Of a DNA stretch of 64,000 nt, positions 1 to 64,000 are shown piece after piece. The stretch comes from Myxococcus stipitatus DSM 14675 (lineage in GTDB: Bacteria; Myxococcota; Myxococcia; Myxococcales; Myxococcaceae). Each line of letters opens with the position of its first letter. Position 1 is the stretch's first letter. Below the pieces are notes generated by a model. The model had not been told where the DNA came from. It ran no database searches and saw only the letters and a list, made by a program, of their open reading frames with translations. Made by a program: the position numbers and the translations under genes. Where the stretch lies: NCBI RefSeq assembly GCF_000331735.1, contig NC_020126.1:9055501-9119500 (forward strand), given 5' to 3'.

Positions 1-592
1 GCGTGGAGGCATAGGCCACCCACTCGGAATCCACGGGTGCGCCGCGACGACGGACACGCTCGCGCGCCGCCACCATCGCAACCAGGGTGGCCTCGCTCGC
101 GGTGCCCTGGATGACACACCCACCCTTGTCGGACGTAGAGCGGAAGTCCTCGGGCAGCCCCGTCAGCTCCGCGAGCCAATCCAAGACGCGCGTCTCCACC
201 TCCGTCGCGGCGGGACTCGTGGACCAGAGCATGCCCTGCACACCCAGCCCCGCGGACAGGAGCTCACCCAGCACCGCGGGCCCGGACGCATTCGCCGGGA
301 AGTACGCGAAGAACGACGGAGACTGCCAATGCGTCAGCCCGGGCAGGAGGATGTCCTCCAGGTCCTTGAAGATGGAATCCCAGCCACTCACCCCACCCAG
401 CCCCTCCTCGGGAGGATGCAAGGGGAGCTTCGATGCGACGTCACCCGGAGCCACCTGGGAGCGCACGGGGAAGGACTCCAGCCGCGCCTGGTAGTCCGCG
501 ATCCAATCCACCATCCGATGCCCCAGCTCGCGGAACTCCTCCGCGCTCAGGTGAGGCACACCTCCGCCACCGCCATTCGAGTCATCGCGCAT
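1..592 (-). CDS. PLP-dependent aromatic amino acid/tyrosine-type decarboxylase, N-terminal part (cut by window edge)
   Basis: About 197 N-terminal codons are visible and the frame runs off the left edge, so the catalytic lysine is not seen. The ATG at 592 is preceded by AGGGAGG, which fixes the start. Early residues contain HRMVDWIADY and HWQSPSFFAYFPAN, followed by a segment resembling MLWSTSPAATEVE and LDWLAELTGLP. This is the classic start of group II decarboxylases (DOPA/tyrosine/tryptophan decarboxylase family), which use pyridoxal phosphate to decarboxylate aromatic amino acids in the cytoplasm. Later visible residues (GGCVIQGTASEATLVAM) match the start of the PLP-binding large domain. 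The substrate cannot be told from this part. The next gene is divergent. Confidence 0.85.
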   Translation of the reverse strand, partial: MRDDSNGGGGGVPHLSAEEFRELGHRMVDWIADYQARLESFPVRSQVAPGDVASKLPLHPPEEGLGGVSGWDSIFKDLEDILLPGLTHWQSPSFFAYFPANASGPAVLGELLSAGLGVQGMLWSTSPAATEVETRVLDWLAELTGLPEDFRSTSDKGGCVIQGTASEATLVAMVAARERVRRRGAPVDSEWVAYAST

Positions 593-697
593 GCCTCCCT
601 CCTCGCACGCCCCCTGTGACGCATCAAGCAACACAATGCCTCGTGCGCGGGGAGCACACTTGGCGAATCCCTCACATCCCATGCTTTGCTGGGCACC

Positions 698-2167
698 ATG
701 ACCCCAGACACCCCGAGACGTGCCCCGCTGCTCCGAGGGCTCGGCCTGTACGGCGTGCTCGCAGTCACCTTCACCCTGCTGTGCCTGCCGGGCGAAGCCC
801 ATGCACAGGCGTGGTCATTGACGACCGCACAACGCCAGGCGTTTCTCCAGCACTACGCACCCATCATCCTCAAGCGAGGCAACGGGGACGATGGGAGGCA
901 CGGCTACGACTGGGTGACGAGCTTCGACTTCGACCAGGACGGAGACTTCTCGAACAACAAGCTCCACTGGAAACAGGTTCCTCAGTACGTGGACGGAGCC
1001 CGAGCGGGGACAGGCGCCCATGCCCAATGGCGCATCCGCCCGACGCTCTACACGTCGCTCATCGAGTTCATGGACGGAGGGAGCAAGAACCTCGTCCTCA
1101 TCTACCACGTGTACCACGCGCTCGATAAGAACGCGGCGGGCGACTACCAGCTCCATGATTGGGAGCGCGTGGAGATGCTCGTGAAGAACGTGGTGGGCGC
1201 GCCAGGAAGCGGCGAGTCGGTGGCGCACGCGGTGGTCACACAGCACAAGCGCAACGTCGTGCGCCGGGCGGGCCACGTGGACCTGAACTTCATGCAGTCC
1301 TCCACGGGCAGACACCTGCTCATCTGGCAGGCGGAGTGGTCCGACAAGCTCGCCGCGGCGCACGGCCAGGAGCTGCGCTTCGTCACGGACACCTCCGCCT
1401 TCTTCGCGGGGCGGATGGCGAGCGGCGGCAAGGCGGAGGCCGGGGTCAACAACGACGGAGGACGGAAGAACGTCCACTACGCCTTCGTGCCCGAGGCATC
1501 AGCGGAGGCGGTGACGACCTTCGGAGCACAGGCACTCACGTATGCGACGGCGGATGCGCTCGCGAGCCGCTACGACAACGGGAAGACCATCACCTGGCCC
1601 AACGTGAAGCGCGTCACCTACGAACTCCAGGACCTGGCGGACATCCTGCCCACGCACTGGCAACACGGTGGCTACCCGACGCACTGGCTGAGCACCGGGC
1701 CCGTCGACTTCTACCTGGAGAGCGCCCTCGTCAACGAGGCGGGGCAGTCCGAAGTGAGCGCGGGCATGCAGCGCTTCTTCCCCCAGACGCGTGACATCGA
1801 GAACGAGGATGACCGCGAGGGCTACATCTCGAAGAAGTGGTTCGTGGGCACTCACGAGCTGAACGACAGCGCGTCGGACTTCGGAGGCGGCGGTTCCAAC
1901 GCCTTCCATGACAACGCCTACGCCAGCACCGTGGTGGACTCCCGGGGACAGACCCGAGCCAGCGCGAGCGGCCATGCGACCTCCCCCGGCTCCTTCTGGT
2001 GGCAACACGACTACTTCGTCCACTCGGGGTTCGCGGACTCGACGGACGGCGTGGAGCAAGGCTTCTGGCTGCCAGGGCCTTGGTACCTGCCAGAGAACGG
2101 TGGGTTCGACGGGCGATGGAATCAGCTCTTCGACGACCGGCCCGGCATGGAGTCCGGCGCGAGGTAG
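698..2167 (+). CDS. Secreted protein of unknown function
   Basis: This 489-residue protein has a clear Sec signal peptide: hydrophobic LYGVLAVTFTLLCLPG, then a likely cleavage after AHA near residue 37. I prefer the ATG at 698; an in-frame TTG lies four codons upstream at 686. The mature part is rich in aromatic residues, Asp and His (HGYDWVTSFDFDQDGDF, then QLHDWERVEM), with no Cys-rich repeats or lipobox. Acidic DQDGD-type stretches could bind Ca2+. There is some resemblance in layout to secreted Vps62/DUF946-like proteins that carry a conserved HDWE-type segment, but I cannot confirm it. It stands alone, divergent from the decarboxylase and convergent with the sigma-54 regulator. Confidence 0.75.
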   Translation: MTPDTPRRAPLLRGLGLYGVLAVTFTLLCLPGEAHAQAWSLTTAQRQAFLQHYAPIILKRGNGDDGRHGYDWVTSFDFDQDGDFSNNKLHWKQVPQYVDGARAGTGAHAQWRIRPTLYTSLIEFMDGGSKNLVLIYHVYHALDKNAAGDYQLHDWERVEMLVKNVVGAPGSGESVAHAVVTQHKRNVVRRAGHVDLNFMQSSTGRHLLIWQAEWSDKLAAAHGQELRFVTDTSAFFAGRMASGGKAEAGVNNDGGRKNVHYAFVPEASAEAVTTFGAQALTYATADALASRYDNGKTITWPNVKRVTYELQDLADILPTHWQHGGYPTHWLSTGPVDFYLESALVNEAGQSEVSAGMQRFFPQTRDIENEDDREGYISKKWFVGTHELNDSASDFGGGGSNAFHDNAYASTVVDSRGQTRASASGHATSPGSFWWQHDYFVHSGFADSTDGVEQGFWLPGPWYLPENGGFDGRWNQLFDDRPGMESGAR

Positions 2168-2237
2168 GCGCCAGCCGTGAGACCGCGGGGCCCGACGCGC
2201 TCAACCGCTCCTTCGTATGCTTCCCGCCTCGGGCTCA

Positions 2238-2270
2238 TCACGAGAATTCGTTGCCCACGAGATTCCGTGG
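2238..2270. promoter_or_regulatory. Two tandem degenerate copies of the CCACGAG...CTCGTGG palindrome
   Basis: TCACGAGAATTCGTTG (2238-2253) and CCACGAGATTCCGTGG (2255-2270) sit side by side in the gap between two convergent genes. Both resemble the 16-bp palindromes at 3918-3933 and 7106-7121, with one or two mismatches. This is just past the 3' end of the enhancer-binding regulator gene. It is an odd place for an upstream activating site. They could be extra binding sites for that regulator or relics of a lost promoter copy. Confidence 0.5.
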
Positions 2271-2289
2271 CTCCACTGGGCCACGGTAC

Positions 2290-3885
2290 TCAGCGGACCT
2301 TGATGCCCAGGGCCTTGAGCCGGGAGGCGAGCGTCGTCGGGGCCAGGCCGAGGAGCTCGGCGGCGCCTCCTGGGCCATACACCTTGCCTCCCGCGGCGGC
2401 GAGGGCCGCCTTCAGGTTCTCCTTCTCCCTGCGGCGCCACTCCTTCTCGGTGATGAACGTGGAAGGAGCCCCAGAGTCGCGTGGCCGGGCATCACGCGCC
2501 GAAGTCCCTCGGGAGTCCGGCAAGGCCAGCTCCAGCCGCAGTCGCCCACCCCGAGAGAGGATGACGGCGCGCTCCAGGACGTTCTCCAGCTCGCGGACGT
2601 TGCCCGGCCAGTCGTAGCGCTGGAGCGCCTGCACCTGTGCCTGGCTCATCCTGAGAGGCGCGAGGTTGAGCTTCACGCAGACACGTCCGAGCAGGTGCTC
2701 CGCGAGCAGGGGGACATCCTCGAGCCGCTCTCGCAGGGGCGGGACCTCGATGGGGAAGACGCTGAGCCGGTAGAAGAGGTCCTCACGGAAGCGGCCCTGG
2801 GCCACCTCGGTCTTCAGGTCCCGGTTGGTGGCGGCGACGATGCGCACGTCCACCTTGCGAGTGACGTCCTCGCCCACGCGCTCGAAGGTGCCCTCCTGGA
2901 GGACACGGAGCAGCTTGCTCTGGAGCTCGAGGGGAATCTCGCCCACTTCGTCCAGGAAGAGCGTCCCTCCGTCCGCGGCCTGGAAGCGGCCCGCGCGGTC
3001 CTTGAGCGCGCCAGTGAAGGCACCTCGGACATGGCCGAAGAACTCGCTCTCGAACAGCTCGCGGGGGATGGAGGCGCAGTTGACGCGGATGAGCGGCCGC
3101 TCCCGCCGAGGGCTCTGCTCATGGAGCGCCCGAGCGATGAGCTCCTTGCCCACCCCCGACTCACCGAGCACCAGGACACTGGCGGAGGTCGCCGCCACAG
3201 GCTGGAGCTGCTGGAGCACGCGCCGGAGGGCCTCGCTCCGTCCGACGATTTCGCCGAACGAGAGCGCGTCCTTCACCTCTTCGCGCAGGTAGTCCCGCTC
3301 CAGCTCGAGCTGGGCACGCAGACGCGCCACCTCCTCGAAGGCCCGGGCGTTGGTGAGCGCCACCGCGGCGTGGTCCGCGAAGGTGCGCAGCCAGGAGAAC
3401 TCCGCGCGTCCCAGCTTGCGGCGGCTGAACACGGCCAGGACGCCCAGCACCTCGCCTCGGAAGATGAGCGGCTGGGCCGCGAAGCTGAGGATGCCCTCTC
3501 GCACGGCCCACTCGCGGCGCACGAGCCAGTCCGCATCCTTCCCGGCCCACTGGAGGAGCACGGGCTCGCCCGTGGCTCCCACATGCCCCACCTTGCGGAT
3601 GCCGAGAGGGAACCGTCGGAAGGCCCCGCCCAGCCCCGTCCACGCCTCCTCGCCCTTCCGCGAGCCTCCCGCGCTGGCCGCCAGGTGCAGACAGCGTGAA
3701 GTATCCGGGCACTCGGCACGCAGGGGGCAGGTGCCGCAGATGTCGCCGGGGGCGATGAGCCAGATGCGCGCGAGCGCCACGTCCGGCTGCGCCGCCAACC
3801 CCTGCGCGATGCGCGCGAGCAACAGGTCCACCGAGCGGACCTGGGCCATGGCCAGGGAGATGGACTGGAGCGCGTCGGCGTACAT
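2290..3885 (-). CDS. Sigma-54-dependent Fis-family transcriptional regulator with N-terminal GAF domain
   Basis: This 531-residue enhancer-binding protein has three parts. A GAF-like sensor (about 1-185) carries C50-x2-C53-x5-C59-x5-C65. A sigma-54 AAA+ domain (about 211-440) has Walker A GESGVGKE at 241-248, the sigma-54 contact loop GAFTGA at 288-293 and Walker B GGTLFLDE at 306-313. A C-terminal Fis-type helix-turn-helix ends the protein. GAFTGA is intact, so it should activate RNA polymerase-sigma-54. It is divergent from the DUF1348 gene, and a palindrome plus a -24/-12 promoter between them make that gene the obvious target. The four-Cys GAF motif suggests sensing through a metal or redox centre (inference). 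The window holds a decayed second copy of its 5' end (6845-7070). Confidence 0.93.
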   Translation of the reverse strand: MYADALQSISLAMAQVRSVDLLLARIAQGLAAQPDVALARIWLIAPGDICGTCPLRAECPDTSRCLHLAASAGGSRKGEEAWTGLGGAFRRFPLGIRKVGHVGATGEPVLLQWAGKDADWLVRREWAVREGILSFAAQPLIFRGEVLGVLAVFSRRKLGRAEFSWLRTFADHAAVALTNARAFEEVARLRAQLELERDYLREEVKDALSFGEIVGRSEALRRVLQQLQPVAATSASVLVLGESGVGKELIARALHEQSPRRERPLIRVNCASIPRELFESEFFGHVRGAFTGALKDRAGRFQAADGGTLFLDEVGEIPLELQSKLLRVLQEGTFERVGEDVTRKVDVRIVAATNRDLKTEVAQGRFREDLFYRLSVFPIEVPPLRERLEDVPLLAEHLLGRVCVKLNLAPLRMSQAQVQALQRYDWPGNVRELENVLERAVILSRGGRLRLELALPDSRGTSARDARPRDSGAPSTFITEKEWRRREKENLKAALAAAGGKVYGPGGAAELLGLAPTTLASRLKALGIKVR

Positions 3886-3917
3886 GCCGCATCCCTACCC
3901 AGTCCAAGGCCCGTTGA

Positions 3918-3933
3918 CCACGAGAACTCGTGG
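3918..3933. promoter_or_regulatory. Palindromic upstream activating site of the sigma-54 regulator
   Basis: CCACGAGAACTCGTGG has two perfect 7-bp arms around AA. It lies in the divergent gap, with its centre about 53 bp upstream of the -24 GG of the promoter at 3978-3992. That spacing is usual for an enhancer-binding protein. The same palindrome is kept at the duplicated locus (7106-7121). I infer that it is bound by the Fis-type HTH of the neighbouring regulator. Confidence 0.7.
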
Positions 3934-3975
3934 TGCCGTGGAGCCCCTGGAGAACGAGCCCCAGAGGAGACAGCC

Positions 3976-3995
3976 CTGGGCACGGCCCATGCAAA
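3976..3995 (+). promoter_or_regulatory. Sigma-54 (-24/-12) promoter for the DUF1348 gene
   Basis: GGGCACGGCCCATGCA matches the consensus TGGCACG-N4-TTGC at most positions. It has GG (3979-3980), exactly 10 bp, then GC (3991-3992). Transcription would start near 4003, about 44 bp before the ATG at 4047. It faces the DUF1348 gene and lies downstream of the palindrome, which completes the regulator-enhancer-promoter set. Confidence 0.7.
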
Positions 3996-4046
3996 CCCAG
4001 TGGAGGAGTCCGGGAGCACACCTTCCCGTCACCACAGGAGCAGGAC

Positions 4047-4457
4047 ATGCCCGTTTCACTTCGCCCGCCGTTCACGCAGGAGACTGCCCGAGCCAAGGTC
4101 CAAGCCGCCGAGGATGCATGGAACAGCCGGGACCCGAACCGGGTGGCGCTCGCCTACTCGGAGGACTCCGAGTGGCGCAATCGCACGGAGTTCTTCCGAG
4201 GCAGAGAGGCCATCCGAGACTTCCTGCGCGGCAAGTGGGAGCGGGAGCGGGACTACCGGCTGATGAAGGAGCTGTGGGCCTTCACCGGGAACCGCATCTC
4301 CGTGCGATTCGAGTACGAATGGCACGACGCCCAGGGACAGTGGTTCCGCACCCACGGCAACGAGCATTGGGAGTTCAATGACGAAGGGCTCATGCGCCGC
4401 CGCGACATGAGCGCCAATGACGTCCCCATCGCGGAGAGCGAGCGGCGCCTGCGCTGA
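4047..4457 (+). CDS. NTF2-like (SnoaL fold) DUF1348 family protein, copy 1
   Basis: This 136-residue soluble protein starts at the ATG at 4047, behind a CAGGAGCAGG ribosome site. Residues typical of DUF1348 are present: [10 protein letters not shown] near the start, [17 protein letters not shown], a central Trp/Tyr-rich strand ([13 protein letters not shown]) and the terminal [16 protein letters not shown]. The NTF2 fold gives a cone-shaped pocket used by many isomerases, hydrolases and ligand-binding proteins. The substrate here is unknown. It is probably transcribed from the sigma-54 promoter at 3976-3995 under the divergent regulator. A paralogue of identical length lies at 7196-7606. Confidence 0.88.
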
Positions 4458-4477
4458 GACGCCGCCAGCCCCTGACG

Positions 4478-6064
4478 TTACTGACAGGTGGAGAGCATCA
4501 CCCGGATGGAAGACCCCGTGCTGCCGGTGACGGCATCTGGCCAGCCATCTGCGTTCAAGTCTCCGAAGGCGATACCCTGCGGGAAAGCCCCGGCATCCGT
4601 CTGAGTGACGGCACCGAATGCCCCGGTGCTGGTGCCGAGGAGCAGGCTCACCGCGCCGTCGGAGTAGGAAGAGGGCAGCGCCAGGTCCAGCCGACCATCG
4701 AGGTTGACGTCCTCGCAGACGAGGGCGCGGGGGTGACCACTCACGCCACTGAGGACCTCCGTGGAGAAGTCTCCCGCCCCATTGCCCATGAGGATGGAGA
4801 GGGCGCTGCTGGGCGTGGAGTGCGCCACCGCGAGGTCCAGGTTGCCGTCGCGATTCCAATCCCCCACCGTGACGGCGGTGGGCTCGGAGCCCGCGAGGAA
4901 GTAACCCCTGCTCACGAAAGCACCCATCCCATCTCCGACGAGCACGCTCGAGCCGGAGTTCACATCCGGGGTGATGACCGCGAGGTCGACCAGGCTGTCC
5001 CGGGTGAAGTCGCCAACAGCGAGCACCTGGGGATTGCCACGGACGGGGAAAGAGCTCGCCGAGGCGAAGGTCCCATCCCCTTTGCCCAACCGGACGGTGA
5101 CACTTCCCGTGGACAGATTGGAGGTGGCCGCGAGGTCCGCCTTCCCGTCCCGGTTGAAGTCCCCCGCAACGAGCCCCAAGGGGCGCGAGCCCATCGCATG
5201 CCGCACGGCCGGCCCCCAGATTCCATTGGGCCTCGCGAGGAGCAGGCTCACCTCGCCCTTGAGCTCATGACTGATGGCCAGGTCCTGCTTGCCGTCACCA
5301 TTGAAGTCGGCGAGGGCCACTCCATCCACGACGCCGCTCACGGCCGAGTGGATGGGCGCCTCGAGGGACCCATCTCCCCTGCCGCGCAGGAAGCTGATGC
5401 TGTCTCCGTCGTTGACCGAGAGCACATCCTGCTTGCCGTCATCGTCGAAGTCCCGGACGGCCACCCACCGCGGCGCCGAACCGGACGCGAACGCCCTGAA
5501 GGACTGCAACCGCACGTCCTGGGTGCAGGTCCGGGCGCAGTGCCCCCCGTAGCAACTCTGCCCCGAGCCGCAGGTTCCACAGGAGCCTCCGCAGCCATCG
5601 TCTCCACACACCTTGCCCGAACAAGCAGGGGTGCACATGGAGGCACATTGCCCCGAGGCCGAACACGTCAGACCGGTGGCGCAGGTCCCGCACGAGCCTC
5701 CGCAGCCATCGTCTCCACACACCTTGCCTGAACAAGCAGGGGTGCACGTAGAGGCACATTGCCCCGAGGCCGAGCACGTCAGGCCGGTGGCACAGGTCCC
5801 ACAGGAGCCTCCGCAGCCGTCGTCACCGCACGCCTTGCCCGAGCAGATGGGCGTGCAGGTGGAGACACATTGCCCCGAGGCCGAGCACGCCAGGCCGGTG
5901 CCGCACGCCCCACACGAGCCTCCGCAGCCGTCGTCGCCGCACGTCTTCCCCGAACAGCGAGCCGTGCAAGTGACAGGGGGCTCCTTGGGAGGTGGGTCCT
6001 CCGACTTCGTGGAGCCACAAGCCGCGAGCGCCAACGCGAGGATGGAGAGACAGACGCGCGTCAT
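4478..6064 (-). CDS. Lipoprotein with four Cys-rich repeats and FG-GAP/VCBS repeats
   Basis: The product is 528 residues. MTRVCLSILALALAAC gives a signal peptide with lipobox LAAC (Cys16). An in-frame ATG 33 bp upstream (6097) is an alternative start. Residues 33-180 are four tandem 37-residue units built on CSGK-x-CGDDGCGGSCG-x-C, each with many cysteines, as often seen in myxobacterial exported proteins. From about residue 185 to the end are repeated DFNxDGKxDL-type segments, i.e. FG-GAP/VCBS units that bind Ca2+ and build a beta-propeller. The likely location is the outer membrane or cell surface, possibly in adhesion or binding. No enzyme motif is visible. It is convergent with the DUF1348 gene. 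Confidence 0.85.
   Translation of the reverse strand: MTRVCLSILALALAACGSTKSEDPPPKEPPVTCTARCSGKTCGDDGCGGSCGACGTGLACSASGQCVSTCTPICSGKACGDDGCGGSCGTCATGLTCSASGQCASTCTPACSGKVCGDDGCGGSCGTCATGLTCSASGQCASMCTPACSGKVCGDDGCGGSCGTCGSGQSCYGGHCARTCTQDVRLQSFRAFASGSAPRWVAVRDFDDDGKQDVLSVNDGDSISFLRGRGDGSLEAPIHSAVSGVVDGVALADFNGDGKQDLAISHELKGEVSLLLARPNGIWGPAVRHAMGSRPLGLVAGDFNRDGKADLAATSNLSTGSVTVRLGKGDGTFASASSFPVRGNPQVLAVGDFTRDSLVDLAVITPDVNSGSSVLVGDGMGAFVSRGYFLAGSEPTAVTVGDWNRDGNLDLAVAHSTPSSALSILMGNGAGDFSTEVLSGVSGHPRALVCEDVNLDGRLDLALPSSYSDGAVSLLLGTSTGAFGAVTQTDAGAFPQGIAFGDLNADGWPDAVTGSTGSSIRVMLSTCQ
5528..5968 (-). repeat. Four tandem 111-bp coding repeats (37-residue Cys-rich units)
   Basis: These encode residues 33-180 of the lipoprotein at 4478-6064. 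The period is 111 bp; for example the string cacattgccccgaggc recurs at 5644 and 5755. Units 2 and 3 are nearly identical in DNA, which suggests recent duplication or gene conversion. Confidence 0.85.
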
Positions 6065-6305
6065 CGGAACGGAGCGCGAGGAGAGAAACAGGGTCATGCG
6101 GAGCAATCCAATCCAGGATGCTGGAATCAAGCTGGGGGAGTGCCCTGTGTATCGCGCCCGCTCGTCGAGACGCCAGCCAGGCCGAGACAAACAGGCATGT
6201 TTCTGTTTCAGCCTCCGCCGGGTGGGTTTCATCTGCCTCAGGGGCCCTCCCCTCCACCTCGGGCAGGGGAGAGCCTGTTTGACCAAGGCAGTTCCGCGCG
6301 CCGGG

Positions 6306-6701
6306 TCAGGCCTTCTTCACTGAAGCGTCGCCCGCGCGCACCATCGGCGGCGGACTCCACTCACCCTCGTAGGCCTCGGGCTCGGGGACGTAGAGCCGCA
6401 TCACGGCGTAGAAGGGGGCAACGGGAGCTGGCAACCAGTTTGCCATCAGCGCCTCGGACGGAGGCTCGCTCTGGAGGTAGATGGTCAGGGAGCCATCATC
6501 CCCATACACAAACTTGTCCTCCATCGAGGTATTCACCAGATACCGATTGATGGAGTTCTCGACGAGCAACTGGGTCTTGGCGTCATACATCGTGATGGAC
6601 CAGAACGCCTTGGCCGGCGGCATCTCCGGCAACGTAATCGTGTACCGGGACGTCGAGCCGTCCGGACGGTGAGCGTCAAGGTGGTTGTCGCGTGAGAGGG
6701 C
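6306..6701 (-). pseudogene. C-terminal fragment of a DUF1254/DUF1214 protein
   Basis: The open frame begins after a TGA at 6702-6704 and has no start codon with a ribosome site; the first ATG is internal (6632). It encodes the C-terminal third of a DUF1214 domain: HRPDGSTSRYTITLP, AKAFWSITMYD, NRYLVNT, DGSLTIYLQ, then NWLPAPVAPFYAVMRLY and a terminal WSPPPM. Intact DUF1254/DUF1214 proteins are normally several hundred residues, so about 300 N-terminal residues are missing. It abuts the decayed regulator copy, which suggests that the same deletion removed both gene ends. Confidence 0.75.
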
Positions 6702-6844
6702 TCAGCCGATGGACCCCACCTCCTGCAGAAGCGGGGTGCGGTTGGGAGCGGGATTGAGGCGCACGCGGCCTACCGGCATCCAGCCCCGAGATGTTCGTCA
6801 CCGTCTGCGCTCCAGTCACCAACGGCGAGAAGTCCTCGATGTTC
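6702..6844. other. Unassigned segment between two gene fragments
   Basis: About 140 bp lie between the DUF1214 remnant and the regulator remnant. One minus-strand frame reads GRVRLNPAPNRTPLLQ and then stops, and another reads VTNISGLDAG. Both look like pieces of a real protein, but I cannot name a family. It is probably a third relic in the same scar. Confidence 0.35.
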
Positions 6845-7070
6845 GCGAGCCCCCCGCGCTTGCCGCCAAGTGCAGACAGAGGGAAGCATCCGGGCACTCG
6901 GCACGCAGGGGTCAGGCGCCGCAGATGTCCCCGGGGGCGATGAGCCAGATGCGCACGCGCGCCACGTCCGGCTGTGCTGCCAGCCCCTGCGCGATGCGCG
7001 CGATCAACAGACCCAAGGAGCGAACCTGCGCCATGGCCAGGGAGATGGACTGAAGCGCGTCGGCGCACAT
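6845..7070 (-). pseudogene. Decayed 5' end of a duplicate sigma-54 regulator gene
   Basis: From the ATG at 7070 the translation follows the first ~75 residues of the regulator at 2290-3885 (CADALQSISLAMAQVRS against YADALQSISLAMAQVRS). Codon 53, the second Cys of the GAF Cys motif, has changed from TGC to TGA (6912-6914). Homology resumes in the same frame after the stop (PLRAECPDAS, LHLAASAGGS), so this is one nonsense change and not a frameshift. Similarity ends near 6845. The AAA+ and Fis domains are absent. This copy cannot act as an activator. Confidence 0.85.
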
Positions 7071-7105
7071 GCCGCCCCCCCCTATCCCAGTCCGAGGCAT
7101 GTTGA

Positions 7106-7121
7106 CCACGAGATCTCGTGG
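7106..7121. promoter_or_regulatory. Perfect 16-bp palindrome, duplicate of the activator site
   Basis: CCACGAGATCTCGTGG is a fully self-complementary 16-mer. It sits at the same place relative to the decayed regulator and DUF1348 copy 2 as the site at 3918-3933 does in copy 1. The palindrome has improved (centre AT instead of AA), while the -24/-12 promoter that should follow it is gone. Copy 2 lacks about 30 bp in this gap. Confidence 0.65.
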
Positions 7122-7195
7122 TGCCTTGGAGCCCTGATGCGGGCCCTAGAGGAGGAGTCTGGGAGCACACCTTCCCGTCACCACAGGAGCAGGAC

Positions 7196-7606
7196 ATGTC
7201 CGTTTCACCTCGCCCGCCGCTCACGCGGGAGACCGCACGAGCCAAGGTCCAGGCCGCCGAGGATGCATGGAACAGCCGGGACCCGGACCGGGTGGCCCTC
7301 GCCTACCCGGAGGACTCCGAGTGGCACAATCGCACGGAGTTCTTCCGAGGCAGGAAGGCCATCCGGAACTTCCTGCGCGGCAAGTGGGAGCAGGAGCGGG
7401 ACTACGGGCTGATGAAGGAGCTGTGGGTCTTCACGAGGAACCGCATCTTCATTCGGTTCGAGTACGAATGGCACGACGCCCAGGGGCAGTGGTTCCGTCC
7501 CCCCAGCAACGAGCATTGGGAGTTCAATGACGAGGGGCTCATGCGCCGTCGCGACATGAGCGCCAATGACGTCCCCATCGCGGAGAGCGAGCGGCGTCTG
7601 CGCTGA
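7196..7606 (+). CDS. NTF2-like DUF1348 family protein, copy 2
   Basis: This is 136 residues, the same length as copy 1 at 4047-4457, with the same CAGGAGCAGG ribosome site. The proteins differ at roughly fifteen positions (for example AYPEDSEW for [16 protein letters not shown] for WRNRTEFF). No stop or frameshift is present, so the coding part has stayed intact while its upstream sigma-54 promoter is damaged. It may be silent, expressed from another promoter, or still under selection. The function is as unknown as for copy 1. Confidence 0.82.
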
Positions 7607-7888
7607 GGCGCCATCACCGCGGCTTTCGCTGGACCGCCAGGATGCGCCACCCTGGGAGAGCGACGGCGAAGGTGGCATCCCTGTCGAAAGTCGGGTCCTT
7701 CATCTCGCACACACCTGGCCGCAGGGGATGAGAACAAACATCGCTCCCTCGAGACCGAGGGATGAACTCAGCTCGTAGGGCTCGCAAGAAAGTCCGTCAG
7801 AGCGAACCCCATCGCCGTCACCAGCTCACCGGACAGCATGGTCCTCGACGGGATGAATATCCCAAGCATCACGAGAGTTCCGTGGCCG
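7607..7888. other. Gene-free stretch with one degenerate palindrome copy
   Basis: I see no supported gene in these 282 bp. TCACGAGAGTTCCGTGG at 7869-7885 resembles the activator palindrome with one extra base. It overlaps the 3' flank of the next minus-strand gene. Confidence 0.4.
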
Positions 7889-8587
7889 TCAGGAACGAGC
7901 CCTGCGGAGACGCACCTTGCCATCAACCCCGGGAGAGGAATCCCGCGGAGAATAGACCCGGCCTGAATCTGCTTCCGAAATGTCGATTCCTAGCGCTATC
8001 AGCTTTCGCACAGCCTCCTGAAAACGCGACGAGCGAAGCCTCTCCGGCACCTCCATTCCGAGGGCACGAAGCACTCCACTGAGGTTCCGTGGCCGGCTCC
8101 ACTCACGGGAAAGCCCGATCAGATACTGCATCGCAGGCGCAACGACTGTGCGGCCTGAGTCGTCGTCGTCCTCCGCACCGTGCGCCGCAACGTTCTTCAG
8201 CGCATCAGCCGCAACAGAGCCAGAGGTCACACGATACTCATCCAGATTGAACTCGGAATGGGTGGATTCCTTCCCAAACTCCGGAGGGACCTCCCCCTGC
8301 ACGAAGATTGCTCGCGCCAGGGCCACCAACTGGTCCTTCGAGTGCCTTGCGAGCTCTGGCGAAAAGTAGCGACGCTCCCGCCACCGAAAGGGGCGGCGTA
8401 GCAATCGATAAAGCGTTTCTCGATCAAGGGCGTCAATCAATCGCTGCATGGACTCACCGAACGAGGCAGACAATGCGTGACGAACCTCGCTCTCTGAATG
8501 GCGTTCCGAGACTTTCCGCGACGCTGCCAAAGCCCGAAGATCCTTCGCCTCCATCAACTGAAGCACTTTCAGAATGGGCACCGCCAT
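7889..8587 (-). CDS. Hypothetical protein, 232 residues
   Basis: The start at 8587 is chosen because GGAGGGG lies 4 nt upstream; an in-frame ATG at 8599 has no such site. There is no signal peptide or membrane segment, so it is a soluble cytoplasmic protein. The first 35 residues (KVLQLMEAKDLRALAASRK) look like two short helices of the SAP or Rho-N type, which often bind nucleic acid; this is only a resemblance. The C-terminus is basic (GKVRLRRARS). GC at third positions is lower than in neighbours, which fits a transferred gene. It stands between the scarred duplication and the MarR gene. Confidence 0.6.
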   Translation of the reverse strand: MAVPILKVLQLMEAKDLRALAASRKVSERHSESEVRHALSASFGESMQRLIDALDRETLYRLLRRPFRWRERRYFSPELARHSKDQLVALARAIFVQGEVPPEFGKESTHSEFNLDEYRVTSGSVAADALKNVAAHGAEDDDDSGRTVVAPAMQYLIGLSREWSRPRNLSGVLRALGMEVPERLRSSRFQEAVRKLIALGIDISEADSGRVYSPRDSSPGVDGKVRLRRARS

Positions 8588-8814
8588 TGTCCCCTCCAAT
8601 CCAAGGCACCTGGAGTATGGCCTGATTGGCGAGAGGATGGAGCGGGTAGCAACCGCCCCACCAAATCATCAAGAACGCCCCTGACCCTTCCGCAGAGGGA
8701 AGGATGTGTTGTCGACAAGGGAACACTCGCGTTTCGACGGGATCCTCATTCGTCGCGTTGCAGCACGTCACACGGAAAGACGAGCGCCAGCACGAAGCAC
8801 ATGACGCCTCCTGC

Positions 8815-9279
8815 TCAAGCCATAGGAGCGTTGGCGGATTCCTGCTCCAGCGCCTCGCGCACCGCCCCCAGCGCCTCCACCGCAGCGCGCAGCGAGGCCA
8901 CGGACACGCGACCTCCCATCTGGTTGGCCCAGGCCATCTGACGGGCCTCCACTTCGCGCAATCGCTCACGCCCCTTGGGTGTCATCACGATGAGCTTGGC
9001 GCGGCGGTGGTGCGGGTTCTCCTGGTACTCGATGAGCCCGTCGGCCTCGAGCGCATCGGCCGTCTGCTGCACGCTCTGCCGCGTCAGTCCAATCGTCCGG
9101 GCCACGTTCGCCACCGGCGCGGACTCGTGGTCCACCACGCCCAACACCTGCCAGCGGGCACTCGTGAGCCCCGATGGCTCCGTGAGGCGCTCTCCCGCCG
9201 CGAGTATCAACCCGTTGTTCCGGAAGATTTCGAACACCAGGTCCGAGAAGGCTGACCCGGCCGACGTGTATTTCGCCAT
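8815..9279 (-). CDS. MarR-family transcriptional regulator
   Basis: The product is 154 residues from the ATG at 9279 (MAKYTSAGSA). The winged helix-turn-helix is clear. A recognition region RTIGLTRQSVQQTADALEAD (61-80) is followed by the wing GLIEYQENPHHRRAKLIVMT, which includes the family's conserved D/N-P-H-HRRAKL strand. The C-terminal helix makes the dimer interface. MarR proteins repress nearby genes until a ligand or oxidant binds. The divergent gene encodes a TlpA-like thioredoxin lipoprotein at the head of a probable metal-efflux operon. A palindrome sits in the gap, so this regulator probably controls itself and perhaps that operon. Confidence 0.92.
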   Translation of the reverse strand: MAKYTSAGSAFSDLVFEIFRNNGLILAAGERLTEPSGLTSARWQVLGVVDHESAPVANVARTIGLTRQSVQQTADALEADGLIEYQENPHHRRAKLIVMTPKGRERLREVEARQMAWANQMGGRVSVASLRAAVEALGAVREALEQESANAPMA

Positions 9280-9290
9280 GGGCAATGTGC

Positions 9291-9321
9291 TGTCATCATG
9301 ACAACGGGTTGTCAACAGACA
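9291..9321. promoter_or_regulatory. Probable MarR operator
   Basis: TGTCATCATGACA (9291-9303) is a perfect 13-nt inverted repeat with a central C. A related half-site TTGTCAACAGACA follows at 9309-9321. They begin 12 bp upstream of the MarR start codon, a normal place for autorepression. Confidence 0.6.
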
Positions 9322-9384
9322 GTGAGCGCTGCCCAGGCCCGTGGTCTCGCGGTAGAGAGGGGAGGCGACCTGCCCGAGAAGAAC

Positions 9385-9903
9385 ATGCCCTCACCACGAC
9401 CTCGAGCCCTTGGACTCAGCACGTTGGCGCTCCTACTGGGGGTCCTCGTCGTCCTCCCCGGGTGCCGGACCGATTCCACGCCGAGCTACATCCGGCTCCA
9501 GGGCGCGGCGCCCGTGCTCCAGGGCGCGCCCGGCACACGCGCGGTGCTCGTGACCTTCTGGGCCACGTGGTGCCCTCCCTGCCGCAAGGAGACGCCCTCG
9601 CTCGTGGAGCTGGCGCAGAAGCCACCCGAGGGCCTGAGCGTCATGGTCTTCAGCCACGACATGGACATGGCCGCGGTGGAGTCCTTCCTGCGCGGCCCGC
9701 CCGCCCCCGCCCTCCACCTGCGGCTGGATGAAGACCACGCCGCGGCCCGAGCGTTTGGCGTCGAGACCCTCCCCACGGCCATCCTCGTCGTGGACGGCCA
9801 GCAGGTCGCTCGCTTCTCCGGGTCCAAGGACTGGAGCTCCCAGGCCATGCGCCGCCTGCTGGAGAAGTTGAGCCACACGGGCGAGCCCGGGACCGCGCCT
9901 TGA
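9385..9903 (+). CDS. TlpA/ResA-like thioredoxin-fold lipoprotein
   Basis: The product is 172 residues. I use the ATG at 9385; a longer frame opens at 9298 but would bury the signal peptide. Residues 8-27 form a hydrophobic stretch ending in lipobox LPGC (Cys27). The thioredoxin active site WCPPC is at 62-66, and a cis-proline motif ETLPTAI lies later. This is the layout of periplasmic TlpA-type reductases that reduce disulfides in exported Cys proteins. The three genes downstream encode exported proteins full of cysteines, so a role in keeping those metal-binding cysteines reduced is a good guess. It is divergent from the MarR gene. Confidence 0.85.
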   Translation: MPSPRPRALGLSTLALLLGVLVVLPGCRTDSTPSYIRLQGAAPVLQGAPGTRAVLVTFWATWCPPCRKETPSLVELAQKPPEGLSVMVFSHDMDMAAVESFLRGPPAPALHLRLDEDHAAARAFGVETLPTAILVVDGQQVARFSGSKDWSSQAMRRLLEKLSHTGEPGTAP

Positions 9904-9938
9904 CTCGCCATCACACCGGCAAGTAAGCCCTGGGGTCG

Positions 9939-10247
9939 ATGCAGCCTTTCCTGCGCATCCTCGCCGTCTTCCTCGTGCTGATGACCGGAGGTGTCTTCCA
10001 GACCTTCGCACTCGCCAGCCAGGAGACCGAGCCATGCGCGGATGAGGAGGAAGCCGGGCAACCGTGTGAGGACTGCGCGTCCGACTGCGTGTTGTGCCTG
10101 TGCTGCCCCCTGCGCGCCGCGGCCCCCAGTCTCCCGGAAGTGGGCGTGCCCCTCCCCGCGCCACGCCATGAGCCGGCGCCGTCCCGGCCCCCCGCGTTGG
10201 CGTTGTCCGGCGTGAGCGCGGACATCTTCCAGCCGCCGAAAACCTGA
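9939..10247 (+). CDS. Small exported Cys-rich protein
   Basis: The product is 102 residues. A hydrophobic N-terminus (FLRILAVFLVLMTGGVFQTFALA) is a signal peptide or anchor. It is followed by an acidic, Cys-dense segment with eight cysteines in about 28 residues (CEDCASDCVLCLCC), then a Pro-rich tail ending in IFQPPKT. Small proteins of this layout often sit beside heavy-metal RND pumps; here it precedes two Cys/His-motif proteins and the pump. It probably handles a soft metal ion in the periplasm (inference). It starts 35 bp after the TlpA-like gene. Confidence 0.65.
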   Translation: MQPFLRILAVFLVLMTGGVFQTFALASQETEPCADEEEAGQPCEDCASDCVLCLCCPLRAAAPSLPEVGVPLPAPRHEPAPSRPPALALSGVSADIFQPPKT

Positions 10248-10376
10248 GCCCGCCCTTCACGGGAGACGTGTGTCCAGCGCCCGGCAGCCGGGGCCGCTGA
10301 CGCACGCCCATCACCTCGCCCCAACCCCAACCGCCGTCGATGGCCTCTCGGGGCCCTCGCGGCTGGAGTTCCATCC

Positions 10377-10655
10377 ATGCGTTCGCTGCGTTCGCTGTCC
10401 GTCGTCGTGTCCCTCGCCTTCGTCCCCGCGCTCCCGGCCCTCGCGGAGGAGGCTCCGCGCCAGCAGGCCGCCCCCAAGGCCGAGGCGGAGAAACCCAAGT
10501 GTGAGCACGGCGTGCAGAAGACGCTCTGCACGCGCTGCAACCCGAAGCTCGCGGCCGTCTTCAAGGCCAAGGGCGACTGGTGCGCCGAGCACGAGCGGCC
10601 CGAGTCCCAGTGCTCCCTCTGCCATCCGGACCTCGCCAAGAAGGGAGTGAAGTAG
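10377..10655 (+). CDS. Exported protein with two C-x-H...C-x2-C metal-binding motifs
   Basis: The product is 92 residues. The signal peptide runs to about residue 23 (cleavage after ALA). Two repeats follow: CEHGVQKTLCTRCNP (42-56) and CAEHERPESQCSLCHP (69-84). Each has one Cys-His pair and a C-x2-C-[NH]-P knuckle. The same unit occurs four times at the N-terminus of the next protein. Its stop codon directly abuts the next ATG, so the two are made together. The likely role is a periplasmic metal chaperone or buffer for the pump (inference). Confidence 0.75.
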   Translation: MRSLRSLSVVVSLAFVPALPALAEEAPRQQAAPKAEAEKPKCEHGVQKTLCTRCNPKLAAVFKAKGDWCAEHERPESQCSLCHPDLAKKGVK

Positions 10656-12227
10656 ATGGGTCCCCGCATCGGCACGCTGACGATGGTGGCCCTGCTCCTC
10701 GCGAGCCTGGCCTCCTGCTCGAAAGACACCCGGCCCGGCGGCGCGGAGAAGTCCGCTGGGGCCTCGGCCGATGCGGGGCCTCCCGCCGCGACAGACGCGC
10801 GGGCACAGACAGTGACGTTGTGCGAACACCGGGTGCCGGCGGAGCTGTGCACCCGGTGCAACCCCGACCTCGTCGACGTCTTTAAGTCCCAGGACGACTG
10901 GTGTGACGCCCACGGCGTCCCCGAGTCACAGTGTTTCCAATGCAACCCGAATCTCACCTTCACCACCGCGGACACCACGCCGAAGGACTGGTGCAAGGAG
11001 CACGCGGTCCCCGAGTCCATGTGCACCAAGTGCCACCCGGCCCTGGTCGCGAAGTTCATCGAGGCCGGTGACTACTGCCGCGAGCACGGCCTGCCCGAGT
11101 CCGTCTGCCCCTACTGCCATCCAGAGCGGGTGACGGCGGCGGGAGCCCAGCCGCCTGCCTTTCCCGAGCCGGGGACTCGCGTCCGCCTCGCCTCCTCGGA
11201 CACGGCCCGAGAGGCGGGCATCCAGACACGTCCGGCGCGCAAGGTTCCCTTCGCGAGGACGCTGGAGGTCGTCGGACAGCTCGACTTCAACCAGAACCGG
11301 CTGGCGCAACTGTCCGTGCGCAGCGAGGCCCTGGTGGTGGAGGTCCACGCGGATGTCGGTGACGAGGTGAAGGCGGGCCAGCCGCTCGTGCGGGTGGCCT
11401 CCGGGAGCGTGGGCGCGGACCAGGGACGGCTTGCTTCGGCGCAGGCTCGGCTGGGTCTGGCGCGCGCCGCGCTCGAGCGTGAGCAGAAGCTCGCTTCGAG
11501 CGGAATCACGGCGCGAAAGGATGTCGAGGCGGCCCAGGCGGAGGTCTCGGCGGCGGAGGCCGAACGAGACGCGGCCCGCGCGGCCCTCTCCGCCGCGGGC
11601 GCGCAGGCGACCGGGCAGTCGGGGGCCTATGTGTTGTCCGCGCCCTTCGCGGGGACGGTGGTCGCGCGTGACGCGCTCGCCGGACGACATGCCTCGGCGG
11701 GACAACCGCTCATCCAGGTCGCGGACCTGCGCACCCTGTGGGCGATGCTGGAGATTCCCGAAGCGGACGCGACCCAGGTGCGCGCGGGGCAGCGCGTCAC
11801 CCTCACCTTCGACACCTTGCCAGGACAGACACAGGTCGCGACGCTCACGCGCGTCGGCGCGTCCGTGGATCCCGCCTCGCGCACCGTTCGGGCGCGGGTG
11901 GAGTTGCCCAATCCAGACGGCGCCCTCAAGGCGGGACTCTTCCTCCGCGCGAAGGTGGAGGTGGCCGCGGAGCACACGGCGGTGATGGTCCCCCACCAGG
12001 CCATCCAGCGCGCCGAGGGCCGGACGCTGGTCTTCGTGAAGAAGCAGGAGGGGCTCTACGAGCCCGTCGCGGTGAAGCTGGGCGCGGGGACTCGCGAGGA
12101 GGTGGAGGTCGTCGAGGGACTCGCTGCGGGCGCGGAGGTGGTCACCACGGGAGCCTTCCTGCTCAAGACGGAGATTCTCAAGGAATCCATCGGCGCGGGC
12201 TGCTGCGAGACCGGGGAGAGCAAGTAA
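10656..12227 (+). CDS. RND efflux periplasmic adaptor (HlyD/CusB-like) with four N-terminal Cys/His motifs
   Basis: This 523-residue lipoprotein has its lipobox at LASC (Cys21). Four C-x(1-2)-H-x(5-6)-C-x2-C-[NH]-P units lie at about 56-70, 83-98, 113-128 and 141-156. From about residue 170 it is a normal membrane-fusion protein: a barrel-sandwich half (LVVEVHADVGDEVKAGQPLV), an alpha-helical hairpin (LASAQARLGLARAALEREQ), the second half (YVLSAPFAGTVVARDALAG) and beta-barrel segments. The last residues contain CC (GAGCCETGESK). It joins the inner-membrane pump to an outer-membrane channel. The N-terminal motifs probably capture the metal. The start codon immediately follows the previous stop. 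Confidence 0.88.
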   Translation: MGPRIGTLTMVALLLASLASCSKDTRPGGAEKSAGASADAGPPAATDARAQTVTLCEHRVPAELCTRCNPDLVDVFKSQDDWCDAHGVPESQCFQCNPNLTFTTADTTPKDWCKEHAVPESMCTKCHPALVAKFIEAGDYCREHGLPESVCPYCHPERVTAAGAQPPAFPEPGTRVRLASSDTAREAGIQTRPARKVPFARTLEVVGQLDFNQNRLAQLSVRSEALVVEVHADVGDEVKAGQPLVRVASGSVGADQGRLASAQARLGLARAALEREQKLASSGITARKDVEAAQAEVSAAEAERDAARAALSAAGAQATGQSGAYVLSAPFAGTVVARDALAGRHASAGQPLIQVADLRTLWAMLEIPEADATQVRAGQRVTLTFDTLPGQTQVATLTRVGASVDPASRTVRARVELPNPDGALKAGLFLRAKVEVAAEHTAVMVPHQAIQRAEGRTLVFVKKQEGLYEPVAVKLGAGTREEVEVVEGLAAGAEVVTTGAFLLKTEILKESIGAGCCETGESK

Positions 12228-12232
12228 CCCCC

Positions 12233-15200
12233 ATGCTGACCCGGCTCATTGAATGGTCACTGTCACACCGCTGGGCGGTGCTCCTGGGCACGGGGGCGCT
12301 GGTCGTCTCGGGGCTGCTCGCGTTTCGGGCCCTGCCCATCGACGCCATCCCGGACACCACGCCCGTGCAGGTACAGGTGAACACGGTGGCGCCCGCGCTC
12401 ACGCCCATCGAGGTGGAGCGCCAGCTCACCATCCCCATCGAACAGGCGCTCTCGGGACTCGCTCGCGTGAGCGAGCTGCGCTCCATCTCCAAGTTCGGCC
12501 TGTCGCAAGTCACGCTCCAGTTCAGCGACGGTGTGGACCTGTGGTTCGCGCGGCAGCAGGTGTCCGAGCGGCTGAGTCGGGTCCAGACGCCCTCGGGCAT
12601 CGCTCCTCCCTCGCTGGGGCCAGTCGCCACGGGCCTGGGCGAGGTGTTCCACTATCTGGTCAAGAGCCGCACGCGGAGCTTGGAGGAGCTGCGCACGCTG
12701 CACGACTGGGTCATCGCGCCCCAGCTCCGCGCGGTGCCGGGTGTGGCGGAGGTGAACGCCTGGGGCGGCGAGGAGAAGCAATGGCACGTCATCGTGGACC
12801 CTCGCCGGCTTCAGCAGTTCAGCCTCGACCTGGGGGATATCTATCGGGCGCTGGAGGAGAACAACGCCAACGTCGGCGGCGGCGTGGTGGAGCGCGCGGG
12901 AGCCTCGAGCCTCGTGTTGGGAGTGGGAGTGCTCGATGGTGGCAAGGCCATCGAGGACGTGGTGGTCGCGGCGCGCCGGGGAGTCCCCGTGCGCATCCGG
13001 GATGTGGCACGCGTCGAGGTCGGGCATGAAATCCGGCGAGGCGCCACCACGGCGGATGGAGAGGGAGAAGTGGTCCTCGGCCTGGGCTTCATGCTGGTGG
13101 GCGAGAACTCCCACACGGTGACGAAGGCCCTGGCCCAGCGGTTGGAGGAAGTCACCCGGACGTTGCCGGAGGGCGTCACCGTGGAGCCCGTGTACGAGCG
13201 CACGGAGTTGGTGGAGCTGGTGCTGCGCACGGTGCGCACCAACCTCCTGGAGGGCGCGCTGCTGGTCATCGCGATCCTCTTCGTCTTCCTGGGCAACTGG
13301 CGCGCGGGGCTCATCGTCGCGGCGGCGATTCCCCTGTCCATGTTGTTCGCCTTCAGCGCGATGCTGCGCTTTGGCATCGCGGGGACGCTCATGTCGCTGG
13401 GAGCCATCGACTTCGGGCTCGTGGTCGACTCCTCCGTCATCCTGGTGGAGAACGCGGAGCGGAGGCTGGCGGAGGCCAAGGACGGGCGCTCGCTGCTGGA
13501 GGTGGTGCGAGACGCCGCCATCGAGGTGCGCAAGCCCACGCTCTTCGGTGAGCTCATCATCATGGTGGTGTACCTGCCCATCCTCGCGTTGGAGGGGGTG
13601 GAGGGGAAGCTGTTCCGCCCCATGGCACTCACGGTCATCTTCGCGCTGCTGGGGAGCGCGGTGCTCTCCATGACGCTGATGCCGGTGCTCGCGTCGTTCG
13701 CGCTGAAGCGAGGAGCGAAGCCGCACTCGGAGCCTCGCCTCGTGCGATTCCTCCAGCGGTGCTATCGACCGGTGCTCGAGTGGGCGCTGGCGCATGCGCG
13801 CGTCACGCTCGGGGCCGCGGCGCTGCTCGTGTTGGGAGCAGCCCTCGCCGCCACGCGGCTGGGGAGTGAGTTCGTCCCGCGCCTCTCCGAAGGCACCCTC
13901 GTCATCAACACGGTGCGCCTGGCCGAGGTCTCCCTCTCGGAGTCCGTGCGCTATGGAGGGCAGATAGAGCGGGTGCTGCTGTCGCGGTTCCCCGATGAGG
14001 TGCTGCGGGTCTGGACGCGCACGGGCACGGCGGAGGTGGCCACGGACCCGATGGGCATCGAGCTGTCGGATGTCTTCATCACGCTCAAGCCCCGGGAGCA
14101 GTGGAGGCGGGCGGAGACCCAGGAGGAGTTGGTCGGCGAGATGAAGGCGGAGCTCGCGGACCTGCCCGGCATGCGCATGGCGTTCCTCCAGCCCATCGAG
14201 ATGCGGGTGAACGAGATGATCGCGGGCGTCCGCAGTGACGTCGGCATCAAGCTCTTCGGCGATGACCTCGATGTGCTCAAGGCGAAGGCACGCGAGGTGG
14301 AGACGCTGGTGAAGGGCCTCCCGGGTGCGGCGGATGTCACGGTGGAGCAGGTGACGGGGCAGCCGGTGATGGAGGTCGTGGTGGACCGCGCGGCCGTCGC
14401 GCGACACGGCATCCCCGCGCGAGCGGTGCTCGACGTGGTGGAGGCCATGGGCACACGCGTCGTGGGCGAGGTGCGCGAGGGCGAGCGCAGGTTCGACCTG
14501 GCGGTGCGGTTGCTGGAGGAGTACCGCGAGGAGCCCACGAAGCTCGCGTCGATTCCCGTCACGGCGCCAGGGGGTGAGCGGATTCCATTGGGGAGGCTGG
14601 TGACGATTCGCGAGGTCGTGGGCCCCACGACCCTCCAGCGCGAGTGGGGCAAGCGTCGGCTGGTGGTCCAGGCGAATGTGCGCGAGCGCGACCTGGGTGG
14701 ATTCGTGGAGGAGCTTCGCCACACGCTCGACACCCAGCTGGAGCTGCCAGCGGGCTCCTACGTGCGCTACGGGGGACAGTTCGAGCACCTGGAGCGGGCA
14801 CGGGCGCGCCTGCTCATCGTGGTGCCGGTGTCGTTGGCGCTCATCTTCCTGTTGCTCTACCTCACGTATCACCGGGTCTTGGATGCGCTGCGCATCTTCG
14901 CGGGAGTCCCCTTCGCGCTCGTCGGAGGTGTGTTGGCGCTCCTGGTGCGAGGGTTGCCGTTCTCCATCTCCGCGGCGGTGGGCTTCATCGCGCTGTCCGG
15001 AGTGTCTGTCCTGGGAGACATGGTGCTCGTCTCGCGCGTGCGAGGCTTGCTGGAGCGAGGGCTGTCCGTGGGCGAGGCCGTTCGAGAGGCCGCGCTGACG
15101 CGGTTGAGACCCGTGCTGATGACAGCGGCGGTGGCCGCCATCGGCTTCGTGCCCATGGCGCTGAACACGGGCGTCGGCGCGGAGGTCCAGCGACCCCTCG

Positions 15201-15361
15201 CCACGGTCGTCATCGGAGGCGTCCTCTCCTCCACCCTGCTCACCTTGGTGGTGCTCCCTGTCCTCTACACGGTGTTCGGAGCGGGGCGGAGCCCATCCGA
15301 GCGAGAGCCCCTCGACGCTCCAACAGCTGCGTCACCCGAGGAAGGGCGCGCGGTGGGGTGA
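12233..15361 (+). CDS. RND heavy-metal efflux pump, CzcA/CusA family
   Basis: The product is 1042 residues, the usual size. The ATG at 12233 lies 5 bp after the adaptor stop. It opens with the family's SLSHRWAVLLGTGALVVSGLLAF helix and PIDAIPDTTPVQVQVNT. The central membrane helix reads SLGAIDFGLVVDSSVILVEN, close to the heavy-metal DFG-x3-D signature (around residue 392), so a divalent cation substrate in the CzcA manner fits better than monovalent Cu/Ag. A second membrane half occurs near 860-1010 (SISAAVGFIALSGVSVLGDMVLVS). No outer-membrane factor gene is present here, so the pump must share one encoded elsewhere. It ends 10 bp from the convergent kinase gene. Confidence 0.92.
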   Translation: MLTRLIEWSLSHRWAVLLGTGALVVSGLLAFRALPIDAIPDTTPVQVQVNTVAPALTPIEVERQLTIPIEQALSGLARVSELRSISKFGLSQVTLQFSDGVDLWFARQQVSERLSRVQTPSGIAPPSLGPVATGLGEVFHYLVKSRTRSLEELRTLHDWVIAPQLRAVPGVAEVNAWGGEEKQWHVIVDPRRLQQFSLDLGDIYRALEENNANVGGGVVERAGASSLVLGVGVLDGGKAIEDVVVAARRGVPVRIRDVARVEVGHEIRRGATTADGEGEVVLGLGFMLVGENSHTVTKALAQRLEEVTRTLPEGVTVEPVYERTELVELVLRTVRTNLLEGALLVIAILFVFLGNWRAGLIVAAAIPLSMLFAFSAMLRFGIAGTLMSLGAIDFGLVVDSSVILVENAERRLAEAKDGRSLLEVVRDAAIEVRKPTLFGELIIMVVYLPILALEGVEGKLFRPMALTVIFALLGSAVLSMTLMPVLASFALKRGAKPHSEPRLVRFLQRCYRPVLEWALAHARVTLGAAALLVLGAALAATRLGSEFVPRLSEGTLVINTVRLAEVSLSESVRYGGQIERVLLSRFPDEVLRVWTRTGTAEVATDPMGIELSDVFITLKPREQWRRAETQEELVGEMKAELADLPGMRMAFLQPIEMRVNEMIAGVRSDVGIKLFGDDLDVLKAKAREVETLVKGLPGAADVTVEQVTGQPVMEVVVDRAAVARHGIPARAVLDVVEAMGTRVVGEVREGERRFDLAVRLLEEYREEPTKLASIPVTAPGGERIPLGRLVTIREVVGPTTLQREWGKRRLVVQANVRERDLGGFVEELRHTLDTQLELPAGSYVRYGGQFEHLERARARLLIVVPVSLALIFLLLYLTYHRVLDALRIFAGVPFALVGGVLALLVRGLPFSISAAVGFIALSGVSVLGDMVLVSRVRGLLERGLSVGEAVREAALTRLRPVLMTAAVAAIGFVPMALNTGVGAEVQRPLATVVIGGVLSSTLLTLVVLPVLYTVFGAGRSPSEREPLDAPTAASPEEGRAVG

Positions 15362-15371
15362 CCTCTCTGGT

Positions 15372-17273
15372 TCACGGGCGCAGCCGGAAGGGCACCTTGA
15401 CCACGCGATACACGGCGACAGGCTGTCCCTCCAGCATCGCGGGTTGATAGCGCCACGTGCGCACCGCGCGCAGTGCGGCGGAGGCGAAGGGCTCCTCGCC
15501 TCGCATCACCGTGACATCTCGGACCTCACCTCGCGCGGTGACGACCAGCTTGAGGACCACCATCCCTTCACGTCCCGCCGCTCGCGCCTCCTGGGGGAAC
15601 TCCGGCTGCGGATTCCCCGTGAGCTCCACGGGCGGCTTCGCGTTCTCTGGCAGTTGAATGGGCTCCGCGGCGACGTGACTCGGACGTGCGCCGACCACCG
15701 CGGGCTCCGCCGCGACGGGGACCTCCAGCGGCGTGGGAGCACTCAGCGATGGGCCCGACTGCCACTCCACCGGACTCGCCACCTCCGCGCCGGGAGACGA
15801 CGTCCCACCTCGGCCTCCTCGCTCGCGCTGCAGGCGCTGACTCAAGAGCACCTCGCCAGACCCACCCGCGAGCACTCGGTCCGAGCGATACCCCTCCCGC
15901 ACGAACGTCAACTCGGCGGTGGCAAGACCTCTCGCATCCGGCGGCACCTCCAACACGAAGGGGGTCGTGCCCCGCTCCACACCCTTCCAGAAGACTCGCG
16001 CCCCTGACGGTTGGCTGGAGACATGGAAGCGCACGGGCTGAGGCGGCTGCACCGCTGCAACAATCGTAGGCGGCTCCTCTCGCATCGGCGCAGCCGATGG
16101 CACCGGTGGCACGGCGACTGTCGGCGCGTCCACGGGAGGAGGAGCATGGCGAGCACCGAGCAGATACGCCCCCGCGCCACAGACAAGCAGCACGCCCAGC
16201 ATCAAGCTCCAGCGGGGGAGGCTCGAGCGAGGCTTCTCCGGACGAACCACGGAGGACTCATCCAGGCTGATGTCCAACACCATCGTGCCTTGCACGCCAC
16301 TGTTCGTCGACACGGCCAGCGGCCCGGTCAGCACCTCCCCAGGGCCCGTATCCGCCAAGCCTCCCACCACTCCACGCAGTGCCTCCAGGAGCGCCTCCAT
16401 GGACTCGTATCGGTGCGCGGGCTGCTTCTCCAAGCAGCGGCGCACCACTGCCTCCACGGCCTCGGGAATCACCACCTCCGGACGCACCGTCTGGAAGCGC
16501 GGTGGCGGTTCCTTCTGGTGCGCGAAGATGAGCTCCAGCGGGTCCTGCATCACGAAGGGCGGACGCCCCATGAGCATCTGGTACAGCAGGACTCCGAGCG
16601 CGTAGATGTCACTGCGCGCATCCGCCAGGTTCCGCGCCTGCTCCGGCGCCATGTACATCGGCGAGCCCAGGAACATCCCGCCCTGGGTGATCTCCGGCAC
16701 CGCCTGCGAGGCACCGCTCTCCCCCGCCACGACGAAGGACTTCACCAGCCCGAAGTCGAGCACCTTCACGTGGTCGCGCCCCTCCTCCGCCAGCAACATC
16801 ACGTTCGCGGGCTTCAAGTCCCGGTGCACGACGCCCAGCCGATGCGCCTCGCGCAGCGACCGGCACACCTGCTGGGCGATATCCACCGCGCGTGGCCAAG
16901 GCATGGGCCCGGAGGCCAGGTGCTCCGCCAGCGTGCGCCCCTCCAGATACTCCATCGCGATGTAGAACGTCCCATCCTCCGTCTTCCCGTAGTCGATGAC
17001 GGTGACGGTGTTCGGATGGCTCAGCTTCGCCGTGATGCTCGCCTCCAGGAGGAAGCGCCGCTGGAACTCCGGGTCGCTCGCCGTCGGGAACGAGGGGCTC
17101 ATCACCTTGAGCGCCACCACCCGCTCCAATGGAAGCTGGAGTGCTCGATACACCCGGCCCATGCCCCCGGCGCCCACGGGCGACAACACCCGGAAGCGCC
17201 CATGGAGCACCTGGCCGAGCAGCGGGTCCACCAGCGAATGAGGCGAAGTCGACGGGCGCGATTCAGTCTGCAT
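15372..17273 (-). CDS. Membrane Ser/Thr protein kinase with PEGA and C-terminal TonB domains
   Basis: The product is 633 residues (ATG 17273). The kinase domain (about 27-300) is complete: Gly loop GAGGMGRVY, Lys56 in ALK, catalytic loop HRDLKPAN at 150-157, DFG at 173-175 and APE at 209-211. A single membrane helix lies near 355-373. Outside are a Pro/Ala linker, a PEGA-type beta domain (about 413-482) and a last ~80 residues typical of TonB C-terminal domains (PEFPQEARAAGREGMVVLK, then ALRAVRTWRYQPA). Kinase inside and TonB/PEGA in the periplasm suggests sensing of the envelope or contact with outer-membrane receptors. The ExbBD-binding N-terminal helix of true TonB is replaced by the kinase. 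Confidence 0.9.
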   Translation of the reverse strand: MQTESRPSTSPHSLVDPLLGQVLHGRFRVLSPVGAGGMGRVYRALQLPLERVVALKVMSPSFPTASDPEFQRRFLLEASITAKLSHPNTVTVIDYGKTEDGTFYIAMEYLEGRTLAEHLASGPMPWPRAVDIAQQVCRSLREAHRLGVVHRDLKPANVMLLAEEGRDHVKVLDFGLVKSFVVAGESGASQAVPEITQGGMFLGSPMYMAPEQARNLADARSDIYALGVLLYQMLMGRPPFVMQDPLELIFAHQKEPPPRFQTVRPEVVIPEAVEAVVRRCLEKQPAHRYESMEALLEALRGVVGGLADTGPGEVLTGPLAVSTNSGVQGTMVLDISLDESSVVRPEKPRSSLPRWSLMLGVLLVCGAGAYLLGARHAPPPVDAPTVAVPPVPSAAPMREEPPTIVAAVQPPQPVRFHVSSQPSGARVFWKGVERGTTPFVLEVPPDARGLATAELTFVREGYRSDRVLAGGSGEVLLSQRLQRERGGRGGTSSPGAEVASPVEWQSGPSLSAPTPLEVPVAAEPAVVGARPSHVAAEPIQLPENAKPPVELTGNPQPEFPQEARAAGREGMVVLKLVVTARGEVRDVTVMRGEEPFASAALRAVRTWRYQPAMLEGQPVAVYRVVKVPFRLRP

Positions 17274-17373
17274 GGCGAGCACCTGCCGGAGACCGTCGCA
17301 TGCACCCGTCACGGCGGTGTGCCGGCCACATCACGGCCCGGGCAACATCCCGTCACAACTCCGCGCGCACTCG

Positions 17374-17409
17374 GAAGCACCGGCCCCACGACTCACGGGC
17401 CGGTGCTTC
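17374..17409 (-). terminator. Strong hairpin downstream of the polysaccharide-lyase-like gene
   Basis: GAAGCACCGGCCC (17374-17386) and GGGCCGGTGCTTC (17397-17409) form a perfect 13-bp stem with a 10-nt loop. It lies 24 bp past the stop of the minus-strand gene at 17433. There is no clear T-run, as is common in high-GC genomes. Confidence 0.75.
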
Positions 17410-17432
17410 TCGTCACCACCGGGAACCGGAGG

Positions 17433-18428
17433 CTACGACGAGCGGCGACGGCGAACCCGCGCCAGCCCCAGGAGCCCCAACAGCGTCAGCGCCGCGAGTG
17501 AGCCACCCGAGCTGTTGCAGCCCGCGCCTTCAGCGTCGCCTCCATCCGGGAGCACCTCCACCGGAGGCTTCAGCCCGTCCGTGCCCGCATCCGCGGCCAC
17601 ACCCGCGTCCGCCTGCGGCGGAGTCCCCGCATCCACGGGCTCCGGCACCACGGGCTCACCCGCGTCCGGCACGGGCTCGGGTGTCCCTGCGTCCACCGGC
17701 GTCCCCGCGTCCGGCACCGTCGGCGCCTCCAGCACGTCCTCCAGCGCCGTCGCCTGGATGAAACCATCGTGGTACACGACGCCGACCTGCTTCACGGTGT
17801 CGCTGCGATACAGGCCCAGCTTCAAGTAGTTGCCCTGCCCCGCGTACATCGTCACCGCGCTGCGCTTCTGCAGCACGTTCTCCTTGTTGTGCCACAGCTC
17901 CACGAAGCCCGTGCTCGCCTTCGAGGACCACTTCACGTGCAGGATGAACTCGTGCCACACGCCCCGCTGGAGCTTCGTGCGCCACGGAATCGTGTTGTCG
18001 TCGTTCAACACCATCCGGATCTCCTCACCTCGCACGTAGAACTCCAGCGGAGGTGAGCCGCAGCACCCGTCGTGGTGCCACTGCGTGAACAACTGCCACG
18101 TGTCCACGCTCGGGAAGTCCGGCGCGAACATCACGTTCCACCGGTAGAAGTACTCGGAGCCTTCCTTCTCGCCGCCCTGGTACACCAGCTCGTTGCGATT
18201 GCCGCTGGAGTTGATGGGGTCGTCGCCCTGCTTCACGGTGACCTTCAGCGCGTACTTCCCCTGCGCCACCGGGTTCGTCACCACCAGCAACCGGTCCGAG
18301 CTCACCATCTGCTCTCCCGAGTATTGCGAGCGGTTCCCCGTCTCGAAGTCACCTCTCCACACAATGCCTGCCAAAGCCAGGCTGGGAACCATCCACATCG
18401 CAAGCAATCCAGGGACGAAAACTCTCAA
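17433..18428 (-). CDS. Secreted polysaccharide-lyase-like protein with MYXO-CTERM-type tail
   Basis: The product is 331 residues with a likely TTG start (18428, with AGGTG just upstream); the first ATG would cut into the signal peptide. The signal peptide ends at about residue 20 (ALA). The catalytic-like part (21-235) has DFETGNRSQYSGEQ, RNELVYQG, WQLFTQWHHDG and GVWHEFILHVKWS. These are the usual conserved blocks of heparin-lyase-like jelly-roll lyases. An Asp/Pro/Ala-rich linker follows. The last 30 residues are GCNSSGG, a hydrophobic stretch and RVRRRRS, i.e. the MYXO-CTERM surface-anchoring signal. The substrate is unknown. Confidence 0.82.
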   Translation of the reverse strand: MRVFVPGLLAMWMVPSLALAGIVWRGDFETGNRSQYSGEQMVSSDRLLVVTNPVAQGKYALKVTVKQGDDPINSSGNRNELVYQGGEKEGSEYFYRWNVMFAPDFPSVDTWQLFTQWHHDGCCGSPPLEFYVRGEEIRMVLNDDNTIPWRTKLQRGVWHEFILHVKWSSKASTGFVELWHNKENVLQKRSAVTMYAGQGNYLKLGLYRSDTVKQVGVVYHDGFIQATALEDVLEAPTVPDAGTPVDAGTPEPVPDAGEPVVPEPVDAGTPPQADAGVAADAGTDGLKPPVEVLPDGGDAEGAGCNSSGGSLAALTLLGLLGLARVRRRRSS

Positions 18429-18447
18429 TCACACCTGTCCTGTGAAT

Positions 18448-18469
18448 GTTTGACAGCCAACGTTTGACA
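18448..18469. promoter_or_regulatory. Direct repeat GTTTGACA x2 upstream of the lyase-like gene
   Basis: GTTTGACA occurs at 18448-18455 and 18462-18469, a 14-bp period, in the divergent gap before astA. It lies 20-40 bp upstream of the TTG start at 18428. It could be a regulator site or overlapping -35 elements (TTGACA on the plus strand). Confidence 0.35.
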
Positions 18470-18696
18470 CGCTGGAGCCCAAAGCATTCCACAGTTTCAT
18501 TCCCGCTGCGTTTTCATCCCTCTCGCCTGACAACGGGGCAGGCATTCGAGCAAGAGACTGGATGTCTGATAAATCTTTCGCCAGGTGTGGGGGCCCTCCA
18601 CCCGCCGGCCGGGCCGGTGAGTTCACCTAATGACTCAGTGCGCCATCGGAGGATTCCTCCGCTGCGCGAGGTGCCTTCTGGAAGGTGGTGTGGTGT

Positions 18697-19773
18697 ATGG
18701 TCCCCACCCCTTCCGGCGCTCAATCCTTGGGCGTCCCGGGTGACCCCATGCTTCTCCTGCGTGACGTCCAGAAGACCGACCTGGCCGGCCTCAAGCGGCT
18801 CGCCGCCGTGCTCAACACGGTGAACCTGCCGAACAACGAGGAGACGCTCGAGAACATCATCGACAAGTCGGTGAAGAGCTTCGCCGGCAAGGTGAAGAAC
18901 CCGCTCGAGCGTGAGTACCTCTTCGTCCTGGAGGATGTGCGAAACAGCCTCATCATCGGCACGTCGATGATCATCGCCCAGCACGGCACGTACGAGGCGC
19001 CGCACATCTACTACGAGGTCAGCGAGCGGGAGCACTACTCCGCCTCCCTGGAGCGCCACCTCCGGCACAAGGTCCTCTCCATCGCCTACAACTACGAGGG
19101 CCCCACGGAGATTGGTGGCCTCGTCGTCGACCCGCCCTACCGCGCGACGCCGGACAAGCCGGGCAAGCAGCTGTCGTATGTGCGCTTCCTCTTCATCGCC
19201 ATGCACCGCCGGCTGTTCCGTCCGCGCGTGCTCGCGGAGCTGCTCCCGCCGCTGCTCCCGGACGGACGCAGCCTGCTGTGGGAGGCGTGCGGAAAGAAGT
19301 TCACCGGCCTGACGTACCTGGAGGCCGACCGCCTCAGCCGGCAGAACAAGGAGTTCATCAAGGAGCTCTTCCCCGCCTCGGACATCTACGCGTCCCTCTT
19401 CCCGGACCGCGTGCAGAAGGTGCTGGGCGAGGTGGGTCCGAACACGCGCGGCGTGCAGCGCATGCTGGAGCGCATCGGCTTCAAGTACGTGGAGCGCATC
19501 GACCCGTTCGACGGAGGCCCGCACTTCGAGGCCAACACCGGTGACGTGTCGCTCATCCGCAAGTACCGCACGGTGAAGCTGGCGGAAGAGGACTTCGAGA
19601 TGGAGGGGGACGACGTGCTCGTCGCCTTCGAGAAGGAGTCCGGCCGCAACCGCTTCCGCTCCGTGCGCTGCATGGCCCGGCTCGACAACCAGGTCATCTA
19701 CCTGCCCGCCGCCGCGAAGGAAGCCCTGGGCGCGGACGCGGGCGACCGGCTGTCCATCATCCCCTTCGAGTAA
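18697..19773 (+). CDS. astA: Arginine N-succinyltransferase
   Basis: The product is 358 residues from the ATG at 18697, preceded by GGAAGGTGG; the ATG at 18748 (MLLLRDVQKTD) is where family homology begins and is a fair alternative. The sequence follows AstA along its length: RDVQKTDLAGLKRLA, NNEETLENIIDKS, YLFVLEDVRNSLIIGTSMI, and a late FTGLTYLEADRLSRQNKEFI block that matches the succinyltransferase core. AstA transfers succinyl from succinyl-CoA to arginine, the first step of the AST catabolic route. No other ast gene is in the window, so it stands alone. It ends 12 bp from the convergent gene. Confidence 0.88.
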   Translation: MVPTPSGAQSLGVPGDPMLLLRDVQKTDLAGLKRLAAVLNTVNLPNNEETLENIIDKSVKSFAGKVKNPLEREYLFVLEDVRNSLIIGTSMIIAQHGTYEAPHIYYEVSEREHYSASLERHLRHKVLSIAYNYEGPTEIGGLVVDPPYRATPDKPGKQLSYVRFLFIAMHRRLFRPRVLAELLPPLLPDGRSLLWEACGKKFTGLTYLEADRLSRQNKEFIKELFPASDIYASLFPDRVQKVLGEVGPNTRGVQRMLERIGFKYVERIDPFDGGPHFEANTGDVSLIRKYRTVKLAEEDFEMEGDDVLVAFEKESGRNRFRSVRCMARLDNQVIYLPAAAKEALGADAGDRLSIIPFE

Positions 19774-19785
19774 CCGGACCGACGC

Positions 19786-20811
19786 TCACCGCTGACGCAC
19801 GACGCGGTGAGCCCCCCGCAGGAGCGCGAGCCACCGCGCTCCCGCCTCCAGCGCCGGGCCTCGCGCTTCCGCCAGGGCCAGCGGCAGGTGCGTGTCCGGC
19901 AGCACCGCGTCCAGCGAGGTGGGGTCCAGGTCCAGCGTGCCGCCATCCACCAGCGCCACGCGCACCCAGGCGTGAGGTCTCGCGGGCCCGCCATCCACCA
20001 CCAGGAGCCCGTGCACCAGGGCCACCTTCACGCCCTGCTTCCGCGCCCCCGCCGCGAAGCGCAGCGCGTGCGCCAGACAGCCACCCGCCTCGCCTTCGCC
20101 GCCCTCGCGCCAGTCCGCGGCCCCAGGGCCCTTCTCCGGGAACGCCGCGTGGACGCGCGCGGAGAGGGCTCGGGCGGCGACGCTTGTCCACGGCGTCATC
20201 CCCTCCAGCCGCGACGGGACCTCCAGGGCGGGCACCAGCGTCAGCGCGCCCTGCGAGCCGCCCTCGACGGGGAGCCCTTGCGAGAAGAAGTCGGGCGGCG
20301 GGCGCAGGCGCTCTTGGGGGGACGCCTCGGTGAAGCGGGAGTCACCGACCTCCAGCACCTCCATGCGCCCACCCGCGCTGTAGCGGGCTCGGAAGGGGAC
20401 GCCCAGCAGCGTGCCCTCCACCCAGGGGGCCGTCCCTCCGGTGACACAGTGAGGGCCCTCTCGGCCGGACAATTCCTCGCGCCCCGTCACGCAGCCCGGT
20501 GAGGGAGGGCCTCGCCACAGCCACAGCGCCTGGGGCACCCCCTTTCCTCCCGCGAGCCGGCCCGAGGCGTCCACCGCCAGCGTCACCTCGCGGCGCCGCT
20601 CCCCGTGGCGGGTGCCTCGGGTGTGCAGGTGCTGGCTGAGGTAGGTGAAGCGCCCGGCCTCGTGCGTCAGGCTCACCGTGCCCACCGGCACCCCTCGCCA
20701 GGCGAAGACGAAGCGCGCCGACTCCCTCTGGGGAGGGCCCTCTGTCCCCTCCCCTGGGCTCACGGGGCTGGCGGCGAGGAGGAGGACGAGGAGGGCGAGC
20801 GGGGAAGACAC
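19786..20811 (-). CDS. Secreted transglutaminase-like protein
   Basis: The product is 341 residues from a GTG at 20811, with a signal peptide of about 19 residues (LALLVLLLAASPVSPG). The C-terminal third carries a transglutaminase/protease-like core: GGCLAHALRFAAGARKQGVK (Cys), then PHAWVRVALVDGGTLDLDPT (His and Asp). This is the Cys-His-Asp order of the superfamily. The first two thirds (about 30-220) are a beta-rich region of unknown family. It probably cleaves or crosslinks an envelope or extracellular substrate (inference). It is divergent from the chemoreceptor fusion at 20877 and convergent with astA. Confidence 0.72.
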   Translation of the reverse strand: MSSPLALLVLLLAASPVSPGEGTEGPPQRESARFVFAWRGVPVGTVSLTHEAGRFTYLSQHLHTRGTRHGERRREVTLAVDASGRLAGGKGVPQALWLWRGPPSPGCVTGREELSGREGPHCVTGGTAPWVEGTLLGVPFRARYSAGGRMEVLEVGDSRFTEASPQERLRPPPDFFSQGLPVEGGSQGALTLVPALEVPSRLEGMTPWTSVAARALSARVHAAFPEKGPGAADWREGGEGEAGGCLAHALRFAAGARKQGVKVALVHGLLVVDGGPARPHAWVRVALVDGGTLDLDPTSLDAVLPDTHLPLALAEARGPALEAGARWLALLRGAHRVVRQR

Positions 20812-20876
20812 GAGGCCCCCAGTCTGCGGCGTTTTGAGGACCGGCGCGAGAAGGCAGGGTAGCCTTCCCCTCGTCC

Positions 20877-23800
20877 ATGGGCGCCAAACGGTACCTCTTC
20901 ACGTTCGGCCTGCTGGCCGGTCTGCTCTCCGCGCTCGTGCTCGGGGGAGTCCTCGAGTTGAGCGGCCAGCCGCTGGAGACCTCCTCCTGGACGGTGCTGG
21001 TGGTGGCCACGCCCGCGCTGTACCTGACGGGTGGCTATCTCGCGTGGTTCCGCTGGGCGGCGCTGCGGCGGCTGGCCCGGCGCCGCGTCATGGCGCGCCT
21101 GGCGGAGGGAGACCTCACCACCTCCGGCGGCCCCACCTTCGAGGGACACGAGGACGTCCGCCGCCTCATCCTGTCGCTGCGCCGCGCGCTGTCGCAGGTG
21201 CAGCGGGTGACGGCCAACCTGCACCGCACCAGCAACGACGTGAGCGAACAGGCCCTCAGCCTGCTCGAAGCGGCGCGCCGACAGGGGGGCGCCGTGGAGC
21301 GCACGCTCCAGTCCGTCAGCGACATGGGCGGCAGCCTCCAGGTGGTGGGCAAGCGCGTGCACCAGCTCGAGGTGTTCGCCGTCGACACCACGGGCGCCCT
21401 GCTGGAGATGACGGAGCGGCTGGGGCAGGTCGTGGGCGCGCTGTCGCAGGTCAACGACTTCGCCAACCACACCACCGCGCTGATGCAGGCCATGAGCGAG
21501 CGGCTGGCCAACATCGCCTCCTCCGGCGATGAGCTGGCGCGCTTCGCGAGCGAGGCCGAGGACTTCGTCGCCCTCGTCGAAGGAGGCATCGACTCCGTGC
21601 GCCGCCGCGCCAGCGAGACGAACCAGCTGGCGCTCGCGGTGACGGCGACGGCCGAGCGGGGCGAAGTGCTGGTGGCCGACAGCGTGAAGGGCATGTACCG
21701 GGTGGAGGAGACGGTGCGGAAGGCCGCGGAGCTGATGGGCACGCTGGGCGCCCGCTCCGCGGAGATTGGCCGCATCGTCGACGTCATCCAGGAGATTGCC
21801 GACCAGACCAACCTGCTCGCCCTCAACGCGGCCATCATCGCCGCCCAGGCGGGTGAGCACGGCCGGCCCTTCGGCGTGGTGGCCAACGAGATTCGCAACC
21901 TGGCCGAGCGCACCACGCGCTCCACACGCGAAATCGGCGCCATGGTGTCCGGCATCCGCGACGCGGTGCTGACCGCGGTGACGCTGGTGCACGAAGGCCG
22001 CGAGCAGGCCACCACCGGCGTGGCGCTGGGAGACCGCGCCTCCGAGGCGCTGGTGGAGATTCGCACCATCACCCAGCGCACCTTCAGCGCCGTGGAAGCC
22101 ACGGTGACGGAGACGCAGCGGCTGGAGGCCCAGGGCGCCACGGTGGTGGAGGCCAGCCGGCGGGTGGCTCGGCGCGTGGAGGACGTCACGCGCATGGCCA
22201 TCGAGCAGTCCGGCCACGCGCGCGAGCTGGTGCGCCAGACGATGGAGATGGCCCGCGTCGGGCATGGGGCCTCGCAGAAGGCGGAGGACCAGGCGCGCAC
22301 CGGACGCGACCTGTCCGAGGCCGTGGTCCGCCTGAGCGCCTCCATCGAGGAGCTGCGCACCGCCAACGCGGTGCTCATCAAGGCGGACTCCTCCATTCGC
22401 GAGGAGGTGGCGCAGGTGCGCGAGGACGCGCGCCGGGTCATCCGCATCGGCGATGGGCTGACGCGCACGGTGAATCAGCTGGGCCACGAGGCGCTGGGGC
22501 TGGAGACGGAGGTGTTCCGCTTCCAGCTGCCTCGGCCGCGCGCGGGCGGCACGATGCGCGTGGTGCTGCATCAGGCGGCCTCGCTGCGCAATCGTCAGGC
22601 GGTGGACCCGCTGTTCAGCGTGGAGAACCAGCTCTCGGAGCTGACCGCGTGTGCCTTCTCGGGCCTCACGCGGCTGGAGGACGGAGGACTGGAGCCGGAC
22701 CTCGCCGAGCGCTGGGACGCAGACCCGTCCGCGCGCCGCTACCGCTTCTACCTGCGCCGAGGCGTCACCTTCCACGACGGGGCGCTGCTCACCGCGACCG
22801 ACGTGAAGCGCCACCTGGAGCGCTTGCTGGACCCCGCCGTGCGCTCACCGGACCGCAGCCTGCTCGAGGATGTGGAGGGCGCGGTCGAGTTCTCCTCGGG
22901 ACTGGCCCGCGAGGTGTCCGGCATCGAGGCGCTCGACGACGCCACGCTGGAGATTCGCCTGCGAGAGCCCAAGGCGTTCTTCCCGCACTTGATGGCGCTG
23001 ACGCCCACGGCGGTCGCGCGAGTGGATGCGGGGGGGAGGCTGGTGGGCACGGGCCCCTTCCGCGTCGTGTCGCTGGAGCCGGAGCGCGTGGTGCTGGAGC
23101 GCAATCCGTCCTACTGGCGCCCCACGGTGCCGCTGCTCGACAGGCTGGAGTTCCAGCTCGTGGACTCGCGCGAGGAGGCCGTCACGAGGCTGCGCACGGG
23201 CTCCGCGGACCTGGTGTCCTTCCTCTCCGCGGAGCACGTGGAGGTGCCAGGGCTCGACTCCTTCCAGGTGCTGGCCAGCGCCGCGCCCTTCACCGCCTTC
23301 ATCGCCCTCAACCTGCGCGAGGCGCCCTACGACGACGTGCGCGTGCGCCGAGCCCTGCGCGCGGGCATGAACATCCAGGGCGCGGTGGAGCAGTTCCACC
23401 CGGGCGCCCGCGTGGCCCGCACCCTCACCCCGCCCGAGCTGATTGGCGGCGCGGAGGTCCGGGGACTGCCGACTCCCGACGTGGCGATGGCGGAGCAGCT
23501 CCTGCGCGAGGTGGGCCTGCGTCGGCTGCGGCTCACGCTGCATCACCCCGCCGGGCGCGACACCTCCGCCGAGGACGCGGTCCTCTTCCGTCCCCTGCTG
23601 CAAGCGGGCTTGCTGGAGCTGCGGCACGTGGAGATGGCGCCGGAGGACTACGCGGTGCATCTGCGCGAGGGAAAGCTCCCGGCCTTCCACGCGCACTGGC
23701 TGGCGGACTTCCCGGACCCGGACACGTTCCTCTACTTCCTGCTGAACTCCGCCGCGCAGACGGTCTACCCGCTGAGCTATCGCAACGCGGAGCTGGACCG

Positions 23801-24020
23801 CATCACCGCGGAGGCTCGCGTGTCCATCGACCCGGAGCTGCGTCAGCAGCTCTACGTGCGCGCCGAGCACCTCTTCCACGACGACTGTCCGCTCATCCCG
23901 CTGTACCACGAGCGCATCCACGCGGCGGCCACGTCGTCGGTGCAGGGGCTGCGGCTGCACCAGACGCCGCCGCAGGTCCGCTACGAGGACCTCTGGGTGG
24001 ACCCGAACACGGCCGCGTGA
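20877..24020 (+). CDS. Chemoreceptor (MCP) fused to a family-5 solute-binding protein
   Basis: The product is 1047 residues in one frame. Two membrane helices (about 6-28 and 38-60) enclose a loop of only ~9 residues. A coiled-coil MCP signalling domain follows with its tip near residue 296-350 (EIGRIVDVIQEIADQTNLLALNA, GRPFGVVANEIRNLAERT). From about residue 556 to the end is a whole ABC-type peptide-binding protein: LFSVENQLSELTACAFSGL, LAERWDADPSARRYRFYLR, GVTFHDGALLTATDVKRHL, then DPDTFLYFLLNS. There is no third membrane segment or signal peptide, so the predicted topology puts the binding domain in the cytoplasm. It may sense a cytoplasmic ligand and signal to a Che/Frz-like kinase. Confidence 0.88.
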   Translation: MGAKRYLFTFGLLAGLLSALVLGGVLELSGQPLETSSWTVLVVATPALYLTGGYLAWFRWAALRRLARRRVMARLAEGDLTTSGGPTFEGHEDVRRLILSLRRALSQVQRVTANLHRTSNDVSEQALSLLEAARRQGGAVERTLQSVSDMGGSLQVVGKRVHQLEVFAVDTTGALLEMTERLGQVVGALSQVNDFANHTTALMQAMSERLANIASSGDELARFASEAEDFVALVEGGIDSVRRRASETNQLALAVTATAERGEVLVADSVKGMYRVEETVRKAAELMGTLGARSAEIGRIVDVIQEIADQTNLLALNAAIIAAQAGEHGRPFGVVANEIRNLAERTTRSTREIGAMVSGIRDAVLTAVTLVHEGREQATTGVALGDRASEALVEIRTITQRTFSAVEATVTETQRLEAQGATVVEASRRVARRVEDVTRMAIEQSGHARELVRQTMEMARVGHGASQKAEDQARTGRDLSEAVVRLSASIEELRTANAVLIKADSSIREEVAQVREDARRVIRIGDGLTRTVNQLGHEALGLETEVFRFQLPRPRAGGTMRVVLHQAASLRNRQAVDPLFSVENQLSELTACAFSGLTRLEDGGLEPDLAERWDADPSARRYRFYLRRGVTFHDGALLTATDVKRHLERLLDPAVRSPDRSLLEDVEGAVEFSSGLAREVSGIEALDDATLEIRLREPKAFFPHLMALTPTAVARVDAGGRLVGTGPFRVVSLEPERVVLERNPSYWRPTVPLLDRLEFQLVDSREEAVTRLRTGSADLVSFLSAEHVEVPGLDSFQVLASAAPFTAFIALNLREAPYDDVRVRRALRAGMNIQGAVEQFHPGARVARTLTPPELIGGAEVRGLPTPDVAMAEQLLREVGLRRLRLTLHHPAGRDTSAEDAVLFRPLLQAGLLELRHVEMAPEDYAVHLREGKLPAFHAHWLADFPDPDTFLYFLLNSAAQTVYPLSYRNAELDRITAEARVSIDPELRQQLYVRAEHLFHDDCPLIPLYHERIHAAATSSVQGLRLHQTPPQVRYEDLWVDPNTAA

Positions 24021-24026
24021 AGTGAG

Positions 24027-26180
24027 TCACGGGGCCTCGCGTCGGGCCCCGTCCGAATGCGCGTGCCGCTGAGGCCAGCCGAGTGTCTCCACCTGGATGC
24101 CCGGCCCCAGGCCGTAGGACTCCAGCCGCCACACGCCCTCGCGCTCGACGACGACGAGCATCCGCCCCTCGAAGAACGCGGCCCCCGCCAGCCGCGTCGG
24201 GTACCCCGGCAGCGGACACATGCCGAGTCGCTCGCCTTGGGCGAAGAACTGCAACCACACCTGCCGGCCCTCGGGCACCCACGCATCCGCGAGCACTCCC
24301 ACCGCGTCCCCCTGCAGCAGCGCCGCGTCGTGCAGCGTGCCGGGCAGCGCCTCGAAGGGCAGCGCATCCACCTCCCACGCCGGGCGCCCCGTCGTCGAGT
24401 CCACCGCGCGAAGCACGGTGCGCTCCTCTTCGGGCGCACAAGGGAGTCCTCCCTCACGTGCGCAGACCTGCGCGAACAGATAGCCCGAGGTCCCCGCCGC
24501 GGACAGCAGCACAGGCTCCGCGTGGGGCGTCAGCGTCCGAGTCCCTCCATCCCAATCCACATCCACCTGTGCGCCGCCGTCGGTGGAGACAAAGGCCCGC
24601 GCGCCCACCAGGAGCGTTCCGCTCGCCACCGCCAGCGAGGCACGCCCGATGAGGACACCGCCATCTTCCCGCAGGGAGGTGACGTGCAGCGCGGAGCCGC
24701 CATCCGGGTCGACGTCGGCGCGCTCCAAGCGGCCCTCCACCGTGTATCGAATCGGTGTGCCTGCTGTGTCGAGCGCGAGTCGAGACTCTCCTCGCCACGG
24801 CTCGACGGGCCCCGCATGGACGAGGGAGCCCGCGTCCTCTCGTGCCGAGAGCCAGACCCATCGGGCGCCTTCCGGCACGGGGGCAGCGGTGGCGGTGCCG
24901 CCATCGAGCGCATGCGCCCACGCCACCTGCGCGAGGACCTCCCCTGCCTCCGTCAGCGCGACCTGTCCCGCGTTCAGGTGCCCGACCCAAGGCCCCGCGT
25001 CCCCGGGCGCACCGAGCGACTCCCACGTGGCCTCCCACTGACGCTCCCCCAGGCCCCGGGCGGAATAGGACTCCAGCCCCGAGGGCGCGAGCACCACCAC
25101 GCCCGCATCCGACGCGGCCAGCAAGGTGCGCGGGCCACCGTCGGGATAGAGCGACTCGTAGCGCATCAGCCCATGTCGGGTGAAAGAGACCAGGCGGCAA
25201 CCCGCGTCGCCACCGCAGACCGAGGTGAACAGTCCGCCTCCTTGAACGAGCAGCGCGGGAGCCCCCACCGGCTCACCGCCGAGCTCCTGGCTGAAGGTCG
25301 CCACGAGGTCTCCCGCGTCTGGCTTCTCGCATTCACCTCCCTGACAGGTGCCCTCCCCCTGACAGGCCGTGGCGGGTGCGCAGACAATGCCATCCGGTGG
25401 CGCCATCTCCTTGCAGGAGCCATCGAAACACAAACGCGCCTTCTTGCAGCTCACGGGTCCACAGACGCTGAAGTCCCGAGCATCCTCCTCGCCACAGCCG
25501 AGGTCGCGGTCGCACACGCCCACCTTGCAGGGGTTGCGCGGCACGGGACACACCACCGGCGATGCCACACAGCCCAGGCTCGGTGAGCACGCATCCACGG
25601 TGCACGGGTTGTCGTCATCACACGAGCGAGGAGCGCCCACGCACGCCCCCGACTCACAGTGCCCATCCACCTGGCAGCGACTGAGCGGGACGCAGGAGAC
25701 GCCATCCTCGAGGGTCTGCTCCACGCAGGTGCCGGAGGCGAGGTCGAAGGTCGACGCGTGGCAGGGACCCGACGGCGTGCACGTCAACGGACGAACACCC
25801 AGGCCCTTGAGCCGGACGGACGTGGTGCCTCCCGCGCCCGTCAACGTCAGCGAGCCCTCCGCGGTGCCCACGCCCGCGAGGAAGTCCACGTCGACGACGG
25901 CGGTGCCGCCTCCGGGCACCATCACCTCCGAGGCCACCACGGTGAAGGGCGAGCCCGAGGCCACCACCACCGAGACACTCGCGCGGCCGGTGGCGAGCAC
26001 CGTCACCTGTCTCCGCGTCAGCGTGCCTTCGAGGGCTCGGCCGAAATCGACCTCCTCATCCTGGGCGCGGAAGCCCTGGCGCGCACCGCCCACGTTGGAG
26101 TTGTCCCCGCAGCGGCAGCCCGCCGAGCACAGCGCGAGCACGGCGAACAACACGGTCCCCGAGTGGATGCATGAGGCCAT
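24027..26180 (-). CDS. Large Cys-rich surface lipoprotein
   Basis: The product is 717 residues. The signal peptide ends in CSAGC (Cys22). Residues 35-130 form a beta-sandwich-like segment (VTVLATGRASVSVVV, FTVVASEVMVPGGGTAVVDVDF) of the ASH/CARDB sort. Residues 130-290 contain about 30 cysteines with DDDNPCTVDACSPSLGC-type units, common in myxobacterial exported proteins. The remainder is Gly/Asp-rich with strands that resemble a PQQ-like propeller (AVDSTTGRPAWEVDALP). No catalytic motif is seen. It is convergent with the chemoreceptor fusion. Confidence 0.8.
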   Translation of the reverse strand: MASCIHSGTVLFAVLALCSAGCRCGDNSNVGGARQGFRAQDEEVDFGRALEGTLTRRQVTVLATGRASVSVVVASGSPFTVVASEVMVPGGGTAVVDVDFLAGVGTAEGSLTLTGAGGTTSVRLKGLGVRPLTCTPSGPCHASTFDLASGTCVEQTLEDGVSCVPLSRCQVDGHCESGACVGAPRSCDDDNPCTVDACSPSLGCVASPVVCPVPRNPCKVGVCDRDLGCGEEDARDFSVCGPVSCKKARLCFDGSCKEMAPPDGIVCAPATACQGEGTCQGGECEKPDAGDLVATFSQELGGEPVGAPALLVQGGGLFTSVCGGDAGCRLVSFTRHGLMRYESLYPDGGPRTLLAASDAGVVVLAPSGLESYSARGLGERQWEATWESLGAPGDAGPWVGHLNAGQVALTEAGEVLAQVAWAHALDGGTATAAPVPEGARWVWLSAREDAGSLVHAGPVEPWRGESRLALDTAGTPIRYTVEGRLERADVDPDGGSALHVTSLREDGGVLIGRASLAVASGTLLVGARAFVSTDGGAQVDVDWDGGTRTLTPHAEPVLLSAAGTSGYLFAQVCAREGGLPCAPEEERTVLRAVDSTTGRPAWEVDALPFEALPGTLHDAALLQGDAVGVLADAWVPEGRQVWLQFFAQGERLGMCPLPGYPTRLAGAAFFEGRMLVVVEREGVWRLESYGLGPGIQVETLGWPQRHAHSDGARREAP

Positions 26181-26248
26181 GACGAGAACTCAAGCGCGCC
26201 GGATTGGCCGCACGCAACGGCGCGCGGGAGCGGCGTCATCCCGAGAAC

Positions 26249-26869
26249 TCAGGGCCCTGGGGCGGGCGCACGTCGTCGAGCGAACATACGCACCAACACC
26301 GCCACCACGCCCACCACCACGAGCCCCACGACGGCGTACTGGTAGCGACTGATGAGGGCCGTCAACTTCTCGAGGTTGCCGCCGACCGCGGCCCCCAGCG
26401 CGAGCACCAGCCCCGTATGTGCCATGGCGGACACCGCGCCCAGGCCCAGCGCGTTCAGCCGTGGCATGCGCGCGGCGCCCGCGGCGACGAAGATGAGGCC
26501 TCGGATGCCGGGCAGGAAGCGGTTGACCACGAGGAGCCATGGGCCGCTGCGGCGCATCCGGGACTGGACCTCCTGGAGGCGCGCGTGGGTGATGCCGAAG
26601 TAGCTGCGCTCGGGGTTGGCGTCGAAGCGCTGAGCCAGCCAGTGACCCACCTGGTAGTTGATGAAGGCGCCGAGCACACTCCCCGCGACGACGACGAGGA
26701 AGACGAGCGCCCACGGCTGGGTGCCTCGCACCGCGTACACACCGCCGAGCAGCGTGATGGTGTCCCCGGGGAAAGGTGGGACGACGTACTCCAAGGCCGC
26801 TGCGACCCCCAACACCAGCAACCCCAACGGCCCGAGCGCTCCGATGAGCTGGTCGATGTATTCCACCAT
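26249..26869 (-). CDS. DedA-family membrane protein
   Basis: The product is 206 residues from the ATG at 26869 (MVEYIDQL). It has about five hydrophobic segments. DedA landmarks are present: an early EYVVPPFPGDTITLLGG (the family's E-x-x-x-P-x-P-G block) and RFLPGIRGLIFVAAGAARMP (the F-x-R-x-x-P-G-x-R block). DedA proteins act in the inner membrane as lipid scramblases or flippases (for example for undecaprenyl phosphate and phosphatidylethanolamine) and support envelope integrity. It stands alone between unrelated genes. The last residues are basic (RMFARRRAPAPGP). Confidence 0.88.
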   Translation of the reverse strand: MVEYIDQLIGALGPLGLLVLGVAAALEYVVPPFPGDTITLLGGVYAVRGTQPWALVFLVVVAGSVLGAFINYQVGHWLAQRFDANPERSYFGITHARLQEVQSRMRRSGPWLLVVNRFLPGIRGLIFVAAGAARMPRLNALGLGAVSAMAHTGLVLALGAAVGGNLEKLTALISRYQYAVVGLVVVGVVAVLVRMFARRRAPAPGP

Positions 26870-27008
26870 CCGCGCGAACCCCCTCCTCCGAGTACCAGGC
26901 ACCTGACATAAGTCATGCCCCGTGGAGGGGAAAGCGCGATGCGTGGTGGGTGAACAGAGCTGACGCGCACCACCTTGGCGACGTCGGCTATGCTTCGACG
27001 CCATCACC

Positions 27009-27332
27009 ATGATTCTTCCGACCCACTGGGACAAGCTCACCGCGACCCTGTTCGCCGTCGATTTCAACGGCAACCCCGAGGAGGCCTGGAGGTTTCTCGC
27101 CTACCAGGGGCTGGTCGAGGACACGCCTGGGGGGCTGGAGTTCTTCCAGGACTTCATCGCGCGGAATCGGGGGCGCGACCTGGAGACGGGACAGACGCCG
27201 GTGGGCAACCTCGCCTCGGCGCTGCTGAGTGAGCGACTGGTGGTCCTCGAGTCGCTCCCGAAGGACCCGAGCGGGAGGTCGTCGAAGCGCTCCTTCCGAC
27301 TCTGGAGCCGGAGGAGCGCCGTCGCCGCGTGA
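27009..27332 (+). CDS. Hypothetical small soluble protein
   Basis: The product is 107 residues with no signal or membrane segment. The N-terminal two thirds are well composed (THWDKLTATLFAVDFNGNP, WRFLAYQGLVEDTPGG) and suggest a real gene. The tail is basic and Ser/Arg-rich (RSSKRSFRLWSRRSAVAA). No family is recognised. It ends 9 bp from the convergent gene. Confidence 0.5.
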   Translation: MILPTHWDKLTATLFAVDFNGNPEEAWRFLAYQGLVEDTPGGLEFFQDFIARNRGRDLETGQTPVGNLASALLSERLVVLESLPKDPSGRSSKRSFRLWSRRSAVAA

Positions 27333-27341
27333 GGCGGAGGC

Positions 27342-28508
27342 TCAGGGCTCGTCGCGCACGGCCAGCAGCGCCATCGACGTGCCGCCGGGGCGCAGGCACA
27401 CGAGGCCCAGGCGACGGGACGCGTTGCGAACACGCTCCGAGGCTTCGAAGCGGTACCAGCCGCAGGACTCGAGCCGGGCGCTGAGTGCCTTGGGGTCGAG
27501 CGGACCTTCGAAGCCGCTGAGTCCGGCCAGCGTGCGCCACAATGCCAGACGTCCGTGGGCTGCGCCGAGAGCGCCTTGCCAGCCGCGAGCGCCAAAGACA
27601 GCCAGGCCGAAGAGCGAGGACACGACGTCCTCGAGCACGGCGCGGTGGCAGGTGACGAAGTCCGCGTCCTCGAGCAGGTCCAGGCCCAGGTCGACGAGGA
27701 CGGACTGGATGCTGTCCGCGGGGGCCTTGGGGAGGGAGGGGCGCAGCTTGAGGACGCGCTGCTCGTATTGGCTGGGGGGACCGTCATCGCCGCGGGTCTC
27801 GATGACGGCGGCGAAGTGAGGTGGGACGGGCTCATCGCGCACGGCGACCTGGATGTTGGGGAGGGTCGGTGCGTCGTCATCGTCGTCGGAGGCCATCCGC
27901 GACGAGAGGGAGGAGATGGAGGCGGAGAGGTCCTCGACGCCCAGGTCCAGGCCGAGGGACGACTCCCAGGCCAGGCGGGTCAGGGGCAGGTCCGCCAGGG
28001 GATGGCCGCGTTGAACAACCTGGGCCCAGAAGTCGCGCACGTGGGGGTGTGAGGCCAGGGAGGAGCCACGCAGGACGTACTCGTGGATGCCGCAGGCGAA
28101 CAGCTCCGTGAGGTCGTCGGGCCCGCGGCGATGGGCCAGCAGCTCGATGAAGGTCGAGGCGGGGCGGAAGGTGGCCAGGAGCGAGGCGAGGTCCTGGGCG
28201 CGGCGTGAGGCGGAGTGCAGTCCCTGGAAGCGGGCATCGCGAGGCTGGCGAGCGACCTCCAGCAGGGCCAGGGCGCTCTCGAAGTCCCGTCCCTGGGCGA
28301 GGACCTCCTCCAGGTGGTCGGACACGGCATGGAGCCGCCAGCGACGTTCAGAGGGCGTTGCCGAGTGACGAGCTTCGAGGCCCGCCGCGAGCGCCACCAG
28401 CGACGCGTGGTCGCCCTGCTCCCCCAGCTTGTCCACCTGGAAGAGCGCGTCCTTCACGCCGGGCTGGGTCGTGACGGCACCCAGGAGCGAACTCACCATC
28501 GAATTCAT
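27342..28508 (-). CDS. Hypothetical soluble helical protein
   Basis: The product is 388 residues from the ATG at 28508 (MNSMVSSLLG); a second ATG at 28499 is possible. It has no signal or membrane segment. The first ~190 residues look all-helical with a TPR/HEAT-like rhythm (DHLEEVLAQGRDFESALALLEVARQP, LLATFRPASTFIELLAH). A very acidic linker (SDDDDDAPTLPN) follows, and then an alpha/beta C-terminal half (LGLDLLEDADFVTCHRAVLEDVVSS). No catalytic residues stand out. It is divergent from the next gene. Confidence 0.65.
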   Translation of the reverse strand: MNSMVSSLLGAVTTQPGVKDALFQVDKLGEQGDHASLVALAAGLEARHSATPSERRWRLHAVSDHLEEVLAQGRDFESALALLEVARQPRDARFQGLHSASRRAQDLASLLATFRPASTFIELLAHRRGPDDLTELFACGIHEYVLRGSSLASHPHVRDFWAQVVQRGHPLADLPLTRLAWESSLGLDLGVEDLSASISSLSSRMASDDDDDAPTLPNIQVAVRDEPVPPHFAAVIETRGDDGPPSQYEQRVLKLRPSLPKAPADSIQSVLVDLGLDLLEDADFVTCHRAVLEDVVSSLFGLAVFGARGWQGALGAAHGRLALWRTLAGLSGFEGPLDPKALSARLESCGWYRFEASERVRNASRRLGLVCLRPGGTSMALLAVRDEP

Positions 28509-28702
28509 GGAAGCCGAGCTTACACGGAGTAGTGGGGCGCGTGCGCGAGGACAACATCCGGGTGCGGCGGCCCAGTTCTGCCGGTCGCACATCGAGTGCG
28601 GTCAGGGTCGCACGTTCCAGCAACGTCCTCATGCTTCCTTCACAAACGACATACAGTCCGCCCTCGCGATAACGGCGCCGACTTTGCGGCGATAGACGCG
28701 CC

Positions 28703-29140
28703 ATGACCCCAAAGACTCGAGACGACATCGCAGGCGCCGAGCACGACTGGCTGGCCGTTGACCAAGATGGATACGTCGGCTTCTTCAGCTCGGCCGGGGG
28801 TGGCTACGCTCCCGACGCGTATCTTCAAGATGTCGACGTTCACGACACCGCGATCTCCGTCCTCTTCGACATGGAGCCCAGAACCTCTCCAGTGCCGGCT
28901 CCGGGTCAATCCTCAACGCCTGACGACTACTGGCAGAAGATGGCGGCCCGAGGCGTCTACGCATTCGATTCCTCCCATCACGGTGGCCCCTACCACCTCC
29001 TGGCGTCGCCCTTGGTCCCAGCTTCTCTCAAGACCCTTCCTGAAGAAGTCGCTCGGGCCGCCAATCGAATCACATACAAGAACCTGAGCTTCTCGACGCT
29101 CAGCACCGTCTACGAGGAACTCCTGAAGAAGGACCCCTGA
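28703..29140 (+). CDS. Hypothetical protein, acidic, 145 residues
   Basis: This is a soluble acidic protein (DDIAGAEHDWLAVDQDGYVG near the start) with a GFFSSAGGGYAPDAYLQD segment. It has no known motif. Its stop at 29140 is followed by the next ATG after 3 bp, so the two genes are probably co-transcribed. Compact acidic proteins beside a zinc-ribbon protein could be an effector/immunity-like or adaptor pair; that is speculation. Confidence 0.6.
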   Translation: MTPKTRDDIAGAEHDWLAVDQDGYVGFFSSAGGGYAPDAYLQDVDVHDTAISVLFDMEPRTSPVPAPGQSSTPDDYWQKMAARGVYAFDSSHHGGPYHLLASPLVPASLKTLPEEVARAANRITYKNLSFSTLSTVYEELLKKDP

Positions 29141-29143
29141 GCC

Positions 29144-30010
29144 ATGTCACGCGAATCCGTCCGCGGCCCCACCCGCTGTCCTGGCTGCACCACCGCGCAG
29201 GAAACCCTCTACATCGCGACGGCGTCGAGGACCGGTGTCCGCTTCTCCGCCTCCTTCCGCTGCACCCAGTGCGGCCACGCCTTCGAGAGTGACGACACCG
29301 GCATCCCCGAGGACCTGCGGCCTCTCTTCATCGCGCGGCACGGGAGGTGGGCGCTCCAGCTCATCGACACGGGCCCGCTGAGAGTCAAAGTCCTCCAGAG
29401 CGTCCGAGAACTCCTGAACCTCGGTGTCCAGGAAGTGGGCACCCTGCTGAAAACCCTCCCGAGCACGCTGGCCACGGGAACCCGCACGGAGATGGAGGCA
29501 CTCCTCATCGGCAAGCTCACCGACTCAGGTGCCAGAGCCATCATCAGCCCGGTCAAAGACAAACACCACACCCCGCCTCCCACCCCCACGAGCCCCTGGA
29601 GACGACTCAAGGCGGAGCTGGGCCGCGCGGACTCGACGCACCTTCCCGTGAAAGAGTTCGCCGCCCTGGGGCCCGCTGCCTTCGACTTCCTGATGAACAT
29701 CGTCGAGCAACGGGATGGCAGTCATCGGCAAATCAAGAACGCCCTCTGGATGGCCTCCACGATGCGCGGCTGGGGAGTCGCCCGAGTCCTCGTCGCGCTT
29801 CCCAGCCTCTGCACTCACGAGGACTTCGAAGTCCGGAACGCAGCCGTTCGCATCCTGTTGGTTCGGCTGCTCCAAGCAACGGATGTCCCCGGAGAGCTCG
29901 CCGGGGAATACACCCTGCACTCCTTCGATGACGCCATCCGAGCCGCGCTGTCACTCGGGGTCGAGGAGAACACAGCCCGCCTCGCCCACGAGCACCTCGC
30001 CCGGCCCTGA
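29144..30010 (+). CDS. Zinc-ribbon protein with an L7/L12-like domain and HEAT-like tail
   Basis: The product is 288 residues. It begins with a four-Cys zinc ribbon (C12-P-G-C15 ... C40-T-Q-C43). Residues 79-136 (RVKVLQSVRELLNLGVQEVG, TEMEALLIGKLTDSGARAII) match the pattern of the ribosomal protein L7/L12 C-terminal domain, V-x-R-E-x-x-x-L-G-L-x-E ... L-x-x-x-G-A. That domain recruits translational GTPases. A basic Pro/Thr linker leads to about 110 residues of HEAT-like helices (AAFDFLMNIVEQ, DFEVRNAAVRILLVRLL). It may dock on ribosomal factors or simply reuse the fold. It overlaps no gene and is coupled to the gene upstream. Confidence 0.7.
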   Translation: MSRESVRGPTRCPGCTTAQETLYIATASRTGVRFSASFRCTQCGHAFESDDTGIPEDLRPLFIARHGRWALQLIDTGPLRVKVLQSVRELLNLGVQEVGTLLKTLPSTLATGTRTEMEALLIGKLTDSGARAIISPVKDKHHTPPPTPTSPWRRLKAELGRADSTHLPVKEFAALGPAAFDFLMNIVEQRDGSHRQIKNALWMASTMRGWGVARVLVALPSLCTHEDFEVRNAAVRILLVRLLQATDVPGELAGEYTLHSFDDAIRAALSLGVEENTARLAHEHLARP

Positions 30011-30012
30011 CG

Positions 30013-31074
30013 TCACGAAGTCTGCGAAGGCGACGGCATCACCGTGCCGCCGTACTGCGTCGCCGCCAACGTCCCGCACGCCGCCCCAATCTCCTTGCCC
30101 CCTGAATACCGCCGAGCCACCGGCGCCTTCAGAATCTGCAAGTAATCGCGGAACGCACTCAGCTCCTCCGCCGTCGGAGGCTGGTACTTCCCCGTCGGGT
30201 CCGTCACGTCGATGAGGTCGACCTTGATGGGAATCCCCTCGAAGGCCGTCTTCAGCGCCTCCGCGTCCTCCCTCTCCAGGTTGAACCCGCGAATCGCCAC
30301 ATAGGCAATCATCGCGCGCTCGCGACGCACCTGGCTGTACTCGCGAATCGCCTCAATCAGCTCCGGCAACGGATGCGTCTTCTCGATGGGCAGCACCTGC
30401 GCCCGCTTCTCCGCGATGGCGCTCGTCACCGAGAACGCCAGCCGGTACGGAAGCCCCTCTCGCGTGTAGCGGCGGATCGCCGGCACATGCCCCGCCGTCG
30501 AGAACGTTATCGCCGTGCCCGCAATCGAGAAGCCCGCTGGGTTCGACAGGATGCCCGCCGCCCTCACCGTCTCCTTGTAGTTGAGCAGCGGCTCGCCCAT
30601 CCCCATGAACACCACGCCCCGCACCGGCCGGTCCGCCTCCGCCCGCACCTGAAGCACCTGGTCCAGAATCTCCCAGGTCTGCAGGTTGCGTTTGAAACCC
30701 AACTTCCCCGTCATGCAGAAGTCGCACGCCAGCGCGCAGCCCACCTGGCTGGACACGCAGACGACGTACTTCTCATCGAAGATGGGGATGCGGACCGCCT
30801 CCACCCGCCCGCCCAGCGGTGAGTCGAAGAGGTACTTCACGAAGCCGTCGTCCGCCCGGCGCCGCTCCACGATTTGGAGGCTCGGCATCTCGCCGTGCGC
30901 CTTCAAGTGGTCCGCGACGCGACGCGGCACCTGCGGGGAGTTCGCCACCTCCTCCACGGAGCCCTTCCCGTGGGCGAAGACAGCGGCGAACACCTTGCGC
31001 ACCGCGGTGGGCGACGGGGAGAAAGGCGCGAGCGCCTCCTCCAACTCAGGCAGCGACAGTTGCTTCAGGTTCAC
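30013..31074 (-). CDS. rlmN: 23S rRNA (adenine-C2)-methyltransferase, radical SAM RlmN family
   Basis: The product is 353 residues. The radical-SAM cluster motif C-x3-C-x2-C is at Cys113/117/120 (VGCALACDFCMTGKLGF). The SAM-binding GMGEPLLN follows, and the methyl-carrying Cys near 333 is in GAACGTLAA. The whole length follows RlmN/Cfr. RlmN methylates A2503 of 23S rRNA and A37 of some tRNAs. The start ATG overlaps the anti-sigma stop (ATGA), so it is translated from the sigma-factor cluster. Confidence 0.88.
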   Translation of the reverse strand: MNLKQLSLPELEEALAPFSPSPTAVRKVFAAVFAHGKGSVEEVANSPQVPRRVADHLKAHGEMPSLQIVERRRADDGFVKYLFDSPLGGRVEAVRIPIFDEKYVVCVSSQVGCALACDFCMTGKLGFKRNLQTWEILDQVLQVRAEADRPVRGVVFMGMGEPLLNYKETVRAAGILSNPAGFSIAGTAITFSTAGHVPAIRRYTREGLPYRLAFSVTSAIAEKRAQVLPIEKTHPLPELIEAIREYSQVRRERAMIAYVAIRGFNLEREDAEALKTAFEGIPIKVDLIDVTDPTGKYQPPTAEELSAFRDYLQILKAPVARRYSGGKEIGAACGTLAATQYGGTVMPSPSQTS

Positions 31075-31310
31075 GAGGCGGACTTGATCTTGGAGCGAAG
31101 GAACTCAGTCAGCTTGTTGCTGACCTCCTTCGGCATCCTCGCCGCCATCGCGCGCTTGCACAAACTGGGCGTCGCCCGGTACGTGCGCAAGAACTCCTCA
31201 CAGGGCGAGCACCCGGACAGGTGCTCCTGGAGGTGCTGCGCCTCCTCGGGCGACATCTCGCCGTCGAGGTATTCCAGCAGGAGGTTGATTGAGTCTTTAC
31301 AGGTGTACAT
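31071..31310 (-). CDS. Zinc-finger anti-sigma factor
   Basis: The product is 79 residues. It carries the ZAS motif H30-x3-C34-x2-C37 with an upstream Cys4 (MYTCKDSINLLLEYLDGEM), the usual zinc-binding anti-sigma layout. An in-frame GTG at 31334 is another possible start. There is no membrane segment, so it is a soluble anti-sigma. It follows the ECF sigma gene, which it probably holds inactive, and its stop overlaps the rlmN start. Cys/His zinc ligands suggest redox or zinc control (inference). Confidence 0.85.
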   Translation of the reverse strand: MYTCKDSINLLLEYLDGEMSPEEAQHLQEHLSGCSPCEEFLRTYRATPSLCKRAMAARMPKEVSNKLTEFLRSKIKSAS

Positions 31311-31379
31311 CCGAACCTCGGCTGGCAGCGACACGCCCTCGTCCTCGCATCCGAAGATGCGGTACCCCCCGTTCGCGTT

Positions 31380-31994
31380 TCACAGCCCTCGACTGTCCCG
31401 GTTGTAGAAGGCGTCGATGGCTTCACGGAGCGCGAGACGAGCCCGGTGCAGGCGGCTCTTGATGGCGGGAATGGAATCCCCCGTCACCTCTGCAATCTGT
31501 TCGTAACTGAGGCCGTCCACGTCTTTCAAGAGGAAGACCTCACGATACCCCTCGGGCAGCCGGTCCGCCGCCTGGCGGATGGCATGGCCCAGCTCCGCGT
31601 CCAGCGCCTTCTCCTCGGCATCCCGGCTCCAGTCCTGGAGAGGGTAATCCGCCAGCGTGCCCCGGGCCGTGAATTCAGGCCCCTGGAGCTCCGCCTCCGC
31701 GGCCTGGGCCACCCGGCGGTGGCGCAGGCGCATGAGCGCATGGTTGGCGGCAATCCGGTGCACCCAGGAGCCGAAGGCCGCATCCCCGCGGAAATCCTTG
31801 AGATGTTGATAGGCCGACAGGAAGGTGTCCTGGGTGATTTCGGCGGCGTCCGCCTCCGAGCGCGTCATGCGCAGGGCAAGACCGTACACCTTGTCCTGGT
31901 GGGCTTCCACCAGCGCCTCGAAGGCGGACATGTCCCCGTCCTGCGCGCGGGCGAGGAGCAGGCGATCATCTTCCGTGGCGACCTCGTCGGACAT
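31380..31994 (-). CDS. ECF-type RNA polymerase sigma factor
   Basis: The product is 204 residues from the ATG at 31994. Region 2 (about 15-90) has FEALVEAHQDKVYGLALRMT, QDTFLSAYQHLKDFRG and FGSWVHRIAANHALMRLRHR. Region 4 (about 145-200) has LPEGYREVFLLKDVDGLSYE and the HTH AIKSRLHRARLALREA. Region 3 is missing, as in ECF (group 4) factors. It lies between mpg and the zinc-finger anti-sigma gene, all minus strand. Confidence 0.93.
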   Translation of the reverse strand: MSDEVATEDDRLLLARAQDGDMSAFEALVEAHQDKVYGLALRMTRSEADAAEITQDTFLSAYQHLKDFRGDAAFGSWVHRIAANHALMRLRHRRVAQAAEAELQGPEFTARGTLADYPLQDWSRDAEEKALDAELGHAIRQAADRLPEGYREVFLLKDVDGLSYEQIAEVTGDSIPAIKSRLHRARLALREAIDAFYNRDSRGL

Positions 31995-32029
31995 GGCGTG
32001 GCGCACCCAACCAGCCAGAAGCGCATTCG

Positions 32030-32617
32030 TCAAGGCCGCTTACGAGCCCTGGGTGCCGGTCGCCTGCTGACATGTTGACTGTCGCCGACCCAGAATCGGA
32101 AGGGCTTCTGGGCCCACTCCCCCGCGTAATCCACCCCAATCCGGGGGCCTTGCTCCACCCGCGCCTCCGCCACGGCCTCCCCCGCCAGCAGGTGCAGCGC
32201 GTCCGTGCCCAGCTCCATCCGGTTGTGGGTCAGGTTCAGCCCCAGGGCCTTGCACAGGCGCCCCGGCCCATCCGTGCGCACCTCCGCCTCCAGCCCCTCC
32301 ACCGGCTCCAGCGCCCGGATCAGCACCGCCGCCCCCACCCCGGGCTCGTCCGTCACCACGTTGAAGCAGCAGTGCATCCCGTAGATGAAGTAGACGTACG
32401 CCCGCCCCGCCGGGCCGAACATCACCTCGGTGCGCGCGGTGAGCCCCTTGGCGGCATGGCACGCCAGGTCGTGCTCCCCGATGTACGCCTCGGTCTCGAC
32501 GATGCGGCCCACCCGGCGCACGCCGTGCGCGTCCCGCACCACCAGGAGCGTGCCGAGCAGCTCCCTCGCCACCACCAGGGCCGGCCGTGCATAGAAGGAA
32601 GGGGGCAGGGGCGTCAT
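32030..32617 (-). CDS. mpg: DNA-3-methyladenine glycosylase (AAG/MPG family)
   Basis: The product is 195 residues from the ATG at 32617. It matches the AAG family: ARELLGTLLV, the catalytic-glutamate block IVETEAYIGEHDLACHA, GPAGRAYVYFIYGMHCCFNV and DGPGRLCKALGLN. It removes alkylated purines from DNA. It lies 35 bp before the ECF sigma gene, so it may share transcription. It is divergent from malQ. Confidence 0.9.
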   Translation of the reverse strand: MTPLPPSFYARPALVVARELLGTLLVVRDAHGVRRVGRIVETEAYIGEHDLACHAAKGLTARTEVMFGPAGRAYVYFIYGMHCCFNVVTDEPGVGAAVLIRALEPVEGLEAEVRTDGPGRLCKALGLNLTHNRMELGTDALHLLAGEAVAEARVEQGPRIGVDYAGEWAQKPFRFWVGDSQHVSRRPAPRARKRP

Positions 32618-32750
32618 GGTGTGAGTGTAGCGGGGAGGCCAGACATCCCCCGCGAAAGGTGCATCCGTCCACCAGCCAAACCCTCGCATGCGATTCCTGG
32701 CGGGGGAGCAGTTCACTCCGGGGCTGTGCTGGTGCAGATTGCGCCGCACC

Positions 32751-34301
32751 ATGTCCACCCCCGGCCGGCTGTCCGGTCTCCTGCTCCCGCTGTTCTCCCT
32801 CCGCGCCCCCACGGATTTCGGCATCGGCGACCTTGGCGCGCTGGAGGGGCTGTTCACCTGGATGAAGGCCGCCCGCCAGCGCCTGCTGATGCTGCTGCCG
32901 CTCCTGCCCACGGCGCCGGGGGACTCCAGTCCCTATGCCACCCGCTCCGCGTTCGGCCTCAACCCGCTCTTCATCGACCTGAGCGCGCTGCCGGAGTTCA
33001 TCGCCTCCGGAGGCGAGGCCGCGCTCTCCGCCGAGGAGAAGCAGAAGCTCGCCGAGGCCCGCGCCGCGCCGCGCGTGCGCTACGACCTGGTCTTCCCGCT
33101 CAAGGACGCGGCCCTCGCGCGCGCCTTCGACACGTTCGAGGCCCGGCACTGGGCCCCCCAGTCCGAGCGCGCCCGCGCCTTCCGCCAGTGGCGAGAGGCC
33201 CAAGGCGACTGGCTGGAGGACTACGCGCTCTTCACCGCCATCAGCGAGCAGGAGCAGCGCCGCGCGTGGTGGGAGTGGCCGGAGCCGCTGCGCACCCGCA
33301 AGCCCGACGCCTTGCGCGCGAAGGCCACGGAACTGGAGCGCCGCGTGCGCTACCACGCCTGGCTCCAGTGGGTGGCCGAGCAGCAATGGGACGCGGTGCG
33401 AGCGAAGGCCCGCGCCCAGGACGTGCTGCTGTGCGGCGACGAGCCGTTCATCATCGGCCAGGACAGCGCGGACTGCTGGGCCTACCCCACCATCCTCCGC
33501 CGCGACGCGCGGCTGGGCGTGCCGCCGGACGACTTCTCCGCCACGGGCCAGGACTGGGGCCTGCCCTACTTCGACTTCGCCGCGATGGAGAAGGACGACT
33601 ACGCGTGGCTCAAGTCGCGCGCGAAGAAGGCGGCCAGCTACTACGACCTGCGCCGCGTGGACCACGCAGTGGGCTACTTCCGGCAGTGGATTCGCGACGA
33701 GCAGACGCCCACCGGGCGCTTCATCCCGCCGGATGAGGAGAGCCACCGGAGGCTGGGGCGCAAGCACTTCGAGCTGCTCTCCGAAGGCGCCGGCATCGTC
33801 GCCGAGGACCTGGGCGTCATCCCACCCTTCGTGCGGAGCATCCTCGCGGAGCTCCGGCTGCCCGGCTATCGCGTGATGCGCTGGGAGCGCGACGGCAACG
33901 ACTACCGCCACCCGCACCACTTCCCGCCCGTGTCGCTGGTGACGACGGGCACGCATGACACGGACACCATGGCCGAGTGGTGGGAGGGCGCCCGCGACGA
34001 CGAGCGTCACGCCGCCGCGCGCGCGTGGCCGGAGATGCAGGGCGTGCCGGTGACGCGTGAGTTCACCCCCGAGGTCCACCGGGGCATGCTGGCCGCGGCG
34101 CTCAACTCGAGCAGCGACTTGTGCGTGCTGCCCTGGCAGGACGTGCTGGGGACCCGGGACCGCATCAACCTGCCGGGCTCCATGAGCGACTCGAACTGGG
34201 CCTATCGCATCAGCCAGGATGCGGGCGCGCTGATGTCCGACTCGACGACGCGGGAGGCCGCGGAGAAGCTGGCCTGGCTCACCGCCTCCGCCCGTCGTTG
34301 A
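32751..34301 (+). CDS. malQ: 4-alpha-glucanotransferase (amylomaltase)
   Basis: The product is 516 residues from the ATG at 32751. GH77 landmarks are present: FGIGDLGA near the start, SSPYATRSAFGLNPLFIDL, the nucleophile block LRRVDHAVGYFRQW, the acid-base block GIVAEDLGVIP, and GTHDTDTMAEWW. The enzyme transfers maltosyl and longer segments between alpha-glucans. A GH13 enzyme at 60372 may work on the same glucans. A hairpin follows at 34320. Confidence 0.9.
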   Translation: MSTPGRLSGLLLPLFSLRAPTDFGIGDLGALEGLFTWMKAARQRLLMLLPLLPTAPGDSSPYATRSAFGLNPLFIDLSALPEFIASGGEAALSAEEKQKLAEARAAPRVRYDLVFPLKDAALARAFDTFEARHWAPQSERARAFRQWREAQGDWLEDYALFTAISEQEQRRAWWEWPEPLRTRKPDALRAKATELERRVRYHAWLQWVAEQQWDAVRAKARAQDVLLCGDEPFIIGQDSADCWAYPTILRRDARLGVPPDDFSATGQDWGLPYFDFAAMEKDDYAWLKSRAKKAASYYDLRRVDHAVGYFRQWIRDEQTPTGRFIPPDEESHRRLGRKHFELLSEGAGIVAEDLGVIPPFVRSILAELRLPGYRVMRWERDGNDYRHPHHFPPVSLVTTGTHDTDTMAEWWEGARDDERHAAARAWPEMQGVPVTREFTPEVHRGMLAAALNSSSDLCVLPWQDVLGTRDRINLPGSMSDSNWAYRISQDAGALMSDSTTREAAEKLAWLTASARR

Positions 34302-34319
34302 AGGCGCGGCCCTGGGGCC

Positions 34320-34341
34320 GCCCGGGAGTCAGGTCCCGGGC
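34320..34341. terminator. Hairpin between convergent malQ and a small lipoprotein gene
   Basis: GCCCGGGA (34320-34327) and TCCCGGGC (34334-34341) pair perfectly across a 6-nt loop. It lies 19 bp after malQ and 24 bp before the end of the opposite gene, so it could serve both. Confidence 0.6.
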
Positions 34342-34365
34342 GCCTGGGCGCACCCCGCGCACCAC

Positions 34366-34674
34366 TCAGTCGATGCACTTCACCTGGCCCGGGAGGCCGT
34401 CGAAGATGGCGCAGCGCCGGTTGGAGTTGGCGCACTCCAGCCGCTCGCAGACGTCGTCGCGCACGCAGATGGGCGGCGAGCGGCCGAACTCCAGGAAGAC
34501 CTCGGCGCAGAACTCGTCGACCCGCTCGCAGCCGAAGGAGCCGCAGTACTCGGCGTCCGCCAGGCTCTCCCCTTCCTTGAGCCGGACCACCTCGTCATCG
34601 TCCACACCGCAGGCGGTGGCGAGTGCCGACATCACGCAGAACACCCAGATTCTCATTCGCCGGGACAGGAGCAT
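34366..34674 (-). CDS. Small Cys-rich lipoprotein
   Basis: The product is 102 residues. The start at 34674 is preceded by GGGGG; an ATG at 34656 is possible. The signal peptide WVFCVMSALATACG ends at lipobox ATAC. The mature part has eight cysteines (YCGSFGCERVDEFC, CVRDDVCERLECANSNRRC, KCID) that probably form disulfides. It was probably recruited to the outer membrane. Its function is unknown. It is divergent from the TamA-like gene. Confidence 0.7.
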   Translation of the reverse strand: MLLSRRMRIWVFCVMSALATACGVDDDEVVRLKEGESLADAEYCGSFGCERVDEFCAEVFLEFGRSPPICVRDDVCERLECANSNRRCAIFDGLPGQVKCID

Positions 34675-34837
34675 GGCCCCCAATCTGGCGCACCTTGGCT
34701 CGGCATGCACGCGCCCACGTGTTTCTGGCAAGGACCAGCCAACAGGAAGCGCCAAGGCACCGTCGGAATGCGACACTACACAGGGGCCATGTGCCAGCAA
34801 ACGCGCCCGACGCGGGCCTTCCGGGTATGAACACTCC

Positions 34838-36973
34838 GTGGCTGTTGACCTGCTTCGACTCCTCCGCCTCGCCACTCTCGCCGCGCTCCTGAGCGTCGCG
34901 GCGTGTGCCACCACGTCCACGCCTCCGCCGGGCCCCAAGGTCTCCACCCTGGACATCCAGGGCACGGACCAGGTCAGCGAGGGGGACATCAAGGACCACA
35001 TCCTCACGTCCGCGACGCCGTGGTGGGCGTTCTGGCCCTTTGGCGGTCCGCACTACTTCGACCCCAACGCGTGGCAGGCGGACCTGCGCCGCATCGAGCG
35101 GTTCTACCAGGCCCAGGGCTTCTACCAGGCGGAGGTGGTGGACAGTCAGGTGAAGCCCCAGGGCAAGGACACGGTGAAGCTCCAGGTCCAGGTCGACGAG
35201 GGCCAGCCCACGCTCATCGCCGGCATCCAGCTCGACGGGCTGCAGACGCTTCCGGAAGAGCACCGCCAGGAGCACCACGACCGGGTGAAGGCCATCCTCC
35301 CCTTCAAGGAAGGCGACGTCTTCCGCGAGGGGCCCTGGGAGGAATCCAAGACGCTGGTGCAGGAGCAGTTGCGCGAGCTGGGCTACGCGGAGGCGGAGGT
35401 GTCCGGCGAGGTGCAGGTGGACGTGGACACGCGGCAGGCCCAGGTGCGGCTCACCGTGAAGCCCGGGCCGCGCTATCGCTTCGGCAACACCTTCGTCGCC
35501 ACGGACGCCCACCCGCAGGTCCCTCCGCGCCGCATCATCGAGCAGGTGCAGGGCGCGCTGAAGAAGGGCGACTGGTACAGCGAGACGGCGCTGGCGGAGG
35601 CCCAGGCGCGCGTGTTCCGGATGGGTGTGTTCGGCGCGGTGAAGGTGAACCGCGGAGCGCCCGACCGCGAGACAGCGACGGTGCCCATCGTCGTGGACGT
35701 GCGGGAGGCGCCGTTCCGCTCGGTGCGCCTGGGTGGTGGTATCGGCGTGGACGCGGCCCGACAGGAAGTGCGCGTGCTGGGGGAGTGGACCCACCGCAAC
35801 TTCCTCGGCGGACTGCGCCGCGTCACGGTGCGGGGTCGCGCGGGCTACGCGTTCATCCGCGACATCATCACCCCCACGAAGCAGGGCCCCGTGTTCGAGG
35901 TGACGGGCGAATACGAGCAGCCGCGCTTCCTGTTCCGCGACGTGCGCCACCAGACGTCGCTCACCCTGGAGAAGGGCCTGGAGCAGGCGTACGACTTCTA
36001 CGGCGGCAAGCTGCAGACGGGCGTCATCTGGCAGCCGCATCGCAACTTCTCCGTCTTCCCGTCCTACAACCTCCAGATCTACCAGCTGACGGGGCGCGTG
36101 AGCGCGGACTCGCGCGTGCCGCCCGTCGTCCTGGGCTGTGGTGACTCAGGGCAGGTGGGCTGCGAGGTGGCACTGAGCTTCCTCGAGCTGGCCTTCACGT
36201 GGGACCGGCGCAATGACCCGGTGGCGCCTCGGGACGGCTACTACATCAGCCTCTCCGTGCAGAAGGGCGGCGGGCTGCTCCAGGGCGACTTCAACTACGT
36301 GCGGCTGCTGCCGGACCTTCGTTTCTACCGCTCGTTCGGCGACGAGAAGCAGTTGGTGCTCGCGGGCAAGGTGCGCATGGGGACGCTCAACCCCGCGGGC
36401 AACTCGCAGAGCTCCATCGTCACCCGCTTCTTCTCCGGGGGCGCCACGTCCATGCGCGGCTTCAACGGACAGCGGCTGTCCCCGCTCGCGGCGCTCACGA
36501 AGCAAGTGGACACCAACAACGACGGCGAGCCGGACGAAGAGGTCCAGAAGTCCGAGTGGGACACCGTGCCCGTGGGAGGCAACAGCCTCTTCGAGACATC
36601 GCTGGAGCTGCGCTACCAGATCTCCACCAGCCTGATGCTCGCGGCGTTCTGGGACTCGGGGCTCGTGGGCGTGGAGGGCTTCGACTCGCGCTCCGCGCCG
36701 CGCCTGTTCGGTCCCGAGCACTACCACGCGGTGGGCCTGGGCCTGCGCTACATCACCGTGGTGGGTCCCATCCGGCTGGACATCGCGCGGCGCCTGAACA
36801 TCGGCCAGGGCTTGCCGGTCGACAATCCGCGCTACATCTATCCCACGTCCGGGGGCTGCTTCGGCATCGGCAGCAAGTGGAAGGAGGACGGGCCCACCTC
36901 GCGCGCCGCCACCTTCGCGGGCTCACCGGATGGGCAGTGCGCGCTTCAACTCTCGATCGGAGAAGCGTTTTGA
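34838..36973 (+). CDS. tamA: TamA/BamA-family outer-membrane assembly protein (POTRA and beta-barrel)
   Basis: The product is 711 residues. The frame is open far upstream; I use the GTG at 34838 because it gives a signal sequence (VDLLRLLRLATLAALLSVAAC) with lipobox VAAC. POTRA-type repeats follow (PKVSTLDIQGTDQVSEGDIK, PTLIAGIQLDGLQTLPEEH, PRYRFGNTFVATDA). After about residue 400 comes a 16-strand-type Omp85 barrel with the conserved GGATSMRGFNGQ (lid-lock RGF/RGY). Omp85 proteins insert outer-membrane proteins. The next gene is TamB, overlapping by 4 nt, so this is a TamA role. A lipidated TamA is unusual. Confidence 0.85.
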   Translation: MAVDLLRLLRLATLAALLSVAACATTSTPPPGPKVSTLDIQGTDQVSEGDIKDHILTSATPWWAFWPFGGPHYFDPNAWQADLRRIERFYQAQGFYQAEVVDSQVKPQGKDTVKLQVQVDEGQPTLIAGIQLDGLQTLPEEHRQEHHDRVKAILPFKEGDVFREGPWEESKTLVQEQLRELGYAEAEVSGEVQVDVDTRQAQVRLTVKPGPRYRFGNTFVATDAHPQVPPRRIIEQVQGALKKGDWYSETALAEAQARVFRMGVFGAVKVNRGAPDRETATVPIVVDVREAPFRSVRLGGGIGVDAARQEVRVLGEWTHRNFLGGLRRVTVRGRAGYAFIRDIITPTKQGPVFEVTGEYEQPRFLFRDVRHQTSLTLEKGLEQAYDFYGGKLQTGVIWQPHRNFSVFPSYNLQIYQLTGRVSADSRVPPVVLGCGDSGQVGCEVALSFLELAFTWDRRNDPVAPRDGYYISLSVQKGGGLLQGDFNYVRLLPDLRFYRSFGDEKQLVLAGKVRMGTLNPAGNSQSSIVTRFFSGGATSMRGFNGQRLSPLAALTKQVDTNNDGEPDEEVQKSEWDTVPVGGNSLFETSLELRYQISTSLMLAAFWDSGLVGVEGFDSRSAPRLFGPEHYHAVGLGLRYITVVGPIRLDIARRLNIGQGLPVDNPRYIYPTSGGCFGIGSKWKEDGPTSRAATFAGSPDGQCALQLSIGEAF

Positions 36974-39900
36974 GCCGGCGACGCTGGGGGCGATGGCTGC
37001 TGTGGGGCCTGCTCGGCGTGGTGGGACTGGTCGTGCTCACGGTGGCGTGCGCGCTGGTGTGGGCCACGTCCCCGCCGGGTGAGCGCTGGCTGCTGCACAA
37101 GGGCCTGGGACTGGCCAACGAGCAGTTCGCCGGGCGACTGGACGTGGGTGGGCTGGACCTGGACCTGCCTGGCGCCGTCCTCACGGGCGTGAAGCTGTAT
37201 GACCCGGAGGGCGAGCTGGTGGCGGAGATTGCCCGTGTGGAAGCACGCGTGCGGCCAGGCGCGCTCCTGCGTCAGCACGTGGACCTCTCGCAGGCCCGCG
37301 TGGAAGCGCCCCGGCTCTACCTGGCCCAGGACGAGCGAGGACTGAACCTCTCCCGCGCGCTCGCGGCGCGCGTCGCCAAGCCCGAGGAGCCCCCCGGTCC
37401 GCGCGGAAAGCTGCGCGTGGACCTGCGCGAGCTGGTGCTCCAGGACGGCCATGTCGACTTCAAGCAGGAGCTGGAGGACGACGGCGAGCGACACGTGCGC
37501 CTGGAGGACTTCGACGCCCGAGGCAGCGGGAGCTACGCGGTGGCCACGCGCTCGTTCACCGTGGCGCTGGAGTCCACCGGAGGGCTCGCCTTGCCCGTGA
37601 AGGGACCGCTCCGGTTGGACGTGAAGGGCGGCGGCGAGGAGGACTCGCTCCATGCCGACGTGAAGCTGGACCTCGCGGGACTGCTGCTGGACGCGACGGC
37701 CTCGATGACGCTCCCGGCGGACACGGCGCCGGGGGAGCCTCCGGGCGTGTTGAAGGTGAACGCGGACGTGCGCCAGCTCACCGTGCCGCCGGAGCTGACG
37801 CGCGGCTTCATCCCCACCTGGCCGCTGCGCGCGCCCGTGAGCCTCGCGGGCAAGGCGGGGCTCGAGGGCGAGGTGGTGTTCGCGGATGTCCAAGGCAAGG
37901 CCGCGGAGGCGACGTTCGAGGTGAAGGGCGACGTGAACCTGGAGCGGCTGCGCACCGATGGCCTCATCGTGAAGGCGCGCGGCGTGGACCTCTCCGTGCT
38001 GGTGGACTCGGGCCCCAAGACGAACCTCTCCGCGGACCTCACGGCGAAGGGCGGCGGCACGAGCCTGGAGACCCTCGACGGGGAGGTGGACCTGTCGGTG
38101 TCACCCTCGCGCTACCTGGGCCAGCCGCTGGGACCCGTGGAGCTGAAGGCCTCCGCGAAGGACGGCCACTACACGCTGTCCCGCTTGCGGGTGCTGGTCC
38201 CCGGCGCCTCCCTCCACGCGCAGGGTGAGGGCACCACGAAGGCCCTGCGGGTGAATGGCGGACTGACGGCGGGCGACCTCTCGCTGCTGTCCCAGGCCCT
38301 GACGCGGCTGCTGCCCGGCACGTTCCCTCCCCTGGCGGGAAGCGGCACGCTGGAGTTCCGCGTGGAGGGCTCCGCGCGAGAGCCCGGCATCAACGCCCAG
38401 GGCACCTTCACCTCGCTGGCCTACGGCGACTTCGCGGTGAAGAACCTCACGCTCAACGCGGAGGTCCCGGACGTCACCCATCCCCTCTCCGCGGACGCGA
38501 CGGTGGTGATGGGAGAGCTGCGCGCCGGTGACCGCCAGTTCCGGGATGTGTCCGCCAACTTCACCACGGAGGGGCGGAAGCTGGAGGCCAGCGTGCGCGC
38601 CCTGGGCGACACGATGCTCGGCCTCACGCTGTCGGGCCTGGTGGATGAAGACACCCACGGGCTGCAACTCCAAGGGATGACCCTCTCGTGGCCGGAGGCC
38701 ACCTGGAAGCTCCAGGCCCCCACCCATGTGCGACTCGACAGCGGCAAGGTCGCGGTGGAGCCCGCGCTCGAGCTCACGTCCGGGGCGCAGGTGATATCCG
38801 TGCTCGGCTCGCTCATCCGCGAGGAAATCACCGCGCGCGTGGACCTGGAGGCCGTGGACCTGTCGCTGCTGCCTCGGCTGGCCGTGCCCGAGTCACTCGG
38901 GTTGGGCGGCACGGTGTCGGGCTTCGTCACCGCGAAGGGCCGCGTGGCGCGCCCCGATGCCCAGGCCCAGGTGCGCTGGCGCGATGGTCGCGTGTCGGAG
39001 TACACGGACCTCCAGGTGTCGGTCGACGGGCGCTACGAGAAGGACCGCGCCACGGGCAAGCTCACGGCGTCGAATCCCGCGGCCAGCGTCTCCGCCGACT
39101 TCGACGTGCCAGTGCAAGGCGTGCTCAAGCGCCGCCGGGATGCGCTGGCCCTCACCGTCCGGTTGGAGAACCTGGACATCCCCAAGGCCATGGCCCTGCT
39201 GAAGCGCACGGAGCCGGTGACGGGAACGGCGTCCGGAGAGCTGCGCATCGACGGCACCGCGAAGGACCCTCGGCTGACGCTTCAAATCAACGGACAGGCG
39301 CTGAACTACACCGCGCCGCCTCCGGGCTTCTCGCTGAAGCAGCCGCTGGACCTGGCGCTGCACGCGGCGTCGGACGCGCAGGACGGCACGCTCGACGCGC
39401 GCGTCGATGTGAAGGGCCTGGGCTCCCAGACGTATGTCGTCCTGCACACGCCCTTCACGCTGGGCGGGATGCTGGCGCGGCCGCCCAAGGCCGATGAGCT
39501 GCTGACGGCCTCGGTGGACCTGGAGGCGCGTGTGGCGGACCTGCCCCTGGCCCAGTTCGAGGGCGTGGGTGGACTCGAGGAGCCCGGAGGCACCGTCTCC
39601 GCGCAGCTCTTCCTCACCGGCTCCGCGATGGTGCCGCAGGCGCGCTTGAGCGTGAAGTCCTCGGGGCTGACGGCGTATGGACTGCCGCCCGTGGATGGGC
39701 AGCTCGGCGTGGTGGGCGATGACCAGGACGTGAAGGTGACGCTGGCGGTGCAGCGCGAGGACAAGCCGCTGGTGCAACTGGATGTCACGCTGGAGGCGCC
39801 GCTCGGTGCGCTCCAGGACCAGGAGGTCTACGGGCACATCCCCCTCCAGCTCAAGGGCCGGCTGGGCCCCATGCCGATTCAACACCTGCCCGGCGTGGCG

Positions 39901-41664
39901 AAGGCCCGCGTGAAGAGCACGACGAACTCCCGGTCCGTCGCGCCCGAGTCCAAGAGCCTCCAGGGCGAGCTCGCGGTGGAGCTGACCGCGCGAGGCACGC
40001 TCGACACGCCCCACATCGAGCTCACCGCGGGCGCGCAGAAGCTCGGCATGGGCGACCTGGCGCTCGGACAGGCGCGGGTGCAGTACGGCTATCAGAACGC
40101 CCGCTCCACCTTCGACGTGCTCCTCTCCGCTCCGGCGGGGGGCACCCTGCACGTGGACGGAAACGTGGCGATGGACGTGTCCCTGCCCGCGCTGCGCAAG
40201 GGTCTGGACACCGCGCGCGCGCCGCTGGACGTGACGCTCGACGCGCGCGACTTCGACCCGTCCTTCCTCTCCGGCGCGGTGGAGGTGGTGCGCGGCGTGG
40301 GCGGGATGATTCAAGCGGACGCGAAGCTCACCGGCACCGTGGCCGCGCCCATCTTCCGAGGCACGCTGGAGTGGAAGGACGGCAAGCTCGCGCTGATGGG
40401 GCTGGGCGAGTACCGCGACATCCAGCTCAGCCTCGATGCGACGCAGGAGGCGTTGTCGGTGAAGAAGCTGGCCGTGAAGGCCGGCGGTGGCTCGCTCTGG
40501 CTGGAGGCGCCGCTGACCGCCACGAGCACGCGGAATGGGGAGTACGAGCTGTCCAGCCCCGCGGAGAAGCCCTACCCGCTGCGCGCCCAGAACTTCCCCA
40601 TCATCTACGACGACCAGCTCATGGCGCTGTTGAGCATGCGCGCGAAGGTGGAGGGCACGCTGTCCAACCACCTGGTCAACCTGCGCAACGTCTCCATCCC
40701 CGAGGCCACCATCGAGCTGCCGGAGGTGAAGCGCAAGGACCTCCAGGCCATGGGGCGCCCCGACGACATTGTGCTCGTGCGGCGCGGCGTCCCGCTCGAG
40801 CGGCGCAAGCGCAAGCAGCCGCAGCAGCCTTCTCCGGGTGAGCCCCAGCCGGAGACACCGCAGACGCCGGCGACGCCTCCACCCGAGGAAGCCGCGTCCG
40901 AGCCCGGCGACGAGTCCTCTGCGTCACGCGCCTACTGGGTGAACGTGAACGCGCCGCGCAACCTCTGGGTGAAGGGCTCCGACGTCAACGTGGAGCTGGG
41001 CCTGTCCGAGGACTTCCGCATCGAATACACCGACCAGGCGCGCCTCTTCGGACAGGTGCGCGTGCTGCGCGGACGGGTGGACGTGCTGGGCCGGCGCTTC
41101 GACGTCCAGCGCGACAGCATCGTGAGCTTCACGGGGCCGCCCGCCGTCCCCTACATCAACGTCACCGCCGAGCACCGCAACGAGACGGCCAGCGTCACGG
41201 TGTTCGTCACCATCCGAGGCCAGGGGCGCGACTTCACGCTGAAGCCCACCAGCGAGCCGCCCATGCCCGAGTCCGAAATCTACACCCTGCTCGCCACGGG
41301 CCGCCGCACCCTGGAGCGAGGCTCCGGCGCGTCCATGACCGCCAGCGCGCAGGCCGCGTCGGTGGTGGGCTCGCTCGTCGCCAACGAGGCGCGCAAGGCC
41401 CTGGCCGCCAAGCTCCCGCTGGATGTGCTCTCCATCGAGGCGGGGGGCGCGGGCATCGCCGGAACCAAGCTGGAGGTGGGCACGTACGTCACCGACAAGA
41501 TCTACGTCGGCTACACCGGACGCGTCGGCGCCAACATCCAGCAAGGGGAGAACTCCAACGCGGTCCGATTCGAGTACCAGTTCGGACCGCGCTGGAGCCT
41601 GGAAGGTCAGTACGGCGACGCGCGCTCGGGCGGCCTCGACCTCATCTGGAGCAACGAGTACTGA
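36970..41664 (+). CDS. tamB: TamB, translocation and assembly module protein (DUF490 family)
   Basis: The product is 1564 residues. The TTG start at 36970 overlaps the tamA stop (TTGA), so the two are translationally coupled. A membrane anchor lies at about 5-32 (RWGRWLLWGLLGVVGLVVLTV). A long beta-taco region (AsmA-like) runs to about 1240, with many hydrophobic strands. A Pro/Glu-rich linker (PQQPSPGEPQPETPQTPAT) follows, and then the conserved C-terminal domain (RGQGRDFTLKPTSEPPMPE, LLATGRRTLERGSGASM). TamB spans the periplasm and works with TamA on outer-membrane protein insertion and lipid transport. It ends 7 bp from a convergent gene. Confidence 0.9.
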   Translation: MSRRRWGRWLLWGLLGVVGLVVLTVACALVWATSPPGERWLLHKGLGLANEQFAGRLDVGGLDLDLPGAVLTGVKLYDPEGELVAEIARVEARVRPGALLRQHVDLSQARVEAPRLYLAQDERGLNLSRALAARVAKPEEPPGPRGKLRVDLRELVLQDGHVDFKQELEDDGERHVRLEDFDARGSGSYAVATRSFTVALESTGGLALPVKGPLRLDVKGGGEEDSLHADVKLDLAGLLLDATASMTLPADTAPGEPPGVLKVNADVRQLTVPPELTRGFIPTWPLRAPVSLAGKAGLEGEVVFADVQGKAAEATFEVKGDVNLERLRTDGLIVKARGVDLSVLVDSGPKTNLSADLTAKGGGTSLETLDGEVDLSVSPSRYLGQPLGPVELKASAKDGHYTLSRLRVLVPGASLHAQGEGTTKALRVNGGLTAGDLSLLSQALTRLLPGTFPPLAGSGTLEFRVEGSAREPGINAQGTFTSLAYGDFAVKNLTLNAEVPDVTHPLSADATVVMGELRAGDRQFRDVSANFTTEGRKLEASVRALGDTMLGLTLSGLVDEDTHGLQLQGMTLSWPEATWKLQAPTHVRLDSGKVAVEPALELTSGAQVISVLGSLIREEITARVDLEAVDLSLLPRLAVPESLGLGGTVSGFVTAKGRVARPDAQAQVRWRDGRVSEYTDLQVSVDGRYEKDRATGKLTASNPAASVSADFDVPVQGVLKRRRDALALTVRLENLDIPKAMALLKRTEPVTGTASGELRIDGTAKDPRLTLQINGQALNYTAPPPGFSLKQPLDLALHAASDAQDGTLDARVDVKGLGSQTYVVLHTPFTLGGMLARPPKADELLTASVDLEARVADLPLAQFEGVGGLEEPGGTVSAQLFLTGSAMVPQARLSVKSSGLTAYGLPPVDGQLGVVGDDQDVKVTLAVQREDKPLVQLDVTLEAPLGALQDQEVYGHIPLQLKGRLGPMPIQHLPGVAKARVKSTTNSRSVAPESKSLQGELAVELTARGTLDTPHIELTAGAQKLGMGDLALGQARVQYGYQNARSTFDVLLSAPAGGTLHVDGNVAMDVSLPALRKGLDTARAPLDVTLDARDFDPSFLSGAVEVVRGVGGMIQADAKLTGTVAAPIFRGTLEWKDGKLALMGLGEYRDIQLSLDATQEALSVKKLAVKAGGGSLWLEAPLTATSTRNGEYELSSPAEKPYPLRAQNFPIIYDDQLMALLSMRAKVEGTLSNHLVNLRNVSIPEATIELPEVKRKDLQAMGRPDDIVLVRRGVPLERRKRKQPQQPSPGEPQPETPQTPATPPPEEAASEPGDESSASRAYWVNVNAPRNLWVKGSDVNVELGLSEDFRIEYTDQARLFGQVRVLRGRVDVLGRRFDVQRDSIVSFTGPPAVPYINVTAEHRNETASVTVFVTIRGQGRDFTLKPTSEPPMPESEIYTLLATGRRTLERGSGASMTASAQAASVVGSLVANEARKALAAKLPLDVLSIEAGGAGIAGTKLEVGTYVTDKIYVGYTGRVGANIQQGENSNAVRFEYQFGPRWSLEGQYGDARSGGLDLIWSNEY

Positions 41665-41671
41665 GCGCGGG

Positions 41672-42724
41672 CTACAGCCAGTACATCTCGAAGCACGCGC
41701 CCACCGGACCCGCGCCGCTGTTGGGCGCCATGGGCGCGCTCACCCACGCACCGCCCACGCCGCACTGGCTCCACTGCTGATTGGACGAGGACTGCACGCA
41801 CGTGCGCGCCGGCACCGAGCGGCCCAGCGTGGCGGAGGGGCACCACGGCCACTCCTGCGTGCAGGTGGTGGGCTTGTCCGTGCTGCCCGCCGAGAACGTG
41901 CCGCCCACGCACTGACGCCACATCGCGTCCGAGGAGCTCTGCACACAGCCCAGGTCCGGCACCGTCGTGCCCGCCGTCTCCGACACACAGCCCGTCGTCG
42001 GCCCGCCCCAGTTGAAGCCGCCCGACGCATAGCGGTTGTAGATGACCGACACCAGCGACGAGCCCCCCACCGTCGTGCGGCCACACTGCGTCGCGTACGC
42101 GCCCACCCACGGCGTATACGTGTACAGCGCCGCGGTGGCCTTGTTCGCGGGCTTCACCGAGCACGGGTCCAGCGTCGACTTCGTCGTCCCCACCTTCCAA
42201 CCGGAGACCGTCGGCCGCCCCGCATCCAGGTCCGTGAAGTAGCCGCGCAGCTTCTTCGCCGAGCAGTCAATCTGCTTCCCGAAGCCGACGTACTGCGCAT
42301 CACAGCCGCTGCTGTCCGGGCAGCCACAGCCCGTCGCCTTCGCCAGGTTGTTGGAGGTGCCGCTCTGCACCAGGCTCGACTCCACCTGGATGCGCGCCAG
42401 CATGTACAGCGGGCTGATGCCAGACGCCTTCGAGCGCTCCACGATGAGCGCCGCCGCCGTCTTGTTGCTGAACGCCGGGTCCTTGTACGTCGCCAGATAC
42501 GAGCCCTGCTGCGTCAGGAACGCCTGCACCTGCTCGGTGGTGATCCACTGGTGGCCCAGCAGGTTCGAGTCCTCCAGGAGCCGGTGCATGTCGTACTTCA
42601 CCGTCGCTTCCTGGAGCACCTGTCCGGTGAGCTCGTCGATGACCTCACCTTGCCCTTCATCGACGGGACCACAACCAACCGCCAGCACCACCGACACCAC
42701 GAGACACCACAGTCGCAACGTCAT
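41672..42724 (-). CDS. Lipoprotein with lysozyme-like core and CVQS repeats
   Basis: The product is 350 residues. Its signal peptide ends in lipobox LAVGC. A central ISPLYMLARIQVESSLVQSGT resembles the start of the lysozyme/SLT fold, where the Glu after the helix is catalytic. A segment reading GCGCPDSSGCDAQYVGFGKQ follows. The C-terminal part has two copies of CVQSSS-x4-W-x-QC (CVQSSSDAMWRQC, CVQSSSNQQWSQC), perhaps sugar-binding. It may be a peptidoglycan hydrolase or wall-binding protein; I am not sure. It is divergent from the next gene. Confidence 0.6.
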   Translation of the reverse strand: MTLRLWCLVVSVVLAVGCGPVDEGQGEVIDELTGQVLQEATVKYDMHRLLEDSNLLGHQWITTEQVQAFLTQQGSYLATYKDPAFSNKTAAALIVERSKASGISPLYMLARIQVESSLVQSGTSNNLAKATGCGCPDSSGCDAQYVGFGKQIDCSAKKLRGYFTDLDAGRPTVSGWKVGTTKSTLDPCSVKPANKATAALYTYTPWVGAYATQCGRTTVGGSSLVSVIYNRYASGGFNWGGPTTGCVSETAGTTVPDLGCVQSSSDAMWRQCVGGTFSAGSTDKPTTCTQEWPWCPSATLGRSVPARTCVQSSSNQQWSQCGVGGAWVSAPMAPNSGAGPVGACFEMYWL

Positions 42725-42974
42725 CACGACCTCGGGGGGATGCGCCGCGCCCGTCGAGCAGCCCAGGCCACCCCTCGGGCTCGGCTGGGGGGGAACCGTC
42801 ACGTCTACCCGGCTCGAATGTCACGACTCAAGAATTTCTTGCTTTCAATGATTGGCGGATTATTTCCGAACGATTGAATGACACACTGCGAGACCGTGGC
42901 AGCGCAAGACGCGCTCCGGGAGACATGTGCTCCTTGAGCCTCACGGGGATTGGCGCGCTAGCCTTTGGCCCACC
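42725..42974. promoter_or_regulatory. Divergent promoter region with an A+T-rich core and inverted repeats
   Basis: This 250-bp gap separates two lipoprotein genes. CAAGAATTTCTTG (42829-42841) is a perfect 13-nt inverted repeat. TTCAAT (42844-42849) and ATTGAA (42873-42878) form a wider pair. The local A+T is well above the surroundings, as expected for a promoter core. The regulator is unknown. Confidence 0.4.
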
Positions 42975-44306
42975 ATGCGCGAGCCCTCCCCCACGCGGAT
43001 GAAGTGGCTTCTCCCTCTCACGGTGTCTCTCTTCATCCTGGGCGGCTGCCCCGGCTCAGGCGGAGAGAACCCTCCCCCCGAGAACGACGGAGGCACGAAC
43101 ACACCGGACGGCGGCGGCACCGGCAACCCCGACGGTGGCCCCACTGGCACCTCCTGCCTGAGCGAGCCGCTGCTCACGGCACTGGGGAAGAACCGGCTCC
43201 TCGTGGGCGCGCAGATGGAGGACCGCACGGCGGCGAGCGTGCCGTTCGACATGCGCTACCTGTACGTCGCGAGCGGACTGGTCGACTCGGCGAACGTGTG
43301 CACGTCGTGCACGACGGGATGCTCCACGAAGGGCACGTCCTGCGCGGGCGGCGGGTGCATGTGGTGGGGCTGCTGGCAGGACACCTCGCAGGCCCCCGGC
43401 GACTACGTGCGCGGCTTCGTGTCCCGGTCGGGCGACCGCCAGCAGATTCCCTTCATCACCTACTACCAACAGCTCTTGAGCAGCGGGAAGAACGAGGGCG
43501 AGCAGCAGCTCCAGTCGCTCAACGACGTGGCCCTGATGCGGCGCTACTTCGGTGACTGGCGCTTCACGCTGCAGCAGGTGGGCAACGCTCGCGCGCTGCT
43601 CCACATCGAGCCGGACCTGTGGGGCTACATCCAATTCTTCTCCCAGGGCAATCCGCGCACGGTGCCCGCGCAGGTGGCCAGCGCCAATCCCACGGACTGC
43701 GCGGGGATGGCGAACGATGCGTCGGGCTTGAGCCGGTGCATGATTGCGATGGCTCGCAAGTACGCGCCCAACGCGAAGGTGGGCCTGCACGCCAGCCCCT
43801 GGGCCACGCGCATCGACGTCTACACGAACACGAACACGTCCTTCGACGTGAACAGCGAGGCGCGGAAGGTGGCGGACTTCCTCCTGACGCTGGGCGCGGC
43901 GGACACCGACTTCGTGGTGGTGGAGGCATCGGACCGCGACGCGGGCTACTACGAGCAGCGGCAGAGCGAGAACACGTGGTGGGACACGGGGAACACCACC
44001 CTGCCCCACTTCCACCAGGCCTTCGGGTGGGCTCGCGCCATCTCCGAGCGGCTCCACAAGCCGAACTTCTGGTGGCAGCTCCCGGTCGGCAACATGAGCC
44101 TGCCGAACAGCGACACGAAGTGGCGGGACAACCGCGTGGACTATTTCTTCACGCACACCGCCGAGGTCGCCGCCTCCCACGCCGCCGGCTTCTCCTTCGG
44201 CGCGGGCAATGACGAGCAGACCACGCCGGAGACAGACAACGGCAACCTGGCCAACCGCGTGCGCGCGTACAGGAACGCCGGCGGGCAGGTGCCTTGCGTG
44301 CAGTGA
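42975..44306 (+). CDS. Surface lipoprotein, glycoside-hydrolase-like
   Basis: The product is 443 residues from the ATG at 42975 (another at 42999). Signal sequence MKWLLPLTVSLFILGGC has lipobox LGGC. A Gly/Asp/Pro-rich linker (NDGGTNTPDGGGTGNPDGGP) separates it from the rest. The body looks like a TIM-barrel: LVGAQMEDRTAASVPFDMRY, ALLHIEPDLWGYIQFFSQG, NAKVGLHASPWATRIDVYTN, DFVVVEASDRDAGYY, WWQLPVGNM. Acidic residues in HIEPD and VVVEASD fit a retaining hydrolase, but I cannot place it in a GH family. A hydrolase on cell-surface polysaccharide is the best guess. Confidence 0.65.
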   Translation: MREPSPTRMKWLLPLTVSLFILGGCPGSGGENPPPENDGGTNTPDGGGTGNPDGGPTGTSCLSEPLLTALGKNRLLVGAQMEDRTAASVPFDMRYLYVASGLVDSANVCTSCTTGCSTKGTSCAGGGCMWWGCWQDTSQAPGDYVRGFVSRSGDRQQIPFITYYQQLLSSGKNEGEQQLQSLNDVALMRRYFGDWRFTLQQVGNARALLHIEPDLWGYIQFFSQGNPRTVPAQVASANPTDCAGMANDASGLSRCMIAMARKYAPNAKVGLHASPWATRIDVYTNTNTSFDVNSEARKVADFLLTLGAADTDFVVVEASDRDAGYYEQRQSENTWWDTGNTTLPHFHQAFGWARAISERLHKPNFWWQLPVGNMSLPNSDTKWRDNRVDYFFTHTAEVAASHAAGFSFGAGNDEQTTPETDNGNLANRVRAYRNAGGQVPCVQ

Positions 44307-44344
44307 CCGCCTCGGACCTCGGGTGACACCGGAAACAGCCTCCG

Positions 44345-44557
44345 GTGTTTCACCTCCTCGGACGCACAGGGATGGCGCGTCCGGGGAGGCTCCATGTCTG
44401 TTGTTCGTTCCGCGCCCCCGTCGCGCGCTGGGGGAGCCATGGGCGCGAGGCAGGTCGGTTCGACTGGGGGCACGACATCGCCGTGGACAGCCGAGGCCAG
44501 GTCTACGTCGTCGACATCCGAGGCCACCGGGTGCGGAAGTTCCGCCCCGTGAAGTGA
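44345..44557 (+). pseudogene. C-terminal remnant of an NHL-repeat protein
   Basis: The last ~40 codons read GREAGRFDWGHDIAVDSRGQ, then VYVVDIRGHRVRKFRP. This is one complete NHL beta-propeller unit with the usual protein end. The preceding codons (from an ATG at 44345) do not resemble such repeats and no ribosome site is seen. Intact NHL proteins have six blades, about 300 residues. It ends 7 bp from a convergent gene. A relic of a deleted gene is the simplest reading. Confidence 0.65.
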
Positions 44558-44564
44558 TGCACGG

Positions 44565-46256
44565 TCAGAACAGGCGCGAGTAGGTGGGACGGGCCTCGGG
44601 CTTGGGGCTCCACCGCTTTCCATCGCGGGGCAGCCACAGCAGGTGGACGCGGGCAGCGGCGCCTTCGTAGCGGAGGCGGTGCTCGCCTTTGGACAGCGTG
44701 AGCTCGGGCTGGGTGACTCGGGCTCCGTCGATGAAGAGCGCGCCGGTGTCGAGCACGGAGGCGGGCTCGACGAAGTAGCGGCCCTCGCGCACCGCGAGGA
44801 AACGGTCCTCCAGCACAGCGCCAGGCGTGACGTCATAGCGCTGGCCCCACAGGAAGAGGTCTCCGTCGTAGGGCTGGTAGTACGTGTCGAGGAAGCGCCT
44901 CAACGCGGGCGGCAACCCCGACGTCCGCAGGTCGTCCACGCGGAGGACGCAGCCTCGCGCGAGCAGGGCTTCGGGAACCTCTCGCGACAGCTGGTCCGGG
45001 ATGGCGCCTCGCAGATAGGCGTCCGTGTAGAAGTAGAAGTGCGCGTGGGGTCGGCTCACGTACCCGCCCGAGTTGTCATACGCGACGTCCTCGGGGCCCG
45101 TGAGGGTGGCGATGCTCGCGAGGACCTCTCGCTGACGGGTGTTGCCGTCACCGTCCAGCAAGGACTCCAGCCGGGTCCATTGCCAGCACAGCATCACGCC
45201 CAGGGCCACGCGGGCCACGATACGCGCCGGCCTCGAGCGCCACCCGCTCGACAGCACCCACACGCCCCGCGCCATGAACGGCGCGAGCACGCCCAGGAAG
45301 GGCAGCAGGCTGTATGGGAACGGAGCGCGCTGGAGTGCGTAGGAGCCGAACGTCGCGCCCACCGCGAGCAGCAACAGCAGGTCCGCGTCTCCCCAGCGCC
45401 CCGCTCCTTCGCGCCACCCTGCGCGCACGGAGCTCGCGAGTCCCAGCGCGGCCAAGGCGAAGAGCCAGGGTTGCTCTCGGACGATGGGCACTGCGTAGTC
45501 GCGCCACGAGAAGCCGGGATAGTGGCGCTGATGCTCCGCGGCCCACACGAAGCACCACTGCCACCAGGCGGACCAGGAGCTCGTCACCGTGAGGTACGCG
45601 GCCACACTCGCGAGCCCCACGCTCGCGCCCGTGATGAAGGCCCCGGGACACTGCACCTGCGCGGGGCGTCGGCCTCTCCTCACGAGGAGGTCCACGGCGA
45701 GCACGAGCCCGACGATGCCGCCGTAGAACAACACCTTCTGCGAGGCCCAGATGGCGGCGGAGAACAGCAGGCCCGCGAGGAAACCCAGCCCTCGCGTGCC
45801 GGGACGCACCGACAGCGCGGCGAGTGCCCCGAGGAACAGCGCGGTCGACAGCGCGTCGGGACGTATCTCCGTGGCGAAGCGCGTGAAGGGCGTCAGCGAC
45901 AGGAGCAGGATGGGCGCGAGCCACATCGCGACCGGGCCCTGGCGGCGGTTGAGGATCGCAACCGAGACGCAGGTCCCCGCGAGCGGAACGAGCATCGCCG
46001 CGCGCAACGCGAGCACGGCGCGCGGGTCATCGCCGAGCAGCCAGAACAACGGCGCGAGTGCCTGGTAGAGGAGGGGGAGGTGGACCTCGAAGAAGTCGCG
46101 GTAGGGCACCTGTCCCTTCGCGACCAGCCAGGCGGCGTGGGCGTACTGGAACTCGTCGATGCTGAAGCCCTTGTGCAGCGCGAGCCGCGCGGCCTGGATG
46201 GCGAGCGCGAGGAGCACCAGGCCCAGCCCCACGAACCCCCAACGTGCGTACCTCAT
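44565..46256 (-). CDS. GT39-type (PMT/ArnT-like) membrane glycosyltransferase
   Basis: The product is 563 residues with about ten membrane helices. The early loop GFSIDEFQYAHAAWLVAKGQ gives the D-E motif typical of the GT-C fold (catalytic Asp), and VPYRDFFEVHLPLLYQ follows in the first periplasmic loop. The C-terminal ~180 residues are soluble (YDNSGGYVSRPHAHFYFYTD onward). Such enzymes take sugars from polyprenyl-phosphate carriers and add them to proteins or lipids on the outer face of the membrane. The acceptor is unknown. Confidence 0.8.
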   Translation of the reverse strand: MRYARWGFVGLGLVLLALAIQAARLALHKGFSIDEFQYAHAAWLVAKGQVPYRDFFEVHLPLLYQALAPLFWLLGDDPRAVLALRAAMLVPLAGTCVSVAILNRRQGPVAMWLAPILLLSLTPFTRFATEIRPDALSTALFLGALAALSVRPGTRGLGFLAGLLFSAAIWASQKVLFYGGIVGLVLAVDLLVRRGRRPAQVQCPGAFITGASVGLASVAAYLTVTSSWSAWWQWCFVWAAEHQRHYPGFSWRDYAVPIVREQPWLFALAALGLASSVRAGWREGAGRWGDADLLLLLAVGATFGSYALQRAPFPYSLLPFLGVLAPFMARGVWVLSSGWRSRPARIVARVALGVMLCWQWTRLESLLDGDGNTRQREVLASIATLTGPEDVAYDNSGGYVSRPHAHFYFYTDAYLRGAIPDQLSREVPEALLARGCVLRVDDLRTSGLPPALRRFLDTYYQPYDGDLFLWGQRYDVTPGAVLEDRFLAVREGRYFVEPASVLDTGALFIDGARVTQPELTLSKGEHRLRYEGAAARVHLLWLPRDGKRWSPKPEARPTYSRLF

Positions 46257-46328
46257 CGGCCGCCCTCATACCGCGAAACGCCAAGGACTCAGGGGTTCCC
46301 CTCGGGGTGGCGCTGACCCGCTGAGGTC

Positions 46329-46359
46329 TCAGAAATTCTGACAGGAAAGAATTATTCTG
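46329..46359. promoter_or_regulatory. Inverted repeats upstream of the glycosyltransferase gene
   Basis: TCAGAAATTCTGA (46329-46341) is a perfect 13-nt inverted repeat. AGAATTATTCT (46349-46359) is another, 8 bp further on. They lie 73-103 bp upstream of the start at 46256, in an A+T-rich patch. Confidence 0.4.
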
Positions 46360-46418
46360 ACCCAGTTGCGCATTCGGCTCTTCCCACGTATTACTTAGTT
46401 ACCCTGTGAGCTTCATAG

Positions 46419-46477
46419 GGCGCGGGTCGCCCCATCCATCGTGATGACCCCTCCAAGACGGGGGCGGCCCGTACCAC
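46419..46477. repeat. Hairpin repeat, copy 1 of 3
   Basis: This is a 59-bp unit starting GGCGCGGGTCGCCCC and ending GGGGGCGGCCCGTACCAC. The ends CGGGTCGCCCC and GGGGCGGCCCG pair over 11 bp with one G-T pair. The core ATCCATCGTGATGACCC is identical in all three copies. Confidence 0.75.
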
Positions 46478-46562
46478 AGCTCACTGGATTCATCGCCAGC
46501 GCGAGTTGTTCCGCGCGGAGTCAGCATCTCGAGCATTCATCTGGCTTGGTGACGTTTCGTCC

Positions 46563-46621
46563 GGCGCGGGCCGCCTCATCCATCGTGATGACCCTCCAAG
46601 GCTGGGGGCGGCCCGTTCCAC
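46563..46621. repeat. Hairpin repeat, copy 2 of 3
   Basis: This copy begins 144 bp after copy 1. It has GGGCCGCCTC where copies 1 and 3 have GGGTCGCCCC, and both changes keep the stem pairable. A GNRA-loop hairpin CGGACAC-GCGA-GTGTCCG follows at 46624-46641. Confidence 0.75.
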
Positions 46622-46713
46622 CACGGACACGCGAGTGTCCGCACGACGTTCGCAGCTCGATTCTTCATCCTGGCTTGGTTTCACCCTCGAGCGAGGGGCT
46701 GTGAGTTCTGTTC

Positions 46714-46770
46714 GGCGCGGGTCGCCCCATCCATCGTGATGACCCTCCATGTCGGGGCGGCCCGTTCCAC
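46714..46770. repeat. Hairpin repeat, copy 3 of 3
   Basis: This is a 57-bp copy 151 bp after copy 2, sharing also the upstream string TTCATC-TGGCTTGGT with it. It is 127 bp upstream of the double-CXXCG gene. The stem CGGGTCGCCCC/GGGGCGGCCCG is complete. Confidence 0.75.
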
Positions 46771-46897
46771 TGAACTCCGAGACAAGCACCCGCACACGCG
46801 CGGGTTCCGACGCGGTGACGATGGGCTGTGCAAGCACGTCCCGGCCTCCCATTCGATGGGCCTCTCCCGTCGTATGCTCCAAGGTCTGGGACGTGAC

Positions 46898-47680
46898 ATG
46901 GGACGACTCTATTTGTTGGACGAGGATAGAGCCGCGGCTGCGAAGCTCGGCGGGGCGGTCAATGCCACACACCGGTGGCACCTACCGGGGCTCTCGAGAT
47001 GCCCCACGTGCTCGGTGACCTGGGCCGGCGCGGGCCACTACTACCCGGGCGCGGACCTGTCACAACTCCCAGCCATGGGCGAGTTCGTACAGGCCCGACC
47101 CGAGCCCTTCCCCGAGTTCAGACGACTCCGAGAACTGGTGCGTCGTTTCGTCCCTGCGGGGGCCTCGCTCCCACCGGGGACGGGGCTTGGCCCCCTCGAG
47201 GGGACTTGCCGTGGAGAACTCGCGGACATTGTCTGGCTTGACGACGTGATGCTGGTGCATCGCGGCGTGCACGAAGAGCTCAAGGCATCCGGGCTTCGAG
47301 GCGTCGAGGGATATCCCACGGCCTTGCGCTTCCGGCAGAAGTCCCCACCCGAGCTCCTCGAGCTCCAGCTTGCCCCGCGTGGCCGACTGCATTCCGACTG
47401 CATGCCACCGGACCAGCCGCCCTCCTGCCTGGCGTGTGGAAGGTTTGCGCTCCGTTGGCCCGAACAGCCCATCCTGGATGGCGACACGCTCCCAGCCAAT
47501 GTGGACCTGTTCCGAATCGGGAACTTCGCGACGAGGGTCGTCGCCACCGAGCGCTTCGTCGACGCGGTCTGCCACCTCTCGTTGGATGGACTGACGTGGC
47601 GAGAGATACCTGTGCGTACAAGCCGGGCTCCAGGGGACGAGCAGCGCCCATCCGCTGCTCGTCTCAGGCCAGGCGAGTGA
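46898..47680 (+). CDS. Double-CXXCG motif protein (Myxococcus paralogous family, SitI-like)
   Basis: The product is 260 residues from the ATG at 46898. The layout is that of the myxobacterial double-CXXCG family: GAVNATHRWHLPGLSRCPTC near residue 20-38, VTWAGAGHYYPGADLS, then a second knuckle SCLACGRFAL near residue 185. The first knuckle here is CPTCS, so its final Gly is replaced. Several members act as SitI immunity proteins against SitA lipoprotein toxins passed between kin. No SitA gene is next to it, so it is an orphan. It ends 11 bp from the convergent VWA gene. Confidence 0.85.
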   Translation: MGRLYLLDEDRAAAAKLGGAVNATHRWHLPGLSRCPTCSVTWAGAGHYYPGADLSQLPAMGEFVQARPEPFPEFRRLRELVRRFVPAGASLPPGTGLGPLEGTCRGELADIVWLDDVMLVHRGVHEELKASGLRGVEGYPTALRFRQKSPPELLELQLAPRGRLHSDCMPPDQPPSCLACGRFALRWPEQPILDGDTLPANVDLFRIGNFATRVVATERFVDAVCHLSLDGLTWREIPVRTSRAPGDEQRPSAARLRPGE

Positions 47681-47691
47681 CCTCCAGCAAC

Positions 47692-50457
47692 CTATCGGTC
47701 CAACCGTCGCCGCGAGCGCGCACGCGCGGCATCGAGCGCGGAGTCCACTCCGCCCTCTCGGGGCTTGGCTCCACTCTCGCTCACGGGACTCGGAGCCGCC
47801 TCTGGTGACGTGGACTCCGGAGGCCCCGAAGCCTTTGTCTCCACACGCACCGGCGCCACTGCGGGCGTGACGGGCGTCCCCGGGACTGTCGACGCTCCAG
47901 GCGCGGTGCGCGCCACCGCACGCTGTCTTGGCGCGGAGAGGAACCGACGCACGGCCACCTCCGCCAGCAACAGGGCCACGGCCAGCGACACCCACCAGGG
48001 GCCCAGCGCGCGATGGCCCTCGGACTCAGGCGCCTCCGCGAAGAGGCCCGTCATCGACAGCCGCTCCACGCCTCCGCCCACCGCCGCGACGGAGCGCAAC
48101 AGGGCGAGTCCTTCCTTCGGACTCCCCGGCTCGAACTCCGGGGAATAGGGCAGCGCGACAGGAGGTGCTCGCAGCGCTCGCGTGCCCACTCGCACCACCG
48201 GATGCCACGTGCCACTGCCCTCCAGCGGGACCTCCGCCACCAGCCGGTCCTCATCCTCCCAGCGCATCGGGTACTCCACCGGCGCTGACTTCCCATCCCC
48301 CGCGAGCAAGGCCAGCGTGGGCGGCGTGCCCGGCAACGGCGCCTCTGGCGGCAGGTCCAGCGTCACGCGCAGCACATGCCCTCGCCGCTCCGAACGCACC
48401 ACCGCATCGCCGAGCGGAGAAGCCCCCGCCATCGACCAGCGCACCATCGCCTCCAGCGCCGCCCTCAACGAGCCCCACTGACGCAGCTCCCCCGTGAAGG
48501 GACCGTCCACCTCCGCCGTGAACGCCACCGTGCGCCCCGCGCCCCGCGTCCACATCGCCAGCACCGGCGCCGCATGCGTGTCGAGCGTGCGCAGCGCCAC
48601 GTTCGCCTGCGGCCTCAGGTACGTGAGGTTGTAGCCGCCCACCTGCGGCAGTCCCTCGGACGACAGCCGCCCCAGGAGCGGCAGGTCCGGCGCACCTTCC
48701 ATCGACACGGGCTCATCGATGAACGTCGCCCGGGCAATCGCCAGCGTCTCCTGGCTGAAGACACGCGGCAGGCTCATCGCGTCCTCCGCGAAGTAGACGC
48801 GGCCTCCACCTCGCCGAGCGACCTCCCTCAACAAGTCCGCGTCCGAGTCCTTGGGCGTCCCCAACCCAATCACCGACACCGTCACCGACTCGCGCTTCAG
48901 CGCGGCCAGCGTGGCGTGGTAGTCATCGGGCTCCTCGGAGTCGGCCGCGTCGGCGAAGAGCAGCACGTGCCGCGTGGGCTTCTCGCTCTTGAGAATCTGC
49001 TTCCGGCCCGAGCGCAGCGCCTCGCCCACGTAGATGCCGCCACCTCCGCTGAAGCCTCGCGACACCTTGTCGTAGGGAAGCCCCTCATTCACCGAGCTGA
49101 GCGGGAAGATTTCGTGCGTCTCCGTGTCCACCATGTGCACGGACGCTTCGTCCTCGGGATTCAACAGCGCGAGCGCCCCGACAACCCCCTCCGCCGCCAG
49201 CTCCATCTTCGTGCGCCCATCCGCCACGCTCGCGCCCATCGAGCACGAGCAGTCCATGAGGATGCTCATGGCGATGGACGCCCGCCGCTGCTCCTCGCGC
49301 ATCTCCAGCGACACGGGCAACAAGGGCTCCACGGGCGAGCGGCGGTAGCCGCCTTCACCGAAGCTCTCCCGCCCTCCCGTCATCACCAGCCCGCCCCCCG
49401 CCTGCTCCACGTACGACGCGAGCGCATTGAGGCCCGGCTCCCCCAACGTGTTCGCATCCACGTTCTCCAGCACGACGGCGCCCACGCCATCCAGTTCGTC
49501 CAGCGAGAGCCGGAAGGGCGCGCGGACCTCCACCCACAAGCCCGCCGCGGAGAGCGCCTGCGCGAGAGTGCCCTTCGGCTGATTCGTCAGCAGCAGCACC
49601 CGCCGAGGCCCCTCGACGCGCAGCACCGCGAGCCCCCGGTCGTTCTCCGGCACGCCGTCACCCGGCGTCTCGATGACGAGCTGGTAGCGCACGAGCCCCG
49701 GCTCCTCCACCAGGTCCCTCAAGGGCAACACATTCGCCCCCGGCTGGAAGTGGAAGGGCCCCTTCACCAACACGCGGCCATTGCGCTCCAGGCGCACCGT
49801 CCCCGTGACGGCGGCGGTGGACTGCACCGTCGCCGAGAACTGGAAGGGCTCTCGCACCGCCACGCTGGCCGGGACATCCAGCGAGACCACCGCCACATCG
49901 AGCGGAGGCTCGGGGCGTGAGAGCTGACGCCAGTCCACGGCGATGCCTCGGGCCGCGAGCCTGCGCGCGGCGCCTCGTGCGTCCGTCCCCGTGGCCCTGC
50001 CATCCGAGAACACGAGCACGCGTCCCGTGCGCTCCCGAGGAATGAGCGCGTTCGCCGCATCCAGCGCGGAGGACAGGTCCGACGCCTCCGTGTCCACCGT
50101 GCGCGTGAAGCCTCCAAAGCCTCCCGCCGAGGACAAGGGCTGCTCCACCCGCGCCTCTCGACCGAACGCGATGACGCCCACCCGGTCTCCCGGACGCCGC
50201 TCCCGCTCCAGGTTCGAGATGAGCTCCTGGGCCGTGCGGTCCACATCCCGAGGCATCGACGCGGAGCGGTCCACCACGACCACCACGTCACTGCCCGCGT
50301 CCTCCCGCCGCAGCTCCGGCCCCGAGAGCGCCCCCACCACGAGCACCAGCAGCGCGCCCCGCAACCACATGGGCGGGCCGGGCCGACGGCCGTACTTCCA
50401 GAGGAAGAGCCCCAACGGCAACAACAGCAACCACGCATGCGGGAGGGAGAAGGTCAT
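47692..50457 (-). CDS. Membrane protein with two VWA domains and a GATase-like segment
   Basis: The product is 921 residues. Two N-terminal membrane helices (LPHAWLLLLPLGLFLWKYG, MWLRGALLVLVVGALSG) precede VWA domain 1 with MIDAS motif DRSAS (about 60-220). A second VWA has DCSCS (about 398-560). Between them, DELDGVGAVVLENVDANTLG and SYVEQAGGGLVMTGGRESFG are the class I glutamine-amidotransferase-like fold without the catalytic Cys. A late membrane helix (WWVSLAVALLLAEVAVRRFL) and a Pro/Ala-rich tail follow. It is the last gene of the operon, and its start overlaps the previous stop (ATGA). Confidence 0.85.
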   Translation of the reverse strand: MTFSLPHAWLLLLPLGLFLWKYGRRPGPPMWLRGALLVLVVGALSGPELRREDAGSDVVVVVDRSASMPRDVDRTAQELISNLERERRPGDRVGVIAFGREARVEQPLSSAGGFGGFTRTVDTEASDLSSALDAANALIPRERTGRVLVFSDGRATGTDARGAARRLAARGIAVDWRQLSRPEPPLDVAVVSLDVPASVAVREPFQFSATVQSTAAVTGTVRLERNGRVLVKGPFHFQPGANVLPLRDLVEEPGLVRYQLVIETPGDGVPENDRGLAVLRVEGPRRVLLLTNQPKGTLAQALSAAGLWVEVRAPFRLSLDELDGVGAVVLENVDANTLGEPGLNALASYVEQAGGGLVMTGGRESFGEGGYRRSPVEPLLPVSLEMREEQRRASIAMSILMDCSCSMGASVADGRTKMELAAEGVVGALALLNPEDEASVHMVDTETHEIFPLSSVNEGLPYDKVSRGFSGGGGIYVGEALRSGRKQILKSEKPTRHVLLFADAADSEEPDDYHATLAALKRESVTVSVIGLGTPKDSDADLLREVARRGGGRVYFAEDAMSLPRVFSQETLAIARATFIDEPVSMEGAPDLPLLGRLSSEGLPQVGGYNLTYLRPQANVALRTLDTHAAPVLAMWTRGAGRTVAFTAEVDGPFTGELRQWGSLRAALEAMVRWSMAGASPLGDAVVRSERRGHVLRVTLDLPPEAPLPGTPPTLALLAGDGKSAPVEYPMRWEDEDRLVAEVPLEGSGTWHPVVRVGTRALRAPPVALPYSPEFEPGSPKEGLALLRSVAAVGGGVERLSMTGLFAEAPESEGHRALGPWWVSLAVALLLAEVAVRRFLSAPRQRAVARTAPGASTVPGTPVTPAVAPVRVETKASGPPESTSPEAAPSPVSESGAKPREGGVDSALDAARARSRRRLDR

Positions 50458-52184
50458 GACGCCCGCCTCGTGACGTAGAAGTCGCCCACCAGCGCCAGGA
50501 GCAGAATCACCAGCGGCCAGCGCGCCCGGTCCGAGGTCTTCGTGCGCTCATCCTCCGCCCCCGCCTCGCGCGCGGCGAGCTCCACGCTCCCTCGTCCGCG
50601 CAGCTCCGACTCACGCGCGTCCAGCGCCAGGACCTCCGCCGTGTCCACCGTGTCTCCATCCCGCTCCAACACATAGCGCCCCGGCACCACCGGAGGCGGC
50701 AGGCTCACCGCGCCCGCGCCGAAGACGGGCCGGCTCCCCTCCGGTCCCACCAGCGCGTAGCGCTCGCCAGGCAGCGTCACCACCTGGAGCGGCTCGCCCA
50801 GGGTCAGCTGTCGGCGCGCGAAGCCCTCTCGCGAGCGACGGGCTTCACGCACCAGGTTGCTCATCAACACGGGCCAGGCGGACACGCGCTGCACGTTCGA
50901 GCGCGCCAGGTCCAGGTTGAGGTGGATGCGGCCCTCGTCGTCCTCGGACACCAGCACCGCGTCGCCCGCCGTGACGATGGGGCGCCCAGGAGGATTCGCC
51001 CCCGCCGACCAGCGCACGCCCCCGAGCTGCACGTCGTCCAGCAGGGGATGTCCCTTCTCCGTGAAGAACGGACCCACGAAGGTCCGCGGCTTGCCCGTGG
51101 ACCCCAGCGTCACCTTCGCATCCGTGCCGTGCGGCCCGATGAGCAGCGGCTCTCCAGTCTCCGCGCCGCGAGCCATCTCGGGGGAGGCCTCGAGGAAGCG
51201 CTCCACCGCGTCGCGCTCGAGCGCCCCCAGTCCCTGCGCCAGGCTCACCGCGACCGGCCGCGCGGGCGAGGCTCGCAGCAACGCACGGCCATCGTCGGGG
51301 AGCGCATCATCCGGGAGCGAGACCTCCACATCCCCCGCGTTCTGGAAGGTGAAGCGCACCGTGGTGGCCTCGGCGCCAGCGAGCGCCACCTGCTCGACCC
51401 GCTCGGTGCCCTGCTTCGCATCCGCGCCCGGAAGCGCTCGCATCCGCACCGCGACGGATTCCGGCCCCGCGCCGAAGCGGGCCACGCGCAACGTCACCGT
51501 CGCCGTGCCTCCTTCGTCCTTTCGCTGCGCGGAGATGAGCGCCACGTTGTCGTGCGGCGCGCCCAGCGCCGTCCAGCGCACCAGCCCCGGCAGCACCAGC
51601 CCCTCCGTCGGCGCCGCATCCGTGAAGAAGGCGACCTGCGCGCCGGGGCCCGCGAGCTCCTGGGCCCACAGCAGCGTGGGCAGCGGGTCGTGGTCCGCGC
51701 CTCGCGCCTCGAAGGACTCCAACGCAGCCAAGGCGCGAGACGGCTCCGCCTCCGGACCCGCGAGCACACGCGGCGCCGCACCTGACGCCAGCAGCGTCAC
51801 GTGGGTCGCGGAAGCCTGCTCCACGCGCCGGGCCACCTCGCGGCGCGCGAGCTCCAGCACCGTGACGCCCTCCGGCCCTCGCGCGGACATGGACAGGCTC
51901 CCGTCCACCACGAGCACGAGGTGCCGGACCCGGGCCTTCTCCCCCAGCCGGAGGTCCGCCAGGTACAGCGCCGCCGCGATGAGCGCCAGCACCTCCAGCA
52001 GCAGCGACAGCTCTCGCGTGAAGCGCTCCCAACGGGGCCCCGCCTCCGCGCGAGGCCGAGGCGTCCGCCACAGGAACAGCGCGCTCACCACCACCGGCTT
52101 CTGCCGACGACGCAGGAAGTACGCCGCCACCAGCGGCACCAGCGCCCCCAGCGCCAACAAGCCCCACGGGGAGCCGAAGCTCAC
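50454..52184 (-). CDS. BatA-like membrane protein with VWA domain
   Basis: The product is 576 residues. The N-terminus is a BatA-type anchor (MSFGSPWGLLALGALVPLVA, AYFLRRRQKPVVVSALFLW). A VWA domain follows with MIDAS DGSLS (HLVLVVDGSLSMSARGP) and GPGAQVAFFTDAAP. The last ~20 residues form another helix (WPLVILLLALVGDFYVT). VWA domains bind metal-coordinated partners. It overlaps the DUF58 stop by 4 nt at its start (ATGA). Confidence 0.85.
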   Translation of the reverse strand: MSFGSPWGLLALGALVPLVAAYFLRRRQKPVVVSALFLWRTPRPRAEAGPRWERFTRELSLLLEVLALIAAALYLADLRLGEKARVRHLVLVVDGSLSMSARGPEGVTVLELARREVARRVEQASATHVTLLASGAAPRVLAGPEAEPSRALAALESFEARGADHDPLPTLLWAQELAGPGAQVAFFTDAAPTEGLVLPGLVRWTALGAPHDNVALISAQRKDEGGTATVTLRVARFGAGPESVAVRMRALPGADAKQGTERVEQVALAGAEATTVRFTFQNAGDVEVSLPDDALPDDGRALLRASPARPVAVSLAQGLGALERDAVERFLEASPEMARGAETGEPLLIGPHGTDAKVTLGSTGKPRTFVGPFFTEKGHPLLDDVQLGGVRWSAGANPPGRPIVTAGDAVLVSEDDEGRIHLNLDLARSNVQRVSAWPVLMSNLVREARRSREGFARRQLTLGEPLQVVTLPGERYALVGPEGSRPVFGAGAVSLPPPVVPGRYVLERDGDTVDTAEVLALDARESELRGRGSVELAAREAGAEDERTKTSDRARWPLVILLLALVGDFYVTRRAS

Positions 52185-53041
52185 GCCCCACCTCCCGCCA
52201 CGAAGAGCGGACGCAGCGGGCCCATCACCAGCGAGGCCAGCGGCTGCGTGGCCTCCGCCGTGAGCAGCACGCCCCGCGCACGCGACGCCGCGGCCCGCAG
52301 CTGACGCTGATGCTCCCCGAAGCGCCGGGCATACGCGGCCAGCACCTCCTCCGTCAGCAACTCCTCCAACGCCGCCCCACTCTCCGAATCCACCAACCGA
52401 GCCCCCTCCCCCCCCGACGGCTCCACGTCCTCCGCGTCCAACACCTGCACCAGGAAGACCCCCGCCGCGCCTCGCGACAACCGGGCCGCCAGCGCCGACA
52501 GGTCCGCCTCGAACAGGAAGTCACTCACCACCACACGCATGCCGCAGGGCCTCGGCGGAGGCAGCCGCGCCAGCGCCGACGCCAGGTCGTCCCGCGCATC
52601 GAACTCCAACCGCCGCAGCAACGTCCGGCACGCGGGCCCCTGCGTCCGCTCCGGCCGCGCGCCCGTCACCATCAACGTGGGACTCAGCCCCTGCCTCGCC
52701 CCCACTTCACACGTCAGCAGCGCCACCTCGCGCGCGCGCGCGGCCTTGCGCGGGGACAGCGCCATGGAGCGCGACCCATCCAGCACCACCTCCACCCGAG
52801 GAGACACCTCCTCCTGACGCACCCGCAGGATGAGCTCGTCGGTCCGCGCCACCGCGTTCCAGTCCAGCTGCCGCAGGTCATCTCCCGGCTGATACGTGCG
52901 GAAGTCATGCAGCTCCAGCGAGCCGCCCACGGACGTGGCTCGGACCTCCCCCACGCGGCCACGGTGAGGACCTCGCGGCAGTGCCAGGGCGAGCCCCGGC
53001 ACCAGCCGCCCCACCGCGGCTTCGTCCCAGGCGTCGCTCAC
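52181..53041 (-). CDS. DUF58 domain protein
   Basis: The product is 286 residues. I choose the GTG at 53041, whose GTGA overlaps the permease stop just as its neighbours' starts do; the ATG at 53056 is an alternative. The DUF58 signature is clear: HDFRTYQPGDDLRQLDWNAV, ARTDELILRVRQEE, then a VWA-like VEVVLDGSRSMALS with MIDAS residues. DUF58 proteins pair with MoxR ATPases in a chaperone-like system. The MoxR gene is four genes upstream in the same operon. Confidence 0.88.
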   Translation of the reverse strand: MSDAWDEAAVGRLVPGLALALPRGPHRGRVGEVRATSVGGSLELHDFRTYQPGDDLRQLDWNAVARTDELILRVRQEEVSPRVEVVLDGSRSMALSPRKAARAREVALLTCEVGARQGLSPTLMVTGARPERTQGPACRTLLRRLEFDARDDLASALARLPPPRPCGMRVVVSDFLFEADLSALAARLSRGAAGVFLVQVLDAEDVEPSGGEGARLVDSESGAALEELLTEEVLAAYARRFGEHQRQLRAAASRARGVLLTAEATQPLASLVMGPLRPLFVAGGGA

Positions 53042-54549
53042 GACCGATGCGCCCACTTCTCACGCGCGCTCAGGACCCGGTCCGCCAGGAAGGCCATGAT
53101 GAGCGACACCGCCACCACGATGCCCACGTGCCGCCACGACATGAGTGCACGGCTCATCCCATCGTCGTAGTCCGTGGAGCTGAAGAGGTTCATCCCCACC
53201 ACCGGGTTCAGGAGGTTGAGGTCCACATGCGCCGTATCGAGCCCCAGGAACGCCGCCACCAGCGGAGGCACTCCGGAACCCAAGCCCACCAGCACCCCAA
53301 TCAACACCCGCACCGCCGCCGGCGAGGAGAGCCGGTCCGAGCTCCCCATCCGTCCCACCACAATCCCCAGTGACAGGTAGAGCAGGACATACGCCGGCAT
53401 CACCACCGTCATCATCCGGCCGATGAGGGTCTTCGTGAGCCCGTCATCCCAAGCCCACTCAATCCCCAGCCACACCGCGCACCAGCCCACCAGCAGCAGC
53501 ACCGTCAACCGGAAGCCTCGCAAGGCCCCGGGGCGGAACAGGGAATAGAACCGCGTGGCGGGACGCAGCGCGCGCGCCTGGCCATCCACATCCGTCGCCA
53601 CGAAGAGGCACACGAGCCCCAGGTGCAGGGCACCGATGACGCCGAAGATCTCCGCCACATCGGACTCGAAGCCGGAGTTCCACCAGAGCAACAGGCCGCC
53701 CACCAGCGCAATCCCCATCTGCCCCACCACCGCGCGCCGAGGCCCTTGCGTGTAGTTCTCCGTGGAGAGCGACAGCCGGGACACGGCCACCTCGAACAGC
53801 AGCCACGCCTCCGCGAACATCCACACCAACGAGAAGGCCACGGACTTCGCCACGTCGTCCCAGTGCAGGAGGCGGCTGCCCGACTCCATCCACACCCCCG
53901 TGCTGATCATCACCGACCCCCAGCCCACGGCCAGCGCGCCCAGCACCGCGAAGTGAATCAACGCACGGCCCATCCGGCCGTCCGCCAGTGTCGCGGCACA
54001 CACCGCCACCACCGTCAGGAACAGCAGCCACGCGCCCCCCAGCCCCAGCACCAGGAGGATGGTCGGGAGTGAAATCCCGTTGAGGTAGTAGCTGAACAAC
54101 AGGAAGGGCCCCACCGCCGAGGCATACAGTCCCGCCTGCACCAGGAAGGACGTCATCTTGCCTCGCAGAATCTTCCGAGGCCCCAGGCCCGTCAGCACCA
54201 ACAGCACCCACGTCTCGTCGTCGCGCTCACGCGCCAACGAGCGATACGCGCTGTACGGAATGACGATGAAGTGAACCACCGACAGGCAGGTGAAGTACGC
54301 CAGGAAGAAGCCCTGGCCGTGCTGCGTGAAGGCCGCGTCGCGCGTCTCCACGAAGGCGATGAGCGACAGCACGACACACGCCACCAGCATCAGCCCGAAG
54401 CACACCCAGAAGACCCGGGTGCGCAGGCCCTGACGGACCTCCTTCACCACCAGCGGGTTGAGCCGGTCTCCCCACTTCTCCTGAAAGGAGCTGGCGCTGG
54501 AGGACTGCTCCTCCGCGCGCTCCGCCACCACCACCGCGGGCGAGTTCAA
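53038..54549 (-). CDS. ABC-2 type transporter permease
   Basis: The product is 503 residues. The start TTG at 54549 overlaps the ATPase stop (TTGA); a longer frame runs upstream but inside the ATPase gene. About twelve hydrophobic segments follow a cytoplasmic start (LNPLVVKEVRQGLRTRVFWV), the usual opening of GldF/ABC-2 permeases. ETRDAAFTQHGQGFFLAYFT is the first external loop. It works with the ATPase encoded just upstream. The substrate is unknown. Confidence 0.85.
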   Translation of the reverse strand: MNSPAVVVAERAEEQSSSASSFQEKWGDRLNPLVVKEVRQGLRTRVFWVCFGLMLVACVVLSLIAFVETRDAAFTQHGQGFFLAYFTCLSVVHFIVIPYSAYRSLARERDDETWVLLVLTGLGPRKILRGKMTSFLVQAGLYASAVGPFLLFSYYLNGISLPTILLVLGLGGAWLLFLTVVAVCAATLADGRMGRALIHFAVLGALAVGWGSVMISTGVWMESGSRLLHWDDVAKSVAFSLVWMFAEAWLLFEVAVSRLSLSTENYTQGPRRAVVGQMGIALVGGLLLWWNSGFESDVAEIFGVIGALHLGLVCLFVATDVDGQARALRPATRFYSLFRPGALRGFRLTVLLLVGWCAVWLGIEWAWDDGLTKTLIGRMMTVVMPAYVLLYLSLGIVVGRMGSSDRLSSPAAVRVLIGVLVGLGSGVPPLVAAFLGLDTAHVDLNLLNPVVGMNLFSSTDYDDGMSRALMSWRHVGIVVAVSLIMAFLADRVLSAREKWAHRS

Positions 54550-55526
54550 GCCAACCTCCCCTTCGTCACCGTCATGAACGCGTCCTCGAGGTTGCGCTCC
54601 CTCGGACCAAAGGCACACACCGGCAGGCCCGCCGTCACCAGCACCGCCAGGAGCGCCGCCGCCGCGTCGGGAGGCCTCACCTCCGCCCCCGGCTCCAGCG
54701 CCAGGCTCACGCGCAGCGACTCGGCCTCTCGCGCGACTCGCGCCACGCGGGGCTGCTCCAACAACAGCCGCTCCGCGCGCGACCACACCGCCTCCGCGTC
54801 CGCGCCCACCGCGAAGCGCACCGACAGCTCCACCTCGGTGACGCTGGCGCCCTGCTGGAGGATGTCCCCCACCTTGCCCGTGGCGAGCAGGCGACCCTGC
54901 TCGATGATGGCGCAGGTGTCACAGATTTCCGCCAGCTCCGTGAGGATGTGGCTGGAGATGATGACCGCCTTGCCCTGGTCCGCCAGCGCGCGCAGCAACT
55001 CGCGCAGCTCGATGCGGGCACGCGGGTCAAGGCCGTCCGCGGGCTCGTCCAGGAGCAACAGCTGCGGGTCGTGCAGCAGCGTGCGCCCCAGCGCCACGCG
55101 CTGCCGCATGCCCTTCGACAGCGCCGTGGTGAGCTTGTCCGCCAGCGGCCCCAGCCCCGTGAAGCCCATCACCGAGTCCACGCGCTGCCGCCGCTTCGCG
55201 CCCGTCAGGCCATACGCCCGCGCGAAGAAGTCCAGGAACTCGTAGACGGTGACGTCGTCGTAGGTGCCGTACCGGTCCGGCATGTAACCGATGAGCGGAC
55301 GCACCCGGTCCGGCGTGTCCACCAGCGAGTGTCCGCCGAGCAGCACCTCGCCCGACGTGGGTGAGTCCAGCGTGGCCAGGATGCGCAGCGTGGTGCTCTT
55401 GCCCGCGCCGTTCGGCCCGATGAAGCCCAGGATGCTCCCGGCCTCCAGCTGGAAGGTCACGTCATCCACCGCCCGCAGCGCGCCGTAGTCGCGCCGCAAC
55501 CCCTTCACCTCCAACAACGCACTCAT
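54546..55526 (-). CDS. ABC transporter ATP-binding protein
   Basis: The product is 326 residues. It has Walker A GPNGAGKST (about 38-46), a Q-loop-like region, signature LSKGMRQR (LSGGQ with Lys for Gly), Walker B LLLLDEPADGLDP and the H-loop SSHIL. A C-terminal ~100-residue domain (VELSVRFAVGADAEAVWSR) is typical of GldA/NatA-type exporters. It drives the permease at 53038-54549. The ATG overlaps the previous stop (ATGA). Confidence 0.93.
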   Translation of the reverse strand: MSALLEVKGLRRDYGALRAVDDVTFQLEAGSILGFIGPNGAGKSTTLRILATLDSPTSGEVLLGGHSLVDTPDRVRPLIGYMPDRYGTYDDVTVYEFLDFFARAYGLTGAKRRQRVDSVMGFTGLGPLADKLTTALSKGMRQRVALGRTLLHDPQLLLLDEPADGLDPRARIELRELLRALADQGKAVIISSHILTELAEICDTCAIIEQGRLLATGKVGDILQQGASVTEVELSVRFAVGADAEAVWSRAERLLLEQPRVARVAREAESLRVSLALEPGAEVRPPDAAAALLAVLVTAGLPVCAFGPRERNLEDAFMTVTKGRLA

Positions 55527-57292
55527 GGCCGCACCTCGCCGCGAATCAGATGCGCGGCGCCATTCAGCTCCGCGGGCATGCTGCTGCTGGGCATGGGACC
55601 GGGCCCGCCCACCCGTGCGATGAACTCCCCTTCAACCAGGTCCGCGCGGAAGGACTGCACCGCGCCCCAGAGTCGCCGCTCGACTCCGGCCTCGAACGCG
55701 CGGCTCACCAGGGCATGCGCCACGTTGTCCGCTTCCGGCTCCGCTTCGGGCGTGCCCGTCCCCTCCTCGCCTTCCTTCAACGCGGGCACCCGCCACAGCG
55801 TGCCTCCCAGCCGCACGAACCCTTCCTCCAGCGGCGCCCCCAGCGCGTTCTGCACTCGCACCGAGTCGCCCTCGCGCTTCGCCACCAACCGAATCCTCGA
55901 GGGAACCACCGCGACCTCTCCCCACTCGCGATAGGTGCGCGACGGCACGAACCCGCTGCCCATCGTGAGCCCGCCCGTCCAATCCATGTCCGCCAGCTCC
56001 CCCGCGCTCTCGACGGGCGGCAGCATCACGGTCGACACAGGCAACTTCAGCGGTTCCGGTGACAGGTTCGCGTACCAGGCGCCCAGCCCCACCGTCGCCG
56101 CGCGAGACCTGGCACCATCCAGCCACGTCAGGCTGTAGCGCGCGGTGTGCAGGGCGAAGCCATCCACCAACACGGACCAGGCGATGATGGCCAGGCACGT
56201 CACCGCCGAGACCACTGGCACCGCGAGCAGGACCGCCAAGGGGCCTCGGCGCCTCGCCAACATCCAGGCCCCAGGCCCCGCCAGCAGCGCGAAGGCACTG
56301 ATGAGCAGCAGGAAGCGACCCAGCGGTGCACGCGCGCTCGACAGCAGCGGCACCAGGTCCGAGCCCATCGACATGTGAGGCTGGATGCCCACGGGATTCA
56401 CCGGGCCCATGGGGTCCGCGGGGTCACGACTCAAGACCTCGCGCACCAGCCCCTGGCACTCGAGCCCCGGGGTCGCACAGCTCACCACGGAGCCAAAGCC
56501 ATAAGGCACGGTGGGGGAGGACCCCGCCTTCCAGAGCGGCAGGTACGTCTCCAGGCCTCGCGCGGGACGCGTGATGACGAGCCGTCCGCCCGACATGACA
56601 TACGACTCGAGCGCGGCCCACACCTCCGCGGGGAGCTTCGAGGGCTCGCCCGTCAGCATCACGGCGCGAAAGCCCGCGTAGAGGGCCAGGTCGCGTGGGG
56701 CATCCACGAGGTCTTCGATGAAGCGCGCGGCGAGGAGGCTGTCCGCCGCGTCTTCGTTCTTCGGGACGTCCACGGCGGACTCGAAGGACTTCGGAGTCCC
56801 CAACACCAACACCGGCTCGGAGCGGTCGCTGTCCGGGTAGAGCGTGTCGACGATGGGGTCCAGCCCCGCGGCTTCGATGGTGAGCTGGCCGGAGTACCAG
56901 GCGATGGGCAGGGGCAACCACACGACGACCCGCTGACGGGCTCCCACCTCCACGCGGCGCTCGACGGTGTGCGAGACCTCCCCAGCGGAGGGCTGGAACG
57001 ACAGGCGAACCGGGAGCGCCTTGGGCCCCTGGTTGTGCAGCACCACGTCCACGGCCCAGTACCCTTGCAGCGGCCTCAAGGCGTCGCGGCGCATCGTGAC
57101 GCGCAGCAGGCCCCGTGAATGCGAGAGCGTCGAGCCGGTCGCGTCGCGATAGCCCGTCACCTCCGGGGCAGCCGCCGCGGCGGCAGCGGCGGCCTCGGCG
57201 GCGACATCCACGGCTTCGACGGCCATGGCTTCGACGGGGGCGGTGGGCGCTGGCTCGGGTGACGTGCCCAGCAGCAGCCACAGCGACAGCAT
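55523..57292 (-). CDS. Membrane-anchored GATase-like protein of the MoxR operon
   Basis: The product is 589 residues from the ATG at 57292. The first helix is a signal or anchor (MLSLWLLLGTSPEPAP), followed by an Ala run (VAAEAAAAAAAAAPEVTG). A beta-rich region runs to about 150. SLLAARFIEDLVDAPRDLAL and SYVMSGGRLVITRPARGLET then give a flavodoxin/GATase-like fold lacking the catalytic Cys. Two further helices (LGRFLLLISAFALLAGPGAW and LAVLLAVPVVSAVTCLAII) and a periplasmic C-terminal part follow. It probably scaffolds the complex. Confidence 0.75.
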   Translation of the reverse strand: MLSLWLLLGTSPEPAPTAPVEAMAVEAVDVAAEAAAAAAAAAPEVTGYRDATGSTLSHSRGLLRVTMRRDALRPLQGYWAVDVVLHNQGPKALPVRLSFQPSAGEVSHTVERRVEVGARQRVVVWLPLPIAWYSGQLTIEAAGLDPIVDTLYPDSDRSEPVLVLGTPKSFESAVDVPKNEDAADSLLAARFIEDLVDAPRDLALYAGFRAVMLTGEPSKLPAEVWAALESYVMSGGRLVITRPARGLETYLPLWKAGSSPTVPYGFGSVVSCATPGLECQGLVREVLSRDPADPMGPVNPVGIQPHMSMGSDLVPLLSSARAPLGRFLLLISAFALLAGPGAWMLARRRGPLAVLLAVPVVSAVTCLAIIAWSVLVDGFALHTARYSLTWLDGARSRAATVGLGAWYANLSPEPLKLPVSTVMLPPVESAGELADMDWTGGLTMGSGFVPSRTYREWGEVAVVPSRIRLVAKREGDSVRVQNALGAPLEEGFVRLGGTLWRVPALKEGEEGTGTPEAEPEADNVAHALVSRAFEAGVERRLWGAVQSFRADLVEGEFIARVGGPGPMPSSSMPAELNGAAHLIRGEVRP

Positions 57293-57299
57293 CGCGACG

Positions 57300-58298
<999 letters not shown>

Positions 58299-58317
58299 GT
58301 GTGTCTCCCCTTCCAAG

Positions 58318-60090
58318 CTACTTGCCACCAAAGTACCGCTTCACCAGCTCCCGGTTGCGCGGCAACAACGGCTGCGCTCCCGGCCCCTCTGTCGCCTCGC
58401 CCTGGGCACTCGTCCCTCGCGAGCCCCCGGCCCCCATCGTGCCCGAGCTTCGCAGCGGGTCCGCCGCTTGAAGGCCCCAGAGCTCGCCGGCCTCTCCTCC
58501 CTGCCCCTCCGGAAGCGGCTCGAACGCCAACCGCTCCGGGTCCATCTCCGCGCCACCACCGAACACGAGGGGGTTGTGTCCACCGCCCTCCGCGCCGGTT
58601 CCTACCTCGTTGGAGCCCGAGCGGGTCTCGACAGCGCGACTCGCATGGCCTTGTCCCGAGCGCCCGCCCCGCTGACCGCCCTCGCCCTCGGAGCGGCCCT
58701 GCCCCTCTCCCTGCCCCTCTCCTTGCCCCTCGCCTTGCTGACCCTGCCCCTGTTGGCCTTGCTGGCCGGGGCCTCGCGAGCCCTGCCGCGTCCCGCGTGA
58801 GCCCGGCTGTTGTCCGCGAGCCCCCGAGCGCCGCGAGTTCGCCTGGGCGCTCTCGCCCTGCCGCGAGTCGAAGGGCTGGGACAGCGATTGACGACGCCGC
58901 TCCAACGACTGGCGCAGGTCTGAAATCTGGTCCACGGAGCCGGAGGATTGAGCACGCGCCCGCGCCCGCTGCGCCGAGGACTCGCCCGACTCCGAGCCTT
59001 CACGCGACCCTGGGTTCGCCTGTCCCCGCGTGCCCTCGCGAGCGCCGGTGTTCGCTTGTCCCTGTGAGCCCTCGCGCGAGCCCGTGTTCGACTGGCCCTG
59101 CGTGCCTTCGCGAGCGCCCGTGTTCGCCTGTCCCTGTGAGCCTTCACGCGCGCCCGTGTCCGACTGTCCCTCCGTGCCTTCGCGCGATGCCGACTGCGTG
59201 CCGGAGTTCGCCTCACCCGACGGTCCCTCCGTGCCTTCACGTGAGCCCGGGTTCGACGCCGAAGCCTGTTCTTCCGTTCCCGACTGCGCGTCGTCCAGCG
59301 CCATGAGCGCGCGCTCCAGCGCCTCGCGCTCACGCGACGAGGACTCGGCACCTCCCGCCGCGCCCAGCGCATCCTCCAGGTCGCGCGCGGCCTCGGCCGC
59401 CTTGGACAGGTGCGCGGCGGCCTCGGCGGCGCGTTCAGCCAGCCGCTGCTCCAGCGAGTCCGCGGCCTCCCAATCCGCCGAGTCGAAGCGCCCCGCCGCC
59501 ACCTCTTCGGCCAACCGACGCAGCTCCTCCTCCACCGCCGCGCCCAACGGCTCCTCGCGCGCCAGGGCCTCCGCTTGCGCCTGCACCGCGTCCACCTTCG
59601 CCGCGGCCGCCGCATGAACGGGACGCGCGCCCCGCAGCGCGGGAAGCGGCAGGAGGAAGCCCACGAGCAGGAACAGCAGCGCGCCCACGAGCGCCGCCAC
59701 GGGACGCCGCCACGGCAACTCCGGGAGCTTCACCTCCCGGGCGAGCTGGTTGACGGTGAGCTCCCACTCCCCCACGGGGCGCTCCATGCGCGTGAGGAGC
59801 AACCCACCCGCCTGTGCCGAGCGGTCCGCGAGCACGGCGGCGTACTCCAGCGAGACACCGCGCGAGCGAGCACGCACCCACCACCACGAGAGTCCCGCGA
59901 GGACGAGCGGAGGAAGCGCCCAGACCAGGTTCCCGCGCAGGAGCATCCGCGCCAGCACGCACGCGGTGACGGTGGCCCAGGCCGGAGCCAGCCCCGCCTC
60001 GGTCCAAGCGAGGGCATTGAGGCGTCGGCGCACGCGCCGCACCGGAGCGAGCACCAAGGCCTGGAGACGACGTTCTTCGCTGGCGGCCAT
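58318..60090 (-). CDS. DUF4175-like membrane protein with a repetitive Gln/Gly/Glu region
   Basis: The product is 590 residues from the ATG at 60090. Two or three membrane helices (about 36-72 and 128-150) start it. An acidic coiled-coil region follows (EEELRRLAEEVAAGRFDSAD to about 270). Residues 304-363 are five 12-residue repeats of the type EG-x-x-GQ-x-NTG-x-R. A further Gln/Gly-rich stretch (about 425-465) is low in complexity. The C-terminal 100 residues (ERLAFEPLPEGQGGEAGELW) are conserved-looking. It is the first gene of the eight-gene operon. Confidence 0.75.
   Translation of the reverse strand: MAASEERRLQALVLAPVRRVRRRLNALAWTEAGLAPAWATVTACVLARMLLRGNLVWALPPLVLAGLSWWWVRARSRGVSLEYAAVLADRSAQAGGLLLTRMERPVGEWELTVNQLAREVKLPELPWRRPVAALVGALLFLLVGFLLPLPALRGARPVHAAAAAKVDAVQAQAEALAREEPLGAAVEEELRRLAEEVAAGRFDSADWEAADSLEQRLAERAAEAAAHLSKAAEAARDLEDALGAAGGAESSSREREALERALMALDDAQSGTEEQASASNPGSREGTEGPSGEANSGTQSASREGTEGQSDTGAREGSQGQANTGAREGTQGQSNTGSREGSQGQANTGAREGTRGQANPGSREGSESGESSAQRARARAQSSGSVDQISDLRQSLERRRQSLSQPFDSRQGESAQANSRRSGARGQQPGSRGTRQGSRGPGQQGQQGQGQQGEGQGEGQGEGQGRSEGEGGQRGGRSGQGHASRAVETRSGSNEVGTGAEGGGHNPLVFGGGAEMDPERLAFEPLPEGQGGEAGELWGLQAADPLRSSGTMGAGGSRGTSAQGEATEGPGAQPLLPRNRELVKRYFGGK
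59002..59181 (-). repeat. Five 36-bp tandem coding repeats
   Basis: They encode residues 304-363 of the DUF4175-like protein. The units alternate EGTEGQSDTGAR, EGSQGQANTGAR, EGTQGQSNTGSR, EGSQGQANTGAR and EGTRGQANPGSR. The reading frame is unaffected by unit number, so copy number can vary freely. Confidence 0.8.
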
Positions 60091-60371
60091 GACGTGGGGT
60101 TCGGTCGAGCCCCTGGTGAGTCCACGGGGCGGCGAAGGACCAGTGTCGAACACTCGGACGGCGGCGACAAGCCGCTCGGTGCGGCCCGTCGAAAAGCCCT
60201 GCCTGGCGGCTCGCGTGTCTCGCTGAACGGTCGCCTGCCTCCGGCGTGCGAACCCCGCCTGCTCACTGCCATGAATTGAACGCGCACGCTCGGGAACCGA
60301 GTTGCCCTGGATGCCCTTCCACTGTCGGAATGGTGCACAGGGAGTGACGTCCGCGTTCCGGGGGGGACACC

Positions 60372-62339
60372 ATGTCGATGCGAGAGACGAAGCAGGGCGA
60401 GCCACGCCGGCCGCGCAAGGACTTCAGCGAGACCGCGTGCGAGGCACGCAACAACGAGGTGGTGCAGCGCACCGCGCGCTCGCGGGCCGCACCGGAGCTC
60501 TTCGGCCCCGCCGACCAGCTCCAGGTCCCCGACTTCCTCACCGCCATCGTCCCGCTGGAGCCCGTGCCGGAGCCCTCCTGGCGCCCGGGCATGGGCGCGA
60601 TTCCCTACGACGGCGGCACCACCTTCCGGGTCTGGGCGCCCTATGCGCAGCGGGTGCAGGTGGTGGGCGACTTCAGCCATTGGCACGCGGTGGAGCTCGC
60701 CCGCGAGCCGTCGGGCAACTTCTCGCGAGACATCGCCAGCGCGGGCAACGGACAGCAGTACCAGTTCATCATCCAGGGCCGCTATGGCGACTGGCGCTGG
60801 CGCAATGACCCGCGCGCCTCCGACGTGACGCACTCCACGGGCAACAGCGTCATCCTGGACCACCGGGACTTCGTCTGGCGCTTCGACGGACTGTTCCAGA
60901 TGCCGGCGCCGCACGAGGCCGTCATCTACGAGCTGCACATCGGCACGTTCAACGACTCGCCGGGCTGGGGGCCGGGCCATTGGCTGAGCGCCATCGACAA
61001 GCTCGACTACCTGCGGGAGCTGGGCGTCAACCTGGTGGAGCTGATGCCGTCGGCCGAGTTCGCCGGTGACTTCTCCTGGGGCTACAACCCCACCTTCCCC
61101 TTCGCGCCGGAGAGCGCGTACGGCACCCCCAACGACTTGAAGCGCTTCGTGGACGAGGCGCATCGACGCGGCATCGGCGTCATCATGGACGTCGTCTACA
61201 ACCACCTGGGCCCCAGCGACCTGCCGCACTGGGACTTCGACGGGGAGACGCTGGGCCGGGGCGGCGTGTACTTCTATCCGGACTGGCGCGCGAGCACGCC
61301 GTGGGGCGACACGCGCCCGGACTACGGCCGCTCCGAGGTGCGCGACTACCTGCGCGACAACGCCCTCATGTGGCTGCGCGAGTACCACATGGATGGGCTG
61401 CGCGTGGACGCGACGAAGGAGATTCGCACCGCCAGCGGCGTGGACAATCCCGCGGGTTGGGAGCTCTTGCGCTCGCTCACCGAGGCGGTGAAGCGCGAGT
61501 TCCCGTGGAAGCTCCTCATCGCCGAGGACATGGCGGCCAACCCCGCTGTCACCCACCCGCAGGGAGCGGGCTTCGATGCGCAGTGGGACGCGGCCTTCGT
61601 GCACCCGATGCGCGCCGCGCTCATCGCGCCCTTCGACGAGTGGCGCGACCTGAACGCCGTCCGCGACGCGCTGACCTTCCGCTACAACGGCCGGAGCACG
61701 CAGCGCATCGTCTACACGGAGAGCCACGACGAGGTGGCCAACGGCCGCAGCCGACTTCCCACGGAGGTCTCCCCGTACAACCCCGGTGACGTGCTCGCGA
61801 AGAAGAAGGCCCTGCTGGGCACGGTGCTGACGCTCACCGCGCCGGGCATCCCCATGCTCTTCATGGGGCAGGAGTTCCTGGAGGACGGGCACTTCGACGA
61901 CGGCGAGCCGCTCGACTGGGGCAAGGCCGGGTGGTTCGGCGGAATCCTCCAGGCCCACCGGGACCTCATCCGGCTGCGCCGCAACTGGCACGACACCACC
62001 GCGGGCCTGCGCGGCGAGCACGTCCACGTCTTCCACCTCAACCACGACGACAAGGTGCTGGCCTTCCACCGCTGGGAGGACGGCGGGCCGGGTGACGACG
62101 TGGTGGTCATCGTGAACCTGGGCCACCGCGCCTTCTCCGGGTACGCGCTGGGCCTGCCCTCGGATGGCCCGTGGCGGGTGCGCTTCAACGGGGACTGGCA
62201 GGGCTACTCGCCGGACTTCAGCGGCACCTCCGTCCAGGACGTCTGGGGGGAATGGAGCGGACGGGATGGCATGCCCGCGAGCGGCCAGTTATCTCTAGGG
62301 GCATACAGCGCGGTCATCCTCTCGAAGGACCGCGGCTGA
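60372..62339 (+). CDS. GH13 alpha-glucan enzyme (branching-enzyme/alpha-amylase family)
   Basis: The product is 655 residues from the ATG at 60372, preceded by GGGGGG. An N-terminal CBM48-like beta domain (about 75-160: TTFRVWAPYAQRVQVVGDFS) precedes the (beta/alpha)8 barrel. Catalytic blocks are GLRVDATKEI (nucleophile Asp), LLIAEDM (acid-base Glu) and TESHDEVANG (His-Asp). DVVYNHLGP is region I. A C-terminal beta domain ends it. It resembles GlgB/TreZ-like enzymes; which one is not certain. Together with malQ it points to alpha-glucan (glycogen or trehalose) metabolism. Confidence 0.88.
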   Translation: MSMRETKQGEPRRPRKDFSETACEARNNEVVQRTARSRAAPELFGPADQLQVPDFLTAIVPLEPVPEPSWRPGMGAIPYDGGTTFRVWAPYAQRVQVVGDFSHWHAVELAREPSGNFSRDIASAGNGQQYQFIIQGRYGDWRWRNDPRASDVTHSTGNSVILDHRDFVWRFDGLFQMPAPHEAVIYELHIGTFNDSPGWGPGHWLSAIDKLDYLRELGVNLVELMPSAEFAGDFSWGYNPTFPFAPESAYGTPNDLKRFVDEAHRRGIGVIMDVVYNHLGPSDLPHWDFDGETLGRGGVYFYPDWRASTPWGDTRPDYGRSEVRDYLRDNALMWLREYHMDGLRVDATKEIRTASGVDNPAGWELLRSLTEAVKREFPWKLLIAEDMAANPAVTHPQGAGFDAQWDAAFVHPMRAALIAPFDEWRDLNAVRDALTFRYNGRSTQRIVYTESHDEVANGRSRLPTEVSPYNPGDVLAKKKALLGTVLTLTAPGIPMLFMGQEFLEDGHFDDGEPLDWGKAGWFGGILQAHRDLIRLRRNWHDTTAGLRGEHVHVFHLNHDDKVLAFHRWEDGGPGDDVVVIVNLGHRAFSGYALGLPSDGPWRVRFNGDWQGYSPDFSGTSVQDVWGEWSGRDGMPASGQLSLGAYSAVILSKDRG

Positions 62340-62351
62340 CCCGGCACTGCC

Positions 62352-63179
62352 ATGCTGCTCGCCCGCCCCACCGACCTCGCGCCCCGCGCCCCCTGGCCCG
62401 ACATGCCGCTGGTGGTGTGGCCCGCGGCGCTCGCGCTCTGGGGCCCGGGCGAGATGTCGTCGAAGCACGCGCACCACGCGATTCACCTGATGTTCCGGCG
62501 CGAGGGCACGCTGTCGGTCCGCGTGGGCGCGGCGAAGGCGGACACGCGCGCCGCGGGGGTGCTCGTGGGGCCGGACGTCACCCACACCGTGGATGCACGC
62601 GGCGGCGAGGTGCTCCTGCTCTTCGTCGAGCCGGAGAGCCAGGACGGCCTCCGGCTGCGGGCCTCGCTCACGGGCGAGCTTCGCCTCTTCGATGAAGCCG
62701 AGCGAGACACCCTGCTCGCCAGCCTGCCCCGGGAGGGCCCCCTGCCTCACGCGGCCATGGGGCCCTGGATGGAGTCCACGCTCGCGGCCCTGGCGGGCGC
62801 CACCGTGGCCACGCCGCCCCCCATGCATCCGCGCGTGCGCAAGCTGCTGCGCCACCTGCGCGCGGAGCCCGCACCGGAGGACACGTCGCTGGAGTCGCTG
62901 TCCCAGGTGGCGGGGCTGTCCTCGGGGCGGCTGATGCATGTCTTCACCGAGTCCACGGGTGTCCCGCTGCGCCCCTACCTGCTCTGGCTGAAGCTCCAGC
63001 GCGCGGCGGGGGCCATCGCCGCGGGGCGCTCGTTGGGAGAGGCCGCCCATGCGGCGGGCTTCTCCGACGCGGCGCACCTCACGCGCACCTTCCAGCGCAT
63101 GTTCGGCACCGCGCCCTCGCTGCTTCAACGTCGCAGCCAGTTCGTTCAAGCCCAGGCAGGCACCTCCGAAGCATCTTGA
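62352..63179 (+). CDS. AraC-family transcriptional regulator
   Basis: The product is 275 residues. The N-terminal half is a cupin-like sensor (HAHHAIHLMFRREGTLSVRV). The C-terminal ~100 residues carry two helix-turn-helices: LESLSQVAGLSSGRLMHVFT and SLGEAAHAAGFSDAAHLTRT, followed by FQRMFGTAPS. The latter matches the AraC F-S-D-x-x-H-x-x-R-x-F-x-x-x-x-G-x-x-P signature. It starts 12 bp after the GH13 gene and 55 bp before a DoxX-like gene, which may be its target. Confidence 0.9.
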   Translation: MLLARPTDLAPRAPWPDMPLVVWPAALALWGPGEMSSKHAHHAIHLMFRREGTLSVRVGAAKADTRAAGVLVGPDVTHTVDARGGEVLLLFVEPESQDGLRLRASLTGELRLFDEAERDTLLASLPREGPLPHAAMGPWMESTLAALAGATVATPPPMHPRVRKLLRHLRAEPAPEDTSLESLSQVAGLSSGRLMHVFTESTGVPLRPYLLWLKLQRAAGAIAAGRSLGEAAHAAGFSDAAHLTRTFQRMFGTAPSLLQRRSQFVQAQAGTSEAS

Positions 63180-63234
63180 GCCGTGTCAGCGTCGGGAGGG
63201 ATGGACCCTTCCGACCCGCTCGAGGTCCTTCGTC

Positions 63235-63717
63235 ATGTCCTTCGCGCTCGTGCTCCTCAGCATCTTCCTGGTGCTCCACCTCCCCCCGCTGCGCCGCCGT
63301 CCCTCGCTGTCCACCCCCGTCCTCCGCGCCGCGATGGCCTCGGGGCTCTTCTTCATCGGCGCGGGCGTCATGCACTTCGTCATGCCCGAGCGCTACGACG
63401 CCCTGATTCCGCCGCAGCTCCCGTGGCCGCGCTTCTGGACGCTGCTGTCGGGCGTGGTGGAGGTCGCGGGCGGGGTGGGGATGCTGTCCGTCAGGACGCG
63501 GAAGCTCGCGGCCGTGGGGCTCATCGGGCTGCTCCTGGCCATCCTCCCGGCCAACATCCACGAGGCGATGGCGAACCAGGCGTCCCATGTCCTGCCCTTC
63601 CCGGACTGGTACTTCTGGGTGCGCATCCCCTTCCAGCTCGTCTACGTGGCGTGGGTGACGTGGGCTGGTGGACTGTGGCCGGCCAGAACGCGTGCGAGCG
63701 AGCCGCTCCCTGGTTAG
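63235..63717 (+). CDS. DoxX-like integral membrane protein
   Basis: The product is 160 residues from the ATG at 63235. Four hydrophobic segments are visible: FALVLLSIFLVLHLPPL, GLFFIGAGVMHFVMPERYDA, AAVGLIGLLLAILPANIHEA and a last one near FQLVYVAWVTWAGGLW. MHFVMPERYDALIPPQLPW and the N-I-H-E-A-M segment are typical of the DoxX superfamily. The role is unknown, perhaps redox or membrane homeostasis. It lies after the AraC gene and 12 bp before the aldo/keto reductase. Confidence 0.82.
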   Translation: MSFALVLLSIFLVLHLPPLRRRPSLSTPVLRAAMASGLFFIGAGVMHFVMPERYDALIPPQLPWPRFWTLLSGVVEVAGGVGMLSVRTRKLAAVGLIGLLLAILPANIHEAMANQASHVLPFPDWYFWVRIPFQLVYVAWVTWAGGLWPARTRASEPLPG

Positions 63718-63729
63718 GCTCGCCGCCCC

Positions 63730-64000
63730 ATGCACTTCCGTCATCTTGGCCGCAGCGGTCTGGCAGTCAGTGAGATCTCCTTCGGCAACTGGCTCACCCA
63801 TGGCTCGCAGGTCGAGGAGGAGGCGGCGCTCGCGTGCGTGAAGGCCGCGCAGGACGTGGGCATCACCACGTTCGACACGGCGGACGTCTACGCGGGCACC
63901 CGCGCGGAGGCCGTGCTGGGGCGCGCGCTGAAGGGCCAGCGCCGCGCCGGCTATGAGCTGTTCACCAAGGTGTACTGGCCCACGGGCCCGGGGAAGAACG
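63730..64000 (+). CDS. Aldo/keto reductase, N-terminal part (cut by window edge)
   Basis: Ninety codons are visible. RHLGRSGLAVSEISFGNWLT and GITTFDTADVYAGTRAEAVL match the AKR family, including the catalytic Asp and Tyr of the D-T-A-D-x-Y block. LKGQRRAGYELFTKVYWPTG follows (the catalytic Lys region). These enzymes reduce carbonyls with NADPH; the Kv-beta/YghZ-like group is the closest in style. It probably belongs with the preceding DoxX gene. Confidence 0.9.
   Translation, partial: MHFRHLGRSGLAVSEISFGNWLTHGSQVEEEAALACVKAAQDVGITTFDTADVYAGTRAEAVLGRALKGQRRAGYELFTKVYWPTGPGKN

Follow-up and report, generated by a model that had tools for sequence, protein, structure and literature searches.

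Solute-binding proteins are extracytoplasmic parts, and chemoreceptors usually sense the outside of the cell. In Myxococcus stipitatus, one gene of the window (the whole 64,000-nucleotide stretch of DNA analysed) encodes a chemoreceptor with a solute-binding protein (SBP) joined to its C-terminal end, which raises the question of where this SBP lies, what it would bind there and which kinase it would inform. We focus here on the architecture, conservation, fusion point, hairpin length and tip class of the receptor, predict its fold and topology, and infer its ligand, coupling and kinase. The reading towards which we lean, if only slightly, is that of a membrane-anchored chemoreceptor sensing a peptide or peptide-like nutrient inside the cell.

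A single conserved gene

The receptor is encoded by one frame that runs without interruption.

20877..24020, + strand: McpK-type receptor gene, 1047 amino acids in one frame (ATG 20877, stop 24020)

A Pfam scan of the translated window protein finds MCPsignal at residues 252-426 (E 6e-32) and SBP_bac_5 at residues 605-960 (E 3e-61), both far over the Pfam cut-off, and no HTH domain. From its N-terminus the protein consists of two membrane helices, then a long MCP hairpin and finally a complete family-5 SBP, and both domains recur in 33/33 aligned members (MCPsignal at E 0.1 or better). Forty-one orthologs were aligned, and 33 of these were used for the alignments A1 and A2, leaving out the near-duplicates L024, L027, L029, L036, L039, L053 and L055 and the N-terminally disrupted L045; the partial L080 and L081 and the split L084 stand outside the 41.

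Receptor matches are present in 27/27 genomes of the genus, 25 of them unbroken from residue 1, the exceptions being G010, where the match starts at residue 31, and G005, where it is split at the domain junction. Matches extend to 88/96 genomes of the family (80/83 among those of good quality), to four genomes of other families and, in all, to 92/195 genomes of the phylum. A frameshift joining two genes had been named as what could undo the original prediction; the single frame and the orthologs unbroken across 25/27 genus genomes and many others rule out a frameshift or assembly artefact, and matches conserved throughout the genus likewise reject a chance open reading frame. The proposed search for the same architecture returned, besides these genus-wide matches, the M. 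xanthus McpK catalogued in PMC3945109.

The binding domain and its ligand

22551..24017, + strand: complete family-5 solute-binding protein, residues 559-1047 (Pfam, sequence matches, fold model)
23688..23690, + strand: residue 938, the aligned counterpart of OppA Arg413; Arg in 38/41 orthologs, with His in the window protein and L023 and Tyr in L071
23706..23708, + strand: Asp944, aligned with OppA Asp419; kept in 40/41 orthologs

The original prediction of an MCP domain followed by a complete family-5 protein of about 490 residues is borne out by the Pfam matches and by the structure model, in which the last 490 residues build one complete SBP (mean pLDDT 89.4, with the last 17 residues below 50). 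The modelled domain has the OppA/DppE/MppA fold: it superposes on DppE with Z 31.6 and rmsd 4.1 over 458 aligned residues, and the 50 matches listed by VIA-align, at Z 28-32, are family-5 binding proteins. Three OppA residues, R413, W416 and D419, are taken here as peptide contacts. The proposed check of the ligand pocket finds these anchors kept, with R938 in 38/41, W941 in 41/41 and D944 in 40/41 orthologs, and with His938 in the window protein itself; as judged from sequence, the pocket is compatible with peptides. The best sequence match, 8upi, is named a peptide binder and was solved with aminoserine, and most of the top sequence matches carry peptide-binder names. Structural and sequence matches within family 5 also include binders of nickel complexes, glutathione, sialic acid and opines, and in view of this breadth and of the aminoserine in 8upi, a peptide ligand does not follow from the fold.

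A cytoplasmic SBP that binds something other than a peptide, such as a sugar phosphate, an amino acid, or an opine-like or metal-chelate metabolite, is unlikely. It would suit the broad fold class, the aminoserine of 8upi and the histidine at 938, and it has a model in SgrR, since SgrR-like regulators carry a C-terminal SBP_bac_5 domain and the window protein gives a weak match to the SgrR model; SgrR itself responds to glucose-phosphate stress and is said, in the account of PMC13060122, to bind glutamate. The near invariance of W941, D944 and R938 argues against it, as do the peptide-binder names of most of the best sequence matches.

Hairpin, tip and fusion point

21150..22514, + strand: MCP signalling hairpin, built of helices 92-324 and 330-546 (Pfam, structure model)
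21801..21872, + strand: tip of the hairpin, residues 309-332, carrying I321 and Q324 (comparison with the genome's MCPs)
22515..22550, + strand: junction, residues 547-558, where EVFRFQL (MCP C-terminal motif) runs directly into PRPRAGG (SBP N-terminus) (ortholog alignment)

The modelled hairpin has arms of about 31-33 heptads each, the model being weak at the tip and mid-arm (pLDDT below 50 at 206-238, 320-323, 325-331 and 416-445). One match to a methylation consensus falls at residues 487-496 of the window protein. The tip region, expected to meet CheA/CheW, is strongly conserved among orthologs and forms a putative binding surface. In this genome its I321/Q324 pair is common only to P0002, a receptor that we call McpJ-like from its length and domains rather than from sequence comparison; the other 17 MCPs have E and R or K. 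The I and Q stand in place of the E and R at the Tsr trimer contact. The hairpin is also long by the standards of its own genome, with 234-235 residues after the tip Asn here and 234 in P0002, against 166 in the DifA-like L010 and 149-161 in 16 MCPs.

The position of the fusion is fixed. From tip Q310 to P552 there are 242 residues in 41/41 aligned orthologs, and P0002 likewise counts 242 from the tip Q to its end, last residue included, with its C-terminal EVRRFRV as far from the tip as EVFRFQL; the SBP thus starts where P0002 ends. In the model, the last hairpin helix stops at 546 and the first SBP strand opens at 559, leaving only about 12 residues between them. The ancestor may have been an old McpJ-like receptor with a long hairpin, to whose natural C-terminal end an entire peptide-binding protein was added.

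Signalling partners

These features bear on the kinase. The original prediction had allowed for a Frz pathway, which now looks unlikely: the FrzCD-like L008, a label based on the gene cluster, counts 151 residues beyond its tip Asn where the window protein has 234, and carries E and R at the tip. Class 44H, which we take to mean 22 heptads per arm, does not fit the modelled arms of about 31-33 heptads, judged by heptad and residue counts rather than by class HMMs. A partnership of McpK and DifA in signalling to the Dif kinase, put forward in 2014, is doubtful: phylogenetic group 1 and class 44H are given for both proteins in PMC3945109, but the DifA-like receptor has 166 residues after the tip Asn where the McpK type has 234-235, and E and R at the tip where the McpK type has I and Q. 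On these sequence features, the McpK-type receptor probably signals apart from both Dif and Frz.

A kinase is not found close by. In the scan of its neighbours within the window, the receptor gene has no che gene or peptide permease beside it (other loci were sampled), and no che gene occurs among ten neighbours of the distant orthologs L071, L072 and L073 and the second copy L062. Around P0002-like receptors of other Myxococcota, no CheA was detected in 32 loci (4.8 to 19.5 kb, several ending at contig ends) by tblastn at 1e-15 with P0003, the DifE-like CheA and four own-genome frames called putative CheAs by motif as queries, L125 not being among them. The genome does hold a receptor-less che8-like cluster (CheA P0003, L131), near which no MCP match occurs within about 0.5 Mb; this cluster is a candidate partner only.

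Neighbourhood and selection

19786..20811, - strand: divergent neighbour, transglutaminase-like protein (Cys-His-Asp; signal peptide by eye)

This neighbour lies upstream on the opposite strand in 21/27 flanking loci, and any link of it to the receptor is one that we only infer. Across seven pairs from 12 sequences, dN/dS is 0.03-0.14 for the tip, 0.11-0.27 for the SBP and 0.31-0.50 for the membrane region, so that the SBP is kept by purifying selection and constraint is weakest on the membrane part; that the SBP lies above the tip counts against our preferred explanation. Domains are frequently re-used in fusions, and the scanned neighbours include no transporter partner, both of which would suit an SBP that now serves as a structural or protein-interaction module (dimer spacing, docking) and not as a sensor. 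With the pocket anchors kept and dN/dS in the SBP low, we consider such a loss of sensing improbable.

Membrane topology

20880..20960, + strand: membrane helix 1, residues 2-28 (hydropathy, charge; helix 2-28 in the model)
20961..20978, + strand: short outer loop, modelled as residues 29-34 and placed at 29-37 by hydropathy (model, charge counts)
20979..21056, + strand: membrane helix 2, residues 35-60 (hydropathy, charge, model)
21057..21206, + strand: HAMP-like element, residues 61-110, motif AEGDL (positional alignment with the P0002 HAMP domain)

Two helices with an outer loop of about nine residues had been predicted, and the orthologs agree: in the 40 rows counted (L045 omitted), all with an intact N-terminus, there are two N-terminal hydrophobic segments in 40/40 (weakest Kyte-Doolittle peaks 1.45 and 1.15), with a loop of 9 residues by hydropathy and 6 in the model. 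The N-terminal tail carries two K/R in 32/40, the outer loop none in 30/40 (two of the 30 having no aligned loop residue), and at least three K/R follow helix 2 in 38/40. Even at E values up to 1, Pfam gives the window protein no HAMP match, and HAMP is not among the 25 of 37 families listed for the 33 members.

As predicted, no convincing third segment follows. The strongest later stretch, at about 353-371 (1.56 in the window protein), lies inside the MCP hairpin, where it is a helix in the model; it reaches at least 1.6 in only 4/41 orthologs, stays below 1.2 in 26/41 and contains the nearly invariant R361. Peaks within the SBP are weaker (1.40 at 795 here, up to 1.55 elsewhere) and shift between orthologs. 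With only two membrane helices, and with a hairpin that can meet CheA/CheW only within the cytoplasm, the SBP should, as originally proposed, lie in the cytoplasm; it starts at 552-559 after that hairpin, and an export signal or a periplasmic or lipoprotein site is not predicted. A third membrane helix, which would place the SBP outside and let the receptor sense outward as usual, is very improbable despite the TMHMM count of three in Table 1 of PMC3945109 and a hydropathy of up to 2.13 in one ortholog, since a crossing at 353-371 would destroy the modelled hairpin.

Proposed mechanism

In the mechanism that we favour, the two helices and short loop would act as an anchor only. The MCP hairpin folds back to the membrane, which would place the SBP, joined without a long flexible linker, at the inner face beside the HAMP-like element. 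A cytoplasmic short peptide or peptide-like metabolite could bind and close the two SBP lobes, and this closure would alter how the HAMP/hairpin junction packs and thereby the activity of tip-bound CheA, probably within an array distinct from Dif and Frz. Amino-acid starvation triggers myxobacterial development, and the physiological role may be that of a gauge of imported peptide supply for development or motility. A more specific version, in which McpK gauges imported, prey-derived or recycled peptides and drives a private long-hairpin array (with McpJ-like receptors and perhaps the che8-like kinase) that times starvation development, is speculative and rather unlikely as a whole. If a conserved receptor does carry its SBP inside, myxobacteria would tune their behaviour to the peptide pool after uptake, which bears on the route from nutrient state to myxobacterial chemosensory systems.

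Comparison with known systems

The original prediction knew of no well-described example of this layout. In fact, M. xanthus McpK (MXAN_6456, ABF92748; 1048 amino acids) was catalogued in 2014 with MCP and extracellular-solute-binding domains (PMC3945109, Table 1); the claim stands in so far as no study of McpK topology or ligand was found in the open-access PMC literature. By description, the two proteins are alike in length (1048 and 1047 amino acids), domain order, lack of a listed HAMP and orphan gene. They differ in that PMC3945109 gives McpK three membrane helices, class 44H and assignment to Dif, whereas two helices are predicted for the window protein, whose hairpin is much longer and whose tip is not of the DifA type. 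The systematic in-frame mcp deletions in M. xanthus (PMC3945109) make the system directly testable. In section 7 of that paper, where mcp genes were deleted singly, mcpK is in neither the no-defect nor the S-motility-defect list, so that by elimination it may have a developmental defect; the text there is uneven, mcpL standing in both lists.

P0002 shares the tip-to-end distance, the tip IIAAQAG, an EVxRFx C-terminus and an orphan gene, and differs in a longer region before HAMP, a Pfam HAMP domain and the absence of an SBP. OppA, DppA, DppE and MppA share the complete fold and the peptide-anchor Asp and Trp, with the Arg in most orthologs; they are exported and feed ABC transporters, whereas the McpK SBP comes after a cytoplasmic hairpin and lacks a preceding export signal. 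Finally, the transcription factors SgrR and DsvR also carry an intracellular family-5 domain at a regulator's C-terminus; SgrR, on the other hand, acts on DNA and carries an HTH at its N-terminus, whereas the window protein is an MCP without HTH.

Architecture and distribution of the receptor gene

The receptor gene at 20877-24020 (+) is a single frame of 1047 residues, in which Pfam places MCPsignal at 252-426 (E 6.2e-32) and SBP_bac_5, a family-5 solute-binding protein domain (SBP), at 605-960 (E 3.4e-61), with no HAMP match in the Pfam scan of this protein. We refer to it and its orthologs as McpK, after M. xanthus McpK (MXAN_6456). The architecture is real and conserved. Among four named matches, three are from Myxococcus species at 90-91% identity and the fourth, from a Thermomicrobiales MAG, covers the SBP only, at 25%. 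All 27 genus genomes carry a match, unbroken from residue 1 in 25 of them, which rules out an artefactual gene and, with it, the frameshift joining two genes that the original prediction had allowed for. The match starts at residue 31 in G010 and is spread over two frames in G005, where the gene is split exactly at the MCP/SBP junction, with a slightly different linker length (L084), as either a real split or an assembly error. Within the family, 88/96 genomes have a match (80/83 of those of good quality); McpK is found in pieces only, mostly at contig ends, in G031, G034, G039, G088 and G095, and no match is seen in eight genomes (G036, G074, G078, G083-G086 and G093), a number of which are small or incomplete. 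Across the phylum, 92/195 genomes match at E 1e-60, four of them beyond the family (G152 and G155 in the same order; G163 and G164 in the same class, with the G164 match divided between two contigs). With a profile search the count is 93/195, the extra genome, G099, matching in the MCP part only, and both domains are present in all 33 aligned members left after near-duplicates and one disrupted gene were dropped. In one genus of the family, four of six genomes (G028, with L061 and L062, and G029, G031 and G032) have two McpK matches; the second copy of G028, L062, is without any of the usual neighbour genes.

Fusion point and membrane topology

The SBP was joined directly behind the original C-terminus of an MCP with a long hairpin, because tip-to-end lengths and C-terminal motifs agree between McpK and P0002, a 694-aa MCP of the window genome that has no SBP. 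Tip residue Q310 to P552 spans 242 residues in 41/41 McpK orthologs, as does tip Q453 through the last residue of P0002; P0002 ends in EVRRFRV, where McpK reads EVFRFQL and then PRPRAGG into the SBP. In 32 P0002-like loci elsewhere in the phylum, the equivalent stretch is 222-258 residues, and exactly 242 in 18. The full-length McpK model (mean pLDDT 75.7; <50 at 206-238, 320-323, 325-331 and 416-445) has helices at 2-28, 35-76, 92-324 and 330-546, with the SBP thereafter. Conservation in the junction (547-558) and in the C-terminal segment (1025-1040) exceeds that of the SBP core, the mean share of the commonest residue being 0.77, 0.87 and 0.70, respectively.

In agreement with the original prediction, we predict that McpK has two TMs and that its SBP lies in the cytoplasm, on the basis of the K/R pattern and of the lack of a stable later hydrophobic segment across orthologs. 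In all 40 orthologs with an intact N-terminus, the first hydrophobic peak is at least 1.45 and the second at least 1.15. The N-tail has 2 K/R in 32/40, the loop between the helices none in 30/40 (two of the 30 without an aligned loop residue) and the stretch past TM2 at least 3 in 38/40, a positive-inside pattern that argues for N-in and C-in. Three TMs were given by TMHMM for M. xanthus McpK (PMC3945109, Table 1). The strongest later candidate, residues 353-371, lies inside the MCP hairpin and has a hydropathy of at least 1.6 in 4/41 orthologs and <1.2 in 26/41; peaks within the SBP (1.40 in the window protein, at most 1.55 in others) shift position among orthologs.

The binding domain

The 490-residue SBP model (pLDDT 89.4) has family-5 binders as structural relatives (Foldseek, VIA-align), with VIA-align Z of 31.6 to DppE with murein tripeptide and 31.3 to both MppA and Y. 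pestis OppA; the best sequence match, 8upi, is named for peptides, yet was solved with aminoserine. In a profile alignment with OppA, D944 corresponds to Asp419, W941 to Trp416 and residue 938 to Arg413, OppA residues that act as alpha-amino and carboxylate anchors. Among the 41 orthologs, D944 is kept in 40, W941 in 41 and Arg at 938 in 38, the exceptions being His in the window protein and L023 and Tyr in L071. Over 7 pairs, dN/dS is 0.11-0.27 for the SBP, 0.03-0.14 for the tip, 0.00-0.31 for both arms and 0.31-0.50 for the TM region. From anchor conservation and low dN/dS, the SBP is therefore a maintained domain with a pocket, if a little less constrained than the tip, and the membrane part seems to serve as an anchor only.

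Signalling partners

In PMC3945109, McpK is grouped with DifA as class 44H, and McpJ (723 aa, HAMP 203-275), another orphan of its phylogenetic group, is placed in class 40H. Three features argue against the grouping with DifA. First of all, 234 residues follow the tip Asn in McpK (to L551) and 234 in P0002, compared with 166 in the DifA-like L010 and 149-161 in the other 16 MCPs of the window genome, where the labels DifA, FrzCD and che8 follow gene cluster, not sequence comparison. Second, of this genome's 19 MCPs, only P0002 has the tip AAIIAAQAG in common with McpK; the remaining 17 carry E at one tip position and R or K at the other. These positions, occupied by I321 and Q324 in McpK (each kept in 40/41 orthologs), are equivalent to E385 and R388 of the trimer contact in Tsr. 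The 32 P0002-like loci have I (29) or L (3) at the first position and Q (31) or S (1) at the second. Third, P0002-like receptors occur in 132/195 phylum genomes and in 90/92 of those with McpK (all except G034 and G059). Together, these features suggest that McpK and P0002-like receptors form a separate long-hairpin team. P0002 is likened to McpJ by length and domains alone, not by sequence. The P0002-like MCPs (L002:1543-3627 (-), L133-L164) are one class, with the tip AAIIAAQAG in minor variants and a long C-arm. No CheA match was found in the 32 P0002-like loci; neighbours in L087, L089, L090 and L091 resemble Tat components by eye.

The che8-like kinase is a candidate partner of McpK. Seven frames of 745-976 aa in the window genome (10.35 Mb, one contig) encode a CheW domain, and two of them are confirmed as CheA; a further 748-aa frame gives two weak CheW matches. 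An MCP lies within ~5 kb of six of the seven, and none within ~0.5 Mb of the che8-like frame at 6.70 Mb. Its cluster (L131, 6.69-6.71 Mb) holds CheA and CheW, with no MCP nearby.

Neighbouring genes

Genes near the receptor gene (window positions)
15372-17312 (-): Ser/Thr protein kinase carrying a fused TonB C-terminal domain (Pfam Pkinase, TonB_C)
18685-19773 (+): AstA-like arginine N-succinyltransferase, matching four NCBIfam models, each at less than its cut-off
19786-20811 (-): transglutaminase-like protein with Cys-His-Asp, divergent from the receptor gene, a conserved neighbour
24027-26180 (-): Dictyostelium-type (Dicty) repeat protein, downstream, convergent with the receptor gene in 12/27 flanking loci

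Over 27 flanking loci, some ending at contig edges, the upstream neighbours include the transglutaminase-like gene in 21, on the opposite strand, and AstA in 16, on the same strand; VTT and RlmN genes lie downstream in 16 and 10, respectively. Cys-His-Asp is kept in 17 of the 21 transglutaminase-like alignments, the other four being without one or more aligned residues; speculatively, this protein might supply peptides. No che or peptide-permease gene was found among the neighbours scanned. Next to a distant ortholog in G155 (L071:11192-13557), the opposite strand encodes a TPR protein and a binding protein of another type (Peripla_BP_6 / ANF_receptor).

Function and comparison with known systems

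The M. xanthus mcp genes have been deleted singly (PMC3945109, section 7), and mcpK is named neither with the defect-free deletions nor with those with S-motility defects; mcpL is in both lists, the text being uneven. Since mcpK is missing from both, its deletion likely causes a development defect, by elimination from that text, figures aside. That paper mentions McpK in three places only. The earlier view that no well-described example exists holds in that we found no ligand or topology study of McpK in the open-access PMC literature, and gives way in that the layout is already partly catalogued (PMC3945109). This analysis adds above all the exact point of fusion, the predicted two-TM topology, and the hairpin length and tip that set McpK apart from Dif. 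What is new is a binding protein, predicted to be cytoplasmic, that would serve as the sensor of a chemoreceptor, a variation on known kinds. SgrR/DsvR give a precedent for family-5 domains in cytoplasmic regulators (PMC13060122), and sensor domains and cytosolic proteins are likewise picked up by SBP profiles (PMC9602780).
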